Part shown: piece by piece, positions 1-64,000 of the stretch
Layout of the letters: each line of letters opens with the position of its first letter
Position numbering within the stretch: the first letter of the stretch is position 1
Origin: Sphingopyxis sp. QXT-31
GTDB lineage: Bacteria; Pseudomonadota; Alphaproteobacteria; Sphingomonadales; Sphingomonadaceae
Length of the DNA stretch: 64,000 nt
Assembly (NCBI RefSeq): GCF_001984035.1
Contig: NZ_CP019449.1
Coordinates: 2,914,001 to 2,978,000 of the forward strand
Direction: 5' to 3'
Notes under the pieces: generated by a model
What the model was told of the DNA's origin: nothing
The model's input: the letters and a program-made list of their open reading frames with translations, nothing else
The model's database searches: none
Translations under genes and position numbers: made by a program

Positions 1-1327
<1,327 letters not shown>

Positions 1328-1380
1328 AAGGGCGGCGATAGGGAAGTTGAGGGCGGGACGAAACCCCTGTCCTGATTTCC

Positions 1381-1456
1381 GTTCGTGTCGAGCGAAGTCG
1401 AGACACCCCGAAGGCGCGCACGATCGATGGGCATCTCGACTTCGCTCGATGCGAAC
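1381..1456. repeat. Imperfect inverted repeat, 28-nt arms (intergenic stem-loop)
   Basis: Arms at 1381-1408 and 1429-1456 match at 24 of 28 positions around a 20-nt spacer. Both arms carry the core TCGAGCGAAGTCGAGA or its complement. Two of the four mismatches become G-U pairs in RNA from one strand and the other two in RNA from the opposite strand. It lies between the antiporter stop and the recQ start, so it may be a transcription attenuator or a dispersed sphingomonad repeat. It has no T-tract, so it is not called a terminator. Confidence 0.7.
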
Positions 1457-1465
1457 GGTTTTCCC

Positions 1466-3103
1466 TTAGGCCAGCGTCAGCATCGCCCGTTCCGCCATCC
1501 GCGCCGCGGTCTCGCGTTCGGCCATCACGACATGATCCGCGCCGCGCCGCACCAGGTCGGCGACCTCCTCGTCCGAATGCGCGCGTGCGACGATCACCAG
1601 CTTCGGGTTGATCGCGCGCGCCTTGCGCACCACCGCGCCTGCCTCGACCCCCTCGGGGATCGCTATCAGCAAGGTCGCGGCGTCCTCGATCCCCGCCTGG
1701 CGCAAGATGCTCTCCTTGGTCGCGTCGCCGACGATCACCGTCGCGCCGGCCGCCCGGGCCGCCGCCGCCATGTCCTTCTGGTCCTCGATCACCGTCAGCC
1801 CCTCGCCGCGGCCACAGATCAAGGAGCCGATATGGCTGCCGACGCGGCCATAGCCGATCAGCACCACGCCCGCGTTGCACGCCGCGTCGGCCGCGGCCTG
1901 CGCCCTGTCGTCCAACAAAGGTTCCGCGGTGCGGATGCGCTTGACCATCAGGGTGAAGAAGATCGGGTTGAACAGGATCGACAGCAAGGCACCCGCGAGG
2001 ATCAGGTCGCGCCCGGTTTCGGGCAGCACCTCCAGCCCGACGCCGAGCCCTGCTAGGATGAACGAGAATTCGCCGATCTGCGCCAGGCTGACCGACACGG
2101 TCAGCGCGGTCTGGTTGGGATGGCCGAAGGCGCGGACCAGTGCATAGGCGGCGATCGACTTGCCGAAGACGATGATCGCGACCGTCGCGAGCACCGGCCC
2201 GGGCTGCTCGACCAGCACCTTGGGATCGAAGAGCATGCCGACCGACACGAAGAAGAGCACCGCAAAGGCATCGCGCAGCGGCAATGTCTCCTCGGCGGCG
2301 CGGCGCGACAGCTGCGTCTCGCCGAGGATCATGCCCGCGAAGAAGGCACCCAGCGCAAAACTCACATCGAAGATCACCGCCGCGCCGAACGCCACCCCCA
2401 AGGCGATCGCGAGCACCGCGAGGCGGAAGAGCTCGCGCGATCCCGAATGCGCGACCCAGTGGAGCACCCAGGGCAAAACCCGCCGCGCGACCAGGAACAT
2501 GAAGGCGCCGAACCCCACGACCTTGACCAGCACGATCCCCGCCGACTGCAGCAGCGCCGCGCTTCCGCCTTCGTCGCCGAGGTCGCCGAACATCGCGGGC
2601 AGCAGCACCAGCGCGAGCACCATGACCAGATCCTCGACGATCAGCCAGCCGACCGCGATCCGCCCCTTCTCGGTCTCGACCATGTCGCGCGCCTGCAGCG
2701 CGCGCAGCAGCACCACGGTCGAGGCGACCGACAGCGCCAGCCCGAAGACCGCGCTCCCTTCGATCGACCAGCCGAGCCACAGCCCGAGCATTATGCCCAG
2801 CGCGGTCGCGACCGCGATCTGCAGCACCGCACCGGGCACCGCGATCCGGCGCACCGACAGCAGATCTTTCAGCGAAAAGTGGAGGCCCACCCCGAACATC
2901 AGCAGGATCACCCCGATCTCGGCGAGCTGCATCGCAAGCCCGGTGTCGGCGACGAACCCCGGGGTGAAGGGACCCACCATGATCCCCGCGAGCAAATAGC
3001 CCGCGATCGGTGAAATCCGCAGCCGGTGCGCAAGCGCGCCCATCAGGAACGCCACCCCTAGTCCGGCGACCACGGTGCCGATCAATGTCGTGTCGTGCGG
3101 CAT
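1466..3103 (-). CDS. KefB/YbaL-type monovalent cation:proton antiporter with TrkA-N domain
   Basis: A 545-residue inner-membrane CPA2-type antiporter expected to exchange K+ or Na+ for protons. Residues 1-390 form about a dozen hydrophobic segments with the acidic pair in LIVEDL (about 154-159). From about residue 411 there is a cytosolic Rossmann TrkA-N/RCK domain with GYGRVGSH and an acidic strand end, which normally binds NAD(H) and gates the channel part. This order matches E. coli YbaL/KefB/KefC. No KefF/KefG ancillary gene is adjacent. Start ATG 3103 is the first in frame. Family is secure; ion preference is not. Confidence 0.9.
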   Translation of the reverse strand: MPHDTTLIGTVVAGLGVAFLMGALAHRLRISPIAGYLLAGIMVGPFTPGFVADTGLAMQLAEIGVILLMFGVGLHFSLKDLLSVRRIAVPGAVLQIAVATALGIMLGLWLGWSIEGSAVFGLALSVASTVVLLRALQARDMVETEKGRIAVGWLIVEDLVMVLALVLLPAMFGDLGDEGGSAALLQSAGIVLVKVVGFGAFMFLVARRVLPWVLHWVAHSGSRELFRLAVLAIALGVAFGAAVIFDVSFALGAFFAGMILGETQLSRRAAEETLPLRDAFAVLFFVSVGMLFDPKVLVEQPGPVLATVAIIVFGKSIAAYALVRAFGHPNQTALTVSVSLAQIGEFSFILAGLGVGLEVLPETGRDLILAGALLSILFNPIFFTLMVKRIRTAEPLLDDRAQAAADAACNAGVVLIGYGRVGSHIGSLICGRGEGLTVIEDQKDMAAAARAAGATVIVGDATKESILRQAGIEDAATLLIAIPEGVEAGAVVRKARAINPKLVIVARAHSDEEVADLVRRGADHVVMAERETAARMAERAMLTLA

Positions 3104-3191
3104 GACCCTTGCCTAGGAGGCAGGGGCGCCGGGGGTCAAGTTGTGCGGCGCAAAAAGATCATCCGAATGGCAGCGGATTGGCCCACAAAAG

Positions 3192-5216
3192 CTAGGCCAC
3201 CGCCACCGCAGCCCCGCCCGCGACGTCGCGGCCCGGCCGCCCGATCAGAAAGCCCTGCGCCTCGTCACAGCCTTCGCGGCGCAGCACGTCGAGCTGCTCG
3301 GCGGTTTCGATCCCCTCGGCCAGGATCGGAATGGAGAGGCTCTTGCCGAGCGCGAGCACCGCGCGGAGGATCGCGGTGGACTGGATATTGCCTTCCAGCT
3401 CGGCGGCGAAGAAGCGGTCGAGTTTGATCTTGTCGAAGGGAAAGGCGCGCAAGGTCTCGAGCGACGAATAGCCGGTCCCGAAATCGTCGAGCGCCACCCC
3501 GACGCCGAGCGCCTTGATCTGGCGCAGCACGTGCAGCGCGCGCTCGCGGTCGGCGATGATCGCGGTCTCGGTCAGCTCGATCTCGAGCCGCCGCGGCGGC
3601 AGCCCGCTGTCGAGCAGGATCTGGTGGAACAGCCGCGGCAGGTCGGCGTGCGACAGCTGCAGCGGCGAGACATTGACCGCGACCTTGGTCCGGTGCGGCC
3701 AGCCCGCGGCGTCGGTGCAGGCGCGGCGCAGCACCCATTCGCCGAGTGTCAGGATGAAGCCGTTCGCCTCGGCGATCGGAATGAAGACCGTCGGCGGGAT
3801 CGGCCCGCGCAAAGGATGCGTCCAGCGCAGCAGCGCCTCATAACCGGTGACCGCACCGCTCGTGACCGAGGTCTGGACCTGATAATGCACGTCGAGCTGG
3901 CCGCGGTCGATCGCGCGGCGGAGGTCCGCGGCGAGCTCGCGCTGGTCGCGGATCGCCTCGTCGAGCGACGAATCATAATGGAGCGGCACGGGCGCCGAAT
4001 CGGCCTTGGCGCGGTACATCGCGAGGTCGGCGTTGTTCGCCAGCATGTCGGCATTGGCGGCGTCGTCGGGGAAGACCGCGATGCCGATGCTCGCGCCCAG
4101 CCGCGCCTCGAATTCCTCGAACGCCAGCGGCGCCTTCAATTCGGCGTCGAGCCTTGCCGCGAAGGCCGCAATCTGTGCGCGGTCGGTAAAGCGCTTCAAT
4201 GCGACGAACTCGTCGCCGCCCAGCCGCGCGACGAACTCGTCCAGCCCCAGCGAGCCGCGCAGCCGCTGCGCGATGCGCACCAGCACCGCGTCGCCCGCCT
4301 TGTGGCCGTGGACGTCGTTGACCTCCTTGAAGCGGTCGAGGTCGATCGCGCACAGCCCGACGCGCTCGCCGCTCTCGCGCGCGATGTCGATCTGGCGCCC
4401 CAGTTCCTCGCGGAACGCGACGCGGTTGGGCAGCCCGGTCAGGCTGTCGTTCATCGCCATGCGCGTCATTTCGCGCAGCGCGTCAGAGCGCGTCTGGCGG
4501 TCGAGCATCGCGGCGAAGACGCCCGCGGCGATCACGATCCCGCCGACCAGCACCGTCGCCAGCGCCAGCGCGTTGAACCCCTCGGGGCGCAGCGGCGTCT
4601 CATCCAGCGCCATTGGGGTGATGCGCATCGCGGTCATCGCGAGGAAGTGGAGCAGCGCGATCGCCGCGACGATCAGCGCGGTCGCGACGGGCACGCGGTG
4701 GCGCACCGCGCGGCGCGTGCGTAGCAGCGCGACCGCCGCCGCTGCCAGCCCGACCCCGCTGACGATCGCCGCGATCACATAATTCATGTCCCACTGGACG
4801 ATGCCGTCGACGCGGTACGCGATCATGCCGGTGAAATGCATCGCCGCGATCGCGCCGCCGAACAAGGCGCCGCCCAGCCAGCCCCATGCGTCGTGCCGCC
4901 CCCAGGCGGCGACCGTGAAGCCGGCGAAACAGCCGACCATCGCGACCATCAGCGACGCGATGGTCAGCACCGGGTCGAGCGTCACCGGCGCCTTCGCCTC
5001 GAAGGCGAGCATCGCGACGAAATGCGTGCACCAGATCGTCGCGCTCGCCGCGACCGAGATGAGGAAGGCCCAGGCAAAGCCCTGCCCGCGCGGCGCCCCG
5101 CGCGCGCGCTCGAACATCTGGACGATGGCAAAGGCCCCGACGCCGCAAATCAGCACCGCCAGCGCGACGAGCCACGGGTCATGCTCGACCGCGATGCACA
5201 TGGCCAGCCTGATCAA
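3192..5216 (-). CDS. MHYT-GGDEF-EAL cyclic-di-GMP turnover protein
   Basis: A 674-residue membrane sensor with both diguanylate cyclase and phosphodiesterase domains. The N-terminal MHYT module has THFVAML (about 64-70), MHFTGMIAY (about 126-134) and LHFLAM (about 189-194) inside seven membrane segments; MHYT is thought to bind copper and sense O2, CO or NO. GGDEF is intact (333-337), but the arginine of the inhibitory RxxD site seems absent. The EAL domain is intact (EAL at 460-462, DDFGTGYS about 577, EGIE about 634). Both activities therefore look possible. The upstream 306 bp hold a 14-bp palindrome. Confidence 0.92.
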   Translation of the reverse strand: MIRLAMCIAVEHDPWLVALAVLICGVGAFAIVQMFERARGAPRGQGFAWAFLISVAASATIWCTHFVAMLAFEAKAPVTLDPVLTIASLMVAMVGCFAGFTVAAWGRHDAWGWLGGALFGGAIAAMHFTGMIAYRVDGIVQWDMNYVIAAIVSGVGLAAAAVALLRTRRAVRHRVPVATALIVAAIALLHFLAMTAMRITPMALDETPLRPEGFNALALATVLVGGIVIAAGVFAAMLDRQTRSDALREMTRMAMNDSLTGLPNRVAFREELGRQIDIARESGERVGLCAIDLDRFKEVNDVHGHKAGDAVLVRIAQRLRGSLGLDEFVARLGGDEFVALKRFTDRAQIAAFAARLDAELKAPLAFEEFEARLGASIGIAVFPDDAANADMLANNADLAMYRAKADSAPVPLHYDSSLDEAIRDQRELAADLRRAIDRGQLDVHYQVQTSVTSGAVTGYEALLRWTHPLRGPIPPTVFIPIAEANGFILTLGEWVLRRACTDAAGWPHRTKVAVNVSPLQLSHADLPRLFHQILLDSGLPPRRLEIELTETAIIADRERALHVLRQIKALGVGVALDDFGTGYSSLETLRAFPFDKIKLDRFFAAELEGNIQSTAILRAVLALGKSLSIPILAEGIETAEQLDVLRREGCDEAQGFLIGRPGRDVAGGAAVAVA

Positions 5217-5522
5217 AACCCCACCTTCCGACGCAGAGGCCCTGCCGGAATAGGTCCGGGCCGGAGCGGATGTGGCGGTAATTGCTTACAAATTTGTAAA
5301 TTTTGTTGACGGTGGGGAGGGCAAATCCTCCAGCGCGCCACTCTTTTTGCAGTCCGGCTGTTAAGCCCGAAGGAAGTTTTCGCGCGCGCCGTGCCGAAAC
5401 CCGCCGACACAATTGCGGGTGCGCTTATTTGACGTGATTTGGGACTCGCCTGATTGGTGTTTCAAACCAACTATCCCGATAAGCGCAGCATAAGCATGTT
5501 TGCGTAGACCTGAAGCACATAG
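5217..5522. other. Gap between SIR2-like and MHYT genes
   Basis: No coding region is supported. The stretch is visibly richer in A+T than the flanking genes and includes the presumed promoter region of the MHYT-GGDEF-EAL gene and the tail of the low-GC islet. Its one clear structure is the perfect 14-bp palindrome at 5286-5299. Confidence 0.5.
5286..5299. promoter_or_regulatory. Perfect 14-bp palindrome, candidate operator
   Basis: TTACAAATTTGTAA is its own reverse complement and lies about 70 bp upstream of the MHYT-GGDEF-EAL start, where a dimeric repressor or activator could act. Length and symmetry suit a helix-turn-helix dimer. No regulator is assigned. Confidence 0.35.
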
Positions 5523-6554
5523 CTACGCCGAGATTGTGCGCCAGTTTTCCCGAAAGAGGTCCGAGCAAGTTCCGTTGTGCAGCACTAAGCCTTCCACGCC
5601 CTCCGGCAAATTGAACATTCCTCGTATTTGGCGCTCAATCTGGCGCTGTTCGTTCTCAGGCAAATTATAGACGGTAGCTAGCACTCGCTCAGCTCCAGAA
5701 TCGGCTGGCCGGATGATATCCATATTTGGCGCGTGGAATGCGAATCCAAGGAATATGACCTGATCTACATCGGTAAGCGTGTTGCGAATTTGAGCAAGCG
5801 CCACTGCGTCATCGATTCTCTCACTGAACGTACGAATTTGCTCCACCAATCCCGCATATTGAGCATTTTCAGTGCCGCCAAATGACACCCCGCCATTTGC
5901 GACCTCCCATGGAAGAGAGGACACCCGACCATAGGGATGCATGATACGAAGCGACTTGGTCAATTCACGCGCTTCGTCGAGAGTTATGCCCCAGGAGGTA
6001 GCTAATGAAAACGGAAGGAAGTGCTGAAGAGCGCGGTCATAATTGAAACAAATAATAGAAAGGTTCTCAAAAACTTCTTTAGCTCGGCGACGTGGTATAT
6101 TTTCAACCAAGATTTGACCGAAGCGCCCATACCAAGTGTGCGCCAATGCCCCTATGTTGATAGAATCCGGCCTATCTCGCGGAGGCATTAATAGACTATC
6201 TCTTTCGGCCTGAAGAATTGACCTAAGAATTGCCAATTTCCCGCATATAGCAACGCGATCGTCGTCGTCATGCTGTTCAATGATGTTATCTATCGACAAA
6301 CCTAGAATGCTCGCATCCCTGATTCGCCAAGCGGCAGCCAAATATTTGTTGTAATCCGCACCGTACTGACGGTCTGGCATCAAATCACGTAACGCCTCAG
6401 AAATTTTATAGTCTCCGCTGTTTAGGCGGTTCCCCATTTCGAAGCGGATATCCAGAATTTTTCGGATTTCCTTAAGCAAGCCTTGTCCGTCCGGAAATTT
6501 CGCTTCGCAGCTCGCACCGGCGCCAACCACCAAAGCGGTCTTAGATCGAAACAT
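5523..6554 (-). CDS. SIR2-like family protein (putative NAD-consuming, possible defence gene)
   Basis: A 343-residue protein with the pattern of bacterial SIR2-like NAD-binding domains: GAGAS (11-15), the SIDNIIE segment (87-93), FNYDR (170-174; Asn and Asp of the active site), HPYG (206-209; likely catalytic His) and FLGFAFH (268-274). Relatives with this domain act in anti-phage systems such as Thoeris ThsA and DSR by depleting NAD+; that role here is inference. No second effector domain or transmembrane segment is visible. Composition is anomalous: positions 6181-6240 hold 24 G+C of 60. It follows the Atm1-type transporter stop by 12 nt, with AAGGGG before its ATG. Confidence 0.8.
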   Translation of the reverse strand: MFRSKTALVVGAGASCEAKFPDGQGLLKEIRKILDIRFEMGNRLNSGDYKISEALRDLMPDRQYGADYNKYLAAAWRIRDASILGLSIDNIIEQHDDDDRVAICGKLAILRSILQAERDSLLMPPRDRPDSINIGALAHTWYGRFGQILVENIPRRRAKEVFENLSIICFNYDRALQHFLPFSLATSWGITLDEARELTKSLRIMHPYGRVSSLPWEVANGGVSFGGTENAQYAGLVEQIRTFSERIDDAVALAQIRNTLTDVDQVIFLGFAFHAPNMDIIRPADSGAERVLATVYNLPENEQRQIERQIRGMFNLPEGVEGLVLHNGTCSDLFRENWRTISA

Positions 6555-6566
6555 GCGGATTCCCCT

Positions 6567-8381
6567 TCATACCGTCCCCTCCTCCTTCTCCGCCTGCTGC
6601 CTAGCCCACATGTCGGCATAGAGCCCGCGCATCCGCAGCAGCTCTTCGTGCGTCCCCGTCTCCGCCACACGGCCACGGTCGAGCACGATGATCCGGTCGG
6701 CGTTGACCACCGTCGACAGCCTATGCGCGATCACCAGCGTCGTGCGGCGCTCCGCAATTCGCTCCAAAGTCGCCTGGATCGCCGCCTCGGTGCGGCTGTC
6801 GAGGGCGCTCGTCGCTTCGTCGAGGATCAGGATCGGCGGGTTCTTGAGCAGAGTGCGCGCGATCGCGACGCGCTGTTTCTCGCCGCCCGACAGCTTCAGC
6901 CCGCGCTCGCCGACCTCGGTGTCATAGCCCTGCGGCAGGATCGAAATGAAACCGTCGATCGCCGCGCCCTCGGCCGCCGCCGCGATCGCCTCGGCGCTCG
7001 CATCGGCGCGGCCATAGGCGATGTTATAGCCGATGCTGTCGTTGAACAGCACCGTGTCCTGCGGGACGATGCCGATCTCGGCGCGCAGGCTCGCCTGCGT
7101 CACCTGCGAAATATCCTGCTCGTCGATCGTGATGCGCCCGCCCTGCGGGTCGTAGAAGCGGAAGAGCAGCCGCGCGATCGTCGACTTGCCCGCGCCCGAC
7201 GGCCCGACGATGGCCACCGTCTCGCCCGCCCCCGCGGCGAAGCTGACGCCGTTCAGGATCGTCCGGTCGGGCTCGTAACCGAACACCACATTCTCGAACG
7301 CCACCGCGCCGCCGTTCACGACGAGCGGCCAGGCGCCGTCGGCGTCGCGCACCTCGGGCGGGGTGTCGATCAGGCGGAACATCGCCTCCATGTCGATCAG
7401 CCCCTGGCGGATCACGCGATAGACCATGCCGAGCATGTCGAGCGGGCGGAACAGCTGCGCGAGCAATGTGTTCACCAGCACCACGTCGCCGACCTTATAC
7501 TCGCCGATCGACCAGCCCCACACGGTATAGGCCATCGCCCCCGCCATCGCGGCGTTGGTGATGAAGCTCTGCCCGATGTTGAGCCACGCCAGGCTGTTCT
7601 CGCTCTTCACCGCGGCCTTGGCATATTGGTCGGCGACGTCGCGATAGCGCGCCGCCTCGCGTTCCTCGGCGCCGAAATATTTGACCGTCTCGTAATTGAG
7701 CAGGCTGTCGACACTGCGCCCGACGGTCAGCGTGTCGAGGTCGTTCATGCGGACGCGCAGCGCATTGCGCCAGTCGGTCACCTTGCGCGTGAAGATGATG
7801 TAGAGCACCACCATCAGCGCGGTCGCGCTGGCGAGCCCGAAGCTGAACTTGGTCCAGAAGATGATCAGCACCGCGGCAAGCTCGATCACCGTCGGCGCGA
7901 TGTTGAAGAGCAGGAAATAGAGCATCGTGTCGATGCTCTTCGTCCCGCGCTCGATTACCTTGGTCACCTCGCCGGTGCGCCGCGCGAGGTGGAAGCGCAG
8001 GCTCAGCGCATGGAGGTGGGTGAAGGTCGCGATCGCCAGCTCGCGCGTCGCATCCTGCCCGACGCGCTCGAACACGACGTTGCGCAGATTGTCGAACAGC
8101 ACCCCGGCGAAGCGTGCGCCGGCATAAGCGAGCACCAGCCCGATCGCGAGCGCCACCCCCTCCTGCATCCCCCGCGCCATCTTGTCGATCGCCGCGCCGT
8201 AGAGGAAACCCATCGACAGCTGCACGCCCTTCGACGCGAGCACGATGAGCGCGGCGGCGACGATGCGGACCTTGTGCCCGCCGTTCCCCGCGGGCCACAG
8301 ATAGGGAAGGAAGCGCCGCAGCGTCGCGAGGACGGGCGGCTCCTTGGCCGCCTCGGCGGAAGTGGACGTATCGGGCGGCAT
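6567..8381 (-). CDS. Atm1/HMT-type ABC exporter (fused TMD-NBD)
   Basis: A half-transporter of 604 residues, close in length to Novosphingobium NaAtm1 (608), the structurally known exporter of glutathione-conjugated metals. Six membrane helices span roughly 35-325, with the Atm1 phrase NYETVKYFGAEE (about 229-239). The nucleotide-binding domain has Walker A GPSGAGKS (393-400), signature LSGGEKQR, Walker B LILDEATS and switch IAHRLS. I chose the internal Met at 8381 over the longer frame from 8432 because the extra 17 residues look unstructured and the length then fits. Likely substrates are glutathione-metal or sulfur compounds. Confidence 0.9.
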   Translation of the reverse strand: MPPDTSTSAEAAKEPPVLATLRRFLPYLWPAGNGGHKVRIVAAALIVLASKGVQLSMGFLYGAAIDKMARGMQEGVALAIGLVLAYAGARFAGVLFDNLRNVVFERVGQDATRELAIATFTHLHALSLRFHLARRTGEVTKVIERGTKSIDTMLYFLLFNIAPTVIELAAVLIIFWTKFSFGLASATALMVVLYIIFTRKVTDWRNALRVRMNDLDTLTVGRSVDSLLNYETVKYFGAEEREAARYRDVADQYAKAAVKSENSLAWLNIGQSFITNAAMAGAMAYTVWGWSIGEYKVGDVVLVNTLLAQLFRPLDMLGMVYRVIRQGLIDMEAMFRLIDTPPEVRDADGAWPLVVNGGAVAFENVVFGYEPDRTILNGVSFAAGAGETVAIVGPSGAGKSTIARLLFRFYDPQGGRITIDEQDISQVTQASLRAEIGIVPQDTVLFNDSIGYNIAYGRADASAEAIAAAAEGAAIDGFISILPQGYDTEVGERGLKLSGGEKQRVAIARTLLKNPPILILDEATSALDSRTEAAIQATLERIAERRTTLVIAHRLSTVVNADRIIVLDRGRVAETGTHEELLRMRGLYADMWARQQAEKEEGTV

Positions 8382-8457
8382 GCGCGGCCTATGTAGGGTG
8401 GCGGGGGTGTCGCGCCAAGCGCGGTTGGCCAAGCCTTCGGGCGCAGTGCCATTTTAG

Positions 8458-8680
8458 TTTCACGCAAAGGCGCAAAGGCGCGAAGAAAAAAGAAAGAAAA
8501 AGGGACTCACACGAAGACACAAAGAGGGCGGCGCACGCAGCGGGCGCGGTACCAGGCTCGCGCCAAGCGCCTTGATAAGGTCGCCTGCGGCGACGGGCCG
8601 ACGTCCGCGGGCTTGGCGCGCCCTCTTTGTGTCTTTGTGAGAAATTTCTTTTTCGCGCCTTTGCGCCTTTGCGTGCGATT
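8458..8680. repeat. Large nested palindromic repeat (copy 1)
   Basis: Three nested inverted pairs: outer arms 8458-8491 and 8647-8677 (CACGCAAAGGCGCAAAGGCG and its near-complement), middle arms 8506-8530 and 8619-8641 (GACACAAAGAGGGCG and its complement), and an inner pair near 8561-8569 and 8611-8619 (GCGCCAAGC/GCTTGGCGC). The outer arms resemble those at 20041-20219. This kind of repeat is often mistaken for coding sequence; no gene is called inside it. Confidence 0.75.
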
Positions 8681-8687
8681 CTTTTCT

Positions 8688-8840
8688 CTACCGCGAATCG
8701 CGATACCCCGCCCGCCGCAGCAGGCGGTCGATCAGCCGCCGTTCGTCGGGGGTCGGCCCCGCCAGTTCCTGATGATCCGGCGCATCGACGCGCCGACCGA
8801 ACAAGGGACGCCGCGGGGGGACGAGGGGGGAGAAGCGCAT
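8688..8840 (-). CDS. Small hypothetical protein (50 aa)
   Basis: A short basic open frame on the same strand as lptA and about 105 nt beyond it. It reads MRFSPLVPPRR at the start and ends PDERRLIDRLLRRAGYRDSR, which looks like a genuine amphipathic C-terminal helix rather than a random frame. An AAAAGG purine run lies 8 to 10 nt before the ATG. It ends just before the palindromic repeat, in the place where lptB would sit in many proteobacteria, but it has no ABC ATPase feature. Function unknown; its reality is uncertain. Confidence 0.4.
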   Translation of the reverse strand: MRFSPLVPPRRPLFGRRVDAPDHQELAGPTPDERRLIDRLLRRAGYRDSR

Positions 8841-8945
8841 GGGGCCTGCCTTTTGCCGGGCGGCGTCGCCCCCGGCGCCGCAGATGGTCTGGTCCCTGCG
8901 CTCCTGTCTGTCAGCCCATGGTTGCCGCGGCGTAAAGCGGCGTGG

Positions 8946-9530
8946 TTACTGCTTTCTTTCGGGTACCGTGAAGGTGCCCGTCACGCGCCCGCCGCTTCCT
9001 GGCACGACATTGCCGTCGGGCCCGCGCGCCGCGCCGCGGCCGTCGACCGTCGCGCGCCCCGAATTGAGGTCGATCACCAGCCGCCCGCCGTTCAGGCGAT
9101 TGCCGCGCTGGGTCAGCTGAACGTTGCCGACCATCGTGATCAGCCGCCGGTCGAGGTCGTAGATCGCGACATTGCCCGAAGCACGCTCGTCACCCTTGGT
9201 CACCACGACGCCGCCGGTCGCGTCGAGCCGGTTGACGTCGGTGCCGCCCTGGCGGCTGTAGGCGACGGTCATCCGCTGCGACGTGACGACCATCCCCGCC
9301 TGCGTCACGCGCACGCCCCCGGCCAGGATCACGCGGTCGGCGCGGTCCTGCACCTCGATGCTGCCCGCGTCGAAATCGACCGGCGCATTGCTGTTGTGGT
9401 TGGCGAGCGCCTGCGCCTGCGCCGCGTCGCCGCCCGCGCCCGCCGACAGGATCGCCAGGCTGGTCAGCGCGAAGCTGGCGCCCGCGATCAGCAGGCTCGA
9501 CCGCCCGAAAAAGCGCGGCGATGACGTCAT
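8946..9530 (-). CDS. lptA: LptA/OstA family LPS transport periplasmic protein
   Basis: A 194-residue periplasmic bridge protein that passes lipopolysaccharide from LptC to the outer-membrane LptD complex. A signal-like hydrophobic segment (about 13-30) precedes an OstA/LptA beta-jellyroll domain (about 50-165) with the alternating repeats typical of the family (DRVILAGGV, NRLDATGGVVV, LITMVGNVQLTQRG). Its start overlaps the lptC stop by 4 bases (9527-9530), so the pair is translationally coupled. The usual third member, lptB, does not follow. Confidence 0.92.
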   Translation of the reverse strand: MTSSPRFFGRSSLLIAGASFALTSLAILSAGAGGDAAQAQALANHNSNAPVDFDAGSIEVQDRADRVILAGGVRVTQAGMVVTSQRMTVAYSRQGGTDVNRLDATGGVVVTKGDERASGNVAIYDLDRRLITMVGNVQLTQRGNRLNGGRLVIDLNSGRATVDGRGAARGPDGNVVPGSGGRVTGTFTVPERKQ

Positions 9531-10165
9531 TTGAGGGCTCCCTGGTTGATGCGCAGCTTCGCATTGCCCGACAGGCGGACGATCCGCTTGTCGAGGTCGG
9601 CGGACAGCTGATTGGCCGAAAAGCGGCCGATGTTCAATGTTCCCGCGACGCCGCCGGTTCCGACCAGGGTTCGCGTCTTCAGATCGACCGCGACATTACT
9701 CGCGGCGATATGATAGCCGTCGGCGCTCTTGACCTGCACCGTGCCGGGCACCACGACCTTTTCGGTGTCCATGTCATATTGCCCCTGCGCCGCGGCGATC
9801 GTCGCAGGCCCGTCGGCCAGGCGAATCGCCCCCGACAGCTGATCCAGCCGTACGATCGGCTCGGCCGAGCTTTTCTGCACCGCGCTCCCCGCAATCAGCG
9901 CGAAGGGCTGGCCCTTCCCGTCCTGCCCGCGATATTCGGCGCGCGTCACCTTCATCCGCTCCTGCGCCACCTCGACCTTGTCCTTCGACAGAAGGAAGCT
10001 CACCTCGGCGCGCTGGGTGAAGGGCGAGAAGATCAGCACCGCCGCGACCACGCCGATGACCAGCGGCAGCCCGAAGCGCAGGATACGGATCAGCCGGTCG
10101 TGGCTCGACCCGCTGGTCGCCCACAACTGGCGCATCGTGCGGTCATGATCGGCGCGTTCGGACAT
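9527..10165 (-). CDS. lptC: LPS export protein LptC
   Basis: A 212-residue bitopic inner-membrane protein of the LPS transport bridge. One membrane segment (about 29-47) is followed by a periplasmic OstA-like beta domain (phrases GQYDMDTEKVVVPGTVQV and ADLDKRIVRLSGNAKLRI). It links the LptBFG ABC complex to LptA. It lies 5 bp beyond the RNase D-like gene stop and overlaps lptA by ATGA. The family is divergent in sequence, so the call rests on topology, domain and operon position together. Confidence 0.9.
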   Translation of the reverse strand: MSERADHDRTMRQLWATSGSSHDRLIRILRFGLPLVIGVVAAVLIFSPFTQRAEVSFLLSKDKVEVAQERMKVTRAEYRGQDGKGQPFALIAGSAVQKSSAEPIVRLDQLSGAIRLADGPATIAAAQGQYDMDTEKVVVPGTVQVKSADGYHIAASNVAVDLKTRTLVGTGGVAGTLNIGRFSANQLSADLDKRIVRLSGNAKLRINQGALK

Positions 10166-10170
10166 GCGAA

Positions 10171-10788
10171 TCAGCTATGCGCGAAGATGTCGATTTCGGG
10201 CCAGCCCGCGAGGTCGAGCCGCGCGCGGGTCGGCAGGAAATCGAAACAACTCTGCGCCAGCTCCATCCGCCCTTCGCGCACCAGCCGCACGTCGAGGAGC
10301 TCCTTCATCGCGTGCAGGAAGCGCACGTCGCTCGCCGCATAGTCGCGCTGCGCGTCGCTGAGTTGCGCCGCACCCCAGTCGCTCGACTGCTGCTGCTTCG
10401 ACACTTCCTGCCCCAGCAGTTCGCGCACCAGTTCCTTGAGACCATGGCGGTCGGTATAGGTGCGGATCAGCCGCGAGGCGATCTTGGTGCAATAGACCGG
10501 CGCCGCCATCACGCCGAGCGCCTGCTCGATCGCAGCGAGGTCGAAGCGCGCAAAATGATATAGTTTCAAACGGTTAGAATCGCCGAGCACCGCTTTCAGC
10601 ACCGGCGCGTCATAGGCGCTGCCGGGGCCGAAGCGCACGAGATGCTCGTCGCCCGACCCGTCGCTGATCTGCACCAGGCACAGCCGGTCGCGCAGCGGAT
10701 TGAGCCCCATGGTCTCCGTATCGACCGCGACCGGCCCGGGGCCGAGCGCACCCTCGGGCAGATCTTCTTCGTGGAAATAGACAGTCAT
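10171..10788 (-). CDS. Ribonuclease D-like 3'-5' exonuclease (single domain)
   Basis: A 205-residue DEDDy exonuclease for 3' trimming of structured RNAs. The DEDD residues are seen in VAVDTETMG, FARFDLAAI and YAASDVRFL (Tyr plus Asp of motif III). Only the nuclease domain is present; E. coli RNase D is about 375 residues with C-terminal HRDC domains, so this is the short form common in alphaproteobacteria. First gene of an operon with lptC and lptA. It is divergent from the cold-shock gene across about 260 bp. Confidence 0.9.
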   Translation of the reverse strand: MTVYFHEEDLPEGALGPGPVAVDTETMGLNPLRDRLCLVQISDGSGDEHLVRFGPGSAYDAPVLKAVLGDSNRLKLYHFARFDLAAIEQALGVMAAPVYCTKIASRLIRTYTDRHGLKELVRELLGQEVSKQQQSSDWGAAQLSDAQRDYAASDVRFLHAMKELLDVRLVREGRMELAQSCFDFLPTRARLDLAGWPEIDIFAHS

Positions 10789-11008
10789 GCCTCGCCTTAG
10801 GCCAAGCCGCCTTGCGGCTCAATGACTGGTTTCGGCGGCGCTATGGCATAGCGGAGCGATGCGGCGAGCCCTGCTCCGGCCGCGACGGGCCTCGTGAATT
10901 TTCTGTTCGCAGGACGTTCGCATTTAGGTTATATATTGCGTCGTTAGCGGCACGGGGCGAGTCTGTGCCCAGGGTGAACTGCGTCTCCGTCCGGCGCAAG
11001 GAGCCGGT

Positions 11009-11092
11009 ATGAACGGAGCGTGGACGAACCGAAAGCGACTATCAGACAATGAGTTTCAACAAAGACCGCCGTGGCCATCGGGGGCGCGGTAA
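11009..11092 (+). CDS. Possible leader peptide ORF overlapping the cold-shock gene start
   Basis: A 27-codon frame (MNGAWTNRKRL... to a TAA at 11090-11092) with an ideal Shine-Dalgarno AAGGAG at 10998-11003, 5 nt before its ATG. It overlaps the first 44 nt of the cold-shock gene in another frame. The cold-shock ATG at 11049 has no purine-rich site of its own, so ribosomes loaded on this leader frame could feed or block it. Either a coupling device or, less likely, a sign that the true start involves a frameshift. Confidence 0.4.
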   Translation: MNGAWTNRKRLSDNEFQQRPPWPSGAR

Positions 11093-11846
11093 GCGCGATG
11101 ATTTCGGCAATTTCGACAGCTTCGAACCGGCGCCCTATGGCGGCGACAGCTATGGCGGCGGCGGTGGACGCGGCGGCTTCGGCGGCGGGGACCGTGGGGG
11201 CGGTTTCGGCGGCGGTGATCGCGGCGGTGGCGGCGGCTTCGGCGGCGGCGACCGTGGCGGCGGCGGTGGTGGCTTCGGCGGCGGACGCGGCGGCGGCATG
11301 CCGGCGCAGGTCGTCGGCGAAGGCAATGGCACCGTCAAATTCTTCAACCCGTCGAAGGGCTTCGGCTTCGTCGCGCGCGACGACGGCGGCGAGGATGTGT
11401 TCGTGCACATCAGCGCGGTCGAACAGGCGGGGTTGCAGGGCTTGGCCTCGGGCCAGCCGCTCGGCTTCACTCTCGTCGAACGCAATGGCAAGGTCTCGGC
11501 GATCGATCTGAAGATCGAGGGCGAGCCGATGCCGATCGAGGACAGCCCGCCGCGCCGCGACGACCGCGGCGGCTTCGGTGGCGACCGCCCCGCACCGGGC
11601 GGCGCCCGCGGTCGGCGCCAGCTGACCGGCGAGCGCACCTCGGGCACGGTGAAGTTCTTCAACACCACCAAGGGCTTCGGCTTCATCGCGCGCGACGACG
11701 GACAGGCCGACGCCTTCGTCCACATCAGCGCGGTGCAGCGCGCGGGCATGACCGGCCTCGAGGAAGGCGACCGCGTCGCTTTCGACATCGAGGTCGACGA
11801 TCGCGGCAAGTTCGCCGCGGTGAATATCCAGCCGGCGCAGGACTGA
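11049..11846 (+). CDS. Double cold-shock-domain protein with Gly/Arg-rich N-terminus
   Basis: A 265-residue nucleic-acid-binding protein with two CspA-like domains. Each has RNP1 and RNP2: GTVKFFNPSKGFGFVARDDG then DVFVHISAV (about 96-125), and GTVKFFNTTKGFGFIARDDG then DAFVHISAV (about 199-228). Residues about 37-85 are repeats of GGFGGGDRGGG, an RGG-like low-complexity tail. Double cold-shock proteins are usual in alphaproteobacteria and act as RNA chaperones; the long glycine-rich extension is unusual. The 5' region is long (about 230 bp from the divergent gene) and carries a leader ORF. A strong terminator follows. Confidence 0.9.
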   Translation: MSFNKDRRGHRGRGKRDDFGNFDSFEPAPYGGDSYGGGGGRGGFGGGDRGGGFGGGDRGGGGGFGGGDRGGGGGGFGGGRGGGMPAQVVGEGNGTVKFFNPSKGFGFVARDDGGEDVFVHISAVEQAGLQGLASGQPLGFTLVERNGKVSAIDLKIEGEPMPIEDSPPRRDDRGGFGGDRPAPGGARGRRQLTGERTSGTVKFFNTTKGFGFIARDDGQADAFVHISAVQRAGMTGLEEGDRVAFDIEVDDRGKFAAVNIQPAQD

Positions 11847-11870
11847 CTTCGGTCCAAACGGTTAGGGAAA

Positions 11871-11895
11871 GGGCGGCCGCGAGGCCGCCCTTTTT
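11871..11895 (+). terminator. Rho-independent terminator after the cold-shock gene
   Basis: Perfect 8-bp stem GGGCGGCC/GGCCGCCC (11871-11878, 11883-11890), a GCGA tetraloop and a run of five T. Three A residues before the stem could pair with the T-run, helping the opposite strand too. It stands 24 nt after the stop. Confidence 0.92.
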
Positions 11896-11917
11896 CGTTG
11901 GGGAGGCGGGATTAACT

Positions 11918-12090
11918 GATCCTCCCCCTTGATGGGGGAGGCAGCGAGACTTGGCAGCTTGCTGCCTAGTCGCAGCGGAGGGGGTGCGCTCTCGGCCTGA
12001 ACCGACCACGCAAGGACGCGGCCTCACCCTTATCCAACTCCGCCTAGCGCCAAAGGCGCAAGGCTTCATATCCTTCCCCAACAAGGGGAC
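11918..12090. repeat. Dispersed palindromic element, two-ended form (copy 1)
   Basis: Left end has a short hairpin (CCTCCCCCTTGATGGGGGAGG) then GCAGCGAGACTTGGCAGCTT and GCTGCCTAGTCGCAGCGGA. Right end is the complement of GCCTTGCGCC, GGCGCTAGGCG and AGTTGGATAAGGGTGA. The same two ends recur in opposite order at 58722-58898. It lies between convergent genes. Confidence 0.85.
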
Positions 12091-12100
12091 GGAGTCTGGC

Positions 12101-12556
12101 TCAATACCCCGCCGTCGCCTCCAGGAACCAAATCCGCTGCTCGGTCTCGTCGGCCCAGGCGTCGACTAGCCCGCTGGTCGCGATGTCGCCGTCGCGTTCG
12201 GCGGCGGCCTTCACCTCTTTCAGCTGCGCGAGCAAGGTCCGGTTGTCTGCCGCGAGCGTCGTCACCATGGCCTCGGCGGAGACCCCCGACGCATCGTCGT
12301 CCTTGATCGCCTGGCGCCGGCCGACATCGCCGATCGAGCGCAACGTCGCGGCACCATTCTTGCGCACGCGCTCGGCGATCAGATCGGTGGTCGCGAGAAC
12401 CTGCGTCGCCTGTTCGTCGAACAGCAGGTGCAGCTCGCGGAAACGCGGGCCCTGGACGTGCCAGTGGTAGTTCTTCGTTTTCAGATAAAGGGCGAAGCTG
12501 TCGGCGAGCAGCGCGTTGAGCGCGTCGGCGACCTTGGGCTGATTATGTTCGGGCAT
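12101..12556 (-). CDS. dps: Dps-family DNA-protecting ferritin-like protein
   Basis: A 151-residue four-helix ferritin-like protein that oxidises and stores iron and protects DNA under starvation or peroxide stress. The Dps ferroxidase signature is clear: LKTKNYHWHVQGPRFRELH then LLFDEQATQVLATTDLIAERV. The start at 12556 is fixed by a strong site (GAAAGGAGGG, about 5 nt away); a longer frame to 12637 adds a basic tail without support. Single-gene unit, convergent with the cold-shock gene. Confidence 0.92.
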   Translation of the reverse strand: MPEHNQPKVADALNALLADSFALYLKTKNYHWHVQGPRFRELHLLFDEQATQVLATTDLIAERVRKNGAATLRSIGDVGRRQAIKDDDASGVSAEAMVTTLAADNRTLLAQLKEVKAAAERDGDIATSGLVDAWADETEQRIWFLEATAGY

Positions 12557-12653
12557 CGGACCCTCCTTTCGCCGACCCATATAAGAGGCCCGGCGGCGTT
12601 TTCCCACGCAGGCTTTCACATTATATGATCGACGCAATCGATCAGCGGACGCA

Positions 12654-13226
12654 TCATTGCCCCAGAAGTCCGAAGGCGGTCATTGCGCTACGCAGTCCCC
12701 AGACGATCAGCACCGCCGCCGCGACCCAGCGCAAGACCTTTGCCGCGCGCTTCTCGGCGAGCGCGGGACCGAAGGCGAGGAAGGGCAGCATCGCGAGGAT
12801 CCAGCCGGCGAGGCCGCCCGCCGCCGCCCAATGCCCTGCGCCGCTGGTCGCGGCGAGCGCGCCGATCAGGAAATGGCTGCGGTCGCCGAACTGCGACAGC
12901 AGCATGCGCGTCGCCAGCAATGGCACCGGCGCACGCGCCAGGCTCTCGGCATCGGGGCCCAGCCGCCCCGGCCAGAGCAGCGCGGCCGCGCCCGAAACCA
13001 GCGCAAACGCGACGAGCAGCAACACAATGCCCTGCCCGATCATCGCATTGGCGACGCTCCCCGCGATAGCCGCCAAGACGGCGTTGATCACGAAAGCACC
13101 GACCGCAAGGCCGAAGGTCATACGCCGGTCGCTGCGCAGCGCCAGCAACGCTGACAGGAACGACCCGGTGCGCCCGTCGGCATTGGCCAGCGCCACCGCG
13201 ACCAGCGCGATCATGATCGCATCCAT
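12654..13226 (-). CDS. UPF0016/GDT1 (TMEM165)-family membrane protein
   Basis: A 190-residue inner-membrane protein with two inverted half-repeats of three helices each. The family normally carries E-x-G-D-[KR]-[TS] in each half and moves Mn2+ or Ca2+. Here the first is NADGRT (about 15-20) and the second QFGDRS (about 111-116), so both glutamates are replaced while the Asp, basic and hydroxyl positions remain. Cation transport is expected from the family, but altered selectivity or loss is possible. It starts 22 nt after the upstream hypothetical gene, likely one transcript. Confidence 0.8.
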   Translation of the reverse strand: MDAIMIALVAVALANADGRTGSFLSALLALRSDRRMTFGLAVGAFVINAVLAAIAGSVANAMIGQGIVLLLVAFALVSGAAALLWPGRLGPDAESLARAPVPLLATRMLLSQFGDRSHFLIGALAATSGAGHWAAAGGLAGWILAMLPFLAFGPALAEKRAAKVLRWVAAAVLIVWGLRSAMTAFGLLGQ

Positions 13227-13248
13227 GCCTTCGAACTTTCCGGAAAGA

Positions 13249-13578
13249 TCAGTGGCCGAGGCGCATCGCGACCGAGGCGAGCCAGGCTTCCTGCATCGCG
13301 GGGGGCATCGGCCCGCGTGGCGCGCTCGCGGCGTCGCTCATCGCGTCGAGATAGGTCAGGATCGCCGCGCGATAGCCGCCCGCGGCGACCGCCGATTCGA
13401 GCCGGCTCGCCAGCGTCTCGACCGCGGCAAAGCCGTTGTCGCGCGCGAGGCAGCGGATGTCGTCGATCCCCTGGACGATCTGGGTCAGCGCGCAATGCGG
13501 CAGCGCCTCGGCAAGCGCACCGATCTGCCCCGTGATGCGGCTCTGGATATCATGGCTCGGGTCATGGTGATGCAACAT
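13249..13578 (-). CDS. Hypothetical protein (109 aa)
   Basis: Not recognised. A soluble, mostly helical protein with a His/Asp-rich start (MLHHHDPSHD) and no membrane segment or cysteine cluster beyond two scattered Cys. Length and codon use are ordinary for the region, and the opposite-strand frames are poor, so it is probably real. It precedes the UPF0016 gene by 22 nt, suggesting co-transcription. The N-terminal histidines could bind metal, which would suit that neighbour, but this is a guess. Confidence 0.65.
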   Translation of the reverse strand: MLHHHDPSHDIQSRITGQIGALAEALPHCALTQIVQGIDDIRCLARDNGFAAVETLASRLESAVAAGGYRAAILTYLDAMSDAASAPRGPMPPAMQEAWLASVAMRLGH

Positions 13579-13784
13579 CTGGCGTCCCCTGGTCCTTCAG
13601 GGCTCCACGATGCGCCATATTGGTTAACAGCGGGTTTAGAAAGACTGTCGCGAGATGCTGCTCAGCGCGCGCCAAAAATGGTCCCGTTCGAGAACCGGCG
13701 CGCAGCGTACTTCAGTACGTGAGCACCGGAAGCGCAGAAGGGTGCCATTTGCAGGCCGCGATGGGCGGCATATCGCGGCAGTCT
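13579..13784. other. Intergenic gap, no gene seen
   Basis: Between a GGDEF gene ending here and a hypothetical gene starting downstream on the same strand. The only structure is a small hairpin, CGTACT-TCAG-type, around 13707-13720. No promoter can be pinned down. Confidence 0.4.
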
Positions 13785-14429
13785 CTAGCGGTGTCCCGCC
13801 GGCCCGCCTTGCCCCTGCTTGCAGCGGTACATGTCGCGGTCGGCTGCGGCGAGGATGTCCGATTCGGTCATGTCGGGCTGCAGCATCGCGACCCCGAAGC
13901 ACGCCGACAGCGCGATCTCGCGCCCGTCGTAGAAGGCCGGCGCCGCCGCCAGTATCTCGCACAATCGCGTCACCTGCGCGCGCGCGCCGGCCTCGGTCGA
14001 TTGGTCGAGGATCAGCCCGAATTCGTCGCCGCCGATGCGCGCCGCGACGTCGGTCGAACGGATCGCGCCGAGCAGGCGGTCGGCGATCTGGATCAGCGCG
14101 AAGTCGCCCGCGGCATGGCCGAAGCTGTCGTTGATGAATTTGAGCTGGTTGACGTCGGCAAAGACCACCGCGGCGGTCTCGGCATGGCGCTCGAAGCGCG
14201 CGATGCGCTGGTGGATTGCGGTCAGGAAATAGCGGCGGTTGAACAGCGGCGTCAGCGTGTCGCGCTCGGACACGCGCTCGAGTTCGGCGACCGCGATCTT
14301 GAGCACGCGATTCTCGCGGCGCAGCGCATCGCGCTCGCGCCGTACTTCGCGCAGCTGGTCTTCGATGGAGACGACGGGGACGGCCGACAGATGATCGACC
14401 GCGATCCGTGCCCCCCCAATGCTGTCCAT
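13785..14429 (-). CDS. GGDEF-domain diguanylate cyclase
   Basis: A 214-residue soluble protein. Residues about 22-55 form a charged coiled coil ([19 protein letters not shown]), followed by one GGDEF domain with an intact [12 protein letters not shown] active site, the substrate segment [16 protein letters not shown] and a plausible catalytic pocket. It should make cyclic di-GMP from two GTP after dimerisation through the coiled coil. No sensory domain is present, so control probably comes from a partner or expression level. Divergent from purE across about 190 bp. Confidence 0.9.
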
Positions 14430-14617
14430 TCCGAAACGTCCCCGCAGCGAACCCGTGCCGCCGGCCCCGTGCCGACGATCTATCCTTGATCGGCGACCCT
14501 AGACGGCACTTGATACCAATCGGTAAACGCTGCCGCGATTTGATGGCGTTGCCCGCATCGGGTCCACCCGCTAGGGGGAGGGGCAGCGGTGACTCGCCGC
14601 GGCAGGGAGTGACGGGG

Positions 14618-15127
14618 ATGGGCGATACGGCGCCGCTGGCCAAAGCGGTTGTGGGCGTGGTCATGGGCAGCCAGTCGGACTGGCCCACCATGGCGCATGC
14701 CGTCCATATCCTCGAGGAATTCGGCATCGCCCACGAGGTGCAGATCGTCTCGGCGCACCGCACCCCCGACCGCCTCGTCGCCTATGCCAAGAGCGCCGCA
14801 GCACGCGGGCTGAAGGCGGTGATCGCAGGCGCCGGCGGTGCCGCGCACCTGCCCGGCATGGTCGCCTCGATGACGCGCGTGCCGGTGCTCGGCGTGCCCG
14901 TCCAGTCGGCGGCCTTGAGCGGCGTCGACAGCCTCTATTCGATCGTCCAGATGCCCGGCGGCGTGCCCGTGGCGACCTTCGCGATCGGCAAGGCGGGGGC
15001 GACCAACGCCGGCCTCTTCGCCGCGGCGCTGCTCGCCAACGAAGACCCGGACCTCGCCGAAAGGCTCGACGCCTGGCGCGCCGCGCAGACCGAGAGCGTC
15101 GCCCCCACCCCCGTGCGCGAGGGCTGA
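14618..15127 (+). CDS. purE: 5-(carboxyamino)imidazole ribonucleotide mutase PurE
   Basis: Class I PurE, 169 residues, converting N5-CAIR to CAIR in purine synthesis. The substrate loop GSQSDWPTM, the SAHRTPDR motif and [11 protein letters not shown] are all present. A longer frame begins at 14408, but the internal ATG 14618 has a GGGAG site 8-9 nt upstream and gives the family's usual length. purK follows after 5 nt. The pair is the standard bacterial route requiring ATP and bicarbonate. Confidence 0.96.
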
Positions 15128-15132
15128 TCGCT

Positions 15133-16206
15133 TTGCTGCAACCGGGTTCGACGATCGGCATCTTGGGCGGCGGCCAGCTCGGCCGCATGCTTGGCCTCGC
15201 CGCGGCGCAGCTGGGCTACAAGGTCCATATCTATGCGCCCGAAGCCGAGAGCGTCGCGGCCGAGGTCACCACGCACCACAGCCAGGCGGCATGGGACGAC
15301 GAGCCCCGCCTTGCCGCCTTCGCCGCTGCCTGCGACATCGTCACCTTCGAGTTCGAGAATGTCCCCGTCGACACGGTGCGTTTCCTGTCGGGCCATGTCG
15401 CGGTGCATCCCGGCGCCCGCGGGCTGGAGATCGCGCAGAACCGGCTCGCCGAAAAGAGCTTCGTCGCGGACCTCGGCGGTCGCCCCGCGCCCTTCGCTTC
15501 GGTCCCCGACCGCGCCGCGCTCGATGTCGCGCTGGCGGAGATCGGCGCCCCCGCGATCCTCAAGACCGTGCGCATGGGTTATGACGGCAAGGGCCAGGCA
15601 CGGCTCGCGACCTCCGGCGACGCCGAGACCGCGTGGCAGACGATCGGCCGCCACGCCGCGATCCTCGAGGGCTTCGTCCAGTTCGACCATGAATTTTCGG
15701 TGATCCTCGTCCGCGGCATCGACGGCGAGATCCGCTATTGGGATTCGACCGTCAACGTCCACGAAGGCGGCATCCTCGCGACCGCCAGCCTGCCGCCGCC
15801 GCCGATCGTCCTCGACCAGCAGGACGCGGCGCGCGCGATGATGGCGACCATCGCCAACGAACTCGACTATGTCGGCGTGCTCACCGGCGAATTTTTCGCG
15901 ACCGACGCGGGCCCTGTATTCAACGAAATGGCGCCGCGCGTGCACAACAGCGGCCACTGGACGATCGAGGGCGCGGTGACCAGCCAGTTCGAGAACCATA
16001 TCCGCGCGATCGCCGGCCTGCCGCTCGGCAGCACCGCGACCCGCGCGCTGCCCGTCGTCATGCAAAACCTGATCGGCGCCGATATCGCGCGAATCCCCGA
16101 TTTGCTCGCCGACGAAAATTGCCACGTCCACCATTACAGCAAGACCGAGGTGCGCGAAGGCCGCAAGCTCGGCCATGCGACCTGGGTCGGGGCGCACCCC
16201 GCATGA
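15133..16206 (+). CDS. purK: N5-carboxyaminoimidazole ribonucleotide synthase PurK
   Basis: ATP-grasp enzyme (357 residues) making N5-CAIR from AIR, ATP and bicarbonate, the substrate for PurE. It starts with TTG, 5 nt after the purE stop; the N-terminus MLQPGSTIGILGGGQLGRML matches the family, so no other start is needed. ATP-grasp features include TVRMGYDGKGQ and EMAPRVHNSGHWT. The final TGA overlaps the folA ATG. The rare start may lower its yield relative to PurE. Confidence 0.96.
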   Translation: MLQPGSTIGILGGGQLGRMLGLAAAQLGYKVHIYAPEAESVAAEVTTHHSQAAWDDEPRLAAFAAACDIVTFEFENVPVDTVRFLSGHVAVHPGARGLEIAQNRLAEKSFVADLGGRPAPFASVPDRAALDVALAEIGAPAILKTVRMGYDGKGQARLATSGDAETAWQTIGRHAAILEGFVQFDHEFSVILVRGIDGEIRYWDSTVNVHEGGILATASLPPPPIVLDQQDAARAMMATIANELDYVGVLTGEFFATDAGPVFNEMAPRVHNSGHWTIEGAVTSQFENHIRAIAGLPLGSTATRALPVVMQNLIGADIARIPDLLADENCHVHHYSKTEVREGRKLGHATWVGAHPA

Positions 16207-16694
16207 ACCACCCCGAAATCACCCTGATCATCGCGCGCGCCGCGAACGGCGTGATCGGCGCGAACGGCAGGATGCCCTGGCACCTGCCCGCCGACCTCCG
16301 CCGGTTCAAGCAGCTCACCATGGGCCGCCCGATGATCATGGGGCGCAAGACCTTCGACAGCCTGCCCGCGATCCTCGAAGGCCGCCGCCATATCGTGCTC
16401 ACGCGCGAACCCGACTGGCAGGAAGAAGGCGCCGAGCCCGTCGCGACCGTCGAGGAGGCGCTGCGCCTCGCCAATGCGCCGCACGTCATGGTGATCGGCG
16501 GCGCCGAAATCTACGCGATGTTCGTGGGGCAAGCCGACCGCATCGAGCTGACCGAGGTCGCGCTCGAACCGGCGGGCGACGCGTCGATCGCCTATCCCGA
16601 CCCCGCCGACTGGGCCGAGGCTGCGCGCGAAGATCATCCCGCTGCCGAAGGCCGCCCCGCCTACAGCTTCGTCACCTTCGTCAGGAGGCCATGA
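16203..16694 (+). CDS. folA: Dihydrofolate reductase
   Basis: NADPH-dependent reduction of dihydrofolate, the trimethoprim target; 163 residues. Recognisable elements are IIARAANGVIGANGRMPWHLPADL (start region, Trp and active-site acid), MGRKTFDSLP for cofactor phosphate, HIVLTR and VIGGAEIYAMF. The start overlaps purK by 4 bases and its stop overlaps the next gene region, so it sits in a coupled chain. A single complete chromosomal-type enzyme without signs of transfer. Confidence 0.96.
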   Translation: MNHPEITLIIARAANGVIGANGRMPWHLPADLRRFKQLTMGRPMIMGRKTFDSLPAILEGRRHIVLTREPDWQEEGAEPVATVEEALRLANAPHVMVIGGAEIYAMFVGQADRIELTEVALEPAGDASIAYPDPADWAEAAREDHPAAEGRPAYSFVTFVRRP

Positions 16695-17887
16695 TGCGCC
16701 GCTGGATCACCGGCATATTGCTCGTCGTCGCGCTCGCCGCACTCGCTTTCTTCACCCTCGCCCCCGGCATCATCGAGCGCGGGCTCAACAAGATCGACGG
16801 CAAGCCGCTCCCCGAAGTCAGCGCGCGCGCGAAGGCGCTGCACAAGACGCTGACCATCGTCGACCTGCACAGCGACAGCCTGCTGTGGAGCCGCGATTTC
16901 CTCAAGCGCGCCGAGCGGGGGCATATGGACCTGCCGCGGCTCGAGGAAGGCAATGTCGCGCTGCAAATCCTCGCGAGCACGACCAAGTCGCCCAAGGGCC
17001 AGAATTACGACGCGAATAGCGCCGACACCGACAATATCACCGGGCTGGTGATCGCGCAGCTCCAGCCGCTGCGGACGTGGGATTCGTTGCTCGAACGCTC
17101 GCTCTGGCACGCCACCAAGCTCCACCGCGACGCCAAGGCGTCGGACGGCCAGCTGCGCGCAGTCGCCAGCGCCGAGGAACTGAATGCGCTCTTCGCCGCG
17201 CGCCGCGCGAAGCCGCACACCACCGGCGCGATGCTCAGCATCGAGGGGCTGCACAATCTCGAGGGCGATATCGCCAATTTGGGCAAGCTCTACGCCGCGG
17301 GCTTCCGCATGGCGGGGCTCACCCATTTCTTCGACAACGACCTCGCGGGGTCGATGCACGGGCTGAAGAAGGGCGGGCTCACTCCCTTCGGGCGCGAAGT
17401 GATCGCGGCAATGGAAGCCAAGGGCATGATCGTCGACGTCGCGCATTGCTCGAAGGCCTGCGTCGCCGACATCCTCAAAATGGCGCGCCGCCCCGTCGTC
17501 TCGAGCCACGGCGGGGTGCAGGCAACGTGCCAGGTCAACCGCAACCTCGACGACGACCAGATTCGCGGCGTCGCCGCCACCGGCGGGCTCATCGGCATCG
17601 GCTATTGGGACGCCGCGGTGTGCGACACCTCGCCCGCGAGCATCGCCAAGGCGATGAAGCATGTCCGCGACCTCGTCGGCATCGACCATGTCGCGCTCGG
17701 CAGCGACTATGACGGCGCCACCACCGTGCGCTTCGACACGTCGAAGCTGGTGCAGGTGACGCAGGCGCTGATCGACGCGGGCTTCACCGACGACGAGATC
17801 CGCGCCGCAATGGGCGGCAACGCGATCCGCGTGCTCGGCGCAGGGCTCGTCCCGCTGACCCCGCCGCGATCGATTTCGGCGCCATGA
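16694..17887 (+). CDS. Membrane-anchored dipeptidase, peptidase family M19
   Basis: A renal-dipeptidase-type zinc enzyme of about 397 residues that hydrolyses dipeptides, possibly including D-residues from cell wall turnover. A hydrophobic anchor or signal spans about 5-22. Zinc ligands fit the M19 pattern: VDLHSDS, SIEGLHNL, VDVAHCSK and SSHGG, with GSDYDG. Two ATGs overlap here (16691 and 16694); AGGAGG at 16683-16688 is 5 nt from the second, which I prefer. Its stop overlaps ribF by ATGA. Confidence 0.9.
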   Translation: MRRWITGILLVVALAALAFFTLAPGIIERGLNKIDGKPLPEVSARAKALHKTLTIVDLHSDSLLWSRDFLKRAERGHMDLPRLEEGNVALQILASTTKSPKGQNYDANSADTDNITGLVIAQLQPLRTWDSLLERSLWHATKLHRDAKASDGQLRAVASAEELNALFAARRAKPHTTGAMLSIEGLHNLEGDIANLGKLYAAGFRMAGLTHFFDNDLAGSMHGLKKGGLTPFGREVIAAMEAKGMIVDVAHCSKACVADILKMARRPVVSSHGGVQATCQVNRNLDDDQIRGVAATGGLIGIGYWDAAVCDTSPASIAKAMKHVRDLVGIDHVALGSDYDGATTVRFDTSKLVQVTQALIDAGFTDDEIRAAMGGNAIRVLGAGLVPLTPPRSISAP

Positions 17888-18813
17888 TCCGTCTCGACGG
17901 CCACCGGCGTATCGAGGGCGACCTGCGCGGCGGCGTCATCGCGCTCGGCAATTTCGACGGTTTCCACGCCGGGCACCAGGCGGTCGTCGGCCGCGCGGTG
18001 CGCCATGCGCGCGACGAGGGCCGCCCGGCGATCGTCGCGACGTTCGACCCGCATCCGGTGCGCTTCTTCAAGCCCGACGCCGCGCCCTTCCGCCTTACCA
18101 CGCTCGACCAACGGCAGGAATTGTTCGCCGCCGCCGGCGCCGATGCGATGCTCGTCCTGCCCTTCGATGCCGCGCTCGCGGGCACGACCGCCGAGGATTT
18201 CATCGCGCAGCTGCTGCTCGAACGCTACGGCGCCAAGGGCGTGGTGACCGGCGCCGACTTCGTCTTCGGCAAGGGCCGCGGCGGCGACGTCGTGACGCTC
18301 GCCGACCACGCCCGCCGCCTCGGCTTCTTCACCGAGATGGTCGCCCCCGTCGACGATACCAACGAGGTCATCTCGTCGAGCCGCATCCGCGAGGCGCTGC
18401 AGGCGGGCGACTGCGCCACCGCCGCGCGGCTACTCACGCGGCCGTTCACCGTGCGCGGCATCGTCCAGCATGGCGACAAGAACGGCCGCCTGCTCGGCTT
18501 CCCGACCGCGAACATCGACATGGGCAATTACCTCCGCCCTGCCTACGGCATCTACGCCGTCACCGGGCGCCTGCCCGACGGGCGCGTGCTGAAGGGCGCC
18601 GCCAACCTCGGCATCCGCCCCAGCTTCGACCCGCCCAAGGAATTGCTCGAACCGCATTTCTTCGACTTCGCCGAAGATATCTACGGCCAGGAAATCGACA
18701 TCGCCTTCCACGCCTTCATCCGGCCCGAGGCCAAATACGACACGATGGACGCCTTGATGGCGCAGATCGCGGCGGATTGCGATGACGCGCGCGATTTGCT
18801 CGCCCACCTTTAA
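17884..18813 (+). CDS. ribF: Bifunctional riboflavin kinase/FAD synthetase
   Basis: Makes FMN and FAD from riboflavin; 309 residues. The N-terminal nucleotidyltransferase domain has GNFDGFHAGH and SSSRIREAL; the C-terminal flavokinase domain has GRLLGFPTANI and NLGIRPSF. ATG overlaps the upstream stop. In many bacteria ribF lies just before ileS and lspA; here a GDPD-family gene and two repeats separate ribF from ileS, so a local insertion or rearrangement has occurred. Confidence 0.96.
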   Translation: MIRLDGHRRIEGDLRGGVIALGNFDGFHAGHQAVVGRAVRHARDEGRPAIVATFDPHPVRFFKPDAAPFRLTTLDQRQELFAAAGADAMLVLPFDAALAGTTAEDFIAQLLLERYGAKGVVTGADFVFGKGRGGDVVTLADHARRLGFFTEMVAPVDDTNEVISSSRIREALQAGDCATAARLLTRPFTVRGIVQHGDKNGRLLGFPTANIDMGNYLRPAYGIYAVTGRLPDGRVLKGAANLGIRPSFDPPKELLEPHFFDFAEDIYGQEIDIAFHAFIRPEAKYDTMDALMAQIAADCDDARDLLAHL

Positions 18814-18814
18814 T

Positions 18815-18979
18815 CCCCTCTCCCATTTAGGGCGAGGGCAGCGAGACTTACGAACTTGTTCGTTAGTCGTAGCGGGTGAGGGGCTGTGCGCCATCGATAA
18901 GTCCGAACCCCTCACCCAGCTACAGCTAGGCAGCAAGCTGCCAAGCTTTCGCAGCCCTCTCCCTAAATGGGAGAGGGGA
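18815..18979. repeat. Dispersed palindromic element, symmetric form (copy 2)
   Basis: Both ends carry the same end type: left GCAGCGAGACTT, ACGAACTTGTTCGTTAGTCG; right the inverted form GCTAGGCAGCAAGCTGCCAAG. Outer arms are CCCTCTCCCATTTAGGG and CCCTAAATGGGAGAGGG. It fills the ribF to GDPD-gene gap and ends 11 nt before the next ATG. Confidence 0.85.
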
Positions 18980-18990
18980 TTGGAGCACAA

Positions 18991-20037
18991 ATGACGACGA
19001 CCGACGATTGGGCCGACGCGCTCGAAGGCCCGAAGAAGAAGCCGATGAAGCGCGGCACCAAGATCGCGCTGTGGCTCTTCGCCGCCTTCGTCGCCTGGGC
19101 GACCCTCTCGAACGCGAGCTTCCTCGCGCCCGATCCGGTCGGCAAGCCCAGGCTGATCGCGCACCGCGGCGTCTACCATCTCTACGACAAGCGCGCCGCG
19201 GTCGGCCGCGACACCTGCACCGCGCAGCATATCAACCCGCCGACGCACGAAATCTTCGAGAACACCCCCGAATCGATGCGCCTCGCGGTCGGTTACGGCG
19301 CCGCGATGGTCGAGGTCGACGTCGCCCCGACCAAGGACGGCCGCATGGTCCTCTTCCACGACTGGACCGTCGACTGCCGCACCGACGGCAAGGGCGCGAC
19401 GCGCGACCTGACGCTCGCCGAGCTCCAGGCGCTCGACATCGGCTATGGCTACACCGCCGACGGCGGCAAGACCTTCCCGCTGCGCGGCAAGGGCGTCGGC
19501 AAGATGCCCACCGTCGAGGCGGGGCTCGCGGCGCTCCCCGTCCACCCGATCCTCTTCAACTTCAAGTCGAAGAACCCCGCCGAGGCCGACCAGCTCTTCG
19601 CGATCCTGAAAGCCGCGGGCCGCGACAGTGCCAAGATCGGCGACGCCTTCTATGGCCACGCCGCCCCGGTGAAGCGCATGCGCGAATTACTGCCCACCAA
19701 CTGGGCGTTCGACCTCAAGACCGAGGCGATGGCGTGCAGCAAGGATTATGTCACCTACGGCTGGAACGGCATCGTCCCCGAAAGTTGCCGAGGCGGCACC
19801 CTCGCAATCCCGGTCAATTATCAATGGGCCTTCTGGGGCTGGCCCGACCGCCTGATCCAGCGCATGGACAGCGTCGGCGCCCGCGTCATCGTCTTCGGCC
19901 CCTATGAAAAAGGCAAGTCGAACGAAGGCCTCACCGATCCCCGCCAGCTCGCCAATATCCCGTCGAGCTTCAACGGCTATATCTGGGTCGAGGACATCGC
20001 GAGCATCGGGCCGGCGCTGAAGCCACGGCAGAAATAA
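18991..20037 (+). CDS. Glycerophosphodiester phosphodiesterase family protein, membrane-anchored
   Basis: A 348-residue GDPD/PI-PLC-like TIM-barrel protein held by one membrane segment (about 25-43), catalytic part outside the cytoplasm. Family signatures: LIAHRGVY (catalytic His/Arg), MVEVDVAPTKDGRMVLFHDWTVDC (metal acids and second His). It probably hydrolyses glycerophosphodiesters to glycerol-3-phosphate. Start ATG 18991 follows TTGGAG by 6 nt; the upstream dispersed repeat ends right at this site. Both catalytic histidines are intact. Confidence 0.9.
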   Translation: MTTTDDWADALEGPKKKPMKRGTKIALWLFAAFVAWATLSNASFLAPDPVGKPRLIAHRGVYHLYDKRAAVGRDTCTAQHINPPTHEIFENTPESMRLAVGYGAAMVEVDVAPTKDGRMVLFHDWTVDCRTDGKGATRDLTLAELQALDIGYGYTADGGKTFPLRGKGVGKMPTVEAGLAALPVHPILFNFKSKNPAEADQLFAILKAAGRDSAKIGDAFYGHAAPVKRMRELLPTNWAFDLKTEAMACSKDYVTYGWNGIVPESCRGGTLAIPVNYQWAFWGWPDRLIQRMDSVGARVIVFGPYEKGKSNEGLTDPRQLANIPSSFNGYIWVEDIASIGPALKPRQK

Positions 20038-20040
20038 GGA

Positions 20041-20219
20041 ATGCGCGCAGAGGCGCAGAGGCCGCAGAGATTTTGGTTCACGCGGAGGCGCGGAGGCGCG
20101 GAGAGAAATGTGAAGGACGGCTTTGCCGCCCTTCTTCTCTCTCCTCCGCGATCTCCGCGCCTCTGCGCGAATCCCCCCTTTCTTTTTCTCCGCGTCTCCG
20201 CGCCTCCGCGTGAACCCAT
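20041..20219. repeat. Large palindromic repeat (copy 2)
   Basis: Left arms at 20043-20070 (CGCGCAGAGGCGCAGAG) and 20074-20107 (TTCACGCGGAGGCGCGGAGG), right arms at 20152-20170 and 20183-20216. The order left1-left2-right1-right2 is interleaved, and the four arms are related, so several foldings compete. The outer sequence resembles the repeat at 8458-8680. It lies directly before ileS. Confidence 0.75.
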
Positions 20220-20277
20220 AGCCACGCTGCCCCATAAGCTTTGCGCCCACGCAAAACTGCGCTAAGCGCCGCGCACC

Positions 20278-23200
20278 ATGACTGACACGCCCGCACCCGC
20301 CGAACAGCGCGATTACCGCGACACCGTCTTCCTGCCCAAGACCGACTTCCCGATGAAGGCCGGCCTGCCGCAGAAGGAGCCGGCGATTCTCGCCAAATGG
20401 ATCGCGGGCAATCTCGAGGGTCAGATTCGCGACAGCCGCAAGGGCCGCGAGCAGTTCATCCTCCACGACGGCCCGCCCTATGCCAATGGCGACATGCACA
20501 TCGGCCATGCGCTCAACCATATCCTCAAGGACATGGTCGTCCGCACCCAGACGCTGAAGGGCAAGGACGCGCCTTACGTCCCCGGCTGGGACTGCCACGG
20601 CCTGCCGATCGAGTGGAAGGTCGAGGAGCAGTATCGCAAGAAGAAACTCAACAAGGACGAGGTTCCGGTCGAGGAATTCCGCGCCGAATGCCGCGCCTAT
20701 GCCCAGCATTGGGTCGACACCCAGCGCGAACAGCTCAAACGCCTCGGCATCGGCGGCGATTGGGACCATCCCTACCTCACGATGGATTATGAGGCCGAGG
20801 CCACCATCGTCCGCGAACTGCTCAAATTCGCTGCCAACGACATGCTCTATCGCGGCGCCAAGCCGGTGATGTGGTCGCCGGTCGAAAAGACCGCGCTCGC
20901 CGAGGCCGAGATCGAATATGAGGATATCGTCTCGACGCAGATCGACGTAGCGTTCGAGATCGTTGAGAGCCCGATCGCCGAGCTGGTCGGCGCGCATGCG
21001 GTCATCTGGACGACGACGCCGTGGACGATCCCGGTCAACCAGGCTTTGGCTTATGGGCCGGAGATCGAGTATGTTCTGCTGTCCGTCACGGCGGACACGA
21101 TCGGTCTTGGGGGGAGTGGCGACAAGCGCGTCAACGAGGTTCTGACGGCGGCGGGATATCCGTTCAATGTCAACCGCATCGCCAAGTTTCTCGTCGCTAA
21201 AGACTTGGCAACCTCTTTCGCTGATCGGCTCAACAAGGCAGCAAAGGCGCTCGACTTCGGTGACGTCGACGTCGCCGCAATCGCTGTTCAAGAGTACATC
21301 GATCCATACTCGGACTTAGATGCCTCAATCGCAGGCTCCGACCTTGCCGGCACCATCGCCCGCCACCCGATGCACGCGCTCGGCGGCTTCTTCGCGCGCC
21401 CGCGCCCCTTCCTCGCGGGCGATTTCGTCACCACCGACAGCGGCACCGGGCTCGTCCATATGTCGCCGGACCATGGCGAGGATGATTTCGACCTTTGCAA
21501 GGCGAGCGGCATCGACCCCGTGTTCGCGGTCGAGGGCGACGGCAAGTACCGCGCCGACTGGGGCTGGCTCGGCGGTCAGGGCAGCGTGATCAATCCCAAG
21601 TTCAACGCCCCCGACGGCCCGATCTGCTCGGACCTCAAGGAAGCCGGCGCGCTGCTCGCAGCCAGCGCCGACTACAAGCACAGCTACCCGCACAGCTGGC
21701 GCTCGAAGGCCAAGGTCATCTACCGCTGCACCCCGCAATGGTTCGTGCCGATGGACAAGGTGATGACCCACATCGAGCCCAAGGCGCCGCGCGAGCAGCG
21801 CTGGGAGTCCGAAGGCGGCGCGATCAACCCGCATGAGGAGGATCTCTGCGACGCGCCGACGCTGCGGCAGGCCGCGATGCACGCGATCGAGCGCACGCGC
21901 TTCGTCCCCGAAAAGGGCCGCAACCGCATCGGGTCGATGGTCAAGGACCGCCCCGACTGGGTGCTGTCGCGCCAGCGCGCCTGGGGCGTGCCGATCACGC
22001 TCTTCGTCGACCGCAAGACCGGGCAATATCTGAACGACCCGATCGTCAACGATCGCATCGTCACGGCGGTGAAGGCGGGCGGCGTCGACGCATGGAACGA
22101 CGCGCGCGCGCAGGAATATCTGGGCGACGCCTATGACGCCGCGAACTATGAGCGCATCGTCGACATTCTCGACGTCTGGTTCGATTCGGGCTGCACCCAC
22201 GCCTTCGTCCTCGAAAGCGGCCGCTGGCCCGCGCTCGTCCGCCACGACGGCGGCACGCACAGCGCCGACCTCTATCTCGAAGGCAGCGACCAGCATCGCG
22301 GCTGGTTCCAGTCGTCCTTGCTCGAAAGCTGCGGCACGCGCGGCCAGGCACCGTATAAGGCCGTCCTCACTCACGGCTTCACGATGGACAGCAAGGGCCT
22401 CAAACAGTCGAAGTCGGTCGGCAACACCACCGACCCGGTCAAGGTGATGGAAACCAACGGCGCCGATATCATCCGCCTGTGGGCGCTGTCGGTCGACTTC
22501 ACCGAAGACCACCGCATCGGCGACGAGATCCTGAAAGGCGTCGCCGACCAGTATCGCAAGCTGCGCAACACCTTCCGCTACCTGCTCGGCGCGCTCGACG
22601 GGTTCGGCGAGGAGGAACGCATCACCGACGTCGCGGCGATGCCCGAGCTCGAACGCTATATGCTCTCGTTGCTCGCCGATCTCGACGCGAAGATGGCGCA
22701 GGCGGTCGATGATTTCGACTTCAACAGCTACACGCGCCTGCTGTCGGACTTCTGCAACGAGGACCTCTCGGCCTTCTATTTCGACATCCGCAAGGACGTC
22801 CTCTACTGCGACCTCGGCCCCGCCGCACCGCTCGGCACCGCCACGCGCCGCGCGTACCGCAGCGTGCTCGATGTGCTCTTCCACGCGCTGGTGCGTTACG
22901 CGGCGCCGGTGCTGGTCTTCACCGCCGAGGAAGTGTGGGGCACGCGCTATCCCGATGCGGGTAGCGTGCATCTGCTGGAATGGCCGGACTCTTCGCTAGT
23001 ATCTGCGGTCCGCGAACAAGGCTTTGGCAACATCCTAATTCGGTGGCGCGCAATCCGCTCTTTGCGGTCTCAGATCTTCGAGGAAATCGAGCCTCTCCGT
23101 CGCGAAAAGACGATCCGGTCAAGCTTGGAAGCTGACGTTTGGGTTCATTCCGCAACGTCCGGCTTGGAGTGGATTTCGAACGCCGCCCTAGAAGAAGTGC

Positions 23201-23364
23201 TGATCTCGTCGACGGTTACGACAAACGGCGATGCGCGCGGTCATTCGATCGAAATTACCCGCACCGAAAACTACAAATGCGGCCGGTGCTGGCGCCACCT
23301 GCCCGAGGTCGCCGAGGACGGCGCCTTGTGCAATCGCTGCGAGACGGTATTGAGCGGATCATGA
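20278..23364 (+). CDS. ileS: Isoleucyl-tRNA synthetase
   Basis: Class I synthetase of 1028 residues charging tRNA-Ile. HIGH is at 74-77, GWDCHGLPIEWKV follows, the CP1 editing domain has TDSGTGLVHMSPDHGEDDF, the second signature is KQSKS (709-713; KMSKS in E. coli), and the C-terminal zinc finger is CGRCW...CNRC (about 1001-1021). Two stretches, about 21040-21340 and 22980-23265, use codons less GC-rich than the rest, with TTG, CTA and TTA that are otherwise rare here. The frame is intact. lspA overlaps its stop. Confidence 0.96.
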   Translation: MTDTPAPAEQRDYRDTVFLPKTDFPMKAGLPQKEPAILAKWIAGNLEGQIRDSRKGREQFILHDGPPYANGDMHIGHALNHILKDMVVRTQTLKGKDAPYVPGWDCHGLPIEWKVEEQYRKKKLNKDEVPVEEFRAECRAYAQHWVDTQREQLKRLGIGGDWDHPYLTMDYEAEATIVRELLKFAANDMLYRGAKPVMWSPVEKTALAEAEIEYEDIVSTQIDVAFEIVESPIAELVGAHAVIWTTTPWTIPVNQALAYGPEIEYVLLSVTADTIGLGGSGDKRVNEVLTAAGYPFNVNRIAKFLVAKDLATSFADRLNKAAKALDFGDVDVAAIAVQEYIDPYSDLDASIAGSDLAGTIARHPMHALGGFFARPRPFLAGDFVTTDSGTGLVHMSPDHGEDDFDLCKASGIDPVFAVEGDGKYRADWGWLGGQGSVINPKFNAPDGPICSDLKEAGALLAASADYKHSYPHSWRSKAKVIYRCTPQWFVPMDKVMTHIEPKAPREQRWESEGGAINPHEEDLCDAPTLRQAAMHAIERTRFVPEKGRNRIGSMVKDRPDWVLSRQRAWGVPITLFVDRKTGQYLNDPIVNDRIVTAVKAGGVDAWNDARAQEYLGDAYDAANYERIVDILDVWFDSGCTHAFVLESGRWPALVRHDGGTHSADLYLEGSDQHRGWFQSSLLESCGTRGQAPYKAVLTHGFTMDSKGLKQSKSVGNTTDPVKVMETNGADIIRLWALSVDFTEDHRIGDEILKGVADQYRKLRNTFRYLLGALDGFGEEERITDVAAMPELERYMLSLLADLDAKMAQAVDDFDFNSYTRLLSDFCNEDLSAFYFDIRKDVLYCDLGPAAPLGTATRRAYRSVLDVLFHALVRYAAPVLVFTAEEVWGTRYPDAGSVHLLEWPDSSLVSAVREQGFGNILIRWRAIRSLRSQIFEEIEPLRREKTIRSSLEADVWVHSATSGLEWISNAALEEVLISSTVTTNGDARGHSIEITRTENYKCGRCWRHLPEVAEDGALCNRCETVLSGS

Positions 23365-23891
23365 CAAGAAAACGTTCGCCGCACCTCCGGTTCGGCCTGT
23401 TCATCGCGCTGATCGCCTTCCTGCTCGACCAGTTCAGCAAATGGGTGGTCATCACCCCGCTGTCGCTCGAGCTGAAGCGCGTGGTCACGATCCTGCCGAT
23501 CTTCGACCTGCGCTGGGCCGAAAATTGCGGCATTTCGCTGTCGATGTTTGCAAGCTGCACCGAGACGACGCGCTGGACGCTGGTCGCGGTCACCGCGCTC
23601 GTCGCGCTCGCGGTCGCCTTCTGGATGACGGTCGAGAAGGCGAAGGGCGACGTGATCGCGCTCGCGATGATCTTCGGCGGCGCGCTCGGCAATATCGTCG
23701 ACCGCGTGCGCTATGGCTATGTCGTCGACTTCGCCGACCTGCATTTCGGCGAATTCCGCCCCTTCATGATCTTCAACGTCGCCGATGCGTGCATCACCAT
23801 CGGCGTGCTTTTGCTGGTTGCGCGCGCGCTGCTCTTGCGCGAAAAGGCGCCCGAGGCGGACGCGTCGACCGACAAGCCCGCCGCCGAGTAA
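23361..23891 (+). CDS. lspA: Lipoprotein signal peptidase (signal peptidase II)
   Basis: Membrane aspartyl protease of 176 residues that cleaves diacylglyceryl-prolipoproteins. Four hydrophobic segments and the two catalytic aspartates are seen in GGALGNIVDRV and NVADACITIG. Start ATG overlaps the ileS stop (ATGA), the arrangement common in proteobacteria. The gene directly after it encodes a lipobox protein, a likely substrate. The C-terminal tail is hydrophilic. Confidence 0.95.
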   Translation: MTRKRSPHLRFGLFIALIAFLLDQFSKWVVITPLSLELKRVVTILPIFDLRWAENCGISLSMFASCTETTRWTLVAVTALVALAVAFWMTVEKAKGDVIALAMIFGGALGNIVDRVRYGYVVDFADLHFGEFRPFMIFNVADACITIGVLLLVARALLLREKAPEADASTDKPAAE

Positions 23892-23916
23892 ACGGGGCGC
23901 ATCAGGAGTTTTTCAA

Positions 23917-24336
23917 GTGAACCGGACCACCGCCATCCTTAGCGCCGCCCTGGCCGCCTCGACGCTCGCGGCGTGCGGGTCGAACAATCTGTTCAGCCGC
24001 GACCGCCCCGACGAAATGCGCGTCTCGCGCCAGGCGCCGCTGATCGTGCCGCCCGACTATTCGCTCGTCCCGCCGGCCCCCGGCGCCGCGCGTCCGGGCG
24101 GCGAGACCACCGCCGAACAGACGCTGCGCGCGCTCTTCGGCGGCGCCGCGCCGCGCAGCACGACCGAAGCCGCGGTGATCGGCAGCGCCGACGGCGCACG
24201 CGCCGACCCCGGCATCCGCAGCCAGGTCGGCAGCCCGACCACCGAGGTCGTCGACAAGGGCCTCGTCACCCGCGACATCCTCTTCGCCCCCGAAGGCGAC
24301 GGCCGCGACGCCAGCGCCTCGATCCCGGGCGCGTAA
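23917..24336 (+). CDS. DUF3035-type lipoprotein
   Basis: A 139-residue predicted lipoprotein starting at GTG 23917, with CAGGAG 8 nt upstream. Signal peptide and lipobox LAACG lie at about 16-21. The proline-rich stretch LIVPPDYSLVPPAPG is typical of the DUF3035 family, found next to lspA in many alphaproteobacteria. Function is unknown; the position suggests an envelope role. A terminator follows at 24361. Confidence 0.8.
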   Translation: MNRTTAILSAALAASTLAACGSNNLFSRDRPDEMRVSRQAPLIVPPDYSLVPPAPGAARPGGETTAEQTLRALFGGAAPRSTTEAAVIGSADGARADPGIRSQVGSPTTEVVDKGLVTRDILFAPEGDGRDASASIPGA

Positions 24337-24360
24337 GGCTGCCGACCCATCCTAGGAATC

Positions 24361-24383
24361 GGGCGGCCTCGGTCGCCCTTTTT
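24361..24383 (+). terminator. Rho-independent terminator after the lipoprotein gene
   Basis: GGGCGG/TCGCCC stem (one G-U pair) with a CCTCGG loop and a five-T run. It sits between convergent genes and closes the ileS-lspA-lipoprotein unit. Confidence 0.8.
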
Positions 24384-24397
24384 CTTGCTCCGCGAGC

Positions 24398-25066
24398 CTA
24401 GCGGAACAAGCTCGACAGCACGAACATCGCCACCAGGCTCTCGACCATCGCGCGCGAGGCGTGGCCGAAGGCGCGCAGCCGCCCGCATTTCAGATGTTGG
24501 TTGAACCAAGCGGTCTGCAGGAAACCGAACCACAGCAATCCGAACAGCGCGAGCGCGCCGCCCGCCAGCACCGACCAGTCGTGCGCCAGCTTGACCAGGA
24601 TCACCGCGCCGCCCAGCATCATCGCCAGCACCGCGGCGACATAGCATTGGCTGTAGAAGGGCGCGCGCAACGTGTCGCGGTTGACCTGCAATTTCTGCGC
24701 GCGGACCATCCGCGTCGCCAGCATCACCGGGAACAGGCTGAAACTGACGATGCGCAGGATGATCAGGTCAGTGTTGTTACTGACGAACGCCGCCAACCCG
24801 ACCTTACTGGTGATCACCGCATCGTTGCCGACCAGCGCGATCTCGGCGGCGTGGACGAGGATCAGCGACAGGAGCAGGAACAAAGGCGGGCTCAGCGTGT
24901 CGGTATATTGCTGGTCGGCCACGTCGCCTTGCTCGACGTCCGAATAATCCATCATCTTCAGCGGATGCACCAACGTGCGCCACAGCGTGATCGGATAGAA
25001 GACCAGCCACGACATCACCTCGTACAGAAGCTCGTCGAGCGATTGCAGGAGGTTGAAGAAGTTCAT
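24398..25066 (-). CDS. Uncharacterised multi-pass membrane protein
   Basis: A 222-residue protein beginning [20 protein letters not shown], with five or so hydrophobic segments (about 15-30, 60-80, 100-120, 145-165, 170-190). Similar proteins are loosely called permeases; I see no transporter motif. The start at 25066 overlaps the upstream gene's stop by 4 bases, so it is the last of a coupled dxs-hypothetical-membrane protein set. Real gene, function unknown. Confidence 0.75.
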   Translation of the reverse strand: MNFFNLLQSLDELLYEVMSWLVFYPITLWRTLVHPLKMMDYSDVEQGDVADQQYTDTLSPPLFLLLSLILVHAAEIALVGNDAVITSKVGLAAFVSNNTDLIILRIVSFSLFPVMLATRMVRAQKLQVNRDTLRAPFYSQCYVAAVLAMMLGGAVILVKLAHDWSVLAGGALALFGLLWFGFLQTAWFNQHLKCGRLRAFGHASRAMVESLVAMFVLSSLFR

Positions 25067-25491
25067 GCGACCGCTCGCACGATCGACCGACGCGCCTCGG
25101 ACAGCCAACGCGCGAAGTTTCGGACGGTCGTTTTCCAGCCTTCCGGCCAGTGCGGAAAGTCTTTCGGGCGCAAATCCTCCGCAGCACAGAAGTCGCCCAG
25201 CCAGTCCTGCTCATTTTCAGGATTGATCGGCATGTCCCCCAGGTAATTGTCATCGGGATGCGGCGTTAGCCCGGCGTCCCAATAGGAATATTCCTCGGTG
25301 AAGATCGTCCAGACGAACGCAGCGATATCGGGCTCGCAATCATCGGATAATAGCGCGATGAACTCTTCCCGGCTCGGGCTGATGCGCGTTGCGGCCAAAG
25401 CGGCCGCCCGTCGCTTGCCCGAACGGGCAGCAAAAAAAGCGAAAATCAGAAACAGTCCGACGCAGCCGGCGGCGACCCACCAGCCGCTCAA
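25063..25491 (-). CDS. Hypothetical single-pass membrane protein (142 aa)
   Basis: One N-terminal membrane segment (about 3-22), a short basic stretch, then an acidic, tryptophan-rich cytoplasmic domain ([25 protein letters not shown] and [17 protein letters not shown]). Not recognised. Codon use is less GC-rich than in dxs next to it. The ATG overlaps the dxs stop by 4 bases and its stop overlaps the next gene, so its dose is tied to dxs. The C-terminal helix is positively charged. Confidence 0.7.
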
Positions 25492-27416
25492 GCCCGCGCG
25501 CCCGCTTCCTCGACGCCCGCGCTGTTGTGGCGCAGCGCCTTCAGCACGGTATCGACGATCTGCGGCGCGTTGAGTCCCGCTTCGTCATATTGCAGCTCGG
25601 GCTTGTCCTGGTCCTGGAACATGTCGGGCAGGCGCATCGTGCGCAGCTTCAGCCCCGCGTCGATGAGCCCCTCGTCGCTCGCCAGCGTCAGTATATGCGC
25701 GCCGAGCCCGCCGACGCTATTCTCCTCGATCGTCACGCAAACCTCGTGGCCGGCGAGCGTCTTGCGGATCAGCTCCTCGTCGAGCGGCTTGGCGAAGCGC
25801 AGGTCGATCACGCTGGTGGAAAGCCCGCGCGCTTCCAAGGTGTCCGCCGCCTTCAGCGCCTCGGCGAGGCGCGTGCCGAGCGACAGGATCGCGACCGCCT
25901 TGCCCTGACGAACGATCCGCCCCTTGCCGATCTCGAGCTTCACCGGAACCTCGGGCAACGCCACCCCGGTACCGTTGCCGCGCGGATAGCGGAACGCAAT
26001 CGGCCCATCGTCATATTCGGCGGCGGTATAGGTCATATGGACCAGCTCGGCCTCGTCGGCCGCCGCCATCACCACCATGTTGGGCAAGGTCGCCAGATAG
26101 GTGACGTCGAACGAGCCCGCATGCGTCGACCCGTCGGCGCCGACCAGCCCCGCGCGGTCGATCGCGAAGCGCACCGGCAGATTCTGGATCGCGACATCGT
26201 GCACGACCTGATCATAAGCGCGCTGCAAAAACGTCGAATAGATCGCCGCGAACGGCCGCATGCCCTGCGCCGCGAGCCCCGCGGCAAAAGTCACCGCATG
26301 CTGCTCGGCAATGCCGACGTCGAAGGTCCTTGTCGGATGCGCCTTGGCGAATTTATCGACCCCGGTGCCCGACGGCATCGCCGCGGTGATCGCCACGATC
26401 CGCTTGTCGGTCTCGGCGAGCTTCGCCAGCGTCTCGCCGAAGACATTCTGGTACTGCGGCGGCCCCGGCGGCGCCTTCGCCTGCACGCCGGTGACGACGT
26501 CGAATTTCTGCACACCATGATATTTGTCGGCGGCGGCCTCGGCGGGGCCATAGCCCTTGCCCTTCACGGTTACCGCATGGATCAGCACCGGCCCATGGTC
26601 GCTGTCGCGGACATTTTCGAGCACCGGGATCAGATGGTCGAGATTATGCCCGTCGATCGGCCCGACATAATAGAAGCCGAGTTCTTCGAAGAGCGTCCCG
26701 CCCATCGCCATGCCGCGGGCATATTCGTCGGTCTTCTTCGCCGCCTTGTGCAAAGGCTCCGGCAGCTTCCTTGCAAAGCGCCGCGCGATCTCGCGCAGCT
26801 CGACGAAGGGCCGCGACGACACCAGTTTGGCGAGATAGGCCGACAGCCCACCCACCGGCGGCGCGATCGACATGTCGTTGTCGTTCAAAATCACGATCAG
26901 CCGGTTGCCCGCCGCGGCGGCGTTGTTCATCGCCTCATAGGCCATGCCCGCCGACATCGACCCGTCGCCGATCACCGCGATCGCGCGCCCGGGCTCATCC
27001 TTCAGCTTGTTGGCGATCGCAAAGCCCAGCGCCGCGCTGATCGAGGTCGACGAATGCGCCGCGCCGAACGGGTCGTACTCGCTCTCGCTGCGCTTGGTGA
27101 AACCGCTGAGGCCCCCACCCGTGCGCAGCGTGCGGATCCGGTCGCGGCGCCCGGTGACGATCTTGTGCGGATAGCATTGGTGCCCCACGTCCCACACGAT
27201 CTTGTCGCGCGGCGTGTCGAACACATAGTGGAGCGCGGTGGTCAGCTCGACCACCCCCAGCCCCGACCCCAGATGGCCCCCGGTGGTGCCGACCGCGCTG
27301 ATCATCTCGGCGCGCAATTCGTCGGCGAACTGGCGCAGATCTTCGGGCTTCAGCTTGCGGAGGTCGGCGGGGATATCCACCGTGTCGAGCAGCGGTGTGG
27401 ACGGACGATCGGTCAT
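25488..27416 (-). CDS. dxs: 1-deoxy-D-xylulose-5-phosphate synthase
   Basis: Thiamine-diphosphate enzyme (642 residues) joining pyruvate and glyceraldehyde-3-phosphate at the head of the MEP isoprenoid pathway. Present are the N-terminal [11 protein letters not shown] and [16 protein letters not shown]...NDND cofactor motif, the transketolase pyrimidine domain with [24 protein letters not shown], and the C-terminal domain. Full length and intact. It leads a 4-base-overlap operon with two small membrane-associated genes. The product also feeds thiamine and pyridoxine synthesis. Confidence 0.97.
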
Positions 27417-27499
27417 GCCCCGGTCATAAAGCTAACCGCCGATAGTGTCGAACGAAAAGGGGTTATAGCCGTGCCTTGGGGGTGAAGGGCGGACCTCAC

Positions 27500-27636
27500 G
27501 ATCCTCCCCATCGCGCAGCGTTGGGGAGGGGGACCGCCGCCGCAGGCGGTGGTGGAGGGGTCTTACTTCGGCGCCATACCCCTCCGTCAGCGGCTACGCC
27601 GCTGCCACCTCCCGATCGCATCGCGTGGGGAGGATC
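27500..27636. repeat. Dispersed palindromic element, GGATC-bounded form (copy 3)
   Basis: Bounded by GATCCTCCCC and GGGGAGGATC. Inside are GGGACCGCCGCCGCAGGCGGTGG-type and CCGTCAGCGGCTACGCCGCTGCC-type hairpins. Same plan as 34496-34642 and 51419-51557. Lies between two genes on the same strand, upstream of dxs. Confidence 0.85.
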
Positions 27637-27645
27637 GTTCGCCCA

Positions 27646-28011
27646 CTACCCACCCTCATCATCATCATCGCGCCGCTTCGCCGCGTCGACCTGCGCATAG
27701 AGCCCGCGCACCATCAGGTCGGTGAACACCAGCATCACCCCGATCATCCCGACCAGCAAAGCCACCGCCGCGACCGGGAACGGGCCGATTTCGGTCAACA
27801 TCCCGCGCCGCATCGCCACCGCGAGCAGCGCGGCAACAGCCATCAGCGCATAGCCGGCAAAGCGCGGCTTGCGGCTCACGTCCGCATCGTCCGCAACGCC
27901 ATGATGCCAGCGCGGTTCAGGCGCCCGCAAGGCGCGTCGAAGCAGAAGATCGGCGACATGGCGCTTAGCATGGGAACTAAATCGCGCCCCGGCAAGTCTC
28001 TGTCTTTCCAA
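27646..28011 (-). CDS. Hypothetical two-pass membrane protein
   Basis: Two hydrophobic segments (about 54-72 and 78-97) followed by a charged tail ending RRDDDDEGG. Not recognised. The start is uncertain: the first 45 residues of the open frame from 28011 are basic and unlikely, and a GTG just before SRKPRF would give a protein of about 76 residues. The short version is more credible. Divergent from the MipA-type gene. Confidence 0.5.
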   Translation of the reverse strand: MERQRLAGARFSSHAKRHVADLLLRRALRAPEPRWHHGVADDADVSRKPRFAGYALMAVAALLAVAMRRGMLTEIGPFPVAAVALLVGMIGVMLVFTDLMVRGLYAQVDAAKRRDDDDEGG

Positions 28012-28073
28012 GCCCCCTTGCGTCGCTTACACGAATGTCACGAGGGGCAAGACCAACAGGAACCATAGAACCC

Positions 28074-29081
28074 ATGCCGATGCCCGCCTTCTTCTCCCGC
28101 CTGGCCGTTCCGGCACTGATGCTCGTTGCCGCCGCGCCCGCGCAGGCGATGGACGGCCCGCTCGGTTACGATCTCGCCGCGCTCGGCGGCAGCGAGGTCG
28201 CGCCGGGCCTTCCCGCGCCCGTGCTGCCGACGCCCGCCGCCTATCTCCAGGACCGCGAGATCGACGAGGCGATCCTGCTGCCCACCGCCTCGCCCGAGGG
28301 CTACGAAGACGACCGCAAATGGGCGCGCGACTATATCTCGGTCGCCGGCGGGGTGATCACCGCGCCCAGCTACAATGGCTCGGACGACCGCGTCGTCCTG
28401 CCCGGCTTCTACCTCCGCGGCCGGCTCGGCGGCTTCGCCTTTTCGACGCGCGGCACCAATTTCCAGGTCGACCTGATCCGCCAGAAGCGCGGGCAGAAGA
28501 CCGACCTCAAATTCGGCCCGATCATCAACCTGCGCAGCGACCGCACCGGCCGCATCAAGGATGCCCAGGTCGAGGCGCTCGGCGAAAAGAAGATGGCGGT
28601 CGAACTCGGCTTTTCGGGCGGCATCACCCACACCGGCATCGTCACCAGCGGGTACGACCAGGTCGGCCTGCGCGTCGTCGGGCTGAAGGACATCAGCGGC
28701 AAGCACGGCAGCTGGGTCCTCTCGCCGACGGTCGACTATGGCACCCCGCTGTCGAAGCGCGCCTTCATCGGAGTCTCGGCGTCGGTGAACGTCTATGGCA
28801 AGGGTTTCGGCCGCTATTATTTCGACATCGATCCGCTCGGCAGCGCCGCCAGCGGGCTGCCGGTCTACAACCGCGCGGGCGACAAGGTCACCGCGGGCAA
28901 ATATACGATCGGTCTCGCGGGCGCCTATGGCCTGTCGGGCGATTTGCGCAAAGGCTTCGTGCTGATCGGCGGCGCGCAATATGGCCGCATGCTGGGCCGC
29001 TATGCCGATTCGCCGATCGTCGCCGACGCGGGCAGCGCCGACCAGTGGCTCGGCGGCATCGGCCTCGCCTATCAATTCTAA
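28074..29081 (+). CDS. MipA/OmpV family outer-membrane protein
   Basis: A 335-residue beta-barrel protein with a signal peptide (cleavage near AQAMDG). The barrel begins with DYISVAGGVITAPSYNGSDD and ends in an aromatic GIGLAYQF, as needed for BAM recognition. MipA/OmpV members interact with murein synthesis enzymes in E. coli or act as adhesins elsewhere; neither is shown here. ATG 28074 (MPMPAFF) and 28080 are both possible. Confidence 0.85.
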   Translation: MPMPAFFSRLAVPALMLVAAAPAQAMDGPLGYDLAALGGSEVAPGLPAPVLPTPAAYLQDREIDEAILLPTASPEGYEDDRKWARDYISVAGGVITAPSYNGSDDRVVLPGFYLRGRLGGFAFSTRGTNFQVDLIRQKRGQKTDLKFGPIINLRSDRTGRIKDAQVEALGEKKMAVELGFSGGITHTGIVTSGYDQVGLRVVGLKDISGKHGSWVLSPTVDYGTPLSKRAFIGVSASVNVYGKGFGRYYFDIDPLGSAASGLPVYNRAGDKVTAGKYTIGLAGAYGLSGDLRKGFVLIGGAQYGRMLGRYADSPIVADAGSADQWLGGIGLAYQF

Positions 29082-29123
29082 AGGGGGCTGATCCGGCCCA
29101 TCTTCGTTCCGGGGGGAAGCGGA

Positions 29124-29555
29124 GTGGAAGAAGAACAGATCCTGCGCCTGATGCCGTGGTTCTTCGCCGGCATCGGCGCGCTGTTCGCGGGCATCGGCCT
29201 CGTGATGGCGAAAAAGGAGATGCGCGGCCGCCGCTGGCACGAGGTCGAGGGTCGCATCATCGGCCACGACAGCCACTGGAGCCGCGACAGCGACGGCGAC
29301 AACACGCTGATGCACACCGCGCTGATCGAATATCGCCTCGCGGGCGTGACGAAACAGATGCGCGACAGCCTGTCGACCAACCATCCCAAGCCCGTCGGCG
29401 CCGCGATGCGCGTGCGCTACAATCCCGACGACCCCAGCGACGTCATGATCTGGGCGCCGATGCGCAACGGCTGCTTCATCGGCCTCTTCGTCGGCCTGGG
29501 CCTGCTCTTCGTCGCGATCGGCACGATCTGGATTTTGGTGGCGGGAGCGCATTGA
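29124..29555 (+). CDS. DUF3592-type membrane protein
   Basis: A 143-residue protein with membrane segments at about 11-28 and 118-138 bracketing a beta-rich domain (WHEVEGRIIGHDS, AMRVRYNPDDPSDVMIW), the pattern of DUF3592. Start GTG 29124 follows a GGGGGGAAG purine run. Function unknown. It trails the MipA gene by 42 nt and may be co-transcribed. Confidence 0.75.
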   Translation: MEEEQILRLMPWFFAGIGALFAGIGLVMAKKEMRGRRWHEVEGRIIGHDSHWSRDSDGDNTLMHTALIEYRLAGVTKQMRDSLSTNHPKPVGAAMRVRYNPDDPSDVMIWAPMRNGCFIGLFVGLGLLFVAIGTIWILVAGAH

Positions 29556-29659
29556 CGAGAGGCGGGTGCTGCACCGTGGACGTCGGCGAAATTAATTTCA
29601 CAAAAAAAATCCCGACCTATCGCCATCGAACAAAACGCGCTGAACGAGCCGCCCGCCCC

Positions 29660-30550
29660 CTATCCCAGCCCCGCCAGCCGCAGCCGTGCCTTCATCGCGT
29701 CGACGAACAGCCGCACCGACGGCAACGCCGCGCGCGACGGCTCGAACAGCAAGTGTACCGGCAGCGCCGACGGCTGCTCCGGCCCAAGCAGCGAAATCAG
29801 CCGCCCGGCATCGACCGCATCGGCGACCTGGTAGCTCAGCAGGTTCGCGATCCCGACCCCCGCCTCGGCCGCCGCCATCGCGCCGTCGACGGTGTTCACC
29901 ACCAGCCGCGCGCGTCCCTCGAGTTTCAGCCGCCGGTCCGCAAACTGCCATTCGCTCCCCGCGCGCGGGCCGTCCATCGCGATCAGCGCATGACCGGCAA
30001 GGTCGCCGACCGCGCCCGGCGCGCCGTCCCGTGCCAGATAGGCGGGGCTCGCGACCAGCATCTGCCGCACCGCGCCGATGCGCACCGCCTTCAGGCTCGA
30101 ATCGGCGAGCGGCCCGATGCGCAGCGCGACGTCGATCCCCTCCTCGACGATGCGGACGTTGCGATCGACCAGCATCATCCGCGCACTCAGCGCGCGATGC
30201 TCGGCGAGCAACGCGCTCACCACCGGCAAGACATGCAGCCGCCCGAACATCACCGGTGCGGTCAGATAAAGCTGCCCGCGCGGTTCGGCCGCCGCGCCGC
30301 GCACGACACGCTCGGCCCCCGCGAGATCGGCAAGGATGCGCCGCGCCTCACCCAGGAACGCCGCGCCCGCATCGGTCAGCACCACCGCACGCGTCGACCG
30401 ATGGAACAGGCTCGTCCCCAGCCGCGCCTCGAGCGCCGCAATCCCGCGCGTCACCGCGGGCGGCGAGCTGCCGAGCTTGCGCGCCGCCGCGGCAAAGCCG
30501 CCCTCGCCCGCCACCGCAACGAACATTTCGAGCGTAAGCAGCCGGTCCAT
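29660..30550 (-). CDS. LysR-family transcriptional regulator
   Basis: A 296-residue LTTR: winged helix-turn-helix (about 1-60, with FAAAARKLGSSPPAVTRGIAALEARLGTSLF) and a type 2 periplasmic-binding-like effector domain. It is divergent from the four-gene PNPOx operon across 144 bp that hold a TTCC-N7-GGAA motif just upstream of this start, so it probably controls that operon and itself. Effector unknown. Confidence 0.92.
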   Translation of the reverse strand: MDRLLTLEMFVAVAGEGGFAAAARKLGSSPPAVTRGIAALEARLGTSLFHRSTRAVVLTDAGAAFLGEARRILADLAGAERVVRGAAAEPRGQLYLTAPVMFGRLHVLPVVSALLAEHRALSARMMLVDRNVRIVEEGIDVALRIGPLADSSLKAVRIGAVRQMLVASPAYLARDGAPGAVGDLAGHALIAMDGPRAGSEWQFADRRLKLEGRARLVVNTVDGAMAAAEAGVGIANLLSYQVADAVDAGRLISLLGPEQPSALPVHLLFEPSRAALPSVRLFVDAMKARLRLAGLG

Positions 30551-30630
30551 CGATTATTCCACTTTCCGGAATGAAGTCCTGCCATCTTCGCCGATTATCG
30601 CGCAGCGGGCAATGACCTACATCGGCCCCA

Positions 30631-30669
30631 GCGAACGAAGGCATCCGCCCCCTCCCGGCCTTCGTTCGC
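30631..30669 (+). promoter_or_regulatory. 12-bp perfect hairpin in the leader of the PNPOx operon
   Basis: GCGAACGAAGGC (30631-30642) and GCCTTCGTTCGC (30658-30669) pair perfectly around a 15-nt loop, 25 nt before the first ATG. No T-run follows, so it is more likely an mRNA stabiliser, translation control or a repeat remnant than a terminator. Confidence 0.6.
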
Positions 30670-30694
30670 GCTTTCCTCGACAAGGACCCGCGCC

Positions 30695-31321
30695 ATGGCA
30701 CGCAATTACCGTACCACGCTCTTCAACGACGACGTCCAGCGCCTGCAGGAAATCCACGGCTCGCGCGCCTCCTATGCCAAGCTCGACGCGGGCGCCGACG
30801 GCGCGCCCGACCTGCTCACCGCCAAGGAAATCGATTATATCGCGCTGCGCGACAGCTTCTACATGGCCAGCGTCACCGCCGACGGCTGGCCCTATATGCA
30901 GCATCGCGGCGGCCCCGCGGGGTTCCTGCGCCACATCGCGGGCAACCGCATCGGCTTCGCCGACTATCGCGGCAACAAGCAATATATCAGCACCGCAAAC
31001 CTGATGCGCGACGACCGCGTGTCGCTGTTCCTGATGGATTATCCGAACCGCGAGCGGCTGAAACTGCTCGGCCATGCGCGCAGCATCGAGCGCGAGGACG
31101 ATCCCGAGCTCGTCGCCTCGCTGATGCCCGATGGCTATCGCGCGGTGCCCGAGCGCGCCTTCCTGATCGATATCATCGGCTGGGAATGGAATTGCTCGCA
31201 GCACATCACCCCGCGCTTCACCGAGGCCGAAATCTCGGCCGCGATCAAGCCGATGGCGGCCGAACTGGGCCAGCTGCGCGCCGAAATCGCCGCGCTTCGT
31301 GCAGAGAAGGAAGAAAAATGA
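30695..31321 (+). CDS. Pyridoxamine 5'-phosphate oxidase-fold family protein
   Basis: A 208-residue split-barrel flavin-type protein: FYMASVTADGWPYMQHRGGPAGFLR and IGFADYRGNKQYISTANL match the PNPOx-like family, and residues about 180-207 are a coiled coil (AAELGQLRAEIAALRAEKEE). It probably uses FMN or F420-like flavins to reduce or oxidise a small substrate. True PdxH residues are not obvious, so B6 synthesis is unlikely. First gene of a four-gene operon, coupled by ATGA to the VOC gene. Confidence 0.85.
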   Translation: MARNYRTTLFNDDVQRLQEIHGSRASYAKLDAGADGAPDLLTAKEIDYIALRDSFYMASVTADGWPYMQHRGGPAGFLRHIAGNRIGFADYRGNKQYISTANLMRDDRVSLFLMDYPNRERLKLLGHARSIEREDDPELVASLMPDGYRAVPERAFLIDIIGWEWNCSQHITPRFTEAEISAAIKPMAAELGQLRAEIAALRAEKEEK

Positions 31322-31728
31322 CGACAGCCTGGACCCAGGGCGCGCACCATATCGGCCTCGCCGTCCGCGACGTCGCCGAGGCGCGCGACTTCTTCGTCGA
31401 CGCCTTGGGCTACAACGTCGTCGCCGAACGCCCCGACTATCCCGCGATCTTCGTGACCGACGGCACGACCCTGCTCACCCTGTGGCAGGTCGCCGATCCC
31501 GCCAGCGCCGCCCCCTTCGACCGCCGCGCCAATGTCGGCCTCCATCACCTCGCGCTGCGCGTCGCCGACCTCGATGCGCTGCGCACCGTCTTCGCGCGCG
31601 TGCAGGGGCATCCCGGCGCCCGGATCGAATTCGATCCCGAACCGATCCGCGAAGGGTCGACGACACATCATTTCATCTGCGCTATGCCCGGCGGCATCCG
31701 CATCGAATTCGCCACGCCCTTCGCCTGA
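31318..31728 (+). CDS. VOC (glyoxalase/bleomycin-resistance) family protein
   Basis: A 136-residue vicinal-oxygen-chelate protein with two beta-alpha-beta-beta-beta modules (AHHIGLAVRDVAEARDFFVDALGY and LHHLALRVADLDALRTVFARV). Likely metal ligands are His in HHIGL, a residue in the LLTLW strand, His in LHHLAL and Glu in IRIEF. Possible glyoxalase, dioxygenase or isomerase. Starts on the stop of the PNPOx-like gene. Confidence 0.88.
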   Translation: MTTAWTQGAHHIGLAVRDVAEARDFFVDALGYNVVAERPDYPAIFVTDGTTLLTLWQVADPASAAPFDRRANVGLHHLALRVADLDALRTVFARVQGHPGARIEFDPEPIREGSTTHHFICAMPGGIRIEFATPFA

Positions 31729-31739
31729 GGAGAAAGCCC

Positions 31740-31967
31740 ATGCCTTATGTGAACATCAGGATCACTCGCGAGGGCGCGACGCCCGAGCAGAAGGCCGAGC
31801 TGATCGGCGGGGTCACCGCGCTGCTCCAGCGCGTGCTGGGCAAGAATCCCGCGACCACGGTGGTCACGATCGACGAGGTCGATCTGGACAATTGGGGCAT
31901 CGGCGGGCTGCCCGTGCTCGACTATCGCGCGCAGCAAGCCGCCGCCGCGAAGGAGGCCGAGCGATGA
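31740..31967 (+). CDS. 4-oxalocrotonate tautomerase family protein
   Basis: A 75-residue tautomerase with the catalytic N-terminal proline exposed after Met removal (MPYVNIRITREGATPEQKAELI). The family ketonises 2-hydroxymuconate-like dienols. GAGGAGAA lies upstream of the ATG. Set between the VOC gene and a DMT-type transporter, it suggests processing of an imported or internal unsaturated acid; this is inference. Confidence 0.9.
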   Translation: MPYVNIRITREGATPEQKAELIGGVTALLQRVLGKNPATTVVTIDEVDLDNWGIGGLPVLDYRAQQAAAAKEAER

Positions 31968-32419
31968 CCGCCCCCGGCAGCGCCCCCGCTTTCGCCCTCA
32001 TCATGCTGCTCACCGGGATCGGCATCCCGATCCTCGCCGCCTTGAACGGCGGGCTCGGCGCGCGGCTCGGCAGCCCGATGGCAGCGTCGATGATCCTCTT
32101 CGGCCTGGCCTTCCTGATCGCCACCGCGGGCGCATTGCTCACCGGCTCGGTCGGCCAGATCCGCTTCACCAGCGACATCGCGCCGCAGTTCTACTTCGGC
32201 GGGCTGTTCGTCGCCTTCTACGTCATCGCGGTGACCTTCATCGCCCCGAAGTTCGGGGTCGGCAACGCGATCTTCTTCGTGCTCGTCGGCCAGCTGATCA
32301 GCGCCGCGACGATCGACCATTTCGGCCTGTTCGGCGCGCTGCGCTCGGCGATCGACATGAAGCGCATCGCGGGCATCGCACTGATGATCGCGGGCGTGTA
32401 TCTGGCACGGCGCAGCTGA
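31964..32419 (+). CDS. DMT-superfamily (DUF606/YdcZ-like) transporter
   Basis: A 151-residue inner-membrane protein with five hydrophobic segments (IPILAALNGGLGARLGSPMAASM, LFVAFYVIAVTFIAPKFGVGNAIFFVLVGQLISAATIDHFG), the DUF606 pattern. Such proteins often work as dimers or pairs and export small metabolites. ATGA overlap with the tautomerase gene makes it the last operon member. Confidence 0.88.
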   Translation: MTAPGSAPAFALIMLLTGIGIPILAALNGGLGARLGSPMAASMILFGLAFLIATAGALLTGSVGQIRFTSDIAPQFYFGGLFVAFYVIAVTFIAPKFGVGNAIFFVLVGQLISAATIDHFGLFGALRSAIDMKRIAGIALMIAGVYLARRS

Positions 32420-32425
32420 GCCGCA

Positions 32426-32830
32426 TCACATATGCGCCGTCACCTCCGGCGCATTCCACCAATTATTCCCCGCGCCGTCCATATGCTGCACCGGCAGCGC
32501 CGCCATCTCGGCCGGGGTCAGGTCGTCGAGGCACGCGATCGCCACCGACACATAGGCGCCGCCGATCTCCTCGACATAGCCCTGGCCATAGGGCGACACG
32601 CCGCAGGTCTTGCAGAAGAGGTGATGCACGCTCGACGAGCCGAACTGATAGTCCGACAGCGCCGCGGGGTCGGTCAGCAGGCGAAAGGCGTCGGGCTTGA
32701 TCTGCGCGCTCCAGTTCCTTTTCTTGGTGCAGATCGAGCAATTGCACTTGCCCGTCCCCGCCTCGAGGTCGAGCTCGGCTTCGAACTTCACCGCGCCGCA
32801 GTGGCACGAACCATGGTGGGTCTTTAGCAT
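32426..32830 (-). CDS. GFA (glutathione-dependent formaldehyde-activating)/CENP-V family protein
   Basis: A 134-residue zinc protein with the family's cysteines: GSCHCGAVKFE, GKCNCSICTKK and LFCKTCGVSPYG. Members bind glutathione, and the founding Gfa speeds S-hydroxymethylglutathione formation, though most homologues have unknown substrates. Convergent with the PNPOx operon. Intact. Confidence 0.92.
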   Translation of the reverse strand: MLKTHHGSCHCGAVKFEAELDLEAGTGKCNCSICTKKRNWSAQIKPDAFRLLTDPAALSDYQFGSSSVHHLFCKTCGVSPYGQGYVEEIGGAYVSVAIACLDDLTPAEMAALPVQHMDGAGNNWWNAPEVTAHM

Positions 32831-32909
32831 TTGTCTTCTCCGGTCTGACGCGCCGTCCGCCGGCGCTCCTCACCCGAAGATCTCTAGCCCACCCCCCTGA
32901 CAGATCATG

Positions 32910-33602
32910 TCAGGAGGCGTCGTCATAGCCGTCCCTGCGCCACCAATCGGCCATCAGCACCGCGCGCCGCCGCCCGAAGCGGGTGTCGCCGATCCGCGCC
33001 GCGGCGATGCGGTCGATGCGAAAGCTCCTGAAATCCTGCCGCAGCAGGCACCATGCCGCGATCACCTGCCGGTCTTCGAAATAGGCGAGCGCCGCGGGCC
33101 AGATCGCCCGCTCGGTCGCCGCCCCCTTTTCGTCCTGATAATCGATGTGCAGCACCTTCTCGGCGCGCATCGCCTCGCGCACCGTCGCGAGCAACGGCGC
33201 ATTGCTCTCGCGCCAGCGGCTGTTCACCGGCCACAGCCCCGACTCGTCGATCCGCTGCTTCAGATCGTCGGGGCTTGCCGCCGCGATCTTGGCGAGCGCC
33301 AGCCCCGCCGCGCGCGACAGCGCCCCGTCCTGCCGCCCCTCGACCCAGCGTGCGCCGAGCACCAGCGCCTCCAGCTCGTCGGCGGTGAACATCAAAGGCG
33401 GCAGGAAAAAACCCGGGCGCAGCACATAGCCTACGCCGGCCTCGCCCTCGATCGGCGCGCCGAGCGCGATCAGCGCCTGCACGTCGCGATAGAGCGTGCG
33501 CACCGACACCCCCTGCTCTTCGGCGAGCGCTTCGGCGGTCACCGGCCGGCGGCGCCGGCGCAGGCTGTCGATGATTGCAAACAGCCGTCCCGTCTTGTCC
33601 AC
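32910..33602 (-). CDS. HTH/WYL-domain transcriptional regulator (YafY type)
   Basis: A 230-residue regulator with a DeoR-like helix-turn-helix (DKTGRLFAIIDSLRRRRRPVTAEALAEEQGVSVRTLYRDVQAL) and a WYL ligand-sensing domain (LHIDYQDEKGAATERAIWPAALAYFEDRQVIAAWC). I chose GTG 33602, which has GGAG 5 nt upstream, over the longer frame to 33632. WYL proteins bind nucleotides or DNA ends and often control stress or defence genes. It starts 45 nt beyond the DUF6265-like gene's stop. Confidence 0.9.
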   Translation of the reverse strand: MDKTGRLFAIIDSLRRRRRPVTAEALAEEQGVSVRTLYRDVQALIALGAPIEGEAGVGYVLRPGFFLPPLMFTADELEALVLGARWVEGRQDGALSRAAGLALAKIAAASPDDLKQRIDESGLWPVNSRWRESNAPLLATVREAMRAEKVLHIDYQDEKGAATERAIWPAALAYFEDRQVIAAWCLLRQDFRSFRIDRIAAARIGDTRFGRRRAVLMADWWRRDGYDDAS

Positions 33603-33647
33603 CGCCGCTCCTCTCGCGCCTGCACCGGGCACGACGGTAGCGGGGGT

Positions 33648-34091
33648 TCAGCGGCGCTGGAAGGTCCAGCCCGTCGCCTGCGACCCGTCGATCGCCGAAA
33701 TCGTCGCGGTCAGCGTGTCGCCGTCGCGAACATAGACGATGCGCTGCGGATAATCATGCGCGGGGTTTTCGAAGGTCGCGCTCGTCCCGTCGTGCCGCAC
33801 CAGCCGGAACGGCACCGGCGCCCGCCCGCCGGGCTGCGCATAATAGGTCGGCACGCCATCGGCATCGGCCGCGATGCGCAGATACTCGAACTCGCGCAGC
33901 TTCTCCCCAGCGCCCGAGCGGCTGTGCCCCAGCATCGCCCCGCCGCGCGGTCCCGTCCAGCTCTCCTCGGTCCAGCGCCCGCCCTCCTCGCGGCTCCACT
34001 GCCCCGCCATCCACGCCAGGTCGTCGACCTTCGCCGCGGGGCTCGCCGCCGCCAGCAGCGCTGCCGCGGCCAGTGCCAAAAATGCCTTCAT
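33648..34091 (-). CDS. DUF6265-like secreted protein
   Basis: A 147-residue exported protein: signal peptide MKAFLALAAAALLAAASPAA, then a lipocalin-like beta domain (LAWMAGQWSREEGGRWTEESWTGPRGGAMLGHSRS and ENPAHDYPQRIVY). The motif MxGxW...E.W matches DUF6265/DUF1579-like families of unknown function. ATG 34091 follows GGAGG by 6 nt. The longer frame upstream is noise. Confidence 0.82.
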   Translation of the reverse strand: MKAFLALAAAALLAAASPAAKVDDLAWMAGQWSREEGGRWTEESWTGPRGGAMLGHSRSGAGEKLREFEYLRIAADADGVPTYYAQPGGRAPVPFRLVRHDGTSATFENPAHDYPQRIVYVRDGDTLTATISAIDGSQATGWTFQRR

Positions 34092-34105
34092 ATGCGCCTC
34101 CGCGA

Positions 34106-34414
34106 TCACGAAGGTCCCGCGTCGGCGCGATCCGGGCCGGCCTCCGTCTCGTCCATCCGCGCGCGGTGATGGCGCATGCGCGCGACGATCGACCAGAGCA
34201 ATATCGCCCAGCCGATAGCGAGGCAGATCCAGCCCCAGCTCTCGGTGGCCAGCGGTCCCAGCACCAGCGGCCCGCCGCTCTGCGGCCAGGCCCACAGCCC
34301 GAGCGACGCAAAGACGCAGAGCAGCCCGACGGTCCGCGGCCAGCGCGCGACCCCGCGCAATTCCTTGCGATAGGCGGTGCGTGTGTCGGCGTCGGTGAGG
34401 TCGGGTCGGCTCAT
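34106..34414 (-). CDS. Small two-pass membrane protein
   Basis: A 102-residue protein starting MSRPDLTDADTRTAYRKELRG, with hydrophobic segments at about 28-45 and 57-76 and a charged tail. Not recognised. Its stop lies 14 nt before the next gene's ATG. Probably real by composition and spacing. Confidence 0.65.
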   Translation of the reverse strand: MSRPDLTDADTRTAYRKELRGVARWPRTVGLLCVFASLGLWAWPQSGGPLVLGPLATESWGWICLAIGWAILLWSIVARMRHHRARMDETEAGPDRADAGPS

Positions 34415-34495
34415 GGGGGGCTGCCTCGCATATCGGCGCAGCGTCGCCAAGCGGGTTTTGCACACGGCGGCTTCGGGGTGGGAAGCTGCCCTAAA

Positions 34496-34642
34496 GATCC
34501 TCCCCTTGGCGAAGCGATGGGGAGGGGGACCGCCGCGAAGCGGTGGTGGAGGGGTCTGGCCTTGCGCCGACCTTTGACGTCGCTAACCCCTCCGTCAGCG
34601 CTTCGCGCTGCCACCTCCCCATCGCTTCGCGTGAGGAGGATC
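34496..34642. repeat. Dispersed palindromic element, GGATC-bounded form (copy 4)
   Basis: GATCCTCCCC left and GAGGAGGATC right, with GACCGCCGCGAAGCGGTGGTGG and CGTCAGCGCTTCGCGCTGCC hairpins inside. The outer arms pair GGCGAAGCGATGGGGAGG with CCTCCCCATCGCTTCGC. It occupies most of the 324-bp gap between divergent genes, so it is not confined to 3' ends. Confidence 0.87.
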
Positions 34643-34738
34643 TGAACGGCAACTAACGCCCGCCCCCCCCCCCCACCCCCGCTAACCGCCCGGTAAACTC
34701 TCCCCGCTATCCTCGCGCCTTCCACAGGGGAGAACAGC

Positions 34739-36154
34739 ATGTTCCAGCCGGCCTATCAGGCCTTCGACATCGCCGCGCCCGCGCGCGAGGCGCCGCTCGC
34801 CGAGATCCTCGGCGCCTTCTCCTATGCGCTCGACCTCACCGAGGGCCAGCCCGCGGGGCACAGCGTGCGCGCCGCTTGGATCGGCACCTATATGGGCCTC
34901 GCCGCGGGGCTGCAGGGCGGCGAACTCGCCGACTGCCTCTATGCGGTGCTGCTCAAGGACCTCGGCTGCTCGAGCAACGCCGCGCGCGTCGCCGACCTCT
35001 TCCTCGGCGACGACCGCAGCCTCAAACAGGGTTTCAAGCTGATCGGCCCCGACGTCACCGACTTCCTCGCCTTCGTCGAGGCCGAGGTCGGCGCCAAGGA
35101 GGAAGAAGCCGCGCGCCGCGAGGCCCGCGACCATCTGCTCGCCAACGCCGCGCCGATCCTCACCGGCTTCATCGAGACGCGCTGCACGCAGGGCGCGACC
35201 ATCGCGAAGCGGCTGCGTTTCTCCGATCGCGTCGCCGGCGCCATCGCCGCGCTCGACGAACATTGGGACGGCAGCGGCATGCCGCGCGGCCTGGCAGGCG
35301 CGCAGATCCCGCTCTTGTCGCGCATCGCGCTGCTCGCGCAGGTCGCCGACGTCTTCTTCATGGCGGGCGGCCCCGCGCGCGCGATCGCCGAGGTGCAGGC
35401 GCGCAGCGGCACCTGGCTCGACCCCGAACTTGCCGCGATCTTCGCCGAGCTCGCCGCCGACCCCGGTTTCTGGAGCGAACTCGCGGCGCCCGGCATCGAT
35501 GAGCGCCTCTTCGCGCTCGCCCCCGCGCAGGCGCGGATCATGGTCGACGAGGATTATCTCGACGACATCGCCATCGCCTTCGGCCAGGTCATCGACGCGA
35601 AAAGCCCCTATACCGGCGGCCACAGCGAACGCGTCGCCTGGCTCACCGACCGCGTCGGCGCCAAGCTGCGCATCGCCGCACCCGAGCGCCGCCGCCTCGT
35701 CCGCTCGGCGATGCTCCACGACATTGGCAAATTGGGGGTCAGCAACCGCATCCTCGACAAGCCCGGACGGCTGACGCCGGGCGAATGGGCGGCGATGCAG
35801 AGCCATGCGCAGATCACCACCGACATCCTCTCGCGCATTTCGGTGATGCGCGACATGGCGGCAATCGCGGGGTCGCACCACGAACGGCTCGACGGCACGG
35901 GCTATCCGCTGGGTCTCGACGAGACGAGCATTTCGATGGAGACGCGGATCATCTCGGTCGCCGATTTCTTCGACGCGCTCACCGCCGACCGCCCCTATCG
36001 CGCCGCGATGCCGGTCGATCAGGCGCTGTCGATCATGGCGTGCGAGGTCGGCGACGCGATCGACGGCGACTGCTACGACGCGCTCGAGGAAATCGTCGCC
36101 GAGGGCCTGCCCGAAGCCCCGCTGCCGGCGATGCCGAGCGCGCTGACGCTCTAG
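34739..36154 (+). CDS. HD-GYP protein with a second, degenerate N-terminal HD-GYP-like half
   Basis: A 471-residue cytosolic protein. The C-terminal half is a canonical cyclic-di-GMP phosphodiesterase domain: GGHSERVA (about 294), LHDIGKLG (about 326), SHHERLDGTGYP (about 379). The N-terminal half resembles the same fold (GHSVRAA, LLKDLGC, EHWDGSGMPRGL) but the HD histidine is replaced by Lys, so it probably binds without cleaving. No membrane or receiver domain. The dispersed repeat lies just upstream. Confidence 0.9.
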   Translation: MFQPAYQAFDIAAPAREAPLAEILGAFSYALDLTEGQPAGHSVRAAWIGTYMGLAAGLQGGELADCLYAVLLKDLGCSSNAARVADLFLGDDRSLKQGFKLIGPDVTDFLAFVEAEVGAKEEEAARREARDHLLANAAPILTGFIETRCTQGATIAKRLRFSDRVAGAIAALDEHWDGSGMPRGLAGAQIPLLSRIALLAQVADVFFMAGGPARAIAEVQARSGTWLDPELAAIFAELAADPGFWSELAAPGIDERLFALAPAQARIMVDEDYLDDIAIAFGQVIDAKSPYTGGHSERVAWLTDRVGAKLRIAAPERRRLVRSAMLHDIGKLGVSNRILDKPGRLTPGEWAAMQSHAQITTDILSRISVMRDMAAIAGSHHERLDGTGYPLGLDETSISMETRIISVADFFDALTADRPYRAAMPVDQALSIMACEVGDAIDGDCYDALEEIVAEGLPEAPLPAMPSALTL

Positions 36155-37383
36155 CCCGCCACGATCCGCACCGGCATATGCACGAAACCGTGCAGGAAGG
36201 GGCTCGCCAGCCGCTCGGCCTCGCCTTGCGGTTCGATCCTTATCCCGCGCCCGACGATCTCCTCGATCAGCGTGCACAGCTGAATCTCGGCGAGCCGCGC
36301 ACCGACGCAGCGGTGGATGCCGTGGCCGAAGGCGACATGCCGCCGCGCATTTTCGCGTCCGACGTCGAAGCGTTCGGCGTCGGGAAAGACGCTCTCGTCG
36401 CGGTTCGCCGAGATGTACCAGAGGATCACCTTCTCGCCCGCGCGGAGCTGCTGCCCGCCCAGTTCGACGTCGCGCGTGCAGGTGCGCCGCATATGCGTCA
36501 CCGGCGACTGCCAGCGGATGATCTCCTGCGCCGCATTGGGGATCAGCGAGCGATCGGCGCGCAGCCGGTCCAATTCGCCGGGATAAAGATGCAGCGCCTC
36601 GACCAGCCCGCTCATCGAATTGCGCGTCGTGTCGTTGCCCCCGACGATCAGCAAAGCGATATTGGCGAGTCGCTCCATCGGATTGAGATTGCCCATCGCC
36701 TCGCTGTGCACCATCCGCGACAGCAAATCGTCGGTCGGCGGCATCGCCTTGCGCTTGGCGAATTCGGCGTCGAAGCGCGCCAGCATCGCCGTCATCTCGG
36801 CCATCCACGCCGCGCGATATTCCTCGCTCGCGGTCTCGGGCGAGACATTGCCGCCATAGTCCGACCAGCGCTTGAGGTCATGGCGCTCCTCCCACGGAAA
36901 ATCGAACAGGATGCACAGCATGCCGATCGTCAGCGGCACCGACACGCTTTCGACCCAGTCGAACGTCTCGCCGACCGGCAGCGCGTCGAACAATTCGCGC
37001 GTGCGCCGGCGCACGACCTTCTCGCGCTCGGCCATCTGGCTGGGGTTGAAGGCGGGGGCGATCACCTTGCGCTGTGCGGTGTGCACCGGCGGGTCGGCGG
37101 CGATGAAGTTCGGCAGGTTCGACTGCGGCGGCGGGTCGGCGATGACGATATTGCCATTCTCCCACGACGAGGAGAAGGTAGCGGGGTCGAGCTCGACCTG
37201 CTGGATCAAGGCATGCGTCGTGACCGACCAGTAACCGCCATAGGGGCTGTCGGGACACCAGCTCACCGGCATCGCCGCGCGCAGCTGCGCAAAGGGTTCG
37301 CGCCAGCGATCCTCGGTGTAGAGCGCGATGTCGCTGACATCGACCGGCGCCACCGCACGCGCCTCTTCGAGCACCGAAGCCAT
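36151..37383 (-). CDS. Cytochrome P450, CYP153-like
   Basis: A 410-residue soluble P450. Oxygen-activation helix VGGNDTT (about 247-253), EIIR (287-290) and heme loop FGHGIHRCVG with Cys359. The phrases GGNDTTRNSMSG and LFDFPWEERHDLKRWSD recall CYP153 alkane and fatty-acid terminal hydroxylases, common in sphingomonads; substrate is inference. No ferredoxin or reductase gene is adjacent. ATG 37383 follows GGGAGAGAG. Its stop overlaps the HD-GYP gene's end. Confidence 0.9.
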   Translation of the reverse strand: MASVLEEARAVAPVDVSDIALYTEDRWREPFAQLRAAMPVSWCPDSPYGGYWSVTTHALIQQVELDPATFSSSWENGNIVIADPPPQSNLPNFIAADPPVHTAQRKVIAPAFNPSQMAEREKVVRRRTRELFDALPVGETFDWVESVSVPLTIGMLCILFDFPWEERHDLKRWSDYGGNVSPETASEEYRAAWMAEMTAMLARFDAEFAKRKAMPPTDDLLSRMVHSEAMGNLNPMERLANIALLIVGGNDTTRNSMSGLVEALHLYPGELDRLRADRSLIPNAAQEIIRWQSPVTHMRRTCTRDVELGGQQLRAGEKVILWYISANRDESVFPDAERFDVGRENARRHVAFGHGIHRCVGARLAEIQLCTLIEEIVGRGIRIEPQGEAERLASPFLHGFVHMPVRIVAG

Positions 37384-37476
37384 ATCTCTCTCCCGCCGCC
37401 CGCGTCGTTCGCGGATCTTGCGAAGGGGACTATGCCATGCTTGCCGGGCGAGTCCAGCCGCGCCTAGAATGCGCCC

Positions 37477-37902
37477 ATGACCGACCCCCACGCCCTGATC
37501 GACCGCCTCGGCCTCGCCCCGCATCCCGAGGGCGGCTGGTACCGCGAAACCTGGCGCGGCCCGCCGGGCGAGGGCGGCCGCGCCGGCGGCACCGCGATCC
37601 ATTTCCTGCTCGAGGCGGGGCAAAGCTCGCACTGGCACAAGGTGGACGCCGAGGAATTCTGGCTCTGGCACGCCGGCTCGCCGCTCGCGCTGGCGATCAC
37701 GGCCACCGACGCCGGCACCCCCCCCCACCACCGCCTCGGCCCCGCCATCCTCGCGGGCGAGGCGCCGCAGCTCCGCATCCCTGCGCATCACTGGCAGGCC
37801 GCGCACGCCGACCGGGGCTGGGCGCTCGTCAGCTGCCTCGTCGTCCCCGGCTTCGATTTCGCGGGCTTCACGCTGGCGCCGCCCGGCTGGATGCCGGGCT
37901 GA
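37477..37902 (+). CDS. DUF985 cupin-family protein
   Basis: A 141-residue cupin: HPEGGWYRETWRG, HFLLEAGQSSHWHKVDAEEFWLWHAG and GWALVSCLVVPGFDFAGF match DUF985. Histidines in SHWHKV and the following glutamate would hold a metal. Function unknown. Stands alone, divergent from the P450 and just upstream of the TPP riboswitch. Confidence 0.88.
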   Translation: MTDPHALIDRLGLAPHPEGGWYRETWRGPPGEGGRAGGTAIHFLLEAGQSSHWHKVDAEEFWLWHAGSPLALAITATDAGTPPHHRLGPAILAGEAPQLRIPAHHWQAAHADRGWALVSCLVVPGFDFAGFTLAPPGWMPG

Positions 37903-37950
37903 CACCAAAGCGCGTAGACATTTGCCCCGCCGCGCCCTAACGTCGCGCCA

Positions 37951-38040
37951 TCCCCGGGGAGCCTGTGTGCAGCAACAGGTTGAGAGCGGAACAAGCCGCG
38001 ACCCGTCGAACCTGATCCCGGTAACTCGGGCGGAGGGAGG
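37951..38040 (+). promoter_or_regulatory. TPP (THI-box) riboswitch
   Basis: The conserved THI core is present: GTTGAGAGCGG (pyrimidine-sensing side), then ACCCGTCGAACCTGATC, CGGTAACTCGGG-type P4/P5 and the closing GCGGAGGGA. It sits 60 nt before thiC, the classic target. Thiamine pyrophosphate binding should lower thiC expression. Confidence 0.95.
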
Positions 38041-38071
38041 GCCGGTTTTCCGCACTCGGAATCCATGCCCC

Positions 38072-39993
<1,922 letters not shown>

Positions 39994-40040
39994 TGTTGCC
40001 GCTCTGATCGGTCACAAACGTCTTTGTTCGCGGCACCACC

Positions 40041-41567
40041 ATGGGTCAAACGAGGGCGAAACACACGATGGCAACGCAGTCGGCTAGCATAATGAGGGGC
40101 ACGCTTGCTTTGGGCGGCGCATTGTTCTTGGTGACGGCGTCGCAGGTTAAATCGGCCGAGCCGGATCCCTTCGACGTTTGCGCGTCCCTCGATGCAACGC
40201 CTTCGGTGCAGACCAAAATCGAAGCATGCTCCGAAACAATCAAGCAGACTATAGGGAATCGAGCCGCTCTTAAAGAAAACAAGGACGCTGAATTTCTAGC
40301 GTCTACTTATGCCATCCGTGGCTTTCACAAGGCCTCGATAAAAGACTACGAGGGCGCAATTGCGGATTATTTGATTTCGATAGAGAGGGGTTCGAAATCT
40401 CCCTCTGTTTTTTATAATCTCGCAAATGCATATCGTAACTTCAACAAATATGAAGAATCGATAGTAAATTACAAAAAATCTATAGAATTGAAGCCGGACT
40501 ATTTATGGGCTCTTATAAATTTAGGATATTCATACAAAGACTTGGGAGACATAGATTCAGCCAAAGTTGTAATATCTAGAGCGAAAAAAATCGATCCTGA
40601 TAATCTGGATGTAATACATATCGACGCAATACTTATTGGCTATTCAGGAGACTTGGATCGATCGATATCGGAATTCGGTAAAATAATTGCACAAGATCCC
40701 AAGCGCGCAGGTGCTTATGCAGATAGAGGTTGGTCTCTTTACCAATTACGCAGATTTGACGATGCGATACGAGACTTCGACAAGGCGATAAGTTTGGCCC
40801 CTGCCAACATGGCGGCGTATCACAATCGTGCCGCCGTGCGGCTCGAGAAAGGCGATCAAGAAGGGGGACTGGCCGATTTGAACGAAGCCCTTCGCCTTGC
40901 GCCCTCCAATGCCAAAGCCGTACTCGACCGGGCGCTGTTATTTACGCGGCAGGGTCGCAATGGCGAAGCCGATTCCGAATTCGACAGAGCGCTTCGAATG
41001 AATCCGTCTTTAGCGCCCCACGCTTATGCGCGAAGGGGAAAATGGTGGTTCGACAAGCAGAATTATGATCGCGCCGAACAGGATTTCGGCAAGCTCGTCA
41101 CGCTCGAGCCGGCCGTCGCTGATTGGGTCCATTTGCGCGGATTGGCCAGATACGACGCGGGCCGCGTGAAGGAGGGCATCGGCGATTACGACGCTGCCGC
41201 AAGAATGGATCCCGAGAATCCCACCTATCAGAATTCGCGCTGCTGGGGCCGGGCGCTTGCGGGCCTTGAACTGGATGTCGCGCTGAACGCGTGCAACCAG
41301 GCGATCGCGCGGTCGCCCGTATCGCAGCAACGCGCTTCGTTCCTCGACAGCCGCGGCCGGGCGCATCTCGCGCGAAAAGAATATGCCGATGCGCTGAGCG
41401 ACTATGACGCAGCACTGCTGATCGCACCGAAAATGTCGAGCGCGCTTTATGGGCGCGGCCTCGCTCGCAAGCAGTTGAACCAGCCGGACGGCGAGCGGGA
41501 TATTCGCGAGGCTCTATTATTGGACCCGGCGGCCGCAAAGCATTTTTCCGCGCTCGATTTAGGATGA
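40041..41567 (+). CDS. Exported TPR-repeat protein with mixed base composition
   Basis: A 508-residue protein with a signal peptide (best from Met 18 at 40092: RGTLALGGALFLVTASQVKSA) and about ten tetratricopeptide repeats from residue 85 on (for example YNLANAYRNFNKYEESIVNYKKSIELKPD). TPR arrays bind proteins; the partner is unknown. The 5' half is AT-rich (19 G+C of 60 at 40501-40560) while the 3' part is like its neighbours (36 of 60 at 41401-41460). Starts at 40041, 40068 and 40092 are all possible; none has a clear ribosome site. Confidence 0.8.
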   Translation: MGQTRAKHTMATQSASIMRGTLALGGALFLVTASQVKSAEPDPFDVCASLDATPSVQTKIEACSETIKQTIGNRAALKENKDAEFLASTYAIRGFHKASIKDYEGAIADYLISIERGSKSPSVFYNLANAYRNFNKYEESIVNYKKSIELKPDYLWALINLGYSYKDLGDIDSAKVVISRAKKIDPDNLDVIHIDAILIGYSGDLDRSISEFGKIIAQDPKRAGAYADRGWSLYQLRRFDDAIRDFDKAISLAPANMAAYHNRAAVRLEKGDQEGGLADLNEALRLAPSNAKAVLDRALLFTRQGRNGEADSEFDRALRMNPSLAPHAYARRGKWWFDKQNYDRAEQDFGKLVTLEPAVADWVHLRGLARYDAGRVKEGIGDYDAAARMDPENPTYQNSRCWGRALAGLELDVALNACNQAIARSPVSQQRASFLDSRGRAHLARKEYADALSDYDAALLIAPKMSSALYGRGLARKQLNQPDGERDIREALLLDPAAAKHFSALDLG

Positions 41568-41723
41568 AGTCTTGGCTGGCATGACGGGTGCCGTGGTCCA
41601 CAAATGGCCCGTCCTTTTGGGGATTGTTGCGCCTGGCACCGTAATTCAATTTACTAAGGCCCCAAACTCCGGCCCTAACGAAGAGTCAGGCAATCGCCCC
41701 CCCACCATGCTACACCCCCGCCC

Positions 41724-42251
41724 ATGCGCGCCCGGAACCCCCTCTACGTCATGGCCAAGCCGCCGCCGGAGGTGCAGGCGGCGATCGCCGCGCTGCCGCG
41801 GGGCGATCCCGGGCGCGGCCCCGACCTCCTCCATGTCACGCTTATCTCGCTCTACGACCTCCACTACGCCCCGCCCGAGTGGCTGCCCGCGACCATCACC
41901 GCGCTGGACGGCCTCGCCGCGGCGCCCTTCCCGCTCCGCTTCGACCGGATCGAGAACCGCAAGGCGGTGACGCTGCGCACGCGTGAGCCGCTGGCCGAGG
42001 CGCGGGCGTTCCAGAAGGCGCTGGTCGACCATCTGCTGCGCGAAAAGGCGCCGATCATGGACGGCACCACCCCCGAACCGCACATCACGATCAACTATCG
42101 CGGCGACCGGCTGGGTTCCCAGACATTGAACGCGCTAAAGATGCCCCCGATCGGCTGGACGGTGGGCGAAATCATCCTGATGGAAAGCATCGTCGGCAAG
42201 ACCACTCATGTCGAACATGGCCGGTGGAAATTGCGCGGCGATGCGGGCTGA
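41724..42251 (+). CDS. 2H phosphoesterase (2'-5' RNA ligase family) protein
   Basis: A 175-residue LigT-like protein with both HxT motifs, LHVTLIS (about 37) and PHITINY (about 117). The family cleaves cyclic or 2'-5' phosphodiesters in RNA or nucleotides. Stand-alone gene after the TPR protein. A second family member lies at 49647. Confidence 0.88.
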   Translation: MRARNPLYVMAKPPPEVQAAIAALPRGDPGRGPDLLHVTLISLYDLHYAPPEWLPATITALDGLAAAPFPLRFDRIENRKAVTLRTREPLAEARAFQKALVDHLLREKAPIMDGTTPEPHITINYRGDRLGSQTLNALKMPPIGWTVGEIILMESIVGKTTHVEHGRWKLRGDAG

Positions 42252-42383
42252 GCCGGAACGCGGCGCAGTTCCGCCCGCTTTCGCCGCCACGCCGCCGGGC
42301 CATAATTGCCATGACATATCATCGCCTTCCGCCTAGCATCGCCGCGGGTCGCAGATGTCTTTCGCATGTTCCGGGGGGAATCC

Positions 42384-43208
42384 ATGCCATATCGTCACGC
42401 CTGGGGCTGGTGCCTCGCCATCATTGTCATGACCATATTCGCCTTCTGGCCGGGCTATTTCTCGCGGCTCGGCAGCGCGAAGATCGCCTGGCACATCCAT
42501 GCGGTCACCGCGACCGCGTGGGTGCTGCTGCTCGCCGCGCAAAGCTGGTCGATCGATCGGGGGCAGCGCGCGCTGCACCGCGGCCTGGGGCTCGCGATCT
42601 TCCTGCTCGTCCCGCTGTTCCTGATCGGCGGCGCAGGGGTCGAACACAGCATGGCGATCGCGACGGCATCGGGACAGGATCCCTTCTACAATCTGTGGGG
42701 CCCCTCGCTCGGCATCTACGACCTGGTCGCCTCGATCGCTTTCGTCGCGCTGACCGCGATGGCGCTGAAGGAGCGGCGCAACGTCCAGCGCCACGCCGCC
42801 TGGCTGCTCGCGACCCCGCTGCTGCTCGTCGGCCCGGCGCTCGGCCGCATCTACAACAGCCATCTGCCCGGCCTGATCATCGACGGACCGCAGGATTTTC
42901 CGTTGTTCCGCTACAGCGTCCATCTGGGCGGGCTGACCGCGATCGCCGCCGCGCTCTGGCTCTGGTCGCGCCACCGCCGCCACGGCCAGCCGTGGCTGAT
43001 CGTCGCCGGCATCGCCGGGCTGCAATCTTTCCTGTACGAAACCGTCGGTTTCCTGCCGCTGTGGAAAAGCGCCTTCATCGCCTTCGGCACCGTCCCGGCG
43101 GCGGTGCACGCGACGGGCGCCGGCGCGCTCGCGGCCGCGGTGCTGTGGTGGGGCTGGCGCAGCGGCGCGCCGCGTCGCGCTCAGCCCGCGGGCTTCAGCC
43201 AGCTGTAG
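42384..43208 (+). CDS. Uncharacterised seven-segment membrane protein
   Basis: A 274-residue protein with about seven hydrophobic helices and several buried histidines (AWHIHAVTATAWVLLLAAQ, LHRGLGLAIF, VHLGGLTAIA), which could bind heme or metal. No family is recognised with confidence. ATG 42384 follows GGGGGGAA by 4 nt. Real by codon use and spacing. Confidence 0.7.
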   Translation: MPYRHAWGWCLAIIVMTIFAFWPGYFSRLGSAKIAWHIHAVTATAWVLLLAAQSWSIDRGQRALHRGLGLAIFLLVPLFLIGGAGVEHSMAIATASGQDPFYNLWGPSLGIYDLVASIAFVALTAMALKERRNVQRHAAWLLATPLLLVGPALGRIYNSHLPGLIIDGPQDFPLFRYSVHLGGLTAIAAALWLWSRHRRHGQPWLIVAGIAGLQSFLYETVGFLPLWKSAFIAFGTVPAAVHATGAGALAAAVLWWGWRSGAPRRAQPAGFSQL

Positions 43209-43502
43209 GGAGAGTCCTGGATCGCGTCGAAAGGCATCGGGATAGACGACCGCCGCGTCGTCGATCGGACGCGCCCGTCTCGCTGTGCCGCGCAACCCGG
43301 GGAAAGGGTCGGCCGTCGGTGCGGACAACCCTATTTTGCACCCATGGGTCAGAAAGTCCTTTCCTAAAATCTGCGCGTCTGCTTCACCGGTATCGACGCT
43401 CCGGCGGCCCGCCTGCGGCTTCCGCCGGTCGCCGCCTCCGCATCGCCGATGGGCTGAACTTTGCTGAACTTTGGCCGGCGACCGAATTTCAAAGGCACCC
43501 CC
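43209..43502. other. Intergenic gap, no gene supported
   Basis: No frame with a ribosome site is visible. On the reverse strand a short C-terminal-like tail (PMPFDAIQDSPYSWLKPAG, ending at 43183) could be the end of a decayed gene, but it overlaps the preceding gene and has no start. Confidence 0.4.
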
Positions 43503-43811
43503 ATGTCGCACCCCTCGAACATCGTCCATTGCAGTGGGCCCACCGACCCGCACGCGCTCGACGGCATTTCGCGGCGCCACCGCAGCGGCGATCTCGACAC
43601 GCTGTGCCCGCTGTGCGCCGGCTACGGCCAGTGGAACACGCAGATCGACCTCGTCAGCCACCGCTCGATCCGCCACGCCTGCCCCAAATGCGACGGCCGC
43701 GGCTGGATCGAGACCGGCGACGACCCGGTCCCCAGCCACGATATCGCGCGCGAACCGGGCGGGGCGCCGCGCTGGACGGTGCGGCTCGATCCGTCCGACG
43801 ACCGCGAGTGA
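43503..43811 (+). CDS. Zinc-ribbon hypothetical protein (102 aa)
   Basis: A small protein with two CxxC knuckles, CPLCAGYGQWN and CPKCDGRGWI, of the DnaJ-type zinc-finger pattern CxxCxGxG. N-terminus MSHPSNIVHCSGPTDPHALDG. ATG 43503 follows AAAGG. Unknown function; it precedes arr by 7 nt and may be in one transcript with it. Confidence 0.7.
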   Translation: MSHPSNIVHCSGPTDPHALDGISRRHRSGDLDTLCPLCAGYGQWNTQIDLVSHRSIRHACPKCDGRGWIETGDDPVPSHDIAREPGGAPRWTVRLDPSDDRE

Positions 43812-43818
43812 ACCCCTC

Positions 43819-44238
43819 ATGACCGACACCCCCACCGGACCCGATATGGGCGCGACCTTCTACCACGGCACGCGCGCCGACCTTGGCATCGGCGACCTGC
43901 TCGCCGCGGGTTGGGCCAGCAATTACGCCGACCGCACCCCGCTCTCGTGGACCTATTTCTCCGCCGCGCTCGAATCGGCGGTCTGGGGCTGCGAACTTGC
44001 CGCCGGCGACGGCCGCGAGCGTATCTATATCGTCGAGCCCACAGGCGACTGGTTCGACGACCCCAATCTCACCGACAAGAAATTCCCCGGCAACCCGACG
44101 CGCAGCTATCGCTCGCGCTTCCCGCTGCAGATCGTGGGCGAGGTCGAAAGCTGGACCCCGCACCCGCCCGAGGTGCTCGCCGCGATGAAGGCGAACCTCG
44201 AACGGCTGAAGGCCGAGGGGGCCGAGATCATCGATTGA
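43819..44238 (+). CDS. arr: Rifampin ADP-ribosyltransferase (Arr family)
   Basis: A 139-residue Arr enzyme that inactivates rifamycins by NAD-dependent ADP-ribosylation. Family signatures are complete: FYHGTRADLGIGDLL, SNYADRT, RIYIVEPTGDWFDDPNLTDKKFPGNPTRSYRS. Composition matches neighbours and no integron or transposon flanks it, so it looks like a resident chromosomal copy. Close downstream of the zinc-ribbon gene. Confidence 0.94.
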   Translation: MTDTPTGPDMGATFYHGTRADLGIGDLLAAGWASNYADRTPLSWTYFSAALESAVWGCELAAGDGRERIYIVEPTGDWFDDPNLTDKKFPGNPTRSYRSRFPLQIVGEVESWTPHPPEVLAAMKANLERLKAEGAEIID

Positions 44239-44280
44239 GCGCCGCCCCGGCAGAGGGACAATGATCAGGGAGAACCGCCG

Positions 44281-44694
44281 ATGACGATCCGACTTCTCAC
44301 CACTGCGGCGCTCGCCGCGCTCCTCCTGCCCCTCGCCCCTGCCGCGGCCGAGCCTGCGGCAGCGGCCGCCGCAGAGGCGCCCGCCGAGCCGCTCTTCGCG
44401 CTGATCCTCGCCCCGGGGCCGGCGTGGAAGCCCGGCAAGCCCTTCGCCGAACAGGGGCTGCGGCCGCATTTCGATTACTGGATGGCGCTGTTCCGCGCGG
44501 GCCGCATCGCCAGCGCGGGGCCGGTCGGCAGCGATAGCGGGCTCGTCCTGCTGCGCGCCGCCGACCAGGCGGCCGCCGATGCCATGCTCGCCGCCGACCC
44601 GGCGATCGCCGCGGGTATCTTCACCGGCACTGTCCGCCGCTATGCGCCGCCGATGGTCAATCCCGCGGTACTGCCCGCCGAGCCTCCGCGATAG
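44281..44694 (+). CDS. Exported YciI-like protein
   Basis: A 137-residue protein with a signal peptide and an alanine-rich linker (about 1-37), then a YCII-type ferredoxin-like domain (FALILAPGPAWKPGKPFAEQGLRPHFDYWMALFRAGRIASAGPVG). Most YciI proteins are cytosolic; an exported one is less usual. Catalytic His in RPHFDYW is present. Function unknown. Confidence 0.78.
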   Translation: MTIRLLTTAALAALLLPLAPAAAEPAAAAAAEAPAEPLFALILAPGPAWKPGKPFAEQGLRPHFDYWMALFRAGRIASAGPVGSDSGLVLLRAADQAAADAMLAADPAIAAGIFTGTVRRYAPPMVNPAVLPAEPPR

Positions 44695-44793
44695 GCGCGG
44701 AACGATGCCTGCTTTCAAGGGTCTAGAAAGGCAGAGGGGCCATCCGCCTGCCTCGCGCCTCTCGCCCGGCACGCGACCTTTGGAGTGATGCCG

Positions 44794-45234
44794 ATGAACA
44801 GACTTATGATCCTTCCGCTTGCCGCCGTGACCGCGCTGGCCGGCTGCGCCTCGACCGGCAGCTACGCCGGTTACGACGACGGCGGCTATGGCTATTACGA
44901 CCGCGCCACTTACGACCAATATGGCCGCTACGACTGGGATCGCCCCGATCCCGAATATGGCGGCTATTACGCCGACCGCTATTATCGCGACGACCGCCGC
45001 TATCGCGAACGCCGCCTGTCGAACAACGACCGCATCTATCGCGGCCGCAACGGCCAATATTATTGCCGCCGCAACGACGGCTCGACCGGGCTGATCGTCG
45101 GTGCGATCGCCGGCGGGGTGCTCGGCAACGTCATCGCCGAGGGCCGCTCGGAAACGCTCGGCACGGTGATCGGCGCAGTCGCCGGCGGCGCGGCGGGCGC
45201 GGCGATCGATCGCGGCAACGTGCGCTGCCGCTGA
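44794..45234 (+). CDS. Glycine-zipper 2TM-domain lipoprotein
   Basis: A 146-residue lipoprotein (lipobox LAGC) with a very Tyr/Arg/Asp-rich middle (GYDDGGYGYYDR, YYRDDRRYRERR) and a C-terminal glycine zipper (GLIVGAIAGGVLGNVIAEG, GAVAGGAAGAAID) like the SlyB/Rick_17kDa family. It probably sits in the outer membrane envelope. ATG 44794 is fixed by GGAG 8 nt upstream. A long hairpin follows. Confidence 0.82.
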   Translation: MNRLMILPLAAVTALAGCASTGSYAGYDDGGYGYYDRATYDQYGRYDWDRPDPEYGGYYADRYYRDDRRYRERRLSNNDRIYRGRNGQYYCRRNDGSTGLIVGAIAGGVLGNVIAEGRSETLGTVIGAVAGGAAGAAIDRGNVRCR

Positions 45235-45245
45235 CGCCGCCAGGA

Positions 45246-45286
45246 AAGGCCGTGCCGATGCGCCCCGGCGCAAGCGGCACGGCCTT
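45246..45286 (+). terminator. 12-bp stem-loop after the 2TM lipoprotein gene
   Basis: AAGGCCGTGCCG and CGGCACGGCCTT pair perfectly around a 17-nt loop, 12 nt after the stop. Only two T residues follow, so termination is likely but weak; mRNA protection is an alternative. Confidence 0.6.
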
Positions 45287-45376
45287 ACAACCCTGTTTGA
45301 ATAGCAATGCAGCGCGGCGATACCGCTTCGTTGGCGAAACGCGAGGCGATAGGCAGGAGGGAAAAGGGAGAGTGAA

Positions 45377-46189
45377 ATGATCGCCAACCTCGCCGCTGCA
45401 CTGCTGCTCGCCGTGCAGGCCACGCCCGCCGCGCCCGACCCGCGGCGCCCCGCGCCCACGCTCGACGATGTCGCGCCCACCGTCCCCGACCTCGCACGCC
45501 CAGCGGTGCTGATCATCAGCAAGACCAACGGCTATCGCCACGACAGCATCGCCGAAGCGGTACCCGCGATCGAACGCCTCGCCAAGGCGCGCGGCTGGAG
45601 CAGCTTCGCCACCGAAAACGCCGCGGTGTTCAACCCCGACGCGCTCGCGAAATTCGACGTCATCGTCTTCGCCAACGCCAGTGGCGACATTTATACGCCC
45701 GACCAGCGCGCCGCCTTCCAAGCCTATATCGCGCGCGGCGGCGGCTTCGTCGGGCTGCACAGCGCGGGCGACGGCAGCCATCCCGGCTGGTTCGTGCGAT
45801 TGCGCGGCAACGGCAATTTCACCGGCCATCCGGGCGGCGCCGACCAGTTCCAGAGCAGCGACCTCGCCGTCGCCGATCGCAGCCATCCCGCGACCGCGCA
45901 TCTGCCCGCGACGTGGCGCTGGACGGACGAATATTACAGCTGGGACGCCCCGCCCGCCCCCGACGCGCATATCCTCGTCCGCCTCGACGAGGCGACGATG
46001 CGCCTCGAACCGAAGCTCCGGATGGGCGAGCATGCGCTGATCTGGTGGCGCTGCGAAGGCCGCGCGCGCATCTTCTACTCGGCGCTCGGGCACAAGGCCG
46101 AAGCGTGGAGCGATGCCGCGCACCTCAAATTGCTCGACGGGGCGATCGGCTGGGCGGCGGGGGTCGAGGGCGAGGGCTGCGGCGGCTGA
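45377..46189 (+). CDS. Exported ThuA-domain protein
   Basis: A 270-residue secreted protein with a class-I-amidotransferase-like ThuA fold: VLIISKTNGYRHDSIAEAVPAIERLA, GGGFVGLHSAGDG, EYYSWD and RIFYSALGHKAEAW. ThuA-like proteins are linked with trehalose and other sugar metabolism; the reaction is unresolved. Signal peptide ends near residue 18. GGGAGAG precedes the ATG. Confidence 0.85.
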   Translation: MIANLAAALLLAVQATPAAPDPRRPAPTLDDVAPTVPDLARPAVLIISKTNGYRHDSIAEAVPAIERLAKARGWSSFATENAAVFNPDALAKFDVIVFANASGDIYTPDQRAAFQAYIARGGGFVGLHSAGDGSHPGWFVRLRGNGNFTGHPGGADQFQSSDLAVADRSHPATAHLPATWRWTDEYYSWDAPPAPDAHILVRLDEATMRLEPKLRMGEHALIWWRCEGRARIFYSALGHKAEAWSDAAHLKLLDGAIGWAAGVEGEGCGG

Positions 46190-46218
46190 CGCGAGCAATC
46201 GCCGCCGCGCCCCATACG

Positions 46219-46737
46219 CTACAGTGCCGACTGGATTGCCTGTTGGACGGCGCGGATGGCAAAGACATTGCTCATATGTCCGGCGTCGTCGACCTCGCCC
46301 AAGTTCGAAGCCCCACCCCAAGACAGCGTCACATTTTCGAACGGCCGCTGCGTGAGCGTGAAAACATAGGTTCCGCGCACGTCGCGATCCTCGCGCCCGT
46401 TCGGCGGCGGTGATTGGACGCATGGCGTGATCCATCCCTGGCGGGTATATTTACCTGCATAATCGACCGTGATCGTGGCGGCGGAACCCGACAGCTGGAC
46501 TCGCACATTGTCGAGCGTAACGCCCGCACTCAGCGTATCGCCATGGCATCCCGTCTTCGGCCCCGGCCCGAGCTAAGAGCGCAGTGCATGTTCGTCGACA
46601 CGCTGGTCCTCGCTTGCCGCGCCCGACCGGCCCTTGAATTTTGCGATCAGATAGTCGTTCGGCGCTTGTGCATGGGTCACGCTGGATACTCCCACCATGC
46701 CCATCGCCGCAACGATTGCCAAAAATCCTTTGCGCAT
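46219..46737 (-). pseudogene. Secreted protein gene interrupted by an in-frame TAG
   Basis: The ATG at 46737 has an excellent AAGGAGG site and opens a signal peptide (MRKGFLAIVAAMGMVGVSS, cleavage after HAQA). The frame meets TAG at 46573-46575 after 54 codons, then continues open in the same frame for 117 codons to 46219. The second part reads like a folded beta domain (VTLDNVRVQLSG, GTYVFTLTQRPFENVTLSWGG) with two cysteines. A single base change from CAG or GAG would restore it. Function not recognised. Confidence 0.75.
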
Positions 46738-46874
46738 AACACATCCTCCTTCGTCTGCGACCGATATGGCCGAGTTCCGGCCTTGGGGGCGGCGCAGAGG
46801 AGATTGCGCGTGATGGTCGTCACGGGGCGGCGCCGTCTGCTCCCGATGCCGGGCAGCGCAGGTTGCGCGGCGAC

Positions 46875-47714
46875 CTAGGCGGCGACTTCCATCACCGCCG
46901 CGCGTTCGATCGCGCGGCGCCAGTGCGGGCTTACCGCCAGGCCGAATGTCGATGCCAGCACCGCCTCGATCTCGTCGGCGCCGAGGTATCGCTGCTCGGC
47001 GGGGGCGCCGCGCGAGCGGATCGTCAGCCGGTTGTTGCGCAGCGCCAGGCGCAAGTCGGCGGTGGTCCGCGCCGCGATCAGCTGGTGGCGGAAATGCGAC
47101 GCAGGGTGCTGCGACGTGTACCAATTGCCGACCTCATAATCGATCGGCGCCGCGGGCGCGGGGTCGACGTCATAAAGCGTCATCCAGCTCCCCTCGATAT
47201 CGGCCTCGACGCGCCAGCCGCCGCCCGTATCGACGACGCGGCACGGCTCGTGCGCGGTCGGCTGCGCGCCCAGGGCGCCGAGGCGGAGCGGCGCCGCGGG
47301 CACCGCCGACCCGAAGCCGACGTCGACCAGCCACGCAGTGCCGCCGATCGTCACGCGCGTCAGCTGGTGCGTGCGGGGCGTCGGCGGCGCATCGTCGGGC
47401 AGCATCCAGCGCACCCGCGCAATCAGCCCCGCGACCTCGAAACCGATCGCGTCCAGCACGCGCAGGAACAGCCCGTTCTGCTCGAAGCAATAGCCGCCGC
47501 GCCGCGCGCCGATCAGCTTGGCGTCGATCGCCGTGGGGTCGAGATCGACGCCCTCGCCGACGAGCACGTCGATCGCCTCGAACGGGATCGCCGCGATATG
47601 CGCCGCCTGCAAGGCGGTCAGCACTTCGAGCGTCGGCGCGAGCGGGCCGTCATAACCGATCCGCGCCAGATAGGCGGAGAGGTCGACGAGAGGGGCTTGA
47701 GGGGTCTGGTTCAC
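46875..47714 (-). CDS. nat: Arylamine N-acetyltransferase
   Basis: A 279-residue acetyl-CoA-dependent NAT with the catalytic triad Cys76 (RRGGYCFEQN), His116 (RTHQLTRV) and Asp131 (VDVGFG). It acetylates arylamines and hydrazines such as isoniazid analogues. Start GTG 47714 has GGAG 8-9 nt upstream and gives the usual length; a longer frame to 47756 is weaker. Single-gene unit. Confidence 0.94.
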   Translation of the reverse strand: MNQTPQAPLVDLSAYLARIGYDGPLAPTLEVLTALQAAHIAAIPFEAIDVLVGEGVDLDPTAIDAKLIGARRGGYCFEQNGLFLRVLDAIGFEVAGLIARVRWMLPDDAPPTPRTHQLTRVTIGGTAWLVDVGFGSAVPAAPLRLGALGAQPTAHEPCRVVDTGGGWRVEADIEGSWMTLYDVDPAPAAPIDYEVGNWYTSQHPASHFRHQLIAARTTADLRLALRNNRLTIRSRGAPAEQRYLGADEIEAVLASTFGLAVSPHWRRAIERAAVMEVAA

Positions 47715-47795
47715 GGGCAAATCTCCGGTCGGCGAATCGATGGCCCGTCTTATCAAAGTTCAACCTTGGTTGAGATCAAGCTCCGATCGCCGACC

Positions 47796-48572
47796 CTATT
47801 TCTTCACCCGCCACTCGCGCATATAAGCCGATTCCTCGCCATATTTCTTGTCCCGCGCCGCCGCCTGTTCGGCGAGTTCGGCCGCGGTCGAGCCGCGCGC
47901 GCGGTCCTGCTTGATCAGCGTGTCGCGGCGGATCGGGATCAGCTGCGCGATCGGCGTCCCCGCGGGCAGCACATGCTCGCCGACCGGCCCGGTCCAGGCG
48001 AAGGGGAAATTGACCGTCGTGTCGAAGCGGTCGCAGTCGACGAAACCCGAAAAGCAGGTAAAGGGCAGGTCGGGGCGGCTCAGCGGCTGGACGAACAGCA
48101 CCGAATAGCCGTCGGGCACCTTGATCCGCCACGGGTTGATGAATTTCAGCGGCATCACCCGCTCGAACGGCGGTTCGGGCGCGCCGATCTGCGCCGGGTG
48201 ATGCTGTTCGACCGGCTGGAAGGCGACGCCCTCGGCCCAGCCCATGCGGATCGACACCCGGTCCTCGGGCACGTCGATCAGCACGTCGAAGGGCAAGGGA
48301 ACGACGAAGCCCAGCGAAAAAGCGTCGGTCATCGGCAGGCACGCCTTGGCGGTCATCGCCGGCAGGCCGTTCTCATAGGTCATGCCCATCTCGCGGTTCA
48401 GCCGCTTGAACCAGTCGGGCGCGAAGCGGATCGCGCGCTCGGGCGGCGGAATGGTGCCCTCGAGTTCGGGGTCGCAGAGGAACTCGATCAGCGGCGCGTC
48501 GGCCGCCGGCGCGGGAACGGGCGCACCCTGCCCGCCCAGATCATACCGTATCCGATATTTGGAATCGCTCAT
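47796..48572 (-). CDS. Uncharacterised protein, DUF6065-like
   Basis: A 258-residue soluble protein without signal or membrane segment. Recognisable features are PDWFKRLNREMG, FSLGFVVPLPFDVLIDV, PLKFINPWRIKVPDGYSVLFVQP and a charged C-terminal helix. The beta-rich layout recalls DUF6065, but I am not sure of the family. ATG 48572 is preceded by AGGGACGG. Real by codon use. Confidence 0.7.
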   Translation of the reverse strand: MSDSKYRIRYDLGGQGAPVPAPAADAPLIEFLCDPELEGTIPPPERAIRFAPDWFKRLNREMGMTYENGLPAMTAKACLPMTDAFSLGFVVPLPFDVLIDVPEDRVSIRMGWAEGVAFQPVEQHHPAQIGAPEPPFERVMPLKFINPWRIKVPDGYSVLFVQPLSRPDLPFTCFSGFVDCDRFDTTVNFPFAWTGPVGEHVLPAGTPIAQLIPIRRDTLIKQDRARGSTAAELAEQAAARDKKYGEESAYMREWRVKK

Positions 48573-48962
48573 CGTCCGTCCCTTGGCCCCGTCGGTCGGC
48601 GCCACCGTGTCGTAAAAGACCCGCGCTGACAACCGCCCCGGTGCTGCGCTTGCCGCGCCGCGGCGCCAAGCCATGACCATCGGCGAGGACATAGAAGGGA
48701 CGGCCTCTGCACTCACCGCTTAAGCATAATCGCACGACGGCGCCGGGCGAAGGGCCTCGGCCTATGGCGGGATGCTCGGCGGGTCGGCGATCGCCGAATA
48801 ACCCGGCCCCGGGAGCGCCATCCACGCCGCCGCCGGAGCCGGTCCGCCTTGCGTTCGCGCGCGCCGACCATATGCGCCCGGCGCGGGCTCACGGCAAAGT
48901 CTGGCGCCATGTCGCCGCCCGTATAGGATGGTTGCGCCAAATCGCCGTCCCGGGCGGCGGGC
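48573..48962. other. 390-bp gap, nothing recognised
   Basis: Lies between two same-strand genes. It holds no frame with a ribosome site, no copy of the dispersed elements and no clear terminator. It should include the promoter of the 258-residue protein gene. Confidence 0.4.
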
Positions 48963-49505
48963 TCAATAGGCGTTGCGCGCCTGGCGAAGCGCGGCCTCGC
49001 CGCCCTTCCAGTCGATCTCGGCGGCGGGTTCGGCCGGCCGTCCCGGCGTGAACAGCTCGTAGATGGTCGTGCCGTCCTCCTGCACACTTTCGATCACACG
49101 CGCGGGTTCGAAAGCGTCGGGCGCCGCCTTCGCGGCCGCCTGTACCGGCGCGGGCGCATCGGCCCAGGCGATGTCGCGCTGCATCTCGACGACGCGATAG
49201 GCGCCCTTTTCCTCGATCAGGTCGAGCTCGACCGCGCTGCCGTCGCCGCGTATGCCCTCAACGTTGTAGAAGACCATGCCGCCGCGCGCCTTGCGCTCGG
49301 CCGCGGCGATTGTCATGTCGGGCACGCGCGCGAGCACCGTCGCGCGCAGCCCGGCGGGCAGGTCGGCGGCGGCGACCGCGTCGATCTCGGCCTCGGGGCC
49401 CTCGGCGAGCACCGCCTTTTCGGCCGGGCTGTCGCCGCCAGCCTTTTCGGCTCCGCCGCATCCCGCCAGCGAAAGCCCTGCCGCCATCCAGATCGCCGAC
49501 CGCAT
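48963..49505 (-). CDS. Lipoprotein with PepSY-like repeats
   Basis: A 180-residue lipoprotein (lipobox LAGC, then a Gly/Ala/Glu linker). Two related units follow: LPAGLRATVLARVPDMTIAAAERK...GMVFYNVEG and PAPVQAAAKAAPDAFEPARVIES...TTIYELF, the PepSY-like pattern. Such proteins are periplasmic and may inhibit or chaperone. ATG 49505 follows GGGAGG by 6 nt. Divergent from the 2H gene. Confidence 0.75.
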   Translation of the reverse strand: MRSAIWMAAGLSLAGCGGAEKAGGDSPAEKAVLAEGPEAEIDAVAAADLPAGLRATVLARVPDMTIAAAERKARGGMVFYNVEGIRGDGSAVELDLIEEKGAYRVVEMQRDIAWADAPAPVQAAAKAAPDAFEPARVIESVQEDGTTIYELFTPGRPAEPAAEIDWKGGEAALRQARNAY

Positions 49506-49646
49506 CGTCCGCCTCCCATCCAAGGTAACCGTTGTCATCTTAGCTCCGTACAGGCCGCAAGTCGATACGCCCTTGCGCGCATCATCGCGATTCGACTCTC
49601 GCCGCAAGCTAGAACATAATGGGAACATCGTCCGATTCGGAGAAAT

Positions 49647-50228
49647 ATGATGGAGCCGATCTTGCGCTATTTCCTGGGCTTCCAGGTCGCCGCCGACCGC
49701 GCCGGCTGGCTCGCGCGCCGCCTGCCGCCGACTGGCGACATGTTCGCGCAGATACAGCCGCACCTCCATCATCTGACGCTCTGCACCATCGCCGAGACGG
49801 CGCTACCGCACCCCTTCCTGCGCCAGCGCGTCGCCGCGGCGCTGGGCGGCGACCTGCCCGCCGCGGCGACGATCCCCTTCGGCCGCATCGTCGCGCGCGA
49901 TATGGGCGTCGAGCTCGTCACCGTCGGCAGCGTGAGCGCGATCCGTACGCTCTGCGAGAGCCTGGTCGCGCGCCTCGCCGCGCAGGGTATCGAGCCGCTG
50001 CACCGCAAGCCGGGCCTGCGCCCGCACATCACGCTCGGCTATGGCGCCTGCGTCTTCGACCCGGTGCCGCTCGCGTGGAGCTGGACCCCGCATAATCTGG
50101 TGCTCGTCGAAAGCCATGTCGGCCACCGCCGCCACCGCGTGCTGCAAAGCTGGGGGCTGCCGCCGCCGGCGCAGGGATTGTTCGACTTCATGGCCGACGA
50201 ACTGCCCGCGATCCGGCGCGCGGCCTAG
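49647..50228 (+). CDS. 2H phosphoesterase (2'-5' RNA ligase family) protein
   Basis: A 193-residue LigT-like protein with HHLTLCT (about 41) and PHITLGY (about 127) catalytic HxT pairs. Probably hydrolyses a cyclic or 2'-5' phosphodiester. Distinct from the shorter relative at 41724. Convergent with osmC. Starts at ATG 49647 or the adjacent ATG 49650. Confidence 0.88.
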   Translation: MMEPILRYFLGFQVAADRAGWLARRLPPTGDMFAQIQPHLHHLTLCTIAETALPHPFLRQRVAAALGGDLPAAATIPFGRIVARDMGVELVTVGSVSAIRTLCESLVARLAAQGIEPLHRKPGLRPHITLGYGACVFDPVPLAWSWTPHNLVLVESHVGHRRHRVLQSWGLPPPAQGLFDFMADELPAIRRAA

Positions 50229-50231
50229 GCC

Positions 50232-50660
50232 CTAATTTTCGAGGCTGTGCTCGAGCGTGATCTCGCAATCGAGCAGCTTGGACACCGGGCAGTTCATCTC
50301 GGCCTCCTTGGCGATCGCCGCGAACTCGTCGGCGCCGATCCCCGGCACCTTGGCGACCAGGGTCAGCGCAGAGCTCGAAATCTCGAACCCGCCCTCGACC
50401 TGGTCGAGCGTCACCGCCGCGGTGGTCTCGAGCGTGTCGCCGCTATAGCCCGCGCGCGCGAGCCCGAACGACAGCGCCATGGTGAAGCAGGCGGCATGCG
50501 CCGCGGCGATCAGCTCCTCGGGATTGGTCCCCGGCTGCCCCTCGAAGCGCGTGCCGAACCCATAGGGCTGCTTGTCGAGCACGCCCGACTTGGTGGTGAT
50601 CGATCCCTTGCCCTCCTTTCCGAAGCCTTCGTAGCGGGCGGAAGCGCGATTGACGGTCAT
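50232..50660 (-). CDS. osmC: OsmC-family peroxide reductase
   Basis: A 142-residue thiol peroxidase for organic hydroperoxides. The two redox cysteines lie in HAACFTMAL and NCPVSKLLDC. The sequence favours OsmC over Ohr (TVNRASARYEGFGKEGKGSITT). ATG 50660 has GGAGACAT upstream; the longer frame is rejected. Stress protein, probably monocistronic. Confidence 0.92.
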   Translation of the reverse strand: MTVNRASARYEGFGKEGKGSITTKSGVLDKQPYGFGTRFEGQPGTNPEELIAAAHAACFTMALSFGLARAGYSGDTLETTAAVTLDQVEGGFEISSSALTLVAKVPGIGADEFAAIAKEAEMNCPVSKLLDCEITLEHSLEN

Positions 50661-50703
50661 GGCATGTCTCCTTGTAACTGGGTGAAAGACTCGGAAAGCT
50701 TGA

Positions 50704-50907
50704 TCAGGCCGCAACCAGCTTATGCCGCGCGCCCGCGCGCTTCCACGCCTTTTCGTGGAAGAAAAAGGCGACGGCGTTGATGCACGGCTCGACGACCGCG
50801 ATCCCGCCCGCCAGCGCGACCGATCCCGTCATGGCATAGGCGACGCTGAACCCGATCGTCAGGTGCAGCGCGAGATAGGTAAAGGTCTTGGCGAGGTCGG
50901 TCGGCAT
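50704..50907 (-). CDS. DUF2061 small membrane protein
   Basis: A 67-residue protein, KTFTYLALHLTIGFSVAYAMTGSVALAGGIAVVEPCINAVAFFFHEKAWKR, the complete DUF2061 pattern of two helices ending in FHEKAW. Function unknown. ATG 50907 chosen because the domain starts there; the upstream frame is non-coding. Confidence 0.88.
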   Translation of the reverse strand: MPTDLAKTFTYLALHLTIGFSVAYAMTGSVALAGGIAVVEPCINAVAFFFHEKAWKRAGARHKLVAA

Positions 50908-50981
50908 GGCGGGTCTCACGGGAAGAGAAAGAGCCACCGATTTAAGAATCGTTCGCAACAAGCGCCAGCCAGAGCTTTGCG

Positions 50982-51329
50982 TCAGTCTGATCGATTTTCC
51001 CGCACGACCCCCGCCTTGTCGAGCTCGGGACCGAGCCGCCCGGTCAGCCAGAGCGCCCACATTTTGAAGTCGGCGGCGAGGCTCCACAGCGGATAAGTGA
51101 AGGTCGCGGGGCGGTTCTTCTCGACCCCGAAATGCGCGACCCAGGCGAAGAAATAGCCCGAGAGCGGCAGCGCGACCAACCACGCCCAGCGCCCGGTCAG
51201 CACCGCGCCGATCGCGATTCCGACGACGAGGCTGGTCCCGACATAGTGCAGCGCCCGCGTCGAAGCCTTGCTGTGCTCGCGCAGGTAGAAGGGCCAGAAG
51301 CCGGCAAAGCTGGTGTAGAGCCGGGCCAT
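50982..51329 (-). CDS. DUF962/Mpo1-like membrane protein
   Basis: A 115-residue protein: FWPFYLREHSKASTRALHYVGTSLV and YFFAWVAHFGVEKNRPATFTYPLWSLAADFKMW. Histidines in EHSKAS, LHYVG and AHFGVEKN match Mpo1, the yeast iron-dependent 2-hydroxy fatty-acid dioxygenase; bacterial function is unproven. ATG 51329 begins the conserved part. Confidence 0.88.
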   Translation of the reverse strand: MARLYTSFAGFWPFYLREHSKASTRALHYVGTSLVVGIAIGAVLTGRWAWLVALPLSGYFFAWVAHFGVEKNRPATFTYPLWSLAADFKMWALWLTGRLGPELDKAGVVRENRSD

Positions 51330-51418
51330 GGCGCGGAGGATGCGGCGCTTCGCGGCGCGGGTCAAGGCGGCGGGCTAGGGCAACCGGGGCAACGGCGGCT
51401 TTGGGGTGGAACTAAGAC

Positions 51419-51557
51419 GATCCTCCCCACCTGTGGGGAGGTGGCAGCGCGAAGCGCTGACGGAGGGGGCTCTCGTCCTTAAGCAGCGCTTCAGGCCGAT
51501 AGCCCCCTCCACCACCCGCTTCGCGGGTGGTCCCCCTCCCCGCAAGCGGGGAGGATC
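51419..51557. repeat. Dispersed palindromic element, GGATC-bounded form (copy 5)
   Basis: GATCCTCCCC left, GGGGAGGATC right, in the opposite orientation to copies 3 and 4: GGTGGCAGCGCGAAGCGCTGACGG comes first and ACCACCCGCTTCGCGGGTGGTCC last. It fills most of the 310-bp gap after the M3 peptidase region. Confidence 0.87.
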
Positions 51558-51639
51558 TTTATGTCCGCTCCCGCCCGTCCGCACCGCACAAACAAAGGGG
51601 GCCGAAACGACCCCCTTTGCCTCCCCGGTCCGGTCGGAC

Positions 51640-53829
51640 CTATTCGGTCGGAAAGCCGCGCTTCCTGAGCAGCGCCTTCACATCGGGATCGCGGCCGCGG
51701 AACGCGCGATAGGCCTCGGCGCGGTCGGTTTCGTTGCCCGTCATCAACAGGATCGTACGGAACTTGTCTGCGACGGTGCGGTCCCACGGCCCGCCGGCTT
51801 CGGTGAAGGCCGCCCAGGTGTCGGCGTCCATCGTCTCCGACCACAAATAGCTGTAATAGCCCGCCGAATAGGCGTCGCTCGAGAAGAGATGTCCGAACTG
51901 CGGCAGGCGGTGCCGCATCACGATTTCCTTCGGCATGCCGATCTCGGCGAGCGTCTCGCGCTCGAACTTGTCTGCATCGGCGGGCGGCGTCTTGCGGTCG
52001 TGCAGCTTCATGTCGACGATCGCGCTCGACAGATATTCTACCGTGGTGAAGCCCTGGTTGAACTTGTCCGAAGCCAGAATCTTGTCGACCAGCGCCTGCG
52101 GCATCGGCTCGCCCGTCTTGTAGTGCGTCGCATATTTCGACAGCACCTCGGGGGTCATCAGCCAATTCTCGTTCACCTGGCTGGGATATTCGACGAAGTC
52201 GCGCGGCACCCCCGCCAAGGCGGGATAATAGACGTGCTGCAGCAGATAGTGGATGCCGTGGCCGAATTCGTGGAACAAAGTCTGAGCATCGTCGAGGCTG
52301 ATCAGCGTCGGCTCGCCCTTCGCGGCTTCGGTGAAATTATTGTTGTTCGACGCGAGCACATTGCGCTCGCCGCCCAGCGTCTGCTGGCTGCGATAGGTCG
52401 TCATCCACGCGCCCGAGCGCTTGCCGTCGCGGGCGAAATTATCGAGGTAGAAGACCCCGACATTTTCGTTGGTCTTGAGATTATAGACCTCGAAGGTGCG
52501 CACCTTGGGATCGAACACCGGGATCGTCCCCGTATTCTCGCGGAAGCCCAGATCGTAGAGCTGCCCCGCCGACCAGAACATGCCGTCGACCAGCTTGTCG
52601 AGCTGGAGGTAGGGCTTCACCTCGCTCTCATCGAGATCGTATTTCGCCTTCCGGACCTTCTCGGCATAGAAGCGATAGTCCCAAGGTTCGATGGTGATCT
52701 TGGGTCCCTTGCCGGCCTTGGCGTCGGCATCGGCGATCGCCTGCATGTCGGCGACCTCTTCCTTCACGCGCGCGACCGCGGCGGGCCAGACCTTCATCAT
52801 CAGCCCCATCGCGGCCTCGGGGGTCTTCGCCATCGTGTCGGCCATGCGATAATGCGCGTGCGTCGGGAAACCGAGCAGCTCGGCGCGCTGCTGGCGCAGC
52901 TTCAGGATTTCGGCGATCGTCGCATTGGTGTCGTTGGCGTCGCCATTGTCGCCGCGATTGACGAAAGCGTTATAGACGCGCTCGCGCAGCTTGCGGTTGG
53001 TCGCGCCCTGCAGCACCGGCTGCGCCGACGAGCGGGTGTTCTTGATCGCCCACTGGCCGGGCTTGCCATTGGCCTCGGCCGCCGACGCGAGCGAGGCGAC
53101 GAAGCCGGGTTCGAGCCCGGCGAGCTCGGCCTTGTCGGTCACGAAGGTATAGAGCTTCTCGTCGCCGAGCAGCTTCGACGAGAAGGTCGAGAAAAGGCCC
53201 TCGAGCTTCGAATTCATCTCGACCAGCTTGGTCTTGTCGGCGGGCGACAGGTTCGCACCGTCGCGCACCATCTCTTCGTAGCTGCGCTCGACGATGCGGA
53301 TCTGCTGCGCGTTGAGCCCGCTGCTGTTGCGGGCGTCATAGACCGCCTTGTAGCGCGCGAAGAGCTTGGGCTCGAGGAACAGCTCGGTGTAGAAGGTCGT
53401 GAGCTTGGGGCTCCACTCGGCGTCGATATCCTCGACGCGGTCGTTCGACTTGTTCGAGGTCTGCACGCCCCACAGCGCGAACAGCCGCTCCATCGTGTCG
53501 CCCGCGAGCATCATCGGAACATGGGTATTCTCGAAGGTCGGTGCTTCGGGATTGTCGATCACCGACTGCACCTGCGCCTTGGTCTCGGCCATGCCCTTCT
53601 GGAAGGCGTCGGGGAACAGCTCGGGGTCCATCTTGTCCCACGGCGGCACCCCCTCGAACGGCCCGGTCCAGGGCGCGAGCATCGGGTTCTCGCCCGCAGG
53701 CGCGGTCGCGGCGGTCGGCTTAGCGGTTTCGGCGGCAAGACTCGTCATCTGGCTCATACCCATGAGCATCGCAGTGGATGCTAGCAGAGTCGACAGGCGA
53801 CGGGCAAAATGAGGCGCGCTGCGCGGCAT
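51640..53829 (-). CDS. dcp: Exported M3-family zinc metallopeptidase (peptidyl-dipeptidase Dcp type)
   Basis: A 729-residue exported enzyme with a signal peptide (about 8-33). Zinc site HEFGH at 520-524, followed by ENWLMTPEVLSKYATHYKTG and YSAGYYSYLWSETMDAD, as in Dcp/OpdA. It removes C-terminal dipeptides from short peptides in the periplasm. Full length. Its promoter gap faces the SMP-30 gene on the same strand. Confidence 0.93.
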   Translation of the reverse strand: MPRSAPHFARRLSTLLASTAMLMGMSQMTSLAAETAKPTAATAPAGENPMLAPWTGPFEGVPPWDKMDPELFPDAFQKGMAETKAQVQSVIDNPEAPTFENTHVPMMLAGDTMERLFALWGVQTSNKSNDRVEDIDAEWSPKLTTFYTELFLEPKLFARYKAVYDARNSSGLNAQQIRIVERSYEEMVRDGANLSPADKTKLVEMNSKLEGLFSTFSSKLLGDEKLYTFVTDKAELAGLEPGFVASLASAAEANGKPGQWAIKNTRSSAQPVLQGATNRKLRERVYNAFVNRGDNGDANDTNATIAEILKLRQQRAELLGFPTHAHYRMADTMAKTPEAAMGLMMKVWPAAVARVKEEVADMQAIADADAKAGKGPKITIEPWDYRFYAEKVRKAKYDLDESEVKPYLQLDKLVDGMFWSAGQLYDLGFRENTGTIPVFDPKVRTFEVYNLKTNENVGVFYLDNFARDGKRSGAWMTTYRSQQTLGGERNVLASNNNNFTEAAKGEPTLISLDDAQTLFHEFGHGIHYLLQHVYYPALAGVPRDFVEYPSQVNENWLMTPEVLSKYATHYKTGEPMPQALVDKILASDKFNQGFTTVEYLSSAIVDMKLHDRKTPPADADKFERETLAEIGMPKEIVMRHRLPQFGHLFSSDAYSAGYYSYLWSETMDADTWAAFTEAGGPWDRTVADKFRTILLMTGNETDRAEAYRAFRGRDPDVKALLRKRGFPTE

Positions 53830-53915
53830 GTTTCGGATCTCCCGGTGGAAAAGGTTTCGGACGAAACCATGTCGGGGGCCGTCTTAACCATATATGATAG
53901 GGGGGTGCAAGCCGC

Positions 53916-54785
53916 CTAGGCGCCAAAATCCGTCTGAATCAGGCCAGGCACATCGACGCGGAAGGTGAAGACACCTCCCGCATGCGATTGCGCGCGGCGC
54001 TGCTCGTCGGTCAGATTCTTGCCTGCGCTGGTGACGAATGCGGTGCGCATGTCGGCGCCGCCGAAGGCGAGCATCGTGGGGCGCTGCACCGGCAGCTCGA
54101 CCGTCTGGAGCAATTCGCCCGCGGGCGACAGGCGTACGACGCGCCAGCCGTCCCACAGCGCCGACCAGTAGCAGCCTTCGACGTCGACTGCGGCGCCATC
54201 GGGGCGGCCATGGCCCTCGGGAAATTCGTGGAACAGCCGCTTGGCGCCCAAGTCGCCGGTCGCGGGATCGACGTCATAGGCGTGGATGCGGTGCGTCGGG
54301 GTGTCGGCGTGATAGAAGGTGCGCCCGTCGGGGCTGAACGCCGCGCCGTTGCTCGTCATCAGCCCGCCGAATACCTCGGACAGCGACCCATCGGGATCGA
54401 GCCGGTAGAGGGTGGCGTCGCGCTTCGGTTTGTCGCTGGTCAGGCTGCCGACCCACAGCCGCCCGGCGCCATCGACGCAGCCATCGTTGAAGCGCTGGTG
54501 CGGCAAATCGGCGAGCGCGGCCGGACCGAAAGGCCGCGGCACCGCGCCCCATTCGTCGATTAGCGCGCAGCCGTCGCCGAGCGCTGCGACCAGCCCGCCG
54601 CCGGCGCGCGGCGCGACGCAGCCGACGGGCTCGTCCAGCTGCATCGATTCATGCGTGCCGTCGGCAGGGTCGAGTCGATGGATCTGCTGCGCGTCGATAT
54701 CGACCCAATAGAGGCGGCCTTCGCGCGCGTGCCAGCGCGGCGATTCGCCGAGCAGCGCGCCGGCATCGAGGAGGAGTTCGACCAT
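53916..54785 (-). CDS. SMP-30/gluconolactonase family lactonase
   Basis: A 289-residue six-blade beta-propeller hydrolase. Metal-site phrases: GESPRWHAREGRLYWVDIDAQ (Glu), FNDGCVDGAGRLWVGSL (Asn, Asp) and SNGAAFSPDGRTFYHADT (Asn, Asp). It likely opens sugar lactones. Cytosolic, no signal peptide. Divergent from the acyl-CoA dehydrogenase gene. Confidence 0.92.
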   Translation of the reverse strand: MVELLLDAGALLGESPRWHAREGRLYWVDIDAQQIHRLDPADGTHESMQLDEPVGCVAPRAGGGLVAALGDGCALIDEWGAVPRPFGPAALADLPHQRFNDGCVDGAGRLWVGSLTSDKPKRDATLYRLDPDGSLSEVFGGLMTSNGAAFSPDGRTFYHADTPTHRIHAYDVDPATGDLGAKRLFHEFPEGHGRPDGAAVDVEGCYWSALWDGWRVVRLSPAGELLQTVELPVQRPTMLAFGGADMRTAFVTSAGKNLTDEQRRAQSHAGGVFTFRVDVPGLIQTDFGA

Positions 54786-54898
54786 GATGGCGAGCGTAGC
54801 GCGCGCTGTGGTCGCTGCCCAGCACCTGCAAACCTATTCGTTCCACCGCGCGTCGGGATCGGCACGCGGCGAACTTTCATGCCGTAGCGTCTTTGCAC

Positions 54899-54914
54899 TT
54901 GACGTGCACGTAAA
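54899..54914. promoter_or_regulatory. LiuR-like inverted repeat upstream of acyl-CoA genes
   Basis: TTGACGTGCACGTAAA has arms TTGACGT and ACGTAAA (6 of 7 symmetric) around GC, close to the pattern TTTACGT-N2-ACGTAAA known for MerR-family LiuR regulators of branched-chain acyl-CoA genes. It lies 75 bp before the dehydrogenase start. Assignment is inference. Confidence 0.5.
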
Positions 54915-54989
54915 CGTAAGGTCTCTTGGGCTCGAAAATTGCGGCCGACTCCCCGCTCGCGTTCGGCTGCGCCAAGGGAAAGGAAGATC

Positions 54990-56144
54990 ATGTCGCTCGA
55001 TAATCTGTCGCGCTCGGCCTATGGCGAGGATCATGAGGCGTTTCGCGCCACCGTCCGCCAGTTCCTGGAAAAGGAAGTCGCCCCGAACGCGGCGCAATGG
55101 GCCGAGGACGGCATCGTCCCCAAGTCGATCTGGCCCAAGGCAGGCGAGCTCGGCATGCTGTGCCCGACGGTGCCCGAGGAATATGGCGGGCTGGGCCTCG
55201 ACTTCGGCTATAATGCGATCGTCGACGAAGAGAGCGCCTATTATGGCCGCGCGACCACCGGCTTCTCGCTGCAGTCGGACATCGTCACCTCCTACATCGT
55301 CAAATATGGCAGCGAAGAGCAGAAGAAGCACTGGCTGCCGCGGATGGTGTCGGGCGAGACGATCACCGCGATCGCGATGACCGAGCCGGGCACCGGCTCC
55401 GACCTTCAGGGGATGCGCACGACCGCGAAGAAGGATGGCAATCATTATGTCATCAACGGGTCGAAAACCTATATCACCAACGGCCAGAACGCCGACCTGA
55501 TCCTCGTCTGCGTCAAGACCGACACCGAGGTCCAGCCCGCGTGGAAGGGCGTGTCGATCGTCCTCGTCGAGGCCGACCGCGAGGGTTTCGAGCGCGGCCG
55601 CAACCTCGACAAAATCGGGCAGGACGAGGCGGACACCTCGGAACTCTTCTTCAACGACGTCCGCGTGCCGATCACCAACTGCCTGGGCGAAGAGGGGCAG
55701 GGCTTCATCTATCTGATGAGCGAATTGCCGCAGGAACGCCTCTCGATTGCCGTTTCCGCCCAGGCCTCGGCGCAGCGCGCCTTCGACGACACCGTCGAAT
55801 TCACCCGCGACCGCAAGGCGTTCGGCAAGCCGATCCTCGATTTCCAGAACAGCCGCTTCGTGCTCGCCGACCTCAAGGCGAAATTGCAGGTCGGCTGGGC
55901 GCATCTCGACTGGGCGCTCGCGCGGCACATGAAGAAGGAGCTGACCCCCGAGGAGGGCGCCGCGGCCAAGCTGTGGCACACCGACCTGCAATGGGAAGTC
56001 ATGGACAAATGCCTCCAGCTGCATGGCGGTGCCGGTTATATGAACGAATATCCGATCGCCCGCGCCTGGCGCGCCGCACGCGTGACGCGCATCTTCGGCG
56101 GCACCAACGAAATCATGAAGGAACTGATCGGGCGGAAGCTCTGA
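54990..56144 (+). CDS. Acyl-CoA dehydrogenase
   Basis: A 384-residue FAD enzyme making the trans-2-enoyl-CoA. FAD/substrate phrases IAMTEPGTGSDLQGMRTTA and YITNGQNADLI, and the C-terminal base region LQLHGGAGYMNEYPIAR then IFGGTNEIMKELI. Chain specificity cannot be read. ATG 54990 follows AAAGGAAG by 5-6 nt. First gene of the acyl-CoA block. Confidence 0.95.
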   Translation: MSLDNLSRSAYGEDHEAFRATVRQFLEKEVAPNAAQWAEDGIVPKSIWPKAGELGMLCPTVPEEYGGLGLDFGYNAIVDEESAYYGRATTGFSLQSDIVTSYIVKYGSEEQKKHWLPRMVSGETITAIAMTEPGTGSDLQGMRTTAKKDGNHYVINGSKTYITNGQNADLILVCVKTDTEVQPAWKGVSIVLVEADREGFERGRNLDKIGQDEADTSELFFNDVRVPITNCLGEEGQGFIYLMSELPQERLSIAVSAQASAQRAFDDTVEFTRDRKAFGKPILDFQNSRFVLADLKAKLQVGWAHLDWALARHMKKELTPEEGAAAKLWHTDLQWEVMDKCLQLHGGAGYMNEYPIARAWRAARVTRIFGGTNEIMKELIGRKL

Positions 56145-56171
56145 CCCGATAACGCAGAAAGGAATTCTCCC

Positions 56172-57341
56172 ATGCCCCATGCCTATATCGTCGACGCCGT
56201 CCGCACCGCCGGCGGCAAGCGCGGCGGCCGCCTCGCCGGCGTCCACCCCGTCGACCTCGGCGCCGCAGTGTTCGACGCGATCGCCGACCGCAACGATTTC
56301 GACACCTCGAAGATCGACGACGTCATCACCGGCTGCGTGTCGCAGGGCGGCCAGCAGACGATGGACGTCGGGCGCAACGCGGTGCTTGCCTCGAAGCTGC
56401 CCGACTCGATCCCCGCGGTCACCATCGACCGTCAGTGCGGCTCGTCGCAGCAGGCGATCCAGTTCGCCGCGCAGGCGGTGATGTCGGGCACGCAGGACAT
56501 CGTGCTCGCCAGCGGCATCGAGAGCATGACGCGCGTGCCGATGGGCAGCGTCGCGACCCTGTTCATGAAGGAAGGGCTCGGCCATTATAAGTCCGAGCGG
56601 CTCGAGGAAAAATATCCCGGCATCATGTTCAGCCAGTTCGCCGGCGCCGAAATGATCGTCAAGAAGCACGGGCTGACCAAGGACGACCTCGACGCCTATG
56701 CACTCGAAAGCCACCGTCGCGGCAAGGCGGCGACCGAGGCCGGCCATTTCAAGCGCGAGATCGTCGGCGTCGAGATCGATACGCCGGAAGGCCGCCAGCT
56801 CCACCTCGTCGACGAGGGCATCCGCTTCGACGCGACGCTCGACGGCATCGCCGGCGTGAAGATCCTGCAGGAAGGCGGCTCGATCACCGCAGCGACGTCA
56901 AGCCAGATCTGCGACGGTGCGTCCGCCGCGCTCGTCGTGTCGGAACAGGCGCTCAAGGATCACAATCTGACCCCGCGCGCGCGCATCCACCATATCTCGG
57001 TGACCGCGGGCGACCCGGTGATCATGCTCGAGGAACCACTCTTCGCGACCGAACGCGCGCTCAAGAGGGCGGGCATGAAGATCGAGGATATCGACGCCTA
57101 TGAGGTCAACGAAGCCTTCGCACCGGTGCCGCTCGCCTGGCTCAAATATCTCGGCGCCGACCATGGCCGCCTCAACCAGCATGGCGGCGCGATCGCGCTC
57201 GGCCACCCGCTCGGCGCCAGCGGCACCAAGCTGATGGCGACGCTGCTCGGCGTGCTCGACGCGACCGGCGGCAAATACGGCCTGCAGACGATGTGCGAAG
57301 GCGGCGGCCAGGCCAACGTCACGATCGTCGAACGGCTGTAA
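56172..57341 (+). CDS. Acetyl-CoA C-acyltransferase (thiolase)
   Basis: A 389-residue thiolase with the acyl-binding Cys89 (RQCGSSQQA), the NEAF motif, His in GGAIALGHPLGASG and the second Cys in CEGGGQANV. It cleaves 3-ketoacyl-CoA with CoA. 27 nt after the dehydrogenase gene. Degradative type by sequence feel, but biosynthetic direction is not excluded. Confidence 0.95.
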   Translation: MPHAYIVDAVRTAGGKRGGRLAGVHPVDLGAAVFDAIADRNDFDTSKIDDVITGCVSQGGQQTMDVGRNAVLASKLPDSIPAVTIDRQCGSSQQAIQFAAQAVMSGTQDIVLASGIESMTRVPMGSVATLFMKEGLGHYKSERLEEKYPGIMFSQFAGAEMIVKKHGLTKDDLDAYALESHRRGKAATEAGHFKREIVGVEIDTPEGRQLHLVDEGIRFDATLDGIAGVKILQEGGSITAATSSQICDGASAALVVSEQALKDHNLTPRARIHHISVTAGDPVIMLEEPLFATERALKRAGMKIEDIDAYEVNEAFAPVPLAWLKYLGADHGRLNQHGGAIALGHPLGASGTKLMATLLGVLDATGGKYGLQTMCEGGGQANVTIVERL

Positions 57342-57352
57342 TTTTCTTCAAA

Positions 57353-57478
57353 CCCCTCCCCTTCAGGGGAGGGGCAGCGAGACTTGCGGGCTTGCCCGCT
57401 AGTCGCAGCGGGGTGGGCGAGCCGGCCCTGCTTCACGCTGCGACCCCCACCCCAACCCCCCCCCTGAAGGGGAGGGGC
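57353..57478. repeat. Dispersed palindromic element (copy 6)
   Basis: Left hairpin CCCTCCCCTTCAGGGGAGGG, then GCAGCGAGACTTGCGGGCTT, GCCCGCTAGTCGCAGCGGGG; right arm CCCCTGAAGGGGAGGGG. It carries one copy of the end found in copies 1, 2 and 7, with a shortened right half. Sits between the thiolase and SDR genes, inside what should be one operon. Confidence 0.83.
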
Positions 57479-57498
57479 TTTCGTTAGGAGAGCCTCTC

Positions 57499-58281
57499 AT
57501 GAAACTCGATTCCACCGTATCCGCCGTCGTCACCGGCGGCGCCTCGGGCCTCGGCGCCGCGACCGCACGCGCTCTCGCCGCGAAGGGCGTCAAGGTCGCG
57601 ATCTTCGACCTGCAGGAAGAAAAAGGCAAAGCGCTGGCCGAAGAGCTCGGCGGCGTCTTCTGCGAATGCAACGTCACCGACGACGCGTCGGTCGACGCGG
57701 CTTTCGCCAAGTCGCGCGAAGCGATCGGGCAGGAGCGCATCCTCGTGAACTGCGCCGGCACCGGCAACGCGATCAAGACCGCGAGCCGCTCGAAGGAAGA
57801 CGGCAGCATCAAGCATTTCCCGCTCGATGCGTTCAACTGGATCATCCAGATCAACCTCGTCGGCACTTTCCGCTGCATCGCCAAGTCGGCCGCGGGCATG
57901 ATGACGCTCGATCCGACCGAAGACGGCGACCGCGGCGCGATCGTCAACACCGCGTCGGTGGCGGCCGAGGACGGCCAGATCGGTCAGGCCGCTTATTCGG
58001 CGTCGAAGGGCGGCGTCGTCGGCATGACCCTCCCCGTGGCGCGCGACCTCGCGTCGGAGAATATCCGCGTCAACACGATCCTGCCCGGCATCTTCGACAC
58101 GCCGCTGCTCGCGGGCGCGCCGCAGAATGTCCGCGACGCGCTGGGCGCTTCGGTGCTCAACCCGAAGCGCCTCGGCAACCCCGCCGAATATGCCAATCTC
58201 GCGCTCTGCATGATCGAGAACGGCTATTTCAACGGCGAGGACGTGCGCCTCGACGGCGGCATCCGCATGGGTCCCCGCTGA
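57499..58281 (+). CDS. SDR oxidoreductase, 3-hydroxyacyl-CoA dehydrogenase type 2-like
   Basis: A 260-residue short-chain dehydrogenase similar to HSD17B10. TGGASGLGAAT binds NAD; the catalytic Ser-Tyr-Lys are in NTASVAAEDGQIGQAAYSASKGG; NCAGTGNA is the usual NAG variant. With the thiolase and dehydrogenase it fits beta-oxidation of branched or straight acyl-CoA. Strong GTTAGGAGAG site. Confidence 0.93.
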   Translation: MKLDSTVSAVVTGGASGLGAATARALAAKGVKVAIFDLQEEKGKALAEELGGVFCECNVTDDASVDAAFAKSREAIGQERILVNCAGTGNAIKTASRSKEDGSIKHFPLDAFNWIIQINLVGTFRCIAKSAAGMMTLDPTEDGDRGAIVNTASVAAEDGQIGQAAYSASKGGVVGMTLPVARDLASENIRVNTILPGIFDTPLLAGAPQNVRDALGASVLNPKRLGNPAEYANLALCMIENGYFNGEDVRLDGGIRMGPR

Positions 58282-58282
58282 T

Positions 58283-58720
58283 ATGCCGAAACCGGAGAGC
58301 TGGCGGCTGAACGCCGCCAGCTACCCCTTCCACCTCGACCTGCAGACGCGGTTCCAGGACATGGACATCAACGGCCATCTCAACAATGTGGCCTTTGCCG
58401 CGCTGTTCGAAAGCGGCCGGGTGCTGCTCAACCGTGAAATCCGCCCCTGGGCTGAGCGCCCAGAAAACGAGCGCACGATGGTCGCCGCGGTCGAGATCAA
58501 TTACTTGGCCGAGGGCAACTTCCCCGACCCCGTGCAGATCGCGACGGGCATCGGCCGCCTCGGCACGTCGAGCTGGACGATCGTCCAGGCGATGTTCCAG
58601 AACGACCGCTGCATCGCGACCTGCGACACGGTGGTGGTGTGCCGCACCGACGGCGAAGCCAAACCGCTGCGGGCGGCAATGGTGAGCGAACTCGAAGCGA
58701 AGCTGGCGAAGGCGGTCTGA
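58283..58720 (+). CDS. Acyl-CoA thioesterase, 4HBT family
   Basis: A 145-residue hotdog-fold protein: TRFQDMDINGHLNNVAFAALFESGRV contains the family Asp/Asn active site. Starts 1 nt after the SDR stop, so translation is coupled. It may release acyl groups or spare CoA in the same pathway. Confidence 0.92.
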   Translation: MPKPESWRLNAASYPFHLDLQTRFQDMDINGHLNNVAFAALFESGRVLLNREIRPWAERPENERTMVAAVEINYLAEGNFPDPVQIATGIGRLGTSSWTIVQAMFQNDRCIATCDTVVVCRTDGEAKPLRAAMVSELEAKLAKAV

Positions 58721-58721
58721 A

Positions 58722-58898
58722 CTCCTTCTCCCTCGATGGGAGAAGGATTCGGAGCCTTGCGCCGAAGGCGCTAGGCGAAGTTGGATAAGGGTGATGGGGC
58801 GTCATGGCGCCTCGGTCGAGGCCGAAACCGCACCCCCACCGCTGTGACTAGGCAGCAAGCTGCCAAGTCTCGCTGCCTCCCCCATCGAGGGGGAGGGC
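58722..58898. repeat. Dispersed palindromic element, two-ended form (copy 7)
   Basis: Same two ends as copy 1 but inverted: GAGCCTTGCGCC, GAAGGCGCTAGGCGAAGTTG and GATAAGGGTGA come first, and GACTAGGCAGCAAGCTGCCAAG, TCTCGCTGCC last. Boundary hairpins CTCCTTCTCCCTCGATGGG and CCCCCATCGAGGGGGAGG. Between convergent genes. Confidence 0.87.
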
Positions 58899-58905
58899 GT
58901 AAAAA

Positions 58906-59568
58906 TCAGAGCTTCTTGTCCGCATCGGGCACCGAGCGGATCAGGTCGCGCGCGAAGCCGATGAGCCCGATCTGGCGGCGGCGCTTCAGCCGTTCGGCGC
59001 GCAGGATCGCCATCACCTCGCCGTAGCAGCTTTCGACCGCGTCGTTGATCAGCACATAGTCATAGCCATCCCAATGGCTGATCTCGTTCGCGGCGCGCTC
59101 CATGCGCGCGGCGATCACATCGTCGCTGTCGGTCTTGCGCGCGCGGAGGCGCCGTTCGAGCTCCTCCATCGTCGGGGGCAGGACGAAGACGCGCACGACG
59201 TCGGGTCCCGCCTCCTGATACAGCTGCTGCGCGCCCTGCCAGTCGATGTCGAAGAGCACATCTTTGCCCGCGGCGAGCATCGCCTCGACCGGCGCGCGCG
59301 GGGTGCCGTAGCGGTGGCCGAAGACATGCGCCCATTCGAGGAACTCGCCGTCGGCGGCCATTTTCTTGAACGATTCGGTGTCGACGAAATGATAATGGAC
59401 GCCGTCCTCCTCGCCGGGGCGCGGCGGGCGGGTGGTGGCCGAGATCGACAGCGCGATATCCTTGTCCTCCTCGAGCATCATGCGCGAGATGGTGGTCTTG
59501 CCCGCACCCGAGGGCGAGGAGAGGACGAACAACACGCCGCGGCGGTTGAGGTGGACGCTTTCAGCCAT
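58906..59568 (-). CDS. gmk: Guanylate kinase
   Basis: A 220-residue enzyme phosphorylating GMP to GDP. Walker A SSPSGAGKTT, GMP site TTRPPRPGEEDGVHYHF and lid GQ-like segment are present. N-terminal extension MAESVHLNRRG is short. Ends 7 nt from the repeat. Usual partner rpoZ is not adjacent here. Confidence 0.96.
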   Translation of the reverse strand: MAESVHLNRRGVLFVLSSPSGAGKTTISRMMLEEDKDIALSISATTRPPRPGEEDGVHYHFVDTESFKKMAADGEFLEWAHVFGHRYGTPRAPVEAMLAAGKDVLFDIDWQGAQQLYQEAGPDVVRVFVLPPTMEELERRLRARKTDSDDVIAARMERAANEISHWDGYDYVLINDAVESCYGEVMAILRAERLKRRRQIGLIGFARDLIRSVPDADKKL

Positions 59569-59616
59569 GCGGGCTAATTGCGCGAGAGACGGGCGCGGTC
59601 AAGGGGAAGGGCGACG

Positions 59617-60183
59617 ATGATCCTGGGGGTTTCGAACAAGGGCTGGCTGGTCGCCGCGGTGTTGATCGCGATCTTCACCGCGATCCTCTTTGCCATGGGG
59701 CGCCCGCCGATCTGCCCGTGCGGTACGATCAGCCTGTGGCACGGCACGGTGCAGTCGAACCAGAACAGCCAGCAGATCTCGGACTGGTACAGCTTCAGCC
59801 ATGTCATCCACGGCTTCATCTTCTTCGGCCTGTCGCGCTGGCTGATCCCCAACCGGCCCCTGTGGGTCGCGCTGGCGCTGGCGATCGGGATCGAGGCGGC
59901 GTGGGAAATCCTGGAAAATTCGCCGGTGATCATCGACCGCTACCGCGAGGTCACCATGGCCTTCGGTTATTCGGGCGATTCGATCCTCAATTCGGTAAGC
60001 GACACCTTGTTTATGATCGGCGGTTTCCTCGCCGCGAGCCGGATGAGCTGGTGGGTCACCGTCGCACTGGCCGTCGCCTTCGAGCTGTTCACGCTGTGGA
60101 CGATCCGCGACAATCTGACGCTCAACGTCCTGATGCTGGTGTCGCCGGTCGAGGCGATCAAGGACTGGCAAGCGGGCGGCTAG
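59617..60183 (+). CDS. DUF2585 (UPF0314) membrane protein
   Basis: A 188-residue protein with the family phrases MGRPPICPCGTISLWHGTVQSNQNSQQISDWYSFSHVIHGF, EAAWEILENSPVIIDRYREVTMAFGYSGDSILNSVSD. Four membrane helices and a conserved CPCG loop. Function unknown, widespread in alphaproteobacteria. ATG 59617 follows AAGGGGAAGG. Confidence 0.92.
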   Translation: MILGVSNKGWLVAAVLIAIFTAILFAMGRPPICPCGTISLWHGTVQSNQNSQQISDWYSFSHVIHGFIFFGLSRWLIPNRPLWVALALAIGIEAAWEILENSPVIIDRYREVTMAFGYSGDSILNSVSDTLFMIGGFLAASRMSWWVTVALAVAFELFTLWTIRDNLTLNVLMLVSPVEAIKDWQAGG

Positions 60184-60192
60184 CCCGCCCGG

Positions 60193-60564
60193 TCAGTGGA
60201 GCGCCGGCCGCTTGCCGTCGGCTTCGAGCGGGATCGCCGGCGGCAGCGCGTCGCCGATCGCTTCGCCATCGGTGGGCGTTTCCGACACGCCGGCATAATT
60301 GTCGACGATGCCCGCATCGGCAAGCGCGGTATCGACCGCATGCGCTTCCTCGGCTGCTTGGCGCGCCGCGGCACGGTCGGCCCATTTCTTAGTAAGATAG
60401 CCCGCCGCGCCCCAAGCCGCGATCGCGGCATAGCGTTGCGGGAAAAGGCGGCGTGCCGCGAACAACGTCGCCGCGCCGATCACCGCGCCCGCGACGGGAT
60501 GCCCGCTGCCTTTCTGCCGTCCGATAGCGCTGCCGAGAACGCCGCCAACTATCCTGCCGATCAT
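60193..60564 (-). CDS. Glycine-zipper hypothetical protein
   Basis: A 123-residue protein with MIGRIVGGVLGSAIGRQKG and AGAVIGAATLFAARRLFP (zipper-like membrane segments) and an acidic C-terminal tail. Two starts exist; GGAG is 2 nt from ATG 60570 and 8 nt from ATG 60564, so I use the second. Unknown function. Downstream of fumC. Confidence 0.7.
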   Translation of the reverse strand: MIGRIVGGVLGSAIGRQKGSGHPVAGAVIGAATLFAARRLFPQRYAAIAAWGAAGYLTKKWADRAAARQAAEEAHAVDTALADAGIVDNYAGVSETPTDGEAIGDALPPAIPLEADGKRPALH

Positions 60565-60585
60565 GCCCATATCTCCTTCTCCCCA

Positions 60586-62001
60586 TCAATTCCCGGGAGG
60601 GGCGCTCGGTTCCGGCCCCAGCATTTTACGCGGATCGACGACACGGTCGAAGGTCGCAGCATCGACAGTGCCGAGCTCCAGTGCCGCCTCGCGCAAAGTC
60701 GAGCCGGTCTCGTGCGCGTGCTTCGCGATCTTCGCCGCCTTGTCGTAGCCGATCTCGGGTGCAAGCGCGGTGACCAGCATCAGCGAGCGGTTCATCAACT
60801 CGTCGATCCGGCCGCGATTGGGTTCGAGCCCGAGCACGCAATGCTCGGTGAAACCCGCCATGCCGATGGCGAGCAGTTCGATCGAGCGCAGCACGTTTGA
60901 CCCGATCAGCGGCTTGAAGACGTTGAGCTCGAGATGCCCCTGCAGCCCGCCGACGGTGACCGCCTGATGGTTGCCGATGACCTGCGCCGCGACCATCGTC
61001 AGCATCTCGCACTGCGTCGGGTTGACCTTGCCCGGCATGATCGAGCTGCCCGGCTCGTTCGCGGGCAGGTCGAGTTCGCCCAGCCCCGCGCGCGGCCCCG
61101 AGCCTAAAAGGCGGATGTCGTTGGCGATCTTGGTCAGCGCGACCGCCAACGTGTTCAGCGCGCCCGAGAAGAAGACGAGCCCGTCGTTCGACGCCAGCGC
61201 CTCGAACTTGTTGCGTGCGGGTTCGAAGGCGATGCCGGTACCGCGCGACAGCTCGGCCGCCATGGCCACGTCGAAGCCCGCGGGGGCGTTGAGCCCGGTG
61301 CCGACCGCGGTGCCCCCCTGCGCCAGCTTGGCGATGTTGTGCGCCAGCGCGCCCTCGATCCGCGCGCGGCAGGCGATGAGCTGCGCGACATAGCCTGAAA
61401 ATTCCTGCCCCAGGGTCAGCGGGGTCGCGTCCTGCAAATGGGTGCGGCCGATCTTGACGATATCGTCCCACGCCTCGGCCTTGGCGGTCAGCGCATCGGT
61501 GAGCACCGCCAGCGCGGGCAGCAGGCGCGCGGTCGTCTCGATCGCGACCGCGACATGCAGCGCGGTCGGGAAGCTGTCGTTCGACGACTGGCCCATGTTG
61601 ACATGGTCGTTGGGGTGGACCGGCGCCTTGCCGCCGCGCTGGCCGGTCAAGGCCTCATTCGCGATCCCCGCGATCACCTCATTGGCGTTCATGTTCGACT
61701 GGGTACCGCTGCCCGTCTGCCAGATGGCAAGCGGGAATTGCGCGTCATATTCGCCCGCGATCACCTTGTCGGCCGCCGCGACGATCGCATCGGCGAAGTC
61801 GCCATCGAGCCCGTGCGCGCGATTGACCTCGGCCGCCGCGCGCTTGATCCGCGCCAGCGCATGGACGATCGGCAGCGGCATCTTTTCGTGCGCCGGGAAT
61901 GCGAAATTGTGCCGGCTGCGCTCGGTCTGCGCCCCCCAATAGGCCTCGGCAGCGACCGCGATCTCGCCGATGCTGTCGCTTTCGATCCGGGTTGCCGTCA
62001 T
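60586..62001 (-). CDS. fumC: Class II fumarate hydratase
   Basis: A 471-residue TCA-cycle enzyme interconverting fumarate and malate. The superfamily signature [25 protein letters not shown] and [20 protein letters not shown] are intact. No iron-sulfur cluster, hence oxidation-resistant. ATG 62001 overlaps the upstream gene's stop by 4 bases. Confidence 0.97.
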
Positions 62002-62309
62002 CCGATCATCATCCTCGTCGCGAGCACCGCGCTCGCCCAGGTCATCGATACCAGCGCGAGCATCTGCCAATAGCCGGTGTCGCCGATGCGCTTCCGCGCC
62101 CAGCCCGCGGCAAGCCAGACGAGCAGCAGCGCGGGGGTGAGCACCAGCAACGAGAAGCGCAGCAGGCCGTCGGCGATCTGGTTGCGGATGCCACCGCTCT
62201 GGAACAAGGCATAGCCCTCGACACCCCACCAGAAGGCGGCAGTCAGCACGACCATGCCCGCGAGGGCCCAATATTGCCAGAAGCGCGAGGGAGGCCATGG
62301 CGGAGCCAC
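61998..62309 (-). CDS. Small three-pass membrane protein
   Basis: A 103-residue protein with hydrophobic segments at about 14-30, 49-69 and 80-98. Not recognised. It is coupled by ATGA to fumC and follows sspB after 4 nt, so it is expressed with both. May affect fumC translation through coupling. Confidence 0.75.
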
Positions 62310-62313
62310 GGCG

Positions 62314-62793
62314 CTATCTTTTCTTGCCGAAGTCCACGGTCACGACGTTCGAGCCGTCGTCGCTGACGATGTCGGGGCGGTCGTTGTCGGCCTCGTCGTG
62401 CGGTTCGGGGGCGTCGCCGTCGTCGCTGACCTGGAATTGCAGCCCGAAATCGACCGAGGGGTCGACGAAGGCGGTGATCGACGCATAGGGTATCGTCAGG
62501 ATCGACGGGGTCTGGTTGAACGACAGGCCGACGCTGAACATATTCTCCTCGACCTTCAGGTCCCAGAAGCGATTCTGCAGCACGATCGTCATTTCGTCGG
62601 GGAATTTGGCGATCAGATGCGCGGGGATATCGACCCCCGGCGCCTGCGTCTTGAAGGTGATGTAGAAATGATGCTCGCCGGGCAAGCTGTCATAGCCCTC
62701 GACCTGGCGCAGCACGCGACCGACCACGGCGCGCAGCGCGTCCTGCACGATTTCGTCATAGGGAATCAGGCTGTCGCGGACATCGTCACTCAT
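62314..62793 (-). CDS. sspB: SspB-like ClpXP specificity factor (alphaproteobacterial type)
   Basis: A 159-residue adaptor that brings ssrA-tagged proteins to ClpXP. SspB fold phrases EGYDSLPGEHHFYITFKTQAPGVDIP and FPDEMTIVLQNRFWDL; after an acidic linker the tail SNVVTVDFGKKR matches the ClpX-binding motif. ATG 62793 (MSDDVRDS) chosen over a longer frame. Divergent from hisB. Confidence 0.92.
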   Translation of the reverse strand: MSDDVRDSLIPYDEIVQDALRAVVGRVLRQVEGYDSLPGEHHFYITFKTQAPGVDIPAHLIAKFPDEMTIVLQNRFWDLKVEENMFSVGLSFNQTPSILTIPYASITAFVDPSVDFGLQFQVSDDGDAPEPHDEADNDRPDIVSDDGSNVVTVDFGKKR

Positions 62794-62880
62794 GGGCGAG
62801 GGGGATGAACGGACGGCGCGCACCGGTCAAGGGGGGAGAGTCGCCTTGCAACGCGAAAAATAGCCTCTATGGCGTGCGCC

Positions 62881-63468
62881 ATGCGAACCGCCACCGTCCA
62901 GCGCACGACCAAGGAAACGGATATCGCGATCACCGTCAATCTCGACGGGACGGGCGATTATTCGGTGTCCACCGGCATCGGTTTCCTCGACCATATGGTC
63001 GAGCAATTGTCGCGCCACTCGCTGATCGACATCTCGATGCAGGTGAAGGGCGACCTCCACATCGACCAGCACCACACGGTCGAGGATAGCGCGCTCGCAC
63101 TCGGAGAGGCGGTGGCGAAGGCGCTCGGCGACAAGCGCGGCATCGCGCGCTACGGCGAGGCGCACGCGCCGATGGACGAGACGCTGACGCGCTGCGTGCT
63201 CGACATTTCGGGGCGCCCGCATTGCGTCTATAAATCCAGCTTCTCGCAGCCGCGCCTCGGCGAGATGGACACCGAGATGTTCCCGCACTGGTTCCACAGC
63301 TTTTCGCAGACCGCGGGCATCACGCTGCACATCGAGATGCTCTACGGCGAGAACAACCATCATATCGCCGAGAGCATGTATAAGGCATTGGCAAGGGCGC
63401 TGCGCCAGGCGGTCGCGATCGACCCGCGCAAGGGCGACGCGATTCCCAGCACGAAGGGTGTGCTCTAG
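62881..63468 (+). CDS. hisB: Imidazoleglycerol-phosphate dehydratase
   Basis: Histidine-pathway manganese enzyme, 195 residues, monofunctional form (no phosphatase domain). The metal motifs [18 protein letters not shown] and [11 protein letters not shown] are present. ATG 62881 chosen; ATG 62869 adds four residues. hisH follows after 9 nt. Confidence 0.96.
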
Positions 63469-63477
63469 GAGCCGTCC

Positions 63478-64000
63478 ATGAGCGTCATTGCCCTGATCGA
63501 CTATGGCGCGGGCAATCTTCGCTCGGTGCATAATGCGCTCGTCGCGGCGGGCGCGCAGGACGTCGCCGTCACCGCCGATCCCGATATCGTCGCCAAGGCC
63601 GACCGCATCGTGCTGCCCGGTGTCGGCGCCTTCGCAGCCTGCATGAACGGGTTGTCGGCAATCGACGGGCTGGTCGAAGCGATGGAGCGGCGCGTGCGCG
63701 GCGAGGGCGCGCCCTTCCTCGGCATCTGCGTCGGCATGCAATTGCTCGCCGATGCGGGCGAGGAGCATGGAACGCGCCAAGGGCTCGGCTGGATCGGCGG
63801 CAAGGTGCGCGCCTTCGACCCGGCGCCGGGCATCCGCATCCCGCACATGGGCTGGAATGACGTCATCCCCGCGGCCGCGCATCCGGTGATCGCCGCAGGC
63901 GAGGCCTATTATCTGCACGGCTATCATTTCGCCGATGCCGTCGATGTCGCCGCCACCAGTAGCCATGGCGCGCCCTTCGTCGCCGCGGTCGCGAAGGACA
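63478..64000 (+). CDS. hisH: Imidazole glycerol phosphate synthase glutaminase subunit (3' end outside window)
   Basis: Class I glutamine amidotransferase supplying ammonia to HisF. N-terminal ALIDYGAGNLRSVHNAL, oxyanion loop VLPGVGAF, nucleophile Cys in GICVGMQLL and YYLHGYHF are visible. The Glu/His end of the triad is past the window. AGGAG lies 6 nt before ATG. Probably leads to hisA and hisF downstream. Confidence 0.96.
   Translation, partial: MSVIALIDYGAGNLRSVHNALVAAGAQDVAVTADPDIVAKADRIVLPGVGAFAACMNGLSAIDGLVEAMERRVRGEGAPFLGICVGMQLLADAGEEHGTRQGLGWIGGKVRAFDPAPGIRIPHMGWNDVIPAAAHPVIAAGEAYYLHGYHFADAVDVAATSSHGAPFVAAVAKD

Follow-up and report, generated by a model that had tools for sequence, protein, structure and literature searches.

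The locus analysed here raises the question of what a single SIR2-like gene does in a low-GC islet directly behind an ABC exporter: whether it is tied to that exporter, whether its product could keep the chemistry of the SIR2 enzymes that it resembles, and whether it might act against phages by itself. The coordinates of its features are collected in Table 1 and refer to the window, that is, to the whole 64-kb stretch of DNA that was analysed.

A lone insert between two older genes

The SIR2-fold ORF has a GC content of 0.494 (49% for the islet), against 0.664 in the 64-kb window, and a third-codon-position GC of 0.51, where its two neighbours reach 0.91 and 0.92; within it, 24 of the 60 nucleotides at 6181-6240 are G or C. 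The low-GC islet reported by an earlier note on this DNA is therefore real, but it begins at about 5320, so that the start given there, 5400, falls inside it. When the islet was shuffled 500 times, no open stretch exceeded 221 codons, and hence the 343-codon ORF is not a product of chance. The source genome holds one copy of the gene. The window has two such low-GC stretches, the other, near 40 kb, being slightly lower; this second stretch (39800-41200, 48% GC) covers much of a 508-aa ORF (40041-41567, + strand), by eye a TPR-repeat protein, which lies directly behind a ThiC-like gene (38101-39993, + strand, also labelled by eye) preceded by a TPP riboswitch (37945-38055; Rfam RF00059, 59.1 bits).

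Comparison with related genomes identifies the SIR2-fold gene as a lineage-specific insert that stands alone between two older chromosomal genes, in agreement with the insertion proposed in the earlier note. That note was right to call the exporter Atm1-type: its closest hit in the PDB is 4mrn, an ATM1-type heavy metal exporter (E 1.4e-251). Of the 80 genomes examined in the genus, 78, the source genome among them, contain a long DNA match to the exporter gene (at least 1,161 nt), yet none of the 53 relatives whose downstream stretch was examined carries the SIR2-fold gene behind it. Since the exporter DNA query extended only 7 nt beyond the exporter stop, it is the comparison of the flanks that shows where homology breaks. 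On the exporter side it begins at 6562-6571 in all 14 relatives read; on the GGDEF-EAL side, among relatives in which both flanking genes were matched, it ends at 5300-5319 in four and at 5227-5229 in two. These breaks delimit an insert of about 1.25 kb. Empty sites, in which the exporter directly adjoins the GGDEF-EAL gene at a distance of 109-173 nt, are found in 12 of the 53 relatives, and the empty-site alignment was made with two relatives. The gene is thus neither conserved at this locus in all relatives nor of normal composition. Searches for terminal repeats or transposon ends at the insert returned only short, chance-like repeats, there is no tRNA anywhere in the window, and the only Rfam match in the whole window at the gathering threshold is the TPP riboswitch mentioned above.

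The next conserved gene downstream of the exporter fell within the stretch in 45 of the 53 relatives. In three of these 45 the exporter directly adjoins the KefB-like gene that comes after the GGDEF-EAL gene (80-99 nt), while in five it is followed by 250-800 nt, and in 25 by more than 800 nt, of other sequence. Within the genus, genes appear to come and go at this site. Also observed was that the next conserved gene is KefB-like, and not GGDEF-EAL, in 28 of the 45 (among L115-L128 and L219-L257). An aquaporin-like cargo was recognised by eye in the exporter interval of L115 and L117, the exporter DNA being 94% identical, and the intervals of other relatives hold low-GC unknown sequence (52% GC in the gap of L119, 42% in one ORF of L118).

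The 12-nt distance to the transporter stop given in the earlier note holds, and the AGGGGA in this gap stands at Shine-Dalgarno distance from the start of the SIR2-fold gene; together they would let the gene be read off the exporter transcript. A consensus scan of 5200-6700 found no sigma-70-like promoter, which says little because shuffled sequences give only 1.4 on average, and the search for small partner ORFs overlapping 5250-5560 yielded only short frames without support. A perfect palindrome, TTACAAATTTGTAA, lies at 5286-5299, upstream of the gene for the MHYT-GGDEF-EAL protein; both of the aligned empty-site relatives have similar sites, and the palindrome may hence be an operator.

Table 1. 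Position of the insert, of its neighbours and of the motifs and conserved residues of its product.
Feature	Position	Strand	Evidence or remarks
Host gene for an MHYT-GGDEF-EAL protein, on the other side of the insert	3192..5216	-	Pfam MHYT, GGDEF, EAL
Low-GC inserted islet, ~1.25 kb, absent from relatives	about 5320..6566		Breaks of flank homology, empty sites
SIR2-fold stand-alone gene	5523..6554	-	343 aa; ORF and translation, AF2, Foldseek/VIA matches
GFAFH, residues 270-274	5733..5747	-	Gly270 in 258/262 family sequences, His274 in 199/262
HPYG, residues 206-209	5928..5939	-	By alignment, Tyr208 at the catalytic-His position and Gly209 as the Gly of HG
FNYDR, residues 170-174, counterpart of TTNxD	6033..6047	-	Asn171 in 260/262, Asp173 in 262/262, Arg174 in 261/262
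Glu117, acidic residue ending helix 99-119, invariant in the family	6204..6206	-	262/262 in the family, 118/120 in the sister clade
SIDN, residues 87-90	6285..6296	-	Asp89 in 261/262 of the family, 120/120 of the sister clade
GAGAS, residues 11-15, nucleotide-binding loop	6510..6524	-	Gly11 and Gly13 each in 259/262 family sequences
12-nt gap with Shine-Dalgarno-like AGGGGA, directly past the exporter stop	6555..6566	-	Sequence
Exporter, Atm1-type ABC, host gene at the insertion edge, near-universal in the genus	6567..8432	-	Best PDB match 4mrn

Fold and active site of the product

The AF2 model of the protein (pLDDT 95.3, pTM 0.92) consists of one SIR2 fold. Its Foldseek and VIA matches comprise KomC, SIR2-HerA, ThsA, SPARSA, DSR2 and sirtuins, with KomC 8zsf as the top Foldseek match (E 3.7e-05); the SIR2 parts of SIR2-HerA, ThsA, KomC and DSR2 come nearest, and SIR2 matches take up the whole 343-aa model, leaving no further domain. 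According to this model, the protein is one complete SIR2 domain with a helical part of its own, without effector or partner. The earlier note fares well on these points: the SIR2-like domain akin to ThsA and DSR proteins, the 343 residues devoid of an effector or partner domain and the five motifs that it listed are all found, and the predicted structure gave no match to an unrelated fold lacking an NAD pocket. Pfam and NCBIfam provide no name for the protein and its PADLOC match is only weak. Pfam SIR2_2 (PF13289; cut-off 24.5) is not among its matches listed at E <= 1; the same model is matched by 41 of 65 family members at E <= 0.1, and in a scan of eight relatives five reached 16.7-23.6 bits and three were unmatched.

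In SIR2 enzymes, the NAD pocket contains an Asn, within the NxD motif, and a catalytic His, within the HG motif. The window protein has the predicted Rossmann-type fold, GAGxS and NxD (as GAGAS and FNYD) of the superfamily, but in place of a canonical HG with its catalytic His it presents Tyr208-Gly209, an equivalence drawn by alignment and not by superposition. This bears directly on the earlier note, which had taken HPYG to provide the catalytic His. Position 208 is Tyr in 255 of 262 family sequences, with three His, two Phe, one Leu and one gap. The 262 rows add 42 of the 44 viral loci to a set of 220 and include a few distant viral ones (L213-L218) that are closer to the sister clade; six loci of the genome survey of the taxonomic family, in which no ORF passed the FNYDR filter, lie outside the counts.

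One of the three His208 rows, the viral relative L216, reads H-L-H-G-S-L; its SIR2_2 match (residues 136-255, E 6.2e-05) lies just below the cut-off, and its LHG aligns weakly with the catalytic 'lhg' of a SIR2_2 profile built from other proteins. A search with L216 returned a sister clade of 640 proteins, of which 120 were listed and read (P0241-P0360, P0241 being the same protein as L216). Their motif is H-x-[HY]-G, with His in 88, Tyr in 30 and Phe in two at position 208. In the joint alignment Gly209 is present in all 120 and in 261 of the 262 family rows, the remaining one having a gap, and residue 206 is His in 119 of the 120, as compared with 208 His, 50 Arg, three Tyr and one gap in the family. 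Given that the sister-clade alignment is gap-free at the motif, with Gly209 invariant, Tyr208 can be placed at the catalytic-His position. Two SIR2_2 proteins also carry a His two residues before the HG His (LHIHG and MHMHG), and both AF2 models start the strand that leads into the motif six residues ahead of the Gly, the KomC-like one being weak there (pLDDT 78.6 overall, 59 in the motif block). His206 as catalytic base was rejected on account of its replacement by Arg in 50 of 262 sequences, of the sister-clade motif and of LHIHG and MHMHG. On this alignment, motif reading alone picks the wrong histidine, and as His206 does not stand at the catalytic position, the Asn/His substitutions proposed in the earlier note would aim at the wrong residue.

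A different placement came from hhalign when the family was compared with a narrow KomC-like profile of 20 sequences: KFHG was set opposite VSFGG and not HPYG wherever the region was aligned. Excised pieces gave a probability of 5-49%; the whole chain reached 84-90%, owing to its N-terminal part, and a separate hhalign comparison aligned only 76 N-terminal columns. We give this disagreement little weight, as so narrow a profile was used and several gaps are required for the placement.

With the motif columns removed, a FastTree tree that kept 375 of 382 rows requires at least 16 His/Tyr changes at position 208. An IQ-TREE quick tree of 99 rows (80 from the sister clade, the His208 family rows and every 16th of the others), likewise without the motif columns, has 14, at least seven of them forced by well supported branches. 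Such repeated exchange, while the other pocket residues are nearly frozen, suggests that His and Tyr both serve in a working protein.

Spread and mobile carriage of the family

Family members are thinly scattered among close relatives. Within the genus, the profile matches three of 80 genomes: the source genome, one with a gene split over two contigs and one with a 56-position fragment. In the taxonomic family, 32 of 397 genomes, belonging to 17 of 96 genera, have a match, the source genome included and two being partial. Further afield, 338 entries of the protein collection match at E <= 0.001, 120 of them listed, and 450 loci were confirmed in named genomes. The titles of the best 80 of these 450 span Alpha-, Beta-, Gamma- and Deltaproteobacteria, Planctomycetes, Nitrospirae, Acidobacteria, Chlorobiaceae and others, with many metagenome bins. 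Among these 80, 77 have the target ORF and 75 could be used for composition: in 67 of the 75 the family gene is at least five GC points poorer than its surroundings.

Recurrent partners were sought by clustering up to six genes per side at the 80 loci (77 with the target ORF), and no cluster exceeded seven loci, with scattered offsets. PADLOC and Pfam scans covered 150 of the 181 neighbours that lie no more than two genes away and measure 130-900 aa (25 families listed for each). Only one member was matched per PADLOC model, the chromosomal neighbours being mostly ordinary genes, and no defence-island signal is visible among the 150 neighbours scanned, a comparison made without a control gene set.

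Relatives, some of them distant, are encoded at 44 loci in viral contigs. The 50,697 deposited phage records contain no match, nor do the viral structure models at E <= 0.001. Plasmid carriage is limited to 14 records, all from Agrobacterium or Rhizobium and 29-33% identical, ten of which are A. fabrum plasmids whose matches are almost identical to one another. PHROGs annotation of 20 neighbours in nine hand-picked viral loci of the 44 revealed virion, integration or lysis genes in seven (major head, protease, portal, terminase, minor head, integrase and holin, one portal match being weak); the other two gave a methyltransferase and a family of unknown function. The same capsid neighbour recurs in five further viral loci, four of which have the whole capsid-protease-portal-terminase row. 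In one prophage group (L175, L193, L194, L195, L196 and L200) the gene lies head-on, directly beside the major capsid gene. A gene standing alone among the structural genes of a phage is typically a moron, and morons are often directed against competing phages. The family is broad, patchy and mobile, carried in viral contigs and on plasmids, and its SIR2 fold, which is that of NAD-cutting anti-phage enzymes, together with Tyr at the catalytic-His position and the presence of some relatives in prophages, an indirect sign, makes the window protein a candidate for self-contained phage defence by unusual chemistry.

Possible roles and comparison with known systems

Judging from sequence, we think it probable that this is a mobile gene of the defence-associated SIR2 superfamily that acts on its own against phages, with a 'YG' active site. 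Inserted alone behind an exporter that may supply a transcript and no function, it would encode a single domain that senses infection directly, perhaps assembles, and works in phage conflict through abortive infection or superinfection exclusion. Through the re-tooled 'YG' site the protein would bind NAD+ and cleave it or transfer from it, the catalytic work falling to Asn171, Asp173, Arg174 and Tyr208, perhaps with Glu117 and Asp89. A bolder version, which we advance only tentatively, holds that these are widespread, self-sufficient one-gene anti-phage SIR2 proteins, with sensing and effect in one domain of about 350 residues, that the supposedly universal catalytic His has been replaced by Tyr several times in the superfamily and that the chemistry is non-classical, for instance a different NAD product or a transfer to a phage target using Glu117 and Asp89.

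The exchange of a His considered essential for Tyr can also be read as catalysis lost: the pocket would then serve to bind a ligand (NAD, ADP-ribose or a signal resembling cyclic ADPR), and binding or oligomerisation, not NADase chemistry, would be the protein's mode of action. As the His to Tyr mutant H363Y of SIRT1 is catalytically inactive, according to PMC2605257, loss of the classical activity in the window protein is possible and a binding-only role is the main rival, although an unlikely one to our mind. Asn171, Asp173, Arg174, Glu117 and Gly209 hardly vary, and proteins that resemble each other in the rest of their sequence switch repeatedly between His and Tyr; both observations fit retained chemistry better than decay, even if a ligand pocket could stay conserved in the absence of catalysis too. 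Less likely still, the protein could modify a macromolecule, as an ADP-ribosyltransferase or a deacylase, and not be a defence NADase; it might then serve the phage itself, in RNA repair or in lysogeny. Carriage in viral contigs speaks for this, and PMC9503650 proposes one distinct phage sirtuin clade for RNA repair and others for macromolecular ADP-ribosylation. The RNA-repair sirtuins described there, however, adjoin ligase, 2H, Nudix or phosphatase genes, whereas here no neighbour family recurs widely, and chromosomal copies are widespread.

Patchy spread would also suit a neutral passenger, hitch-hiking without benefit to host or phage. The pocket residues, however, are conserved across 262 sequences, most of them no more than about 40% identical, which implies that the protein is under selection somewhere and renders this explanation very improbable. 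The lowest probability of all goes to a function tied to the exporter, for example in glutathione or metal stress, as a new two-gene unit on the exporter transcript. The shared strand, the 12-nt gap and the Shine-Dalgarno-like site are in its favour, and the earlier note had entertained a new system using the exporter. The absence of the gene behind the exporter in all 53 exporter-bearing relatives, set against the near-universal presence of the exporter itself, nonetheless led us to reject an exporter-SIR2 operon as a functional unit, and no ABC-transporter family occurs among the 18 Pfam families matched by at least two of the 150 neighbours, so that the link was judged accidental. The anti-phage reading has a practical side as well: since a single gene of about 1 kb makes up the entire candidate system, its defence, trigger and product can all be tested directly.

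Among known systems, no description of this SIR2 family or of a YG motif was found in the portions available of the open-licence PMC literature (PMC11514479, PMC12700824, PMC9519451 and PMC9122126 included). The nearest structure, the SIR2 NADase KomC of the KomBC complex, is likewise a single-domain protein, with TTNYDR where the window protein has FNYDR, but it has KFHG and a partner, KomB, in contrast to PYG and no partner here; its H146N mutant is structure entry 9xvc. Of the Kongming system, to which that complex belongs, no Kom partner gene adjoins the window gene, the flanks being the exporter and GGDEF-EAL genes, and no neighbour recurs in 80 loci. The same lack of a recurrent neighbour separates the window protein from SIR2-HerA (Nezha, Gao19), to whose SIR2 protein it is 14% identical and which has an adjacent HerA ATPase, as neither flanking gene here is one. 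ThsA of Thoeris combines SIR2 with a SLOG domain that the window protein lacks; the scan for its TIR partner, ThsB, covered the two flanking genes of the window, and elsewhere no recurrent partner was seen. The SIR2 domain fold is shared with DSR1 and DSR2, but DSR2 is a protein of about 1000 aa with a long part beyond that domain, whereas the 343-aa window protein has nothing further; PMC11290490 reports that N133A and H171A abolish the NADase activity of DSR2. In FAM118B, a vertebrate SIR2 protein likened to bacterial ones, the active-site His is kept.

The match to AbiH (PF14253), an abortive-infection gene whose mode of action is given as unknown in PMC12322248, is weak: the window protein scores 13.6 bits, below the cut-off of 30.9, and a search for AbiH in 80 genomes of the order gave no match, the control genomes being silent as well. 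The sister clade, mostly of about 300-340 aa, lies between SIR2_2 and AbiH in Pfam terms (PF14253 in two of the 120, PF13289 in many), which hints that AbiH itself may have a SIR2 fold.

For a changed HG, Avs5 (AVAST type 5) offers the closest precedent: it likewise combines GAGxS and NxD with a substituted HG His and is used against phage (PMC12931631). Avs5, however, is a STAND protein with sensor and ATPase parts and Asn as the substitute, as opposed to a 343-aa single domain with Tyr. The HG motif of SIR2 domains has been regarded as absolutely conserved, although NG and HG occur at about 1:1 among Avs5 homologues, and PaAvs5-1, an NG protein, hydrolyses NAD+ upon infection and tolerates replacement of its Asn153 by His, with reduced immunity, but not by Ala or Gln (PMC12931631). 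If our reading is right, the Tyr described here would be a second natural HG variant after the Asn of Avs5, all but fixed in a large mobile family and exchanging with His in the sister clade; the HG His would then not be obligatory, and the way in which SIR2 effectors are recognised and tested could change.
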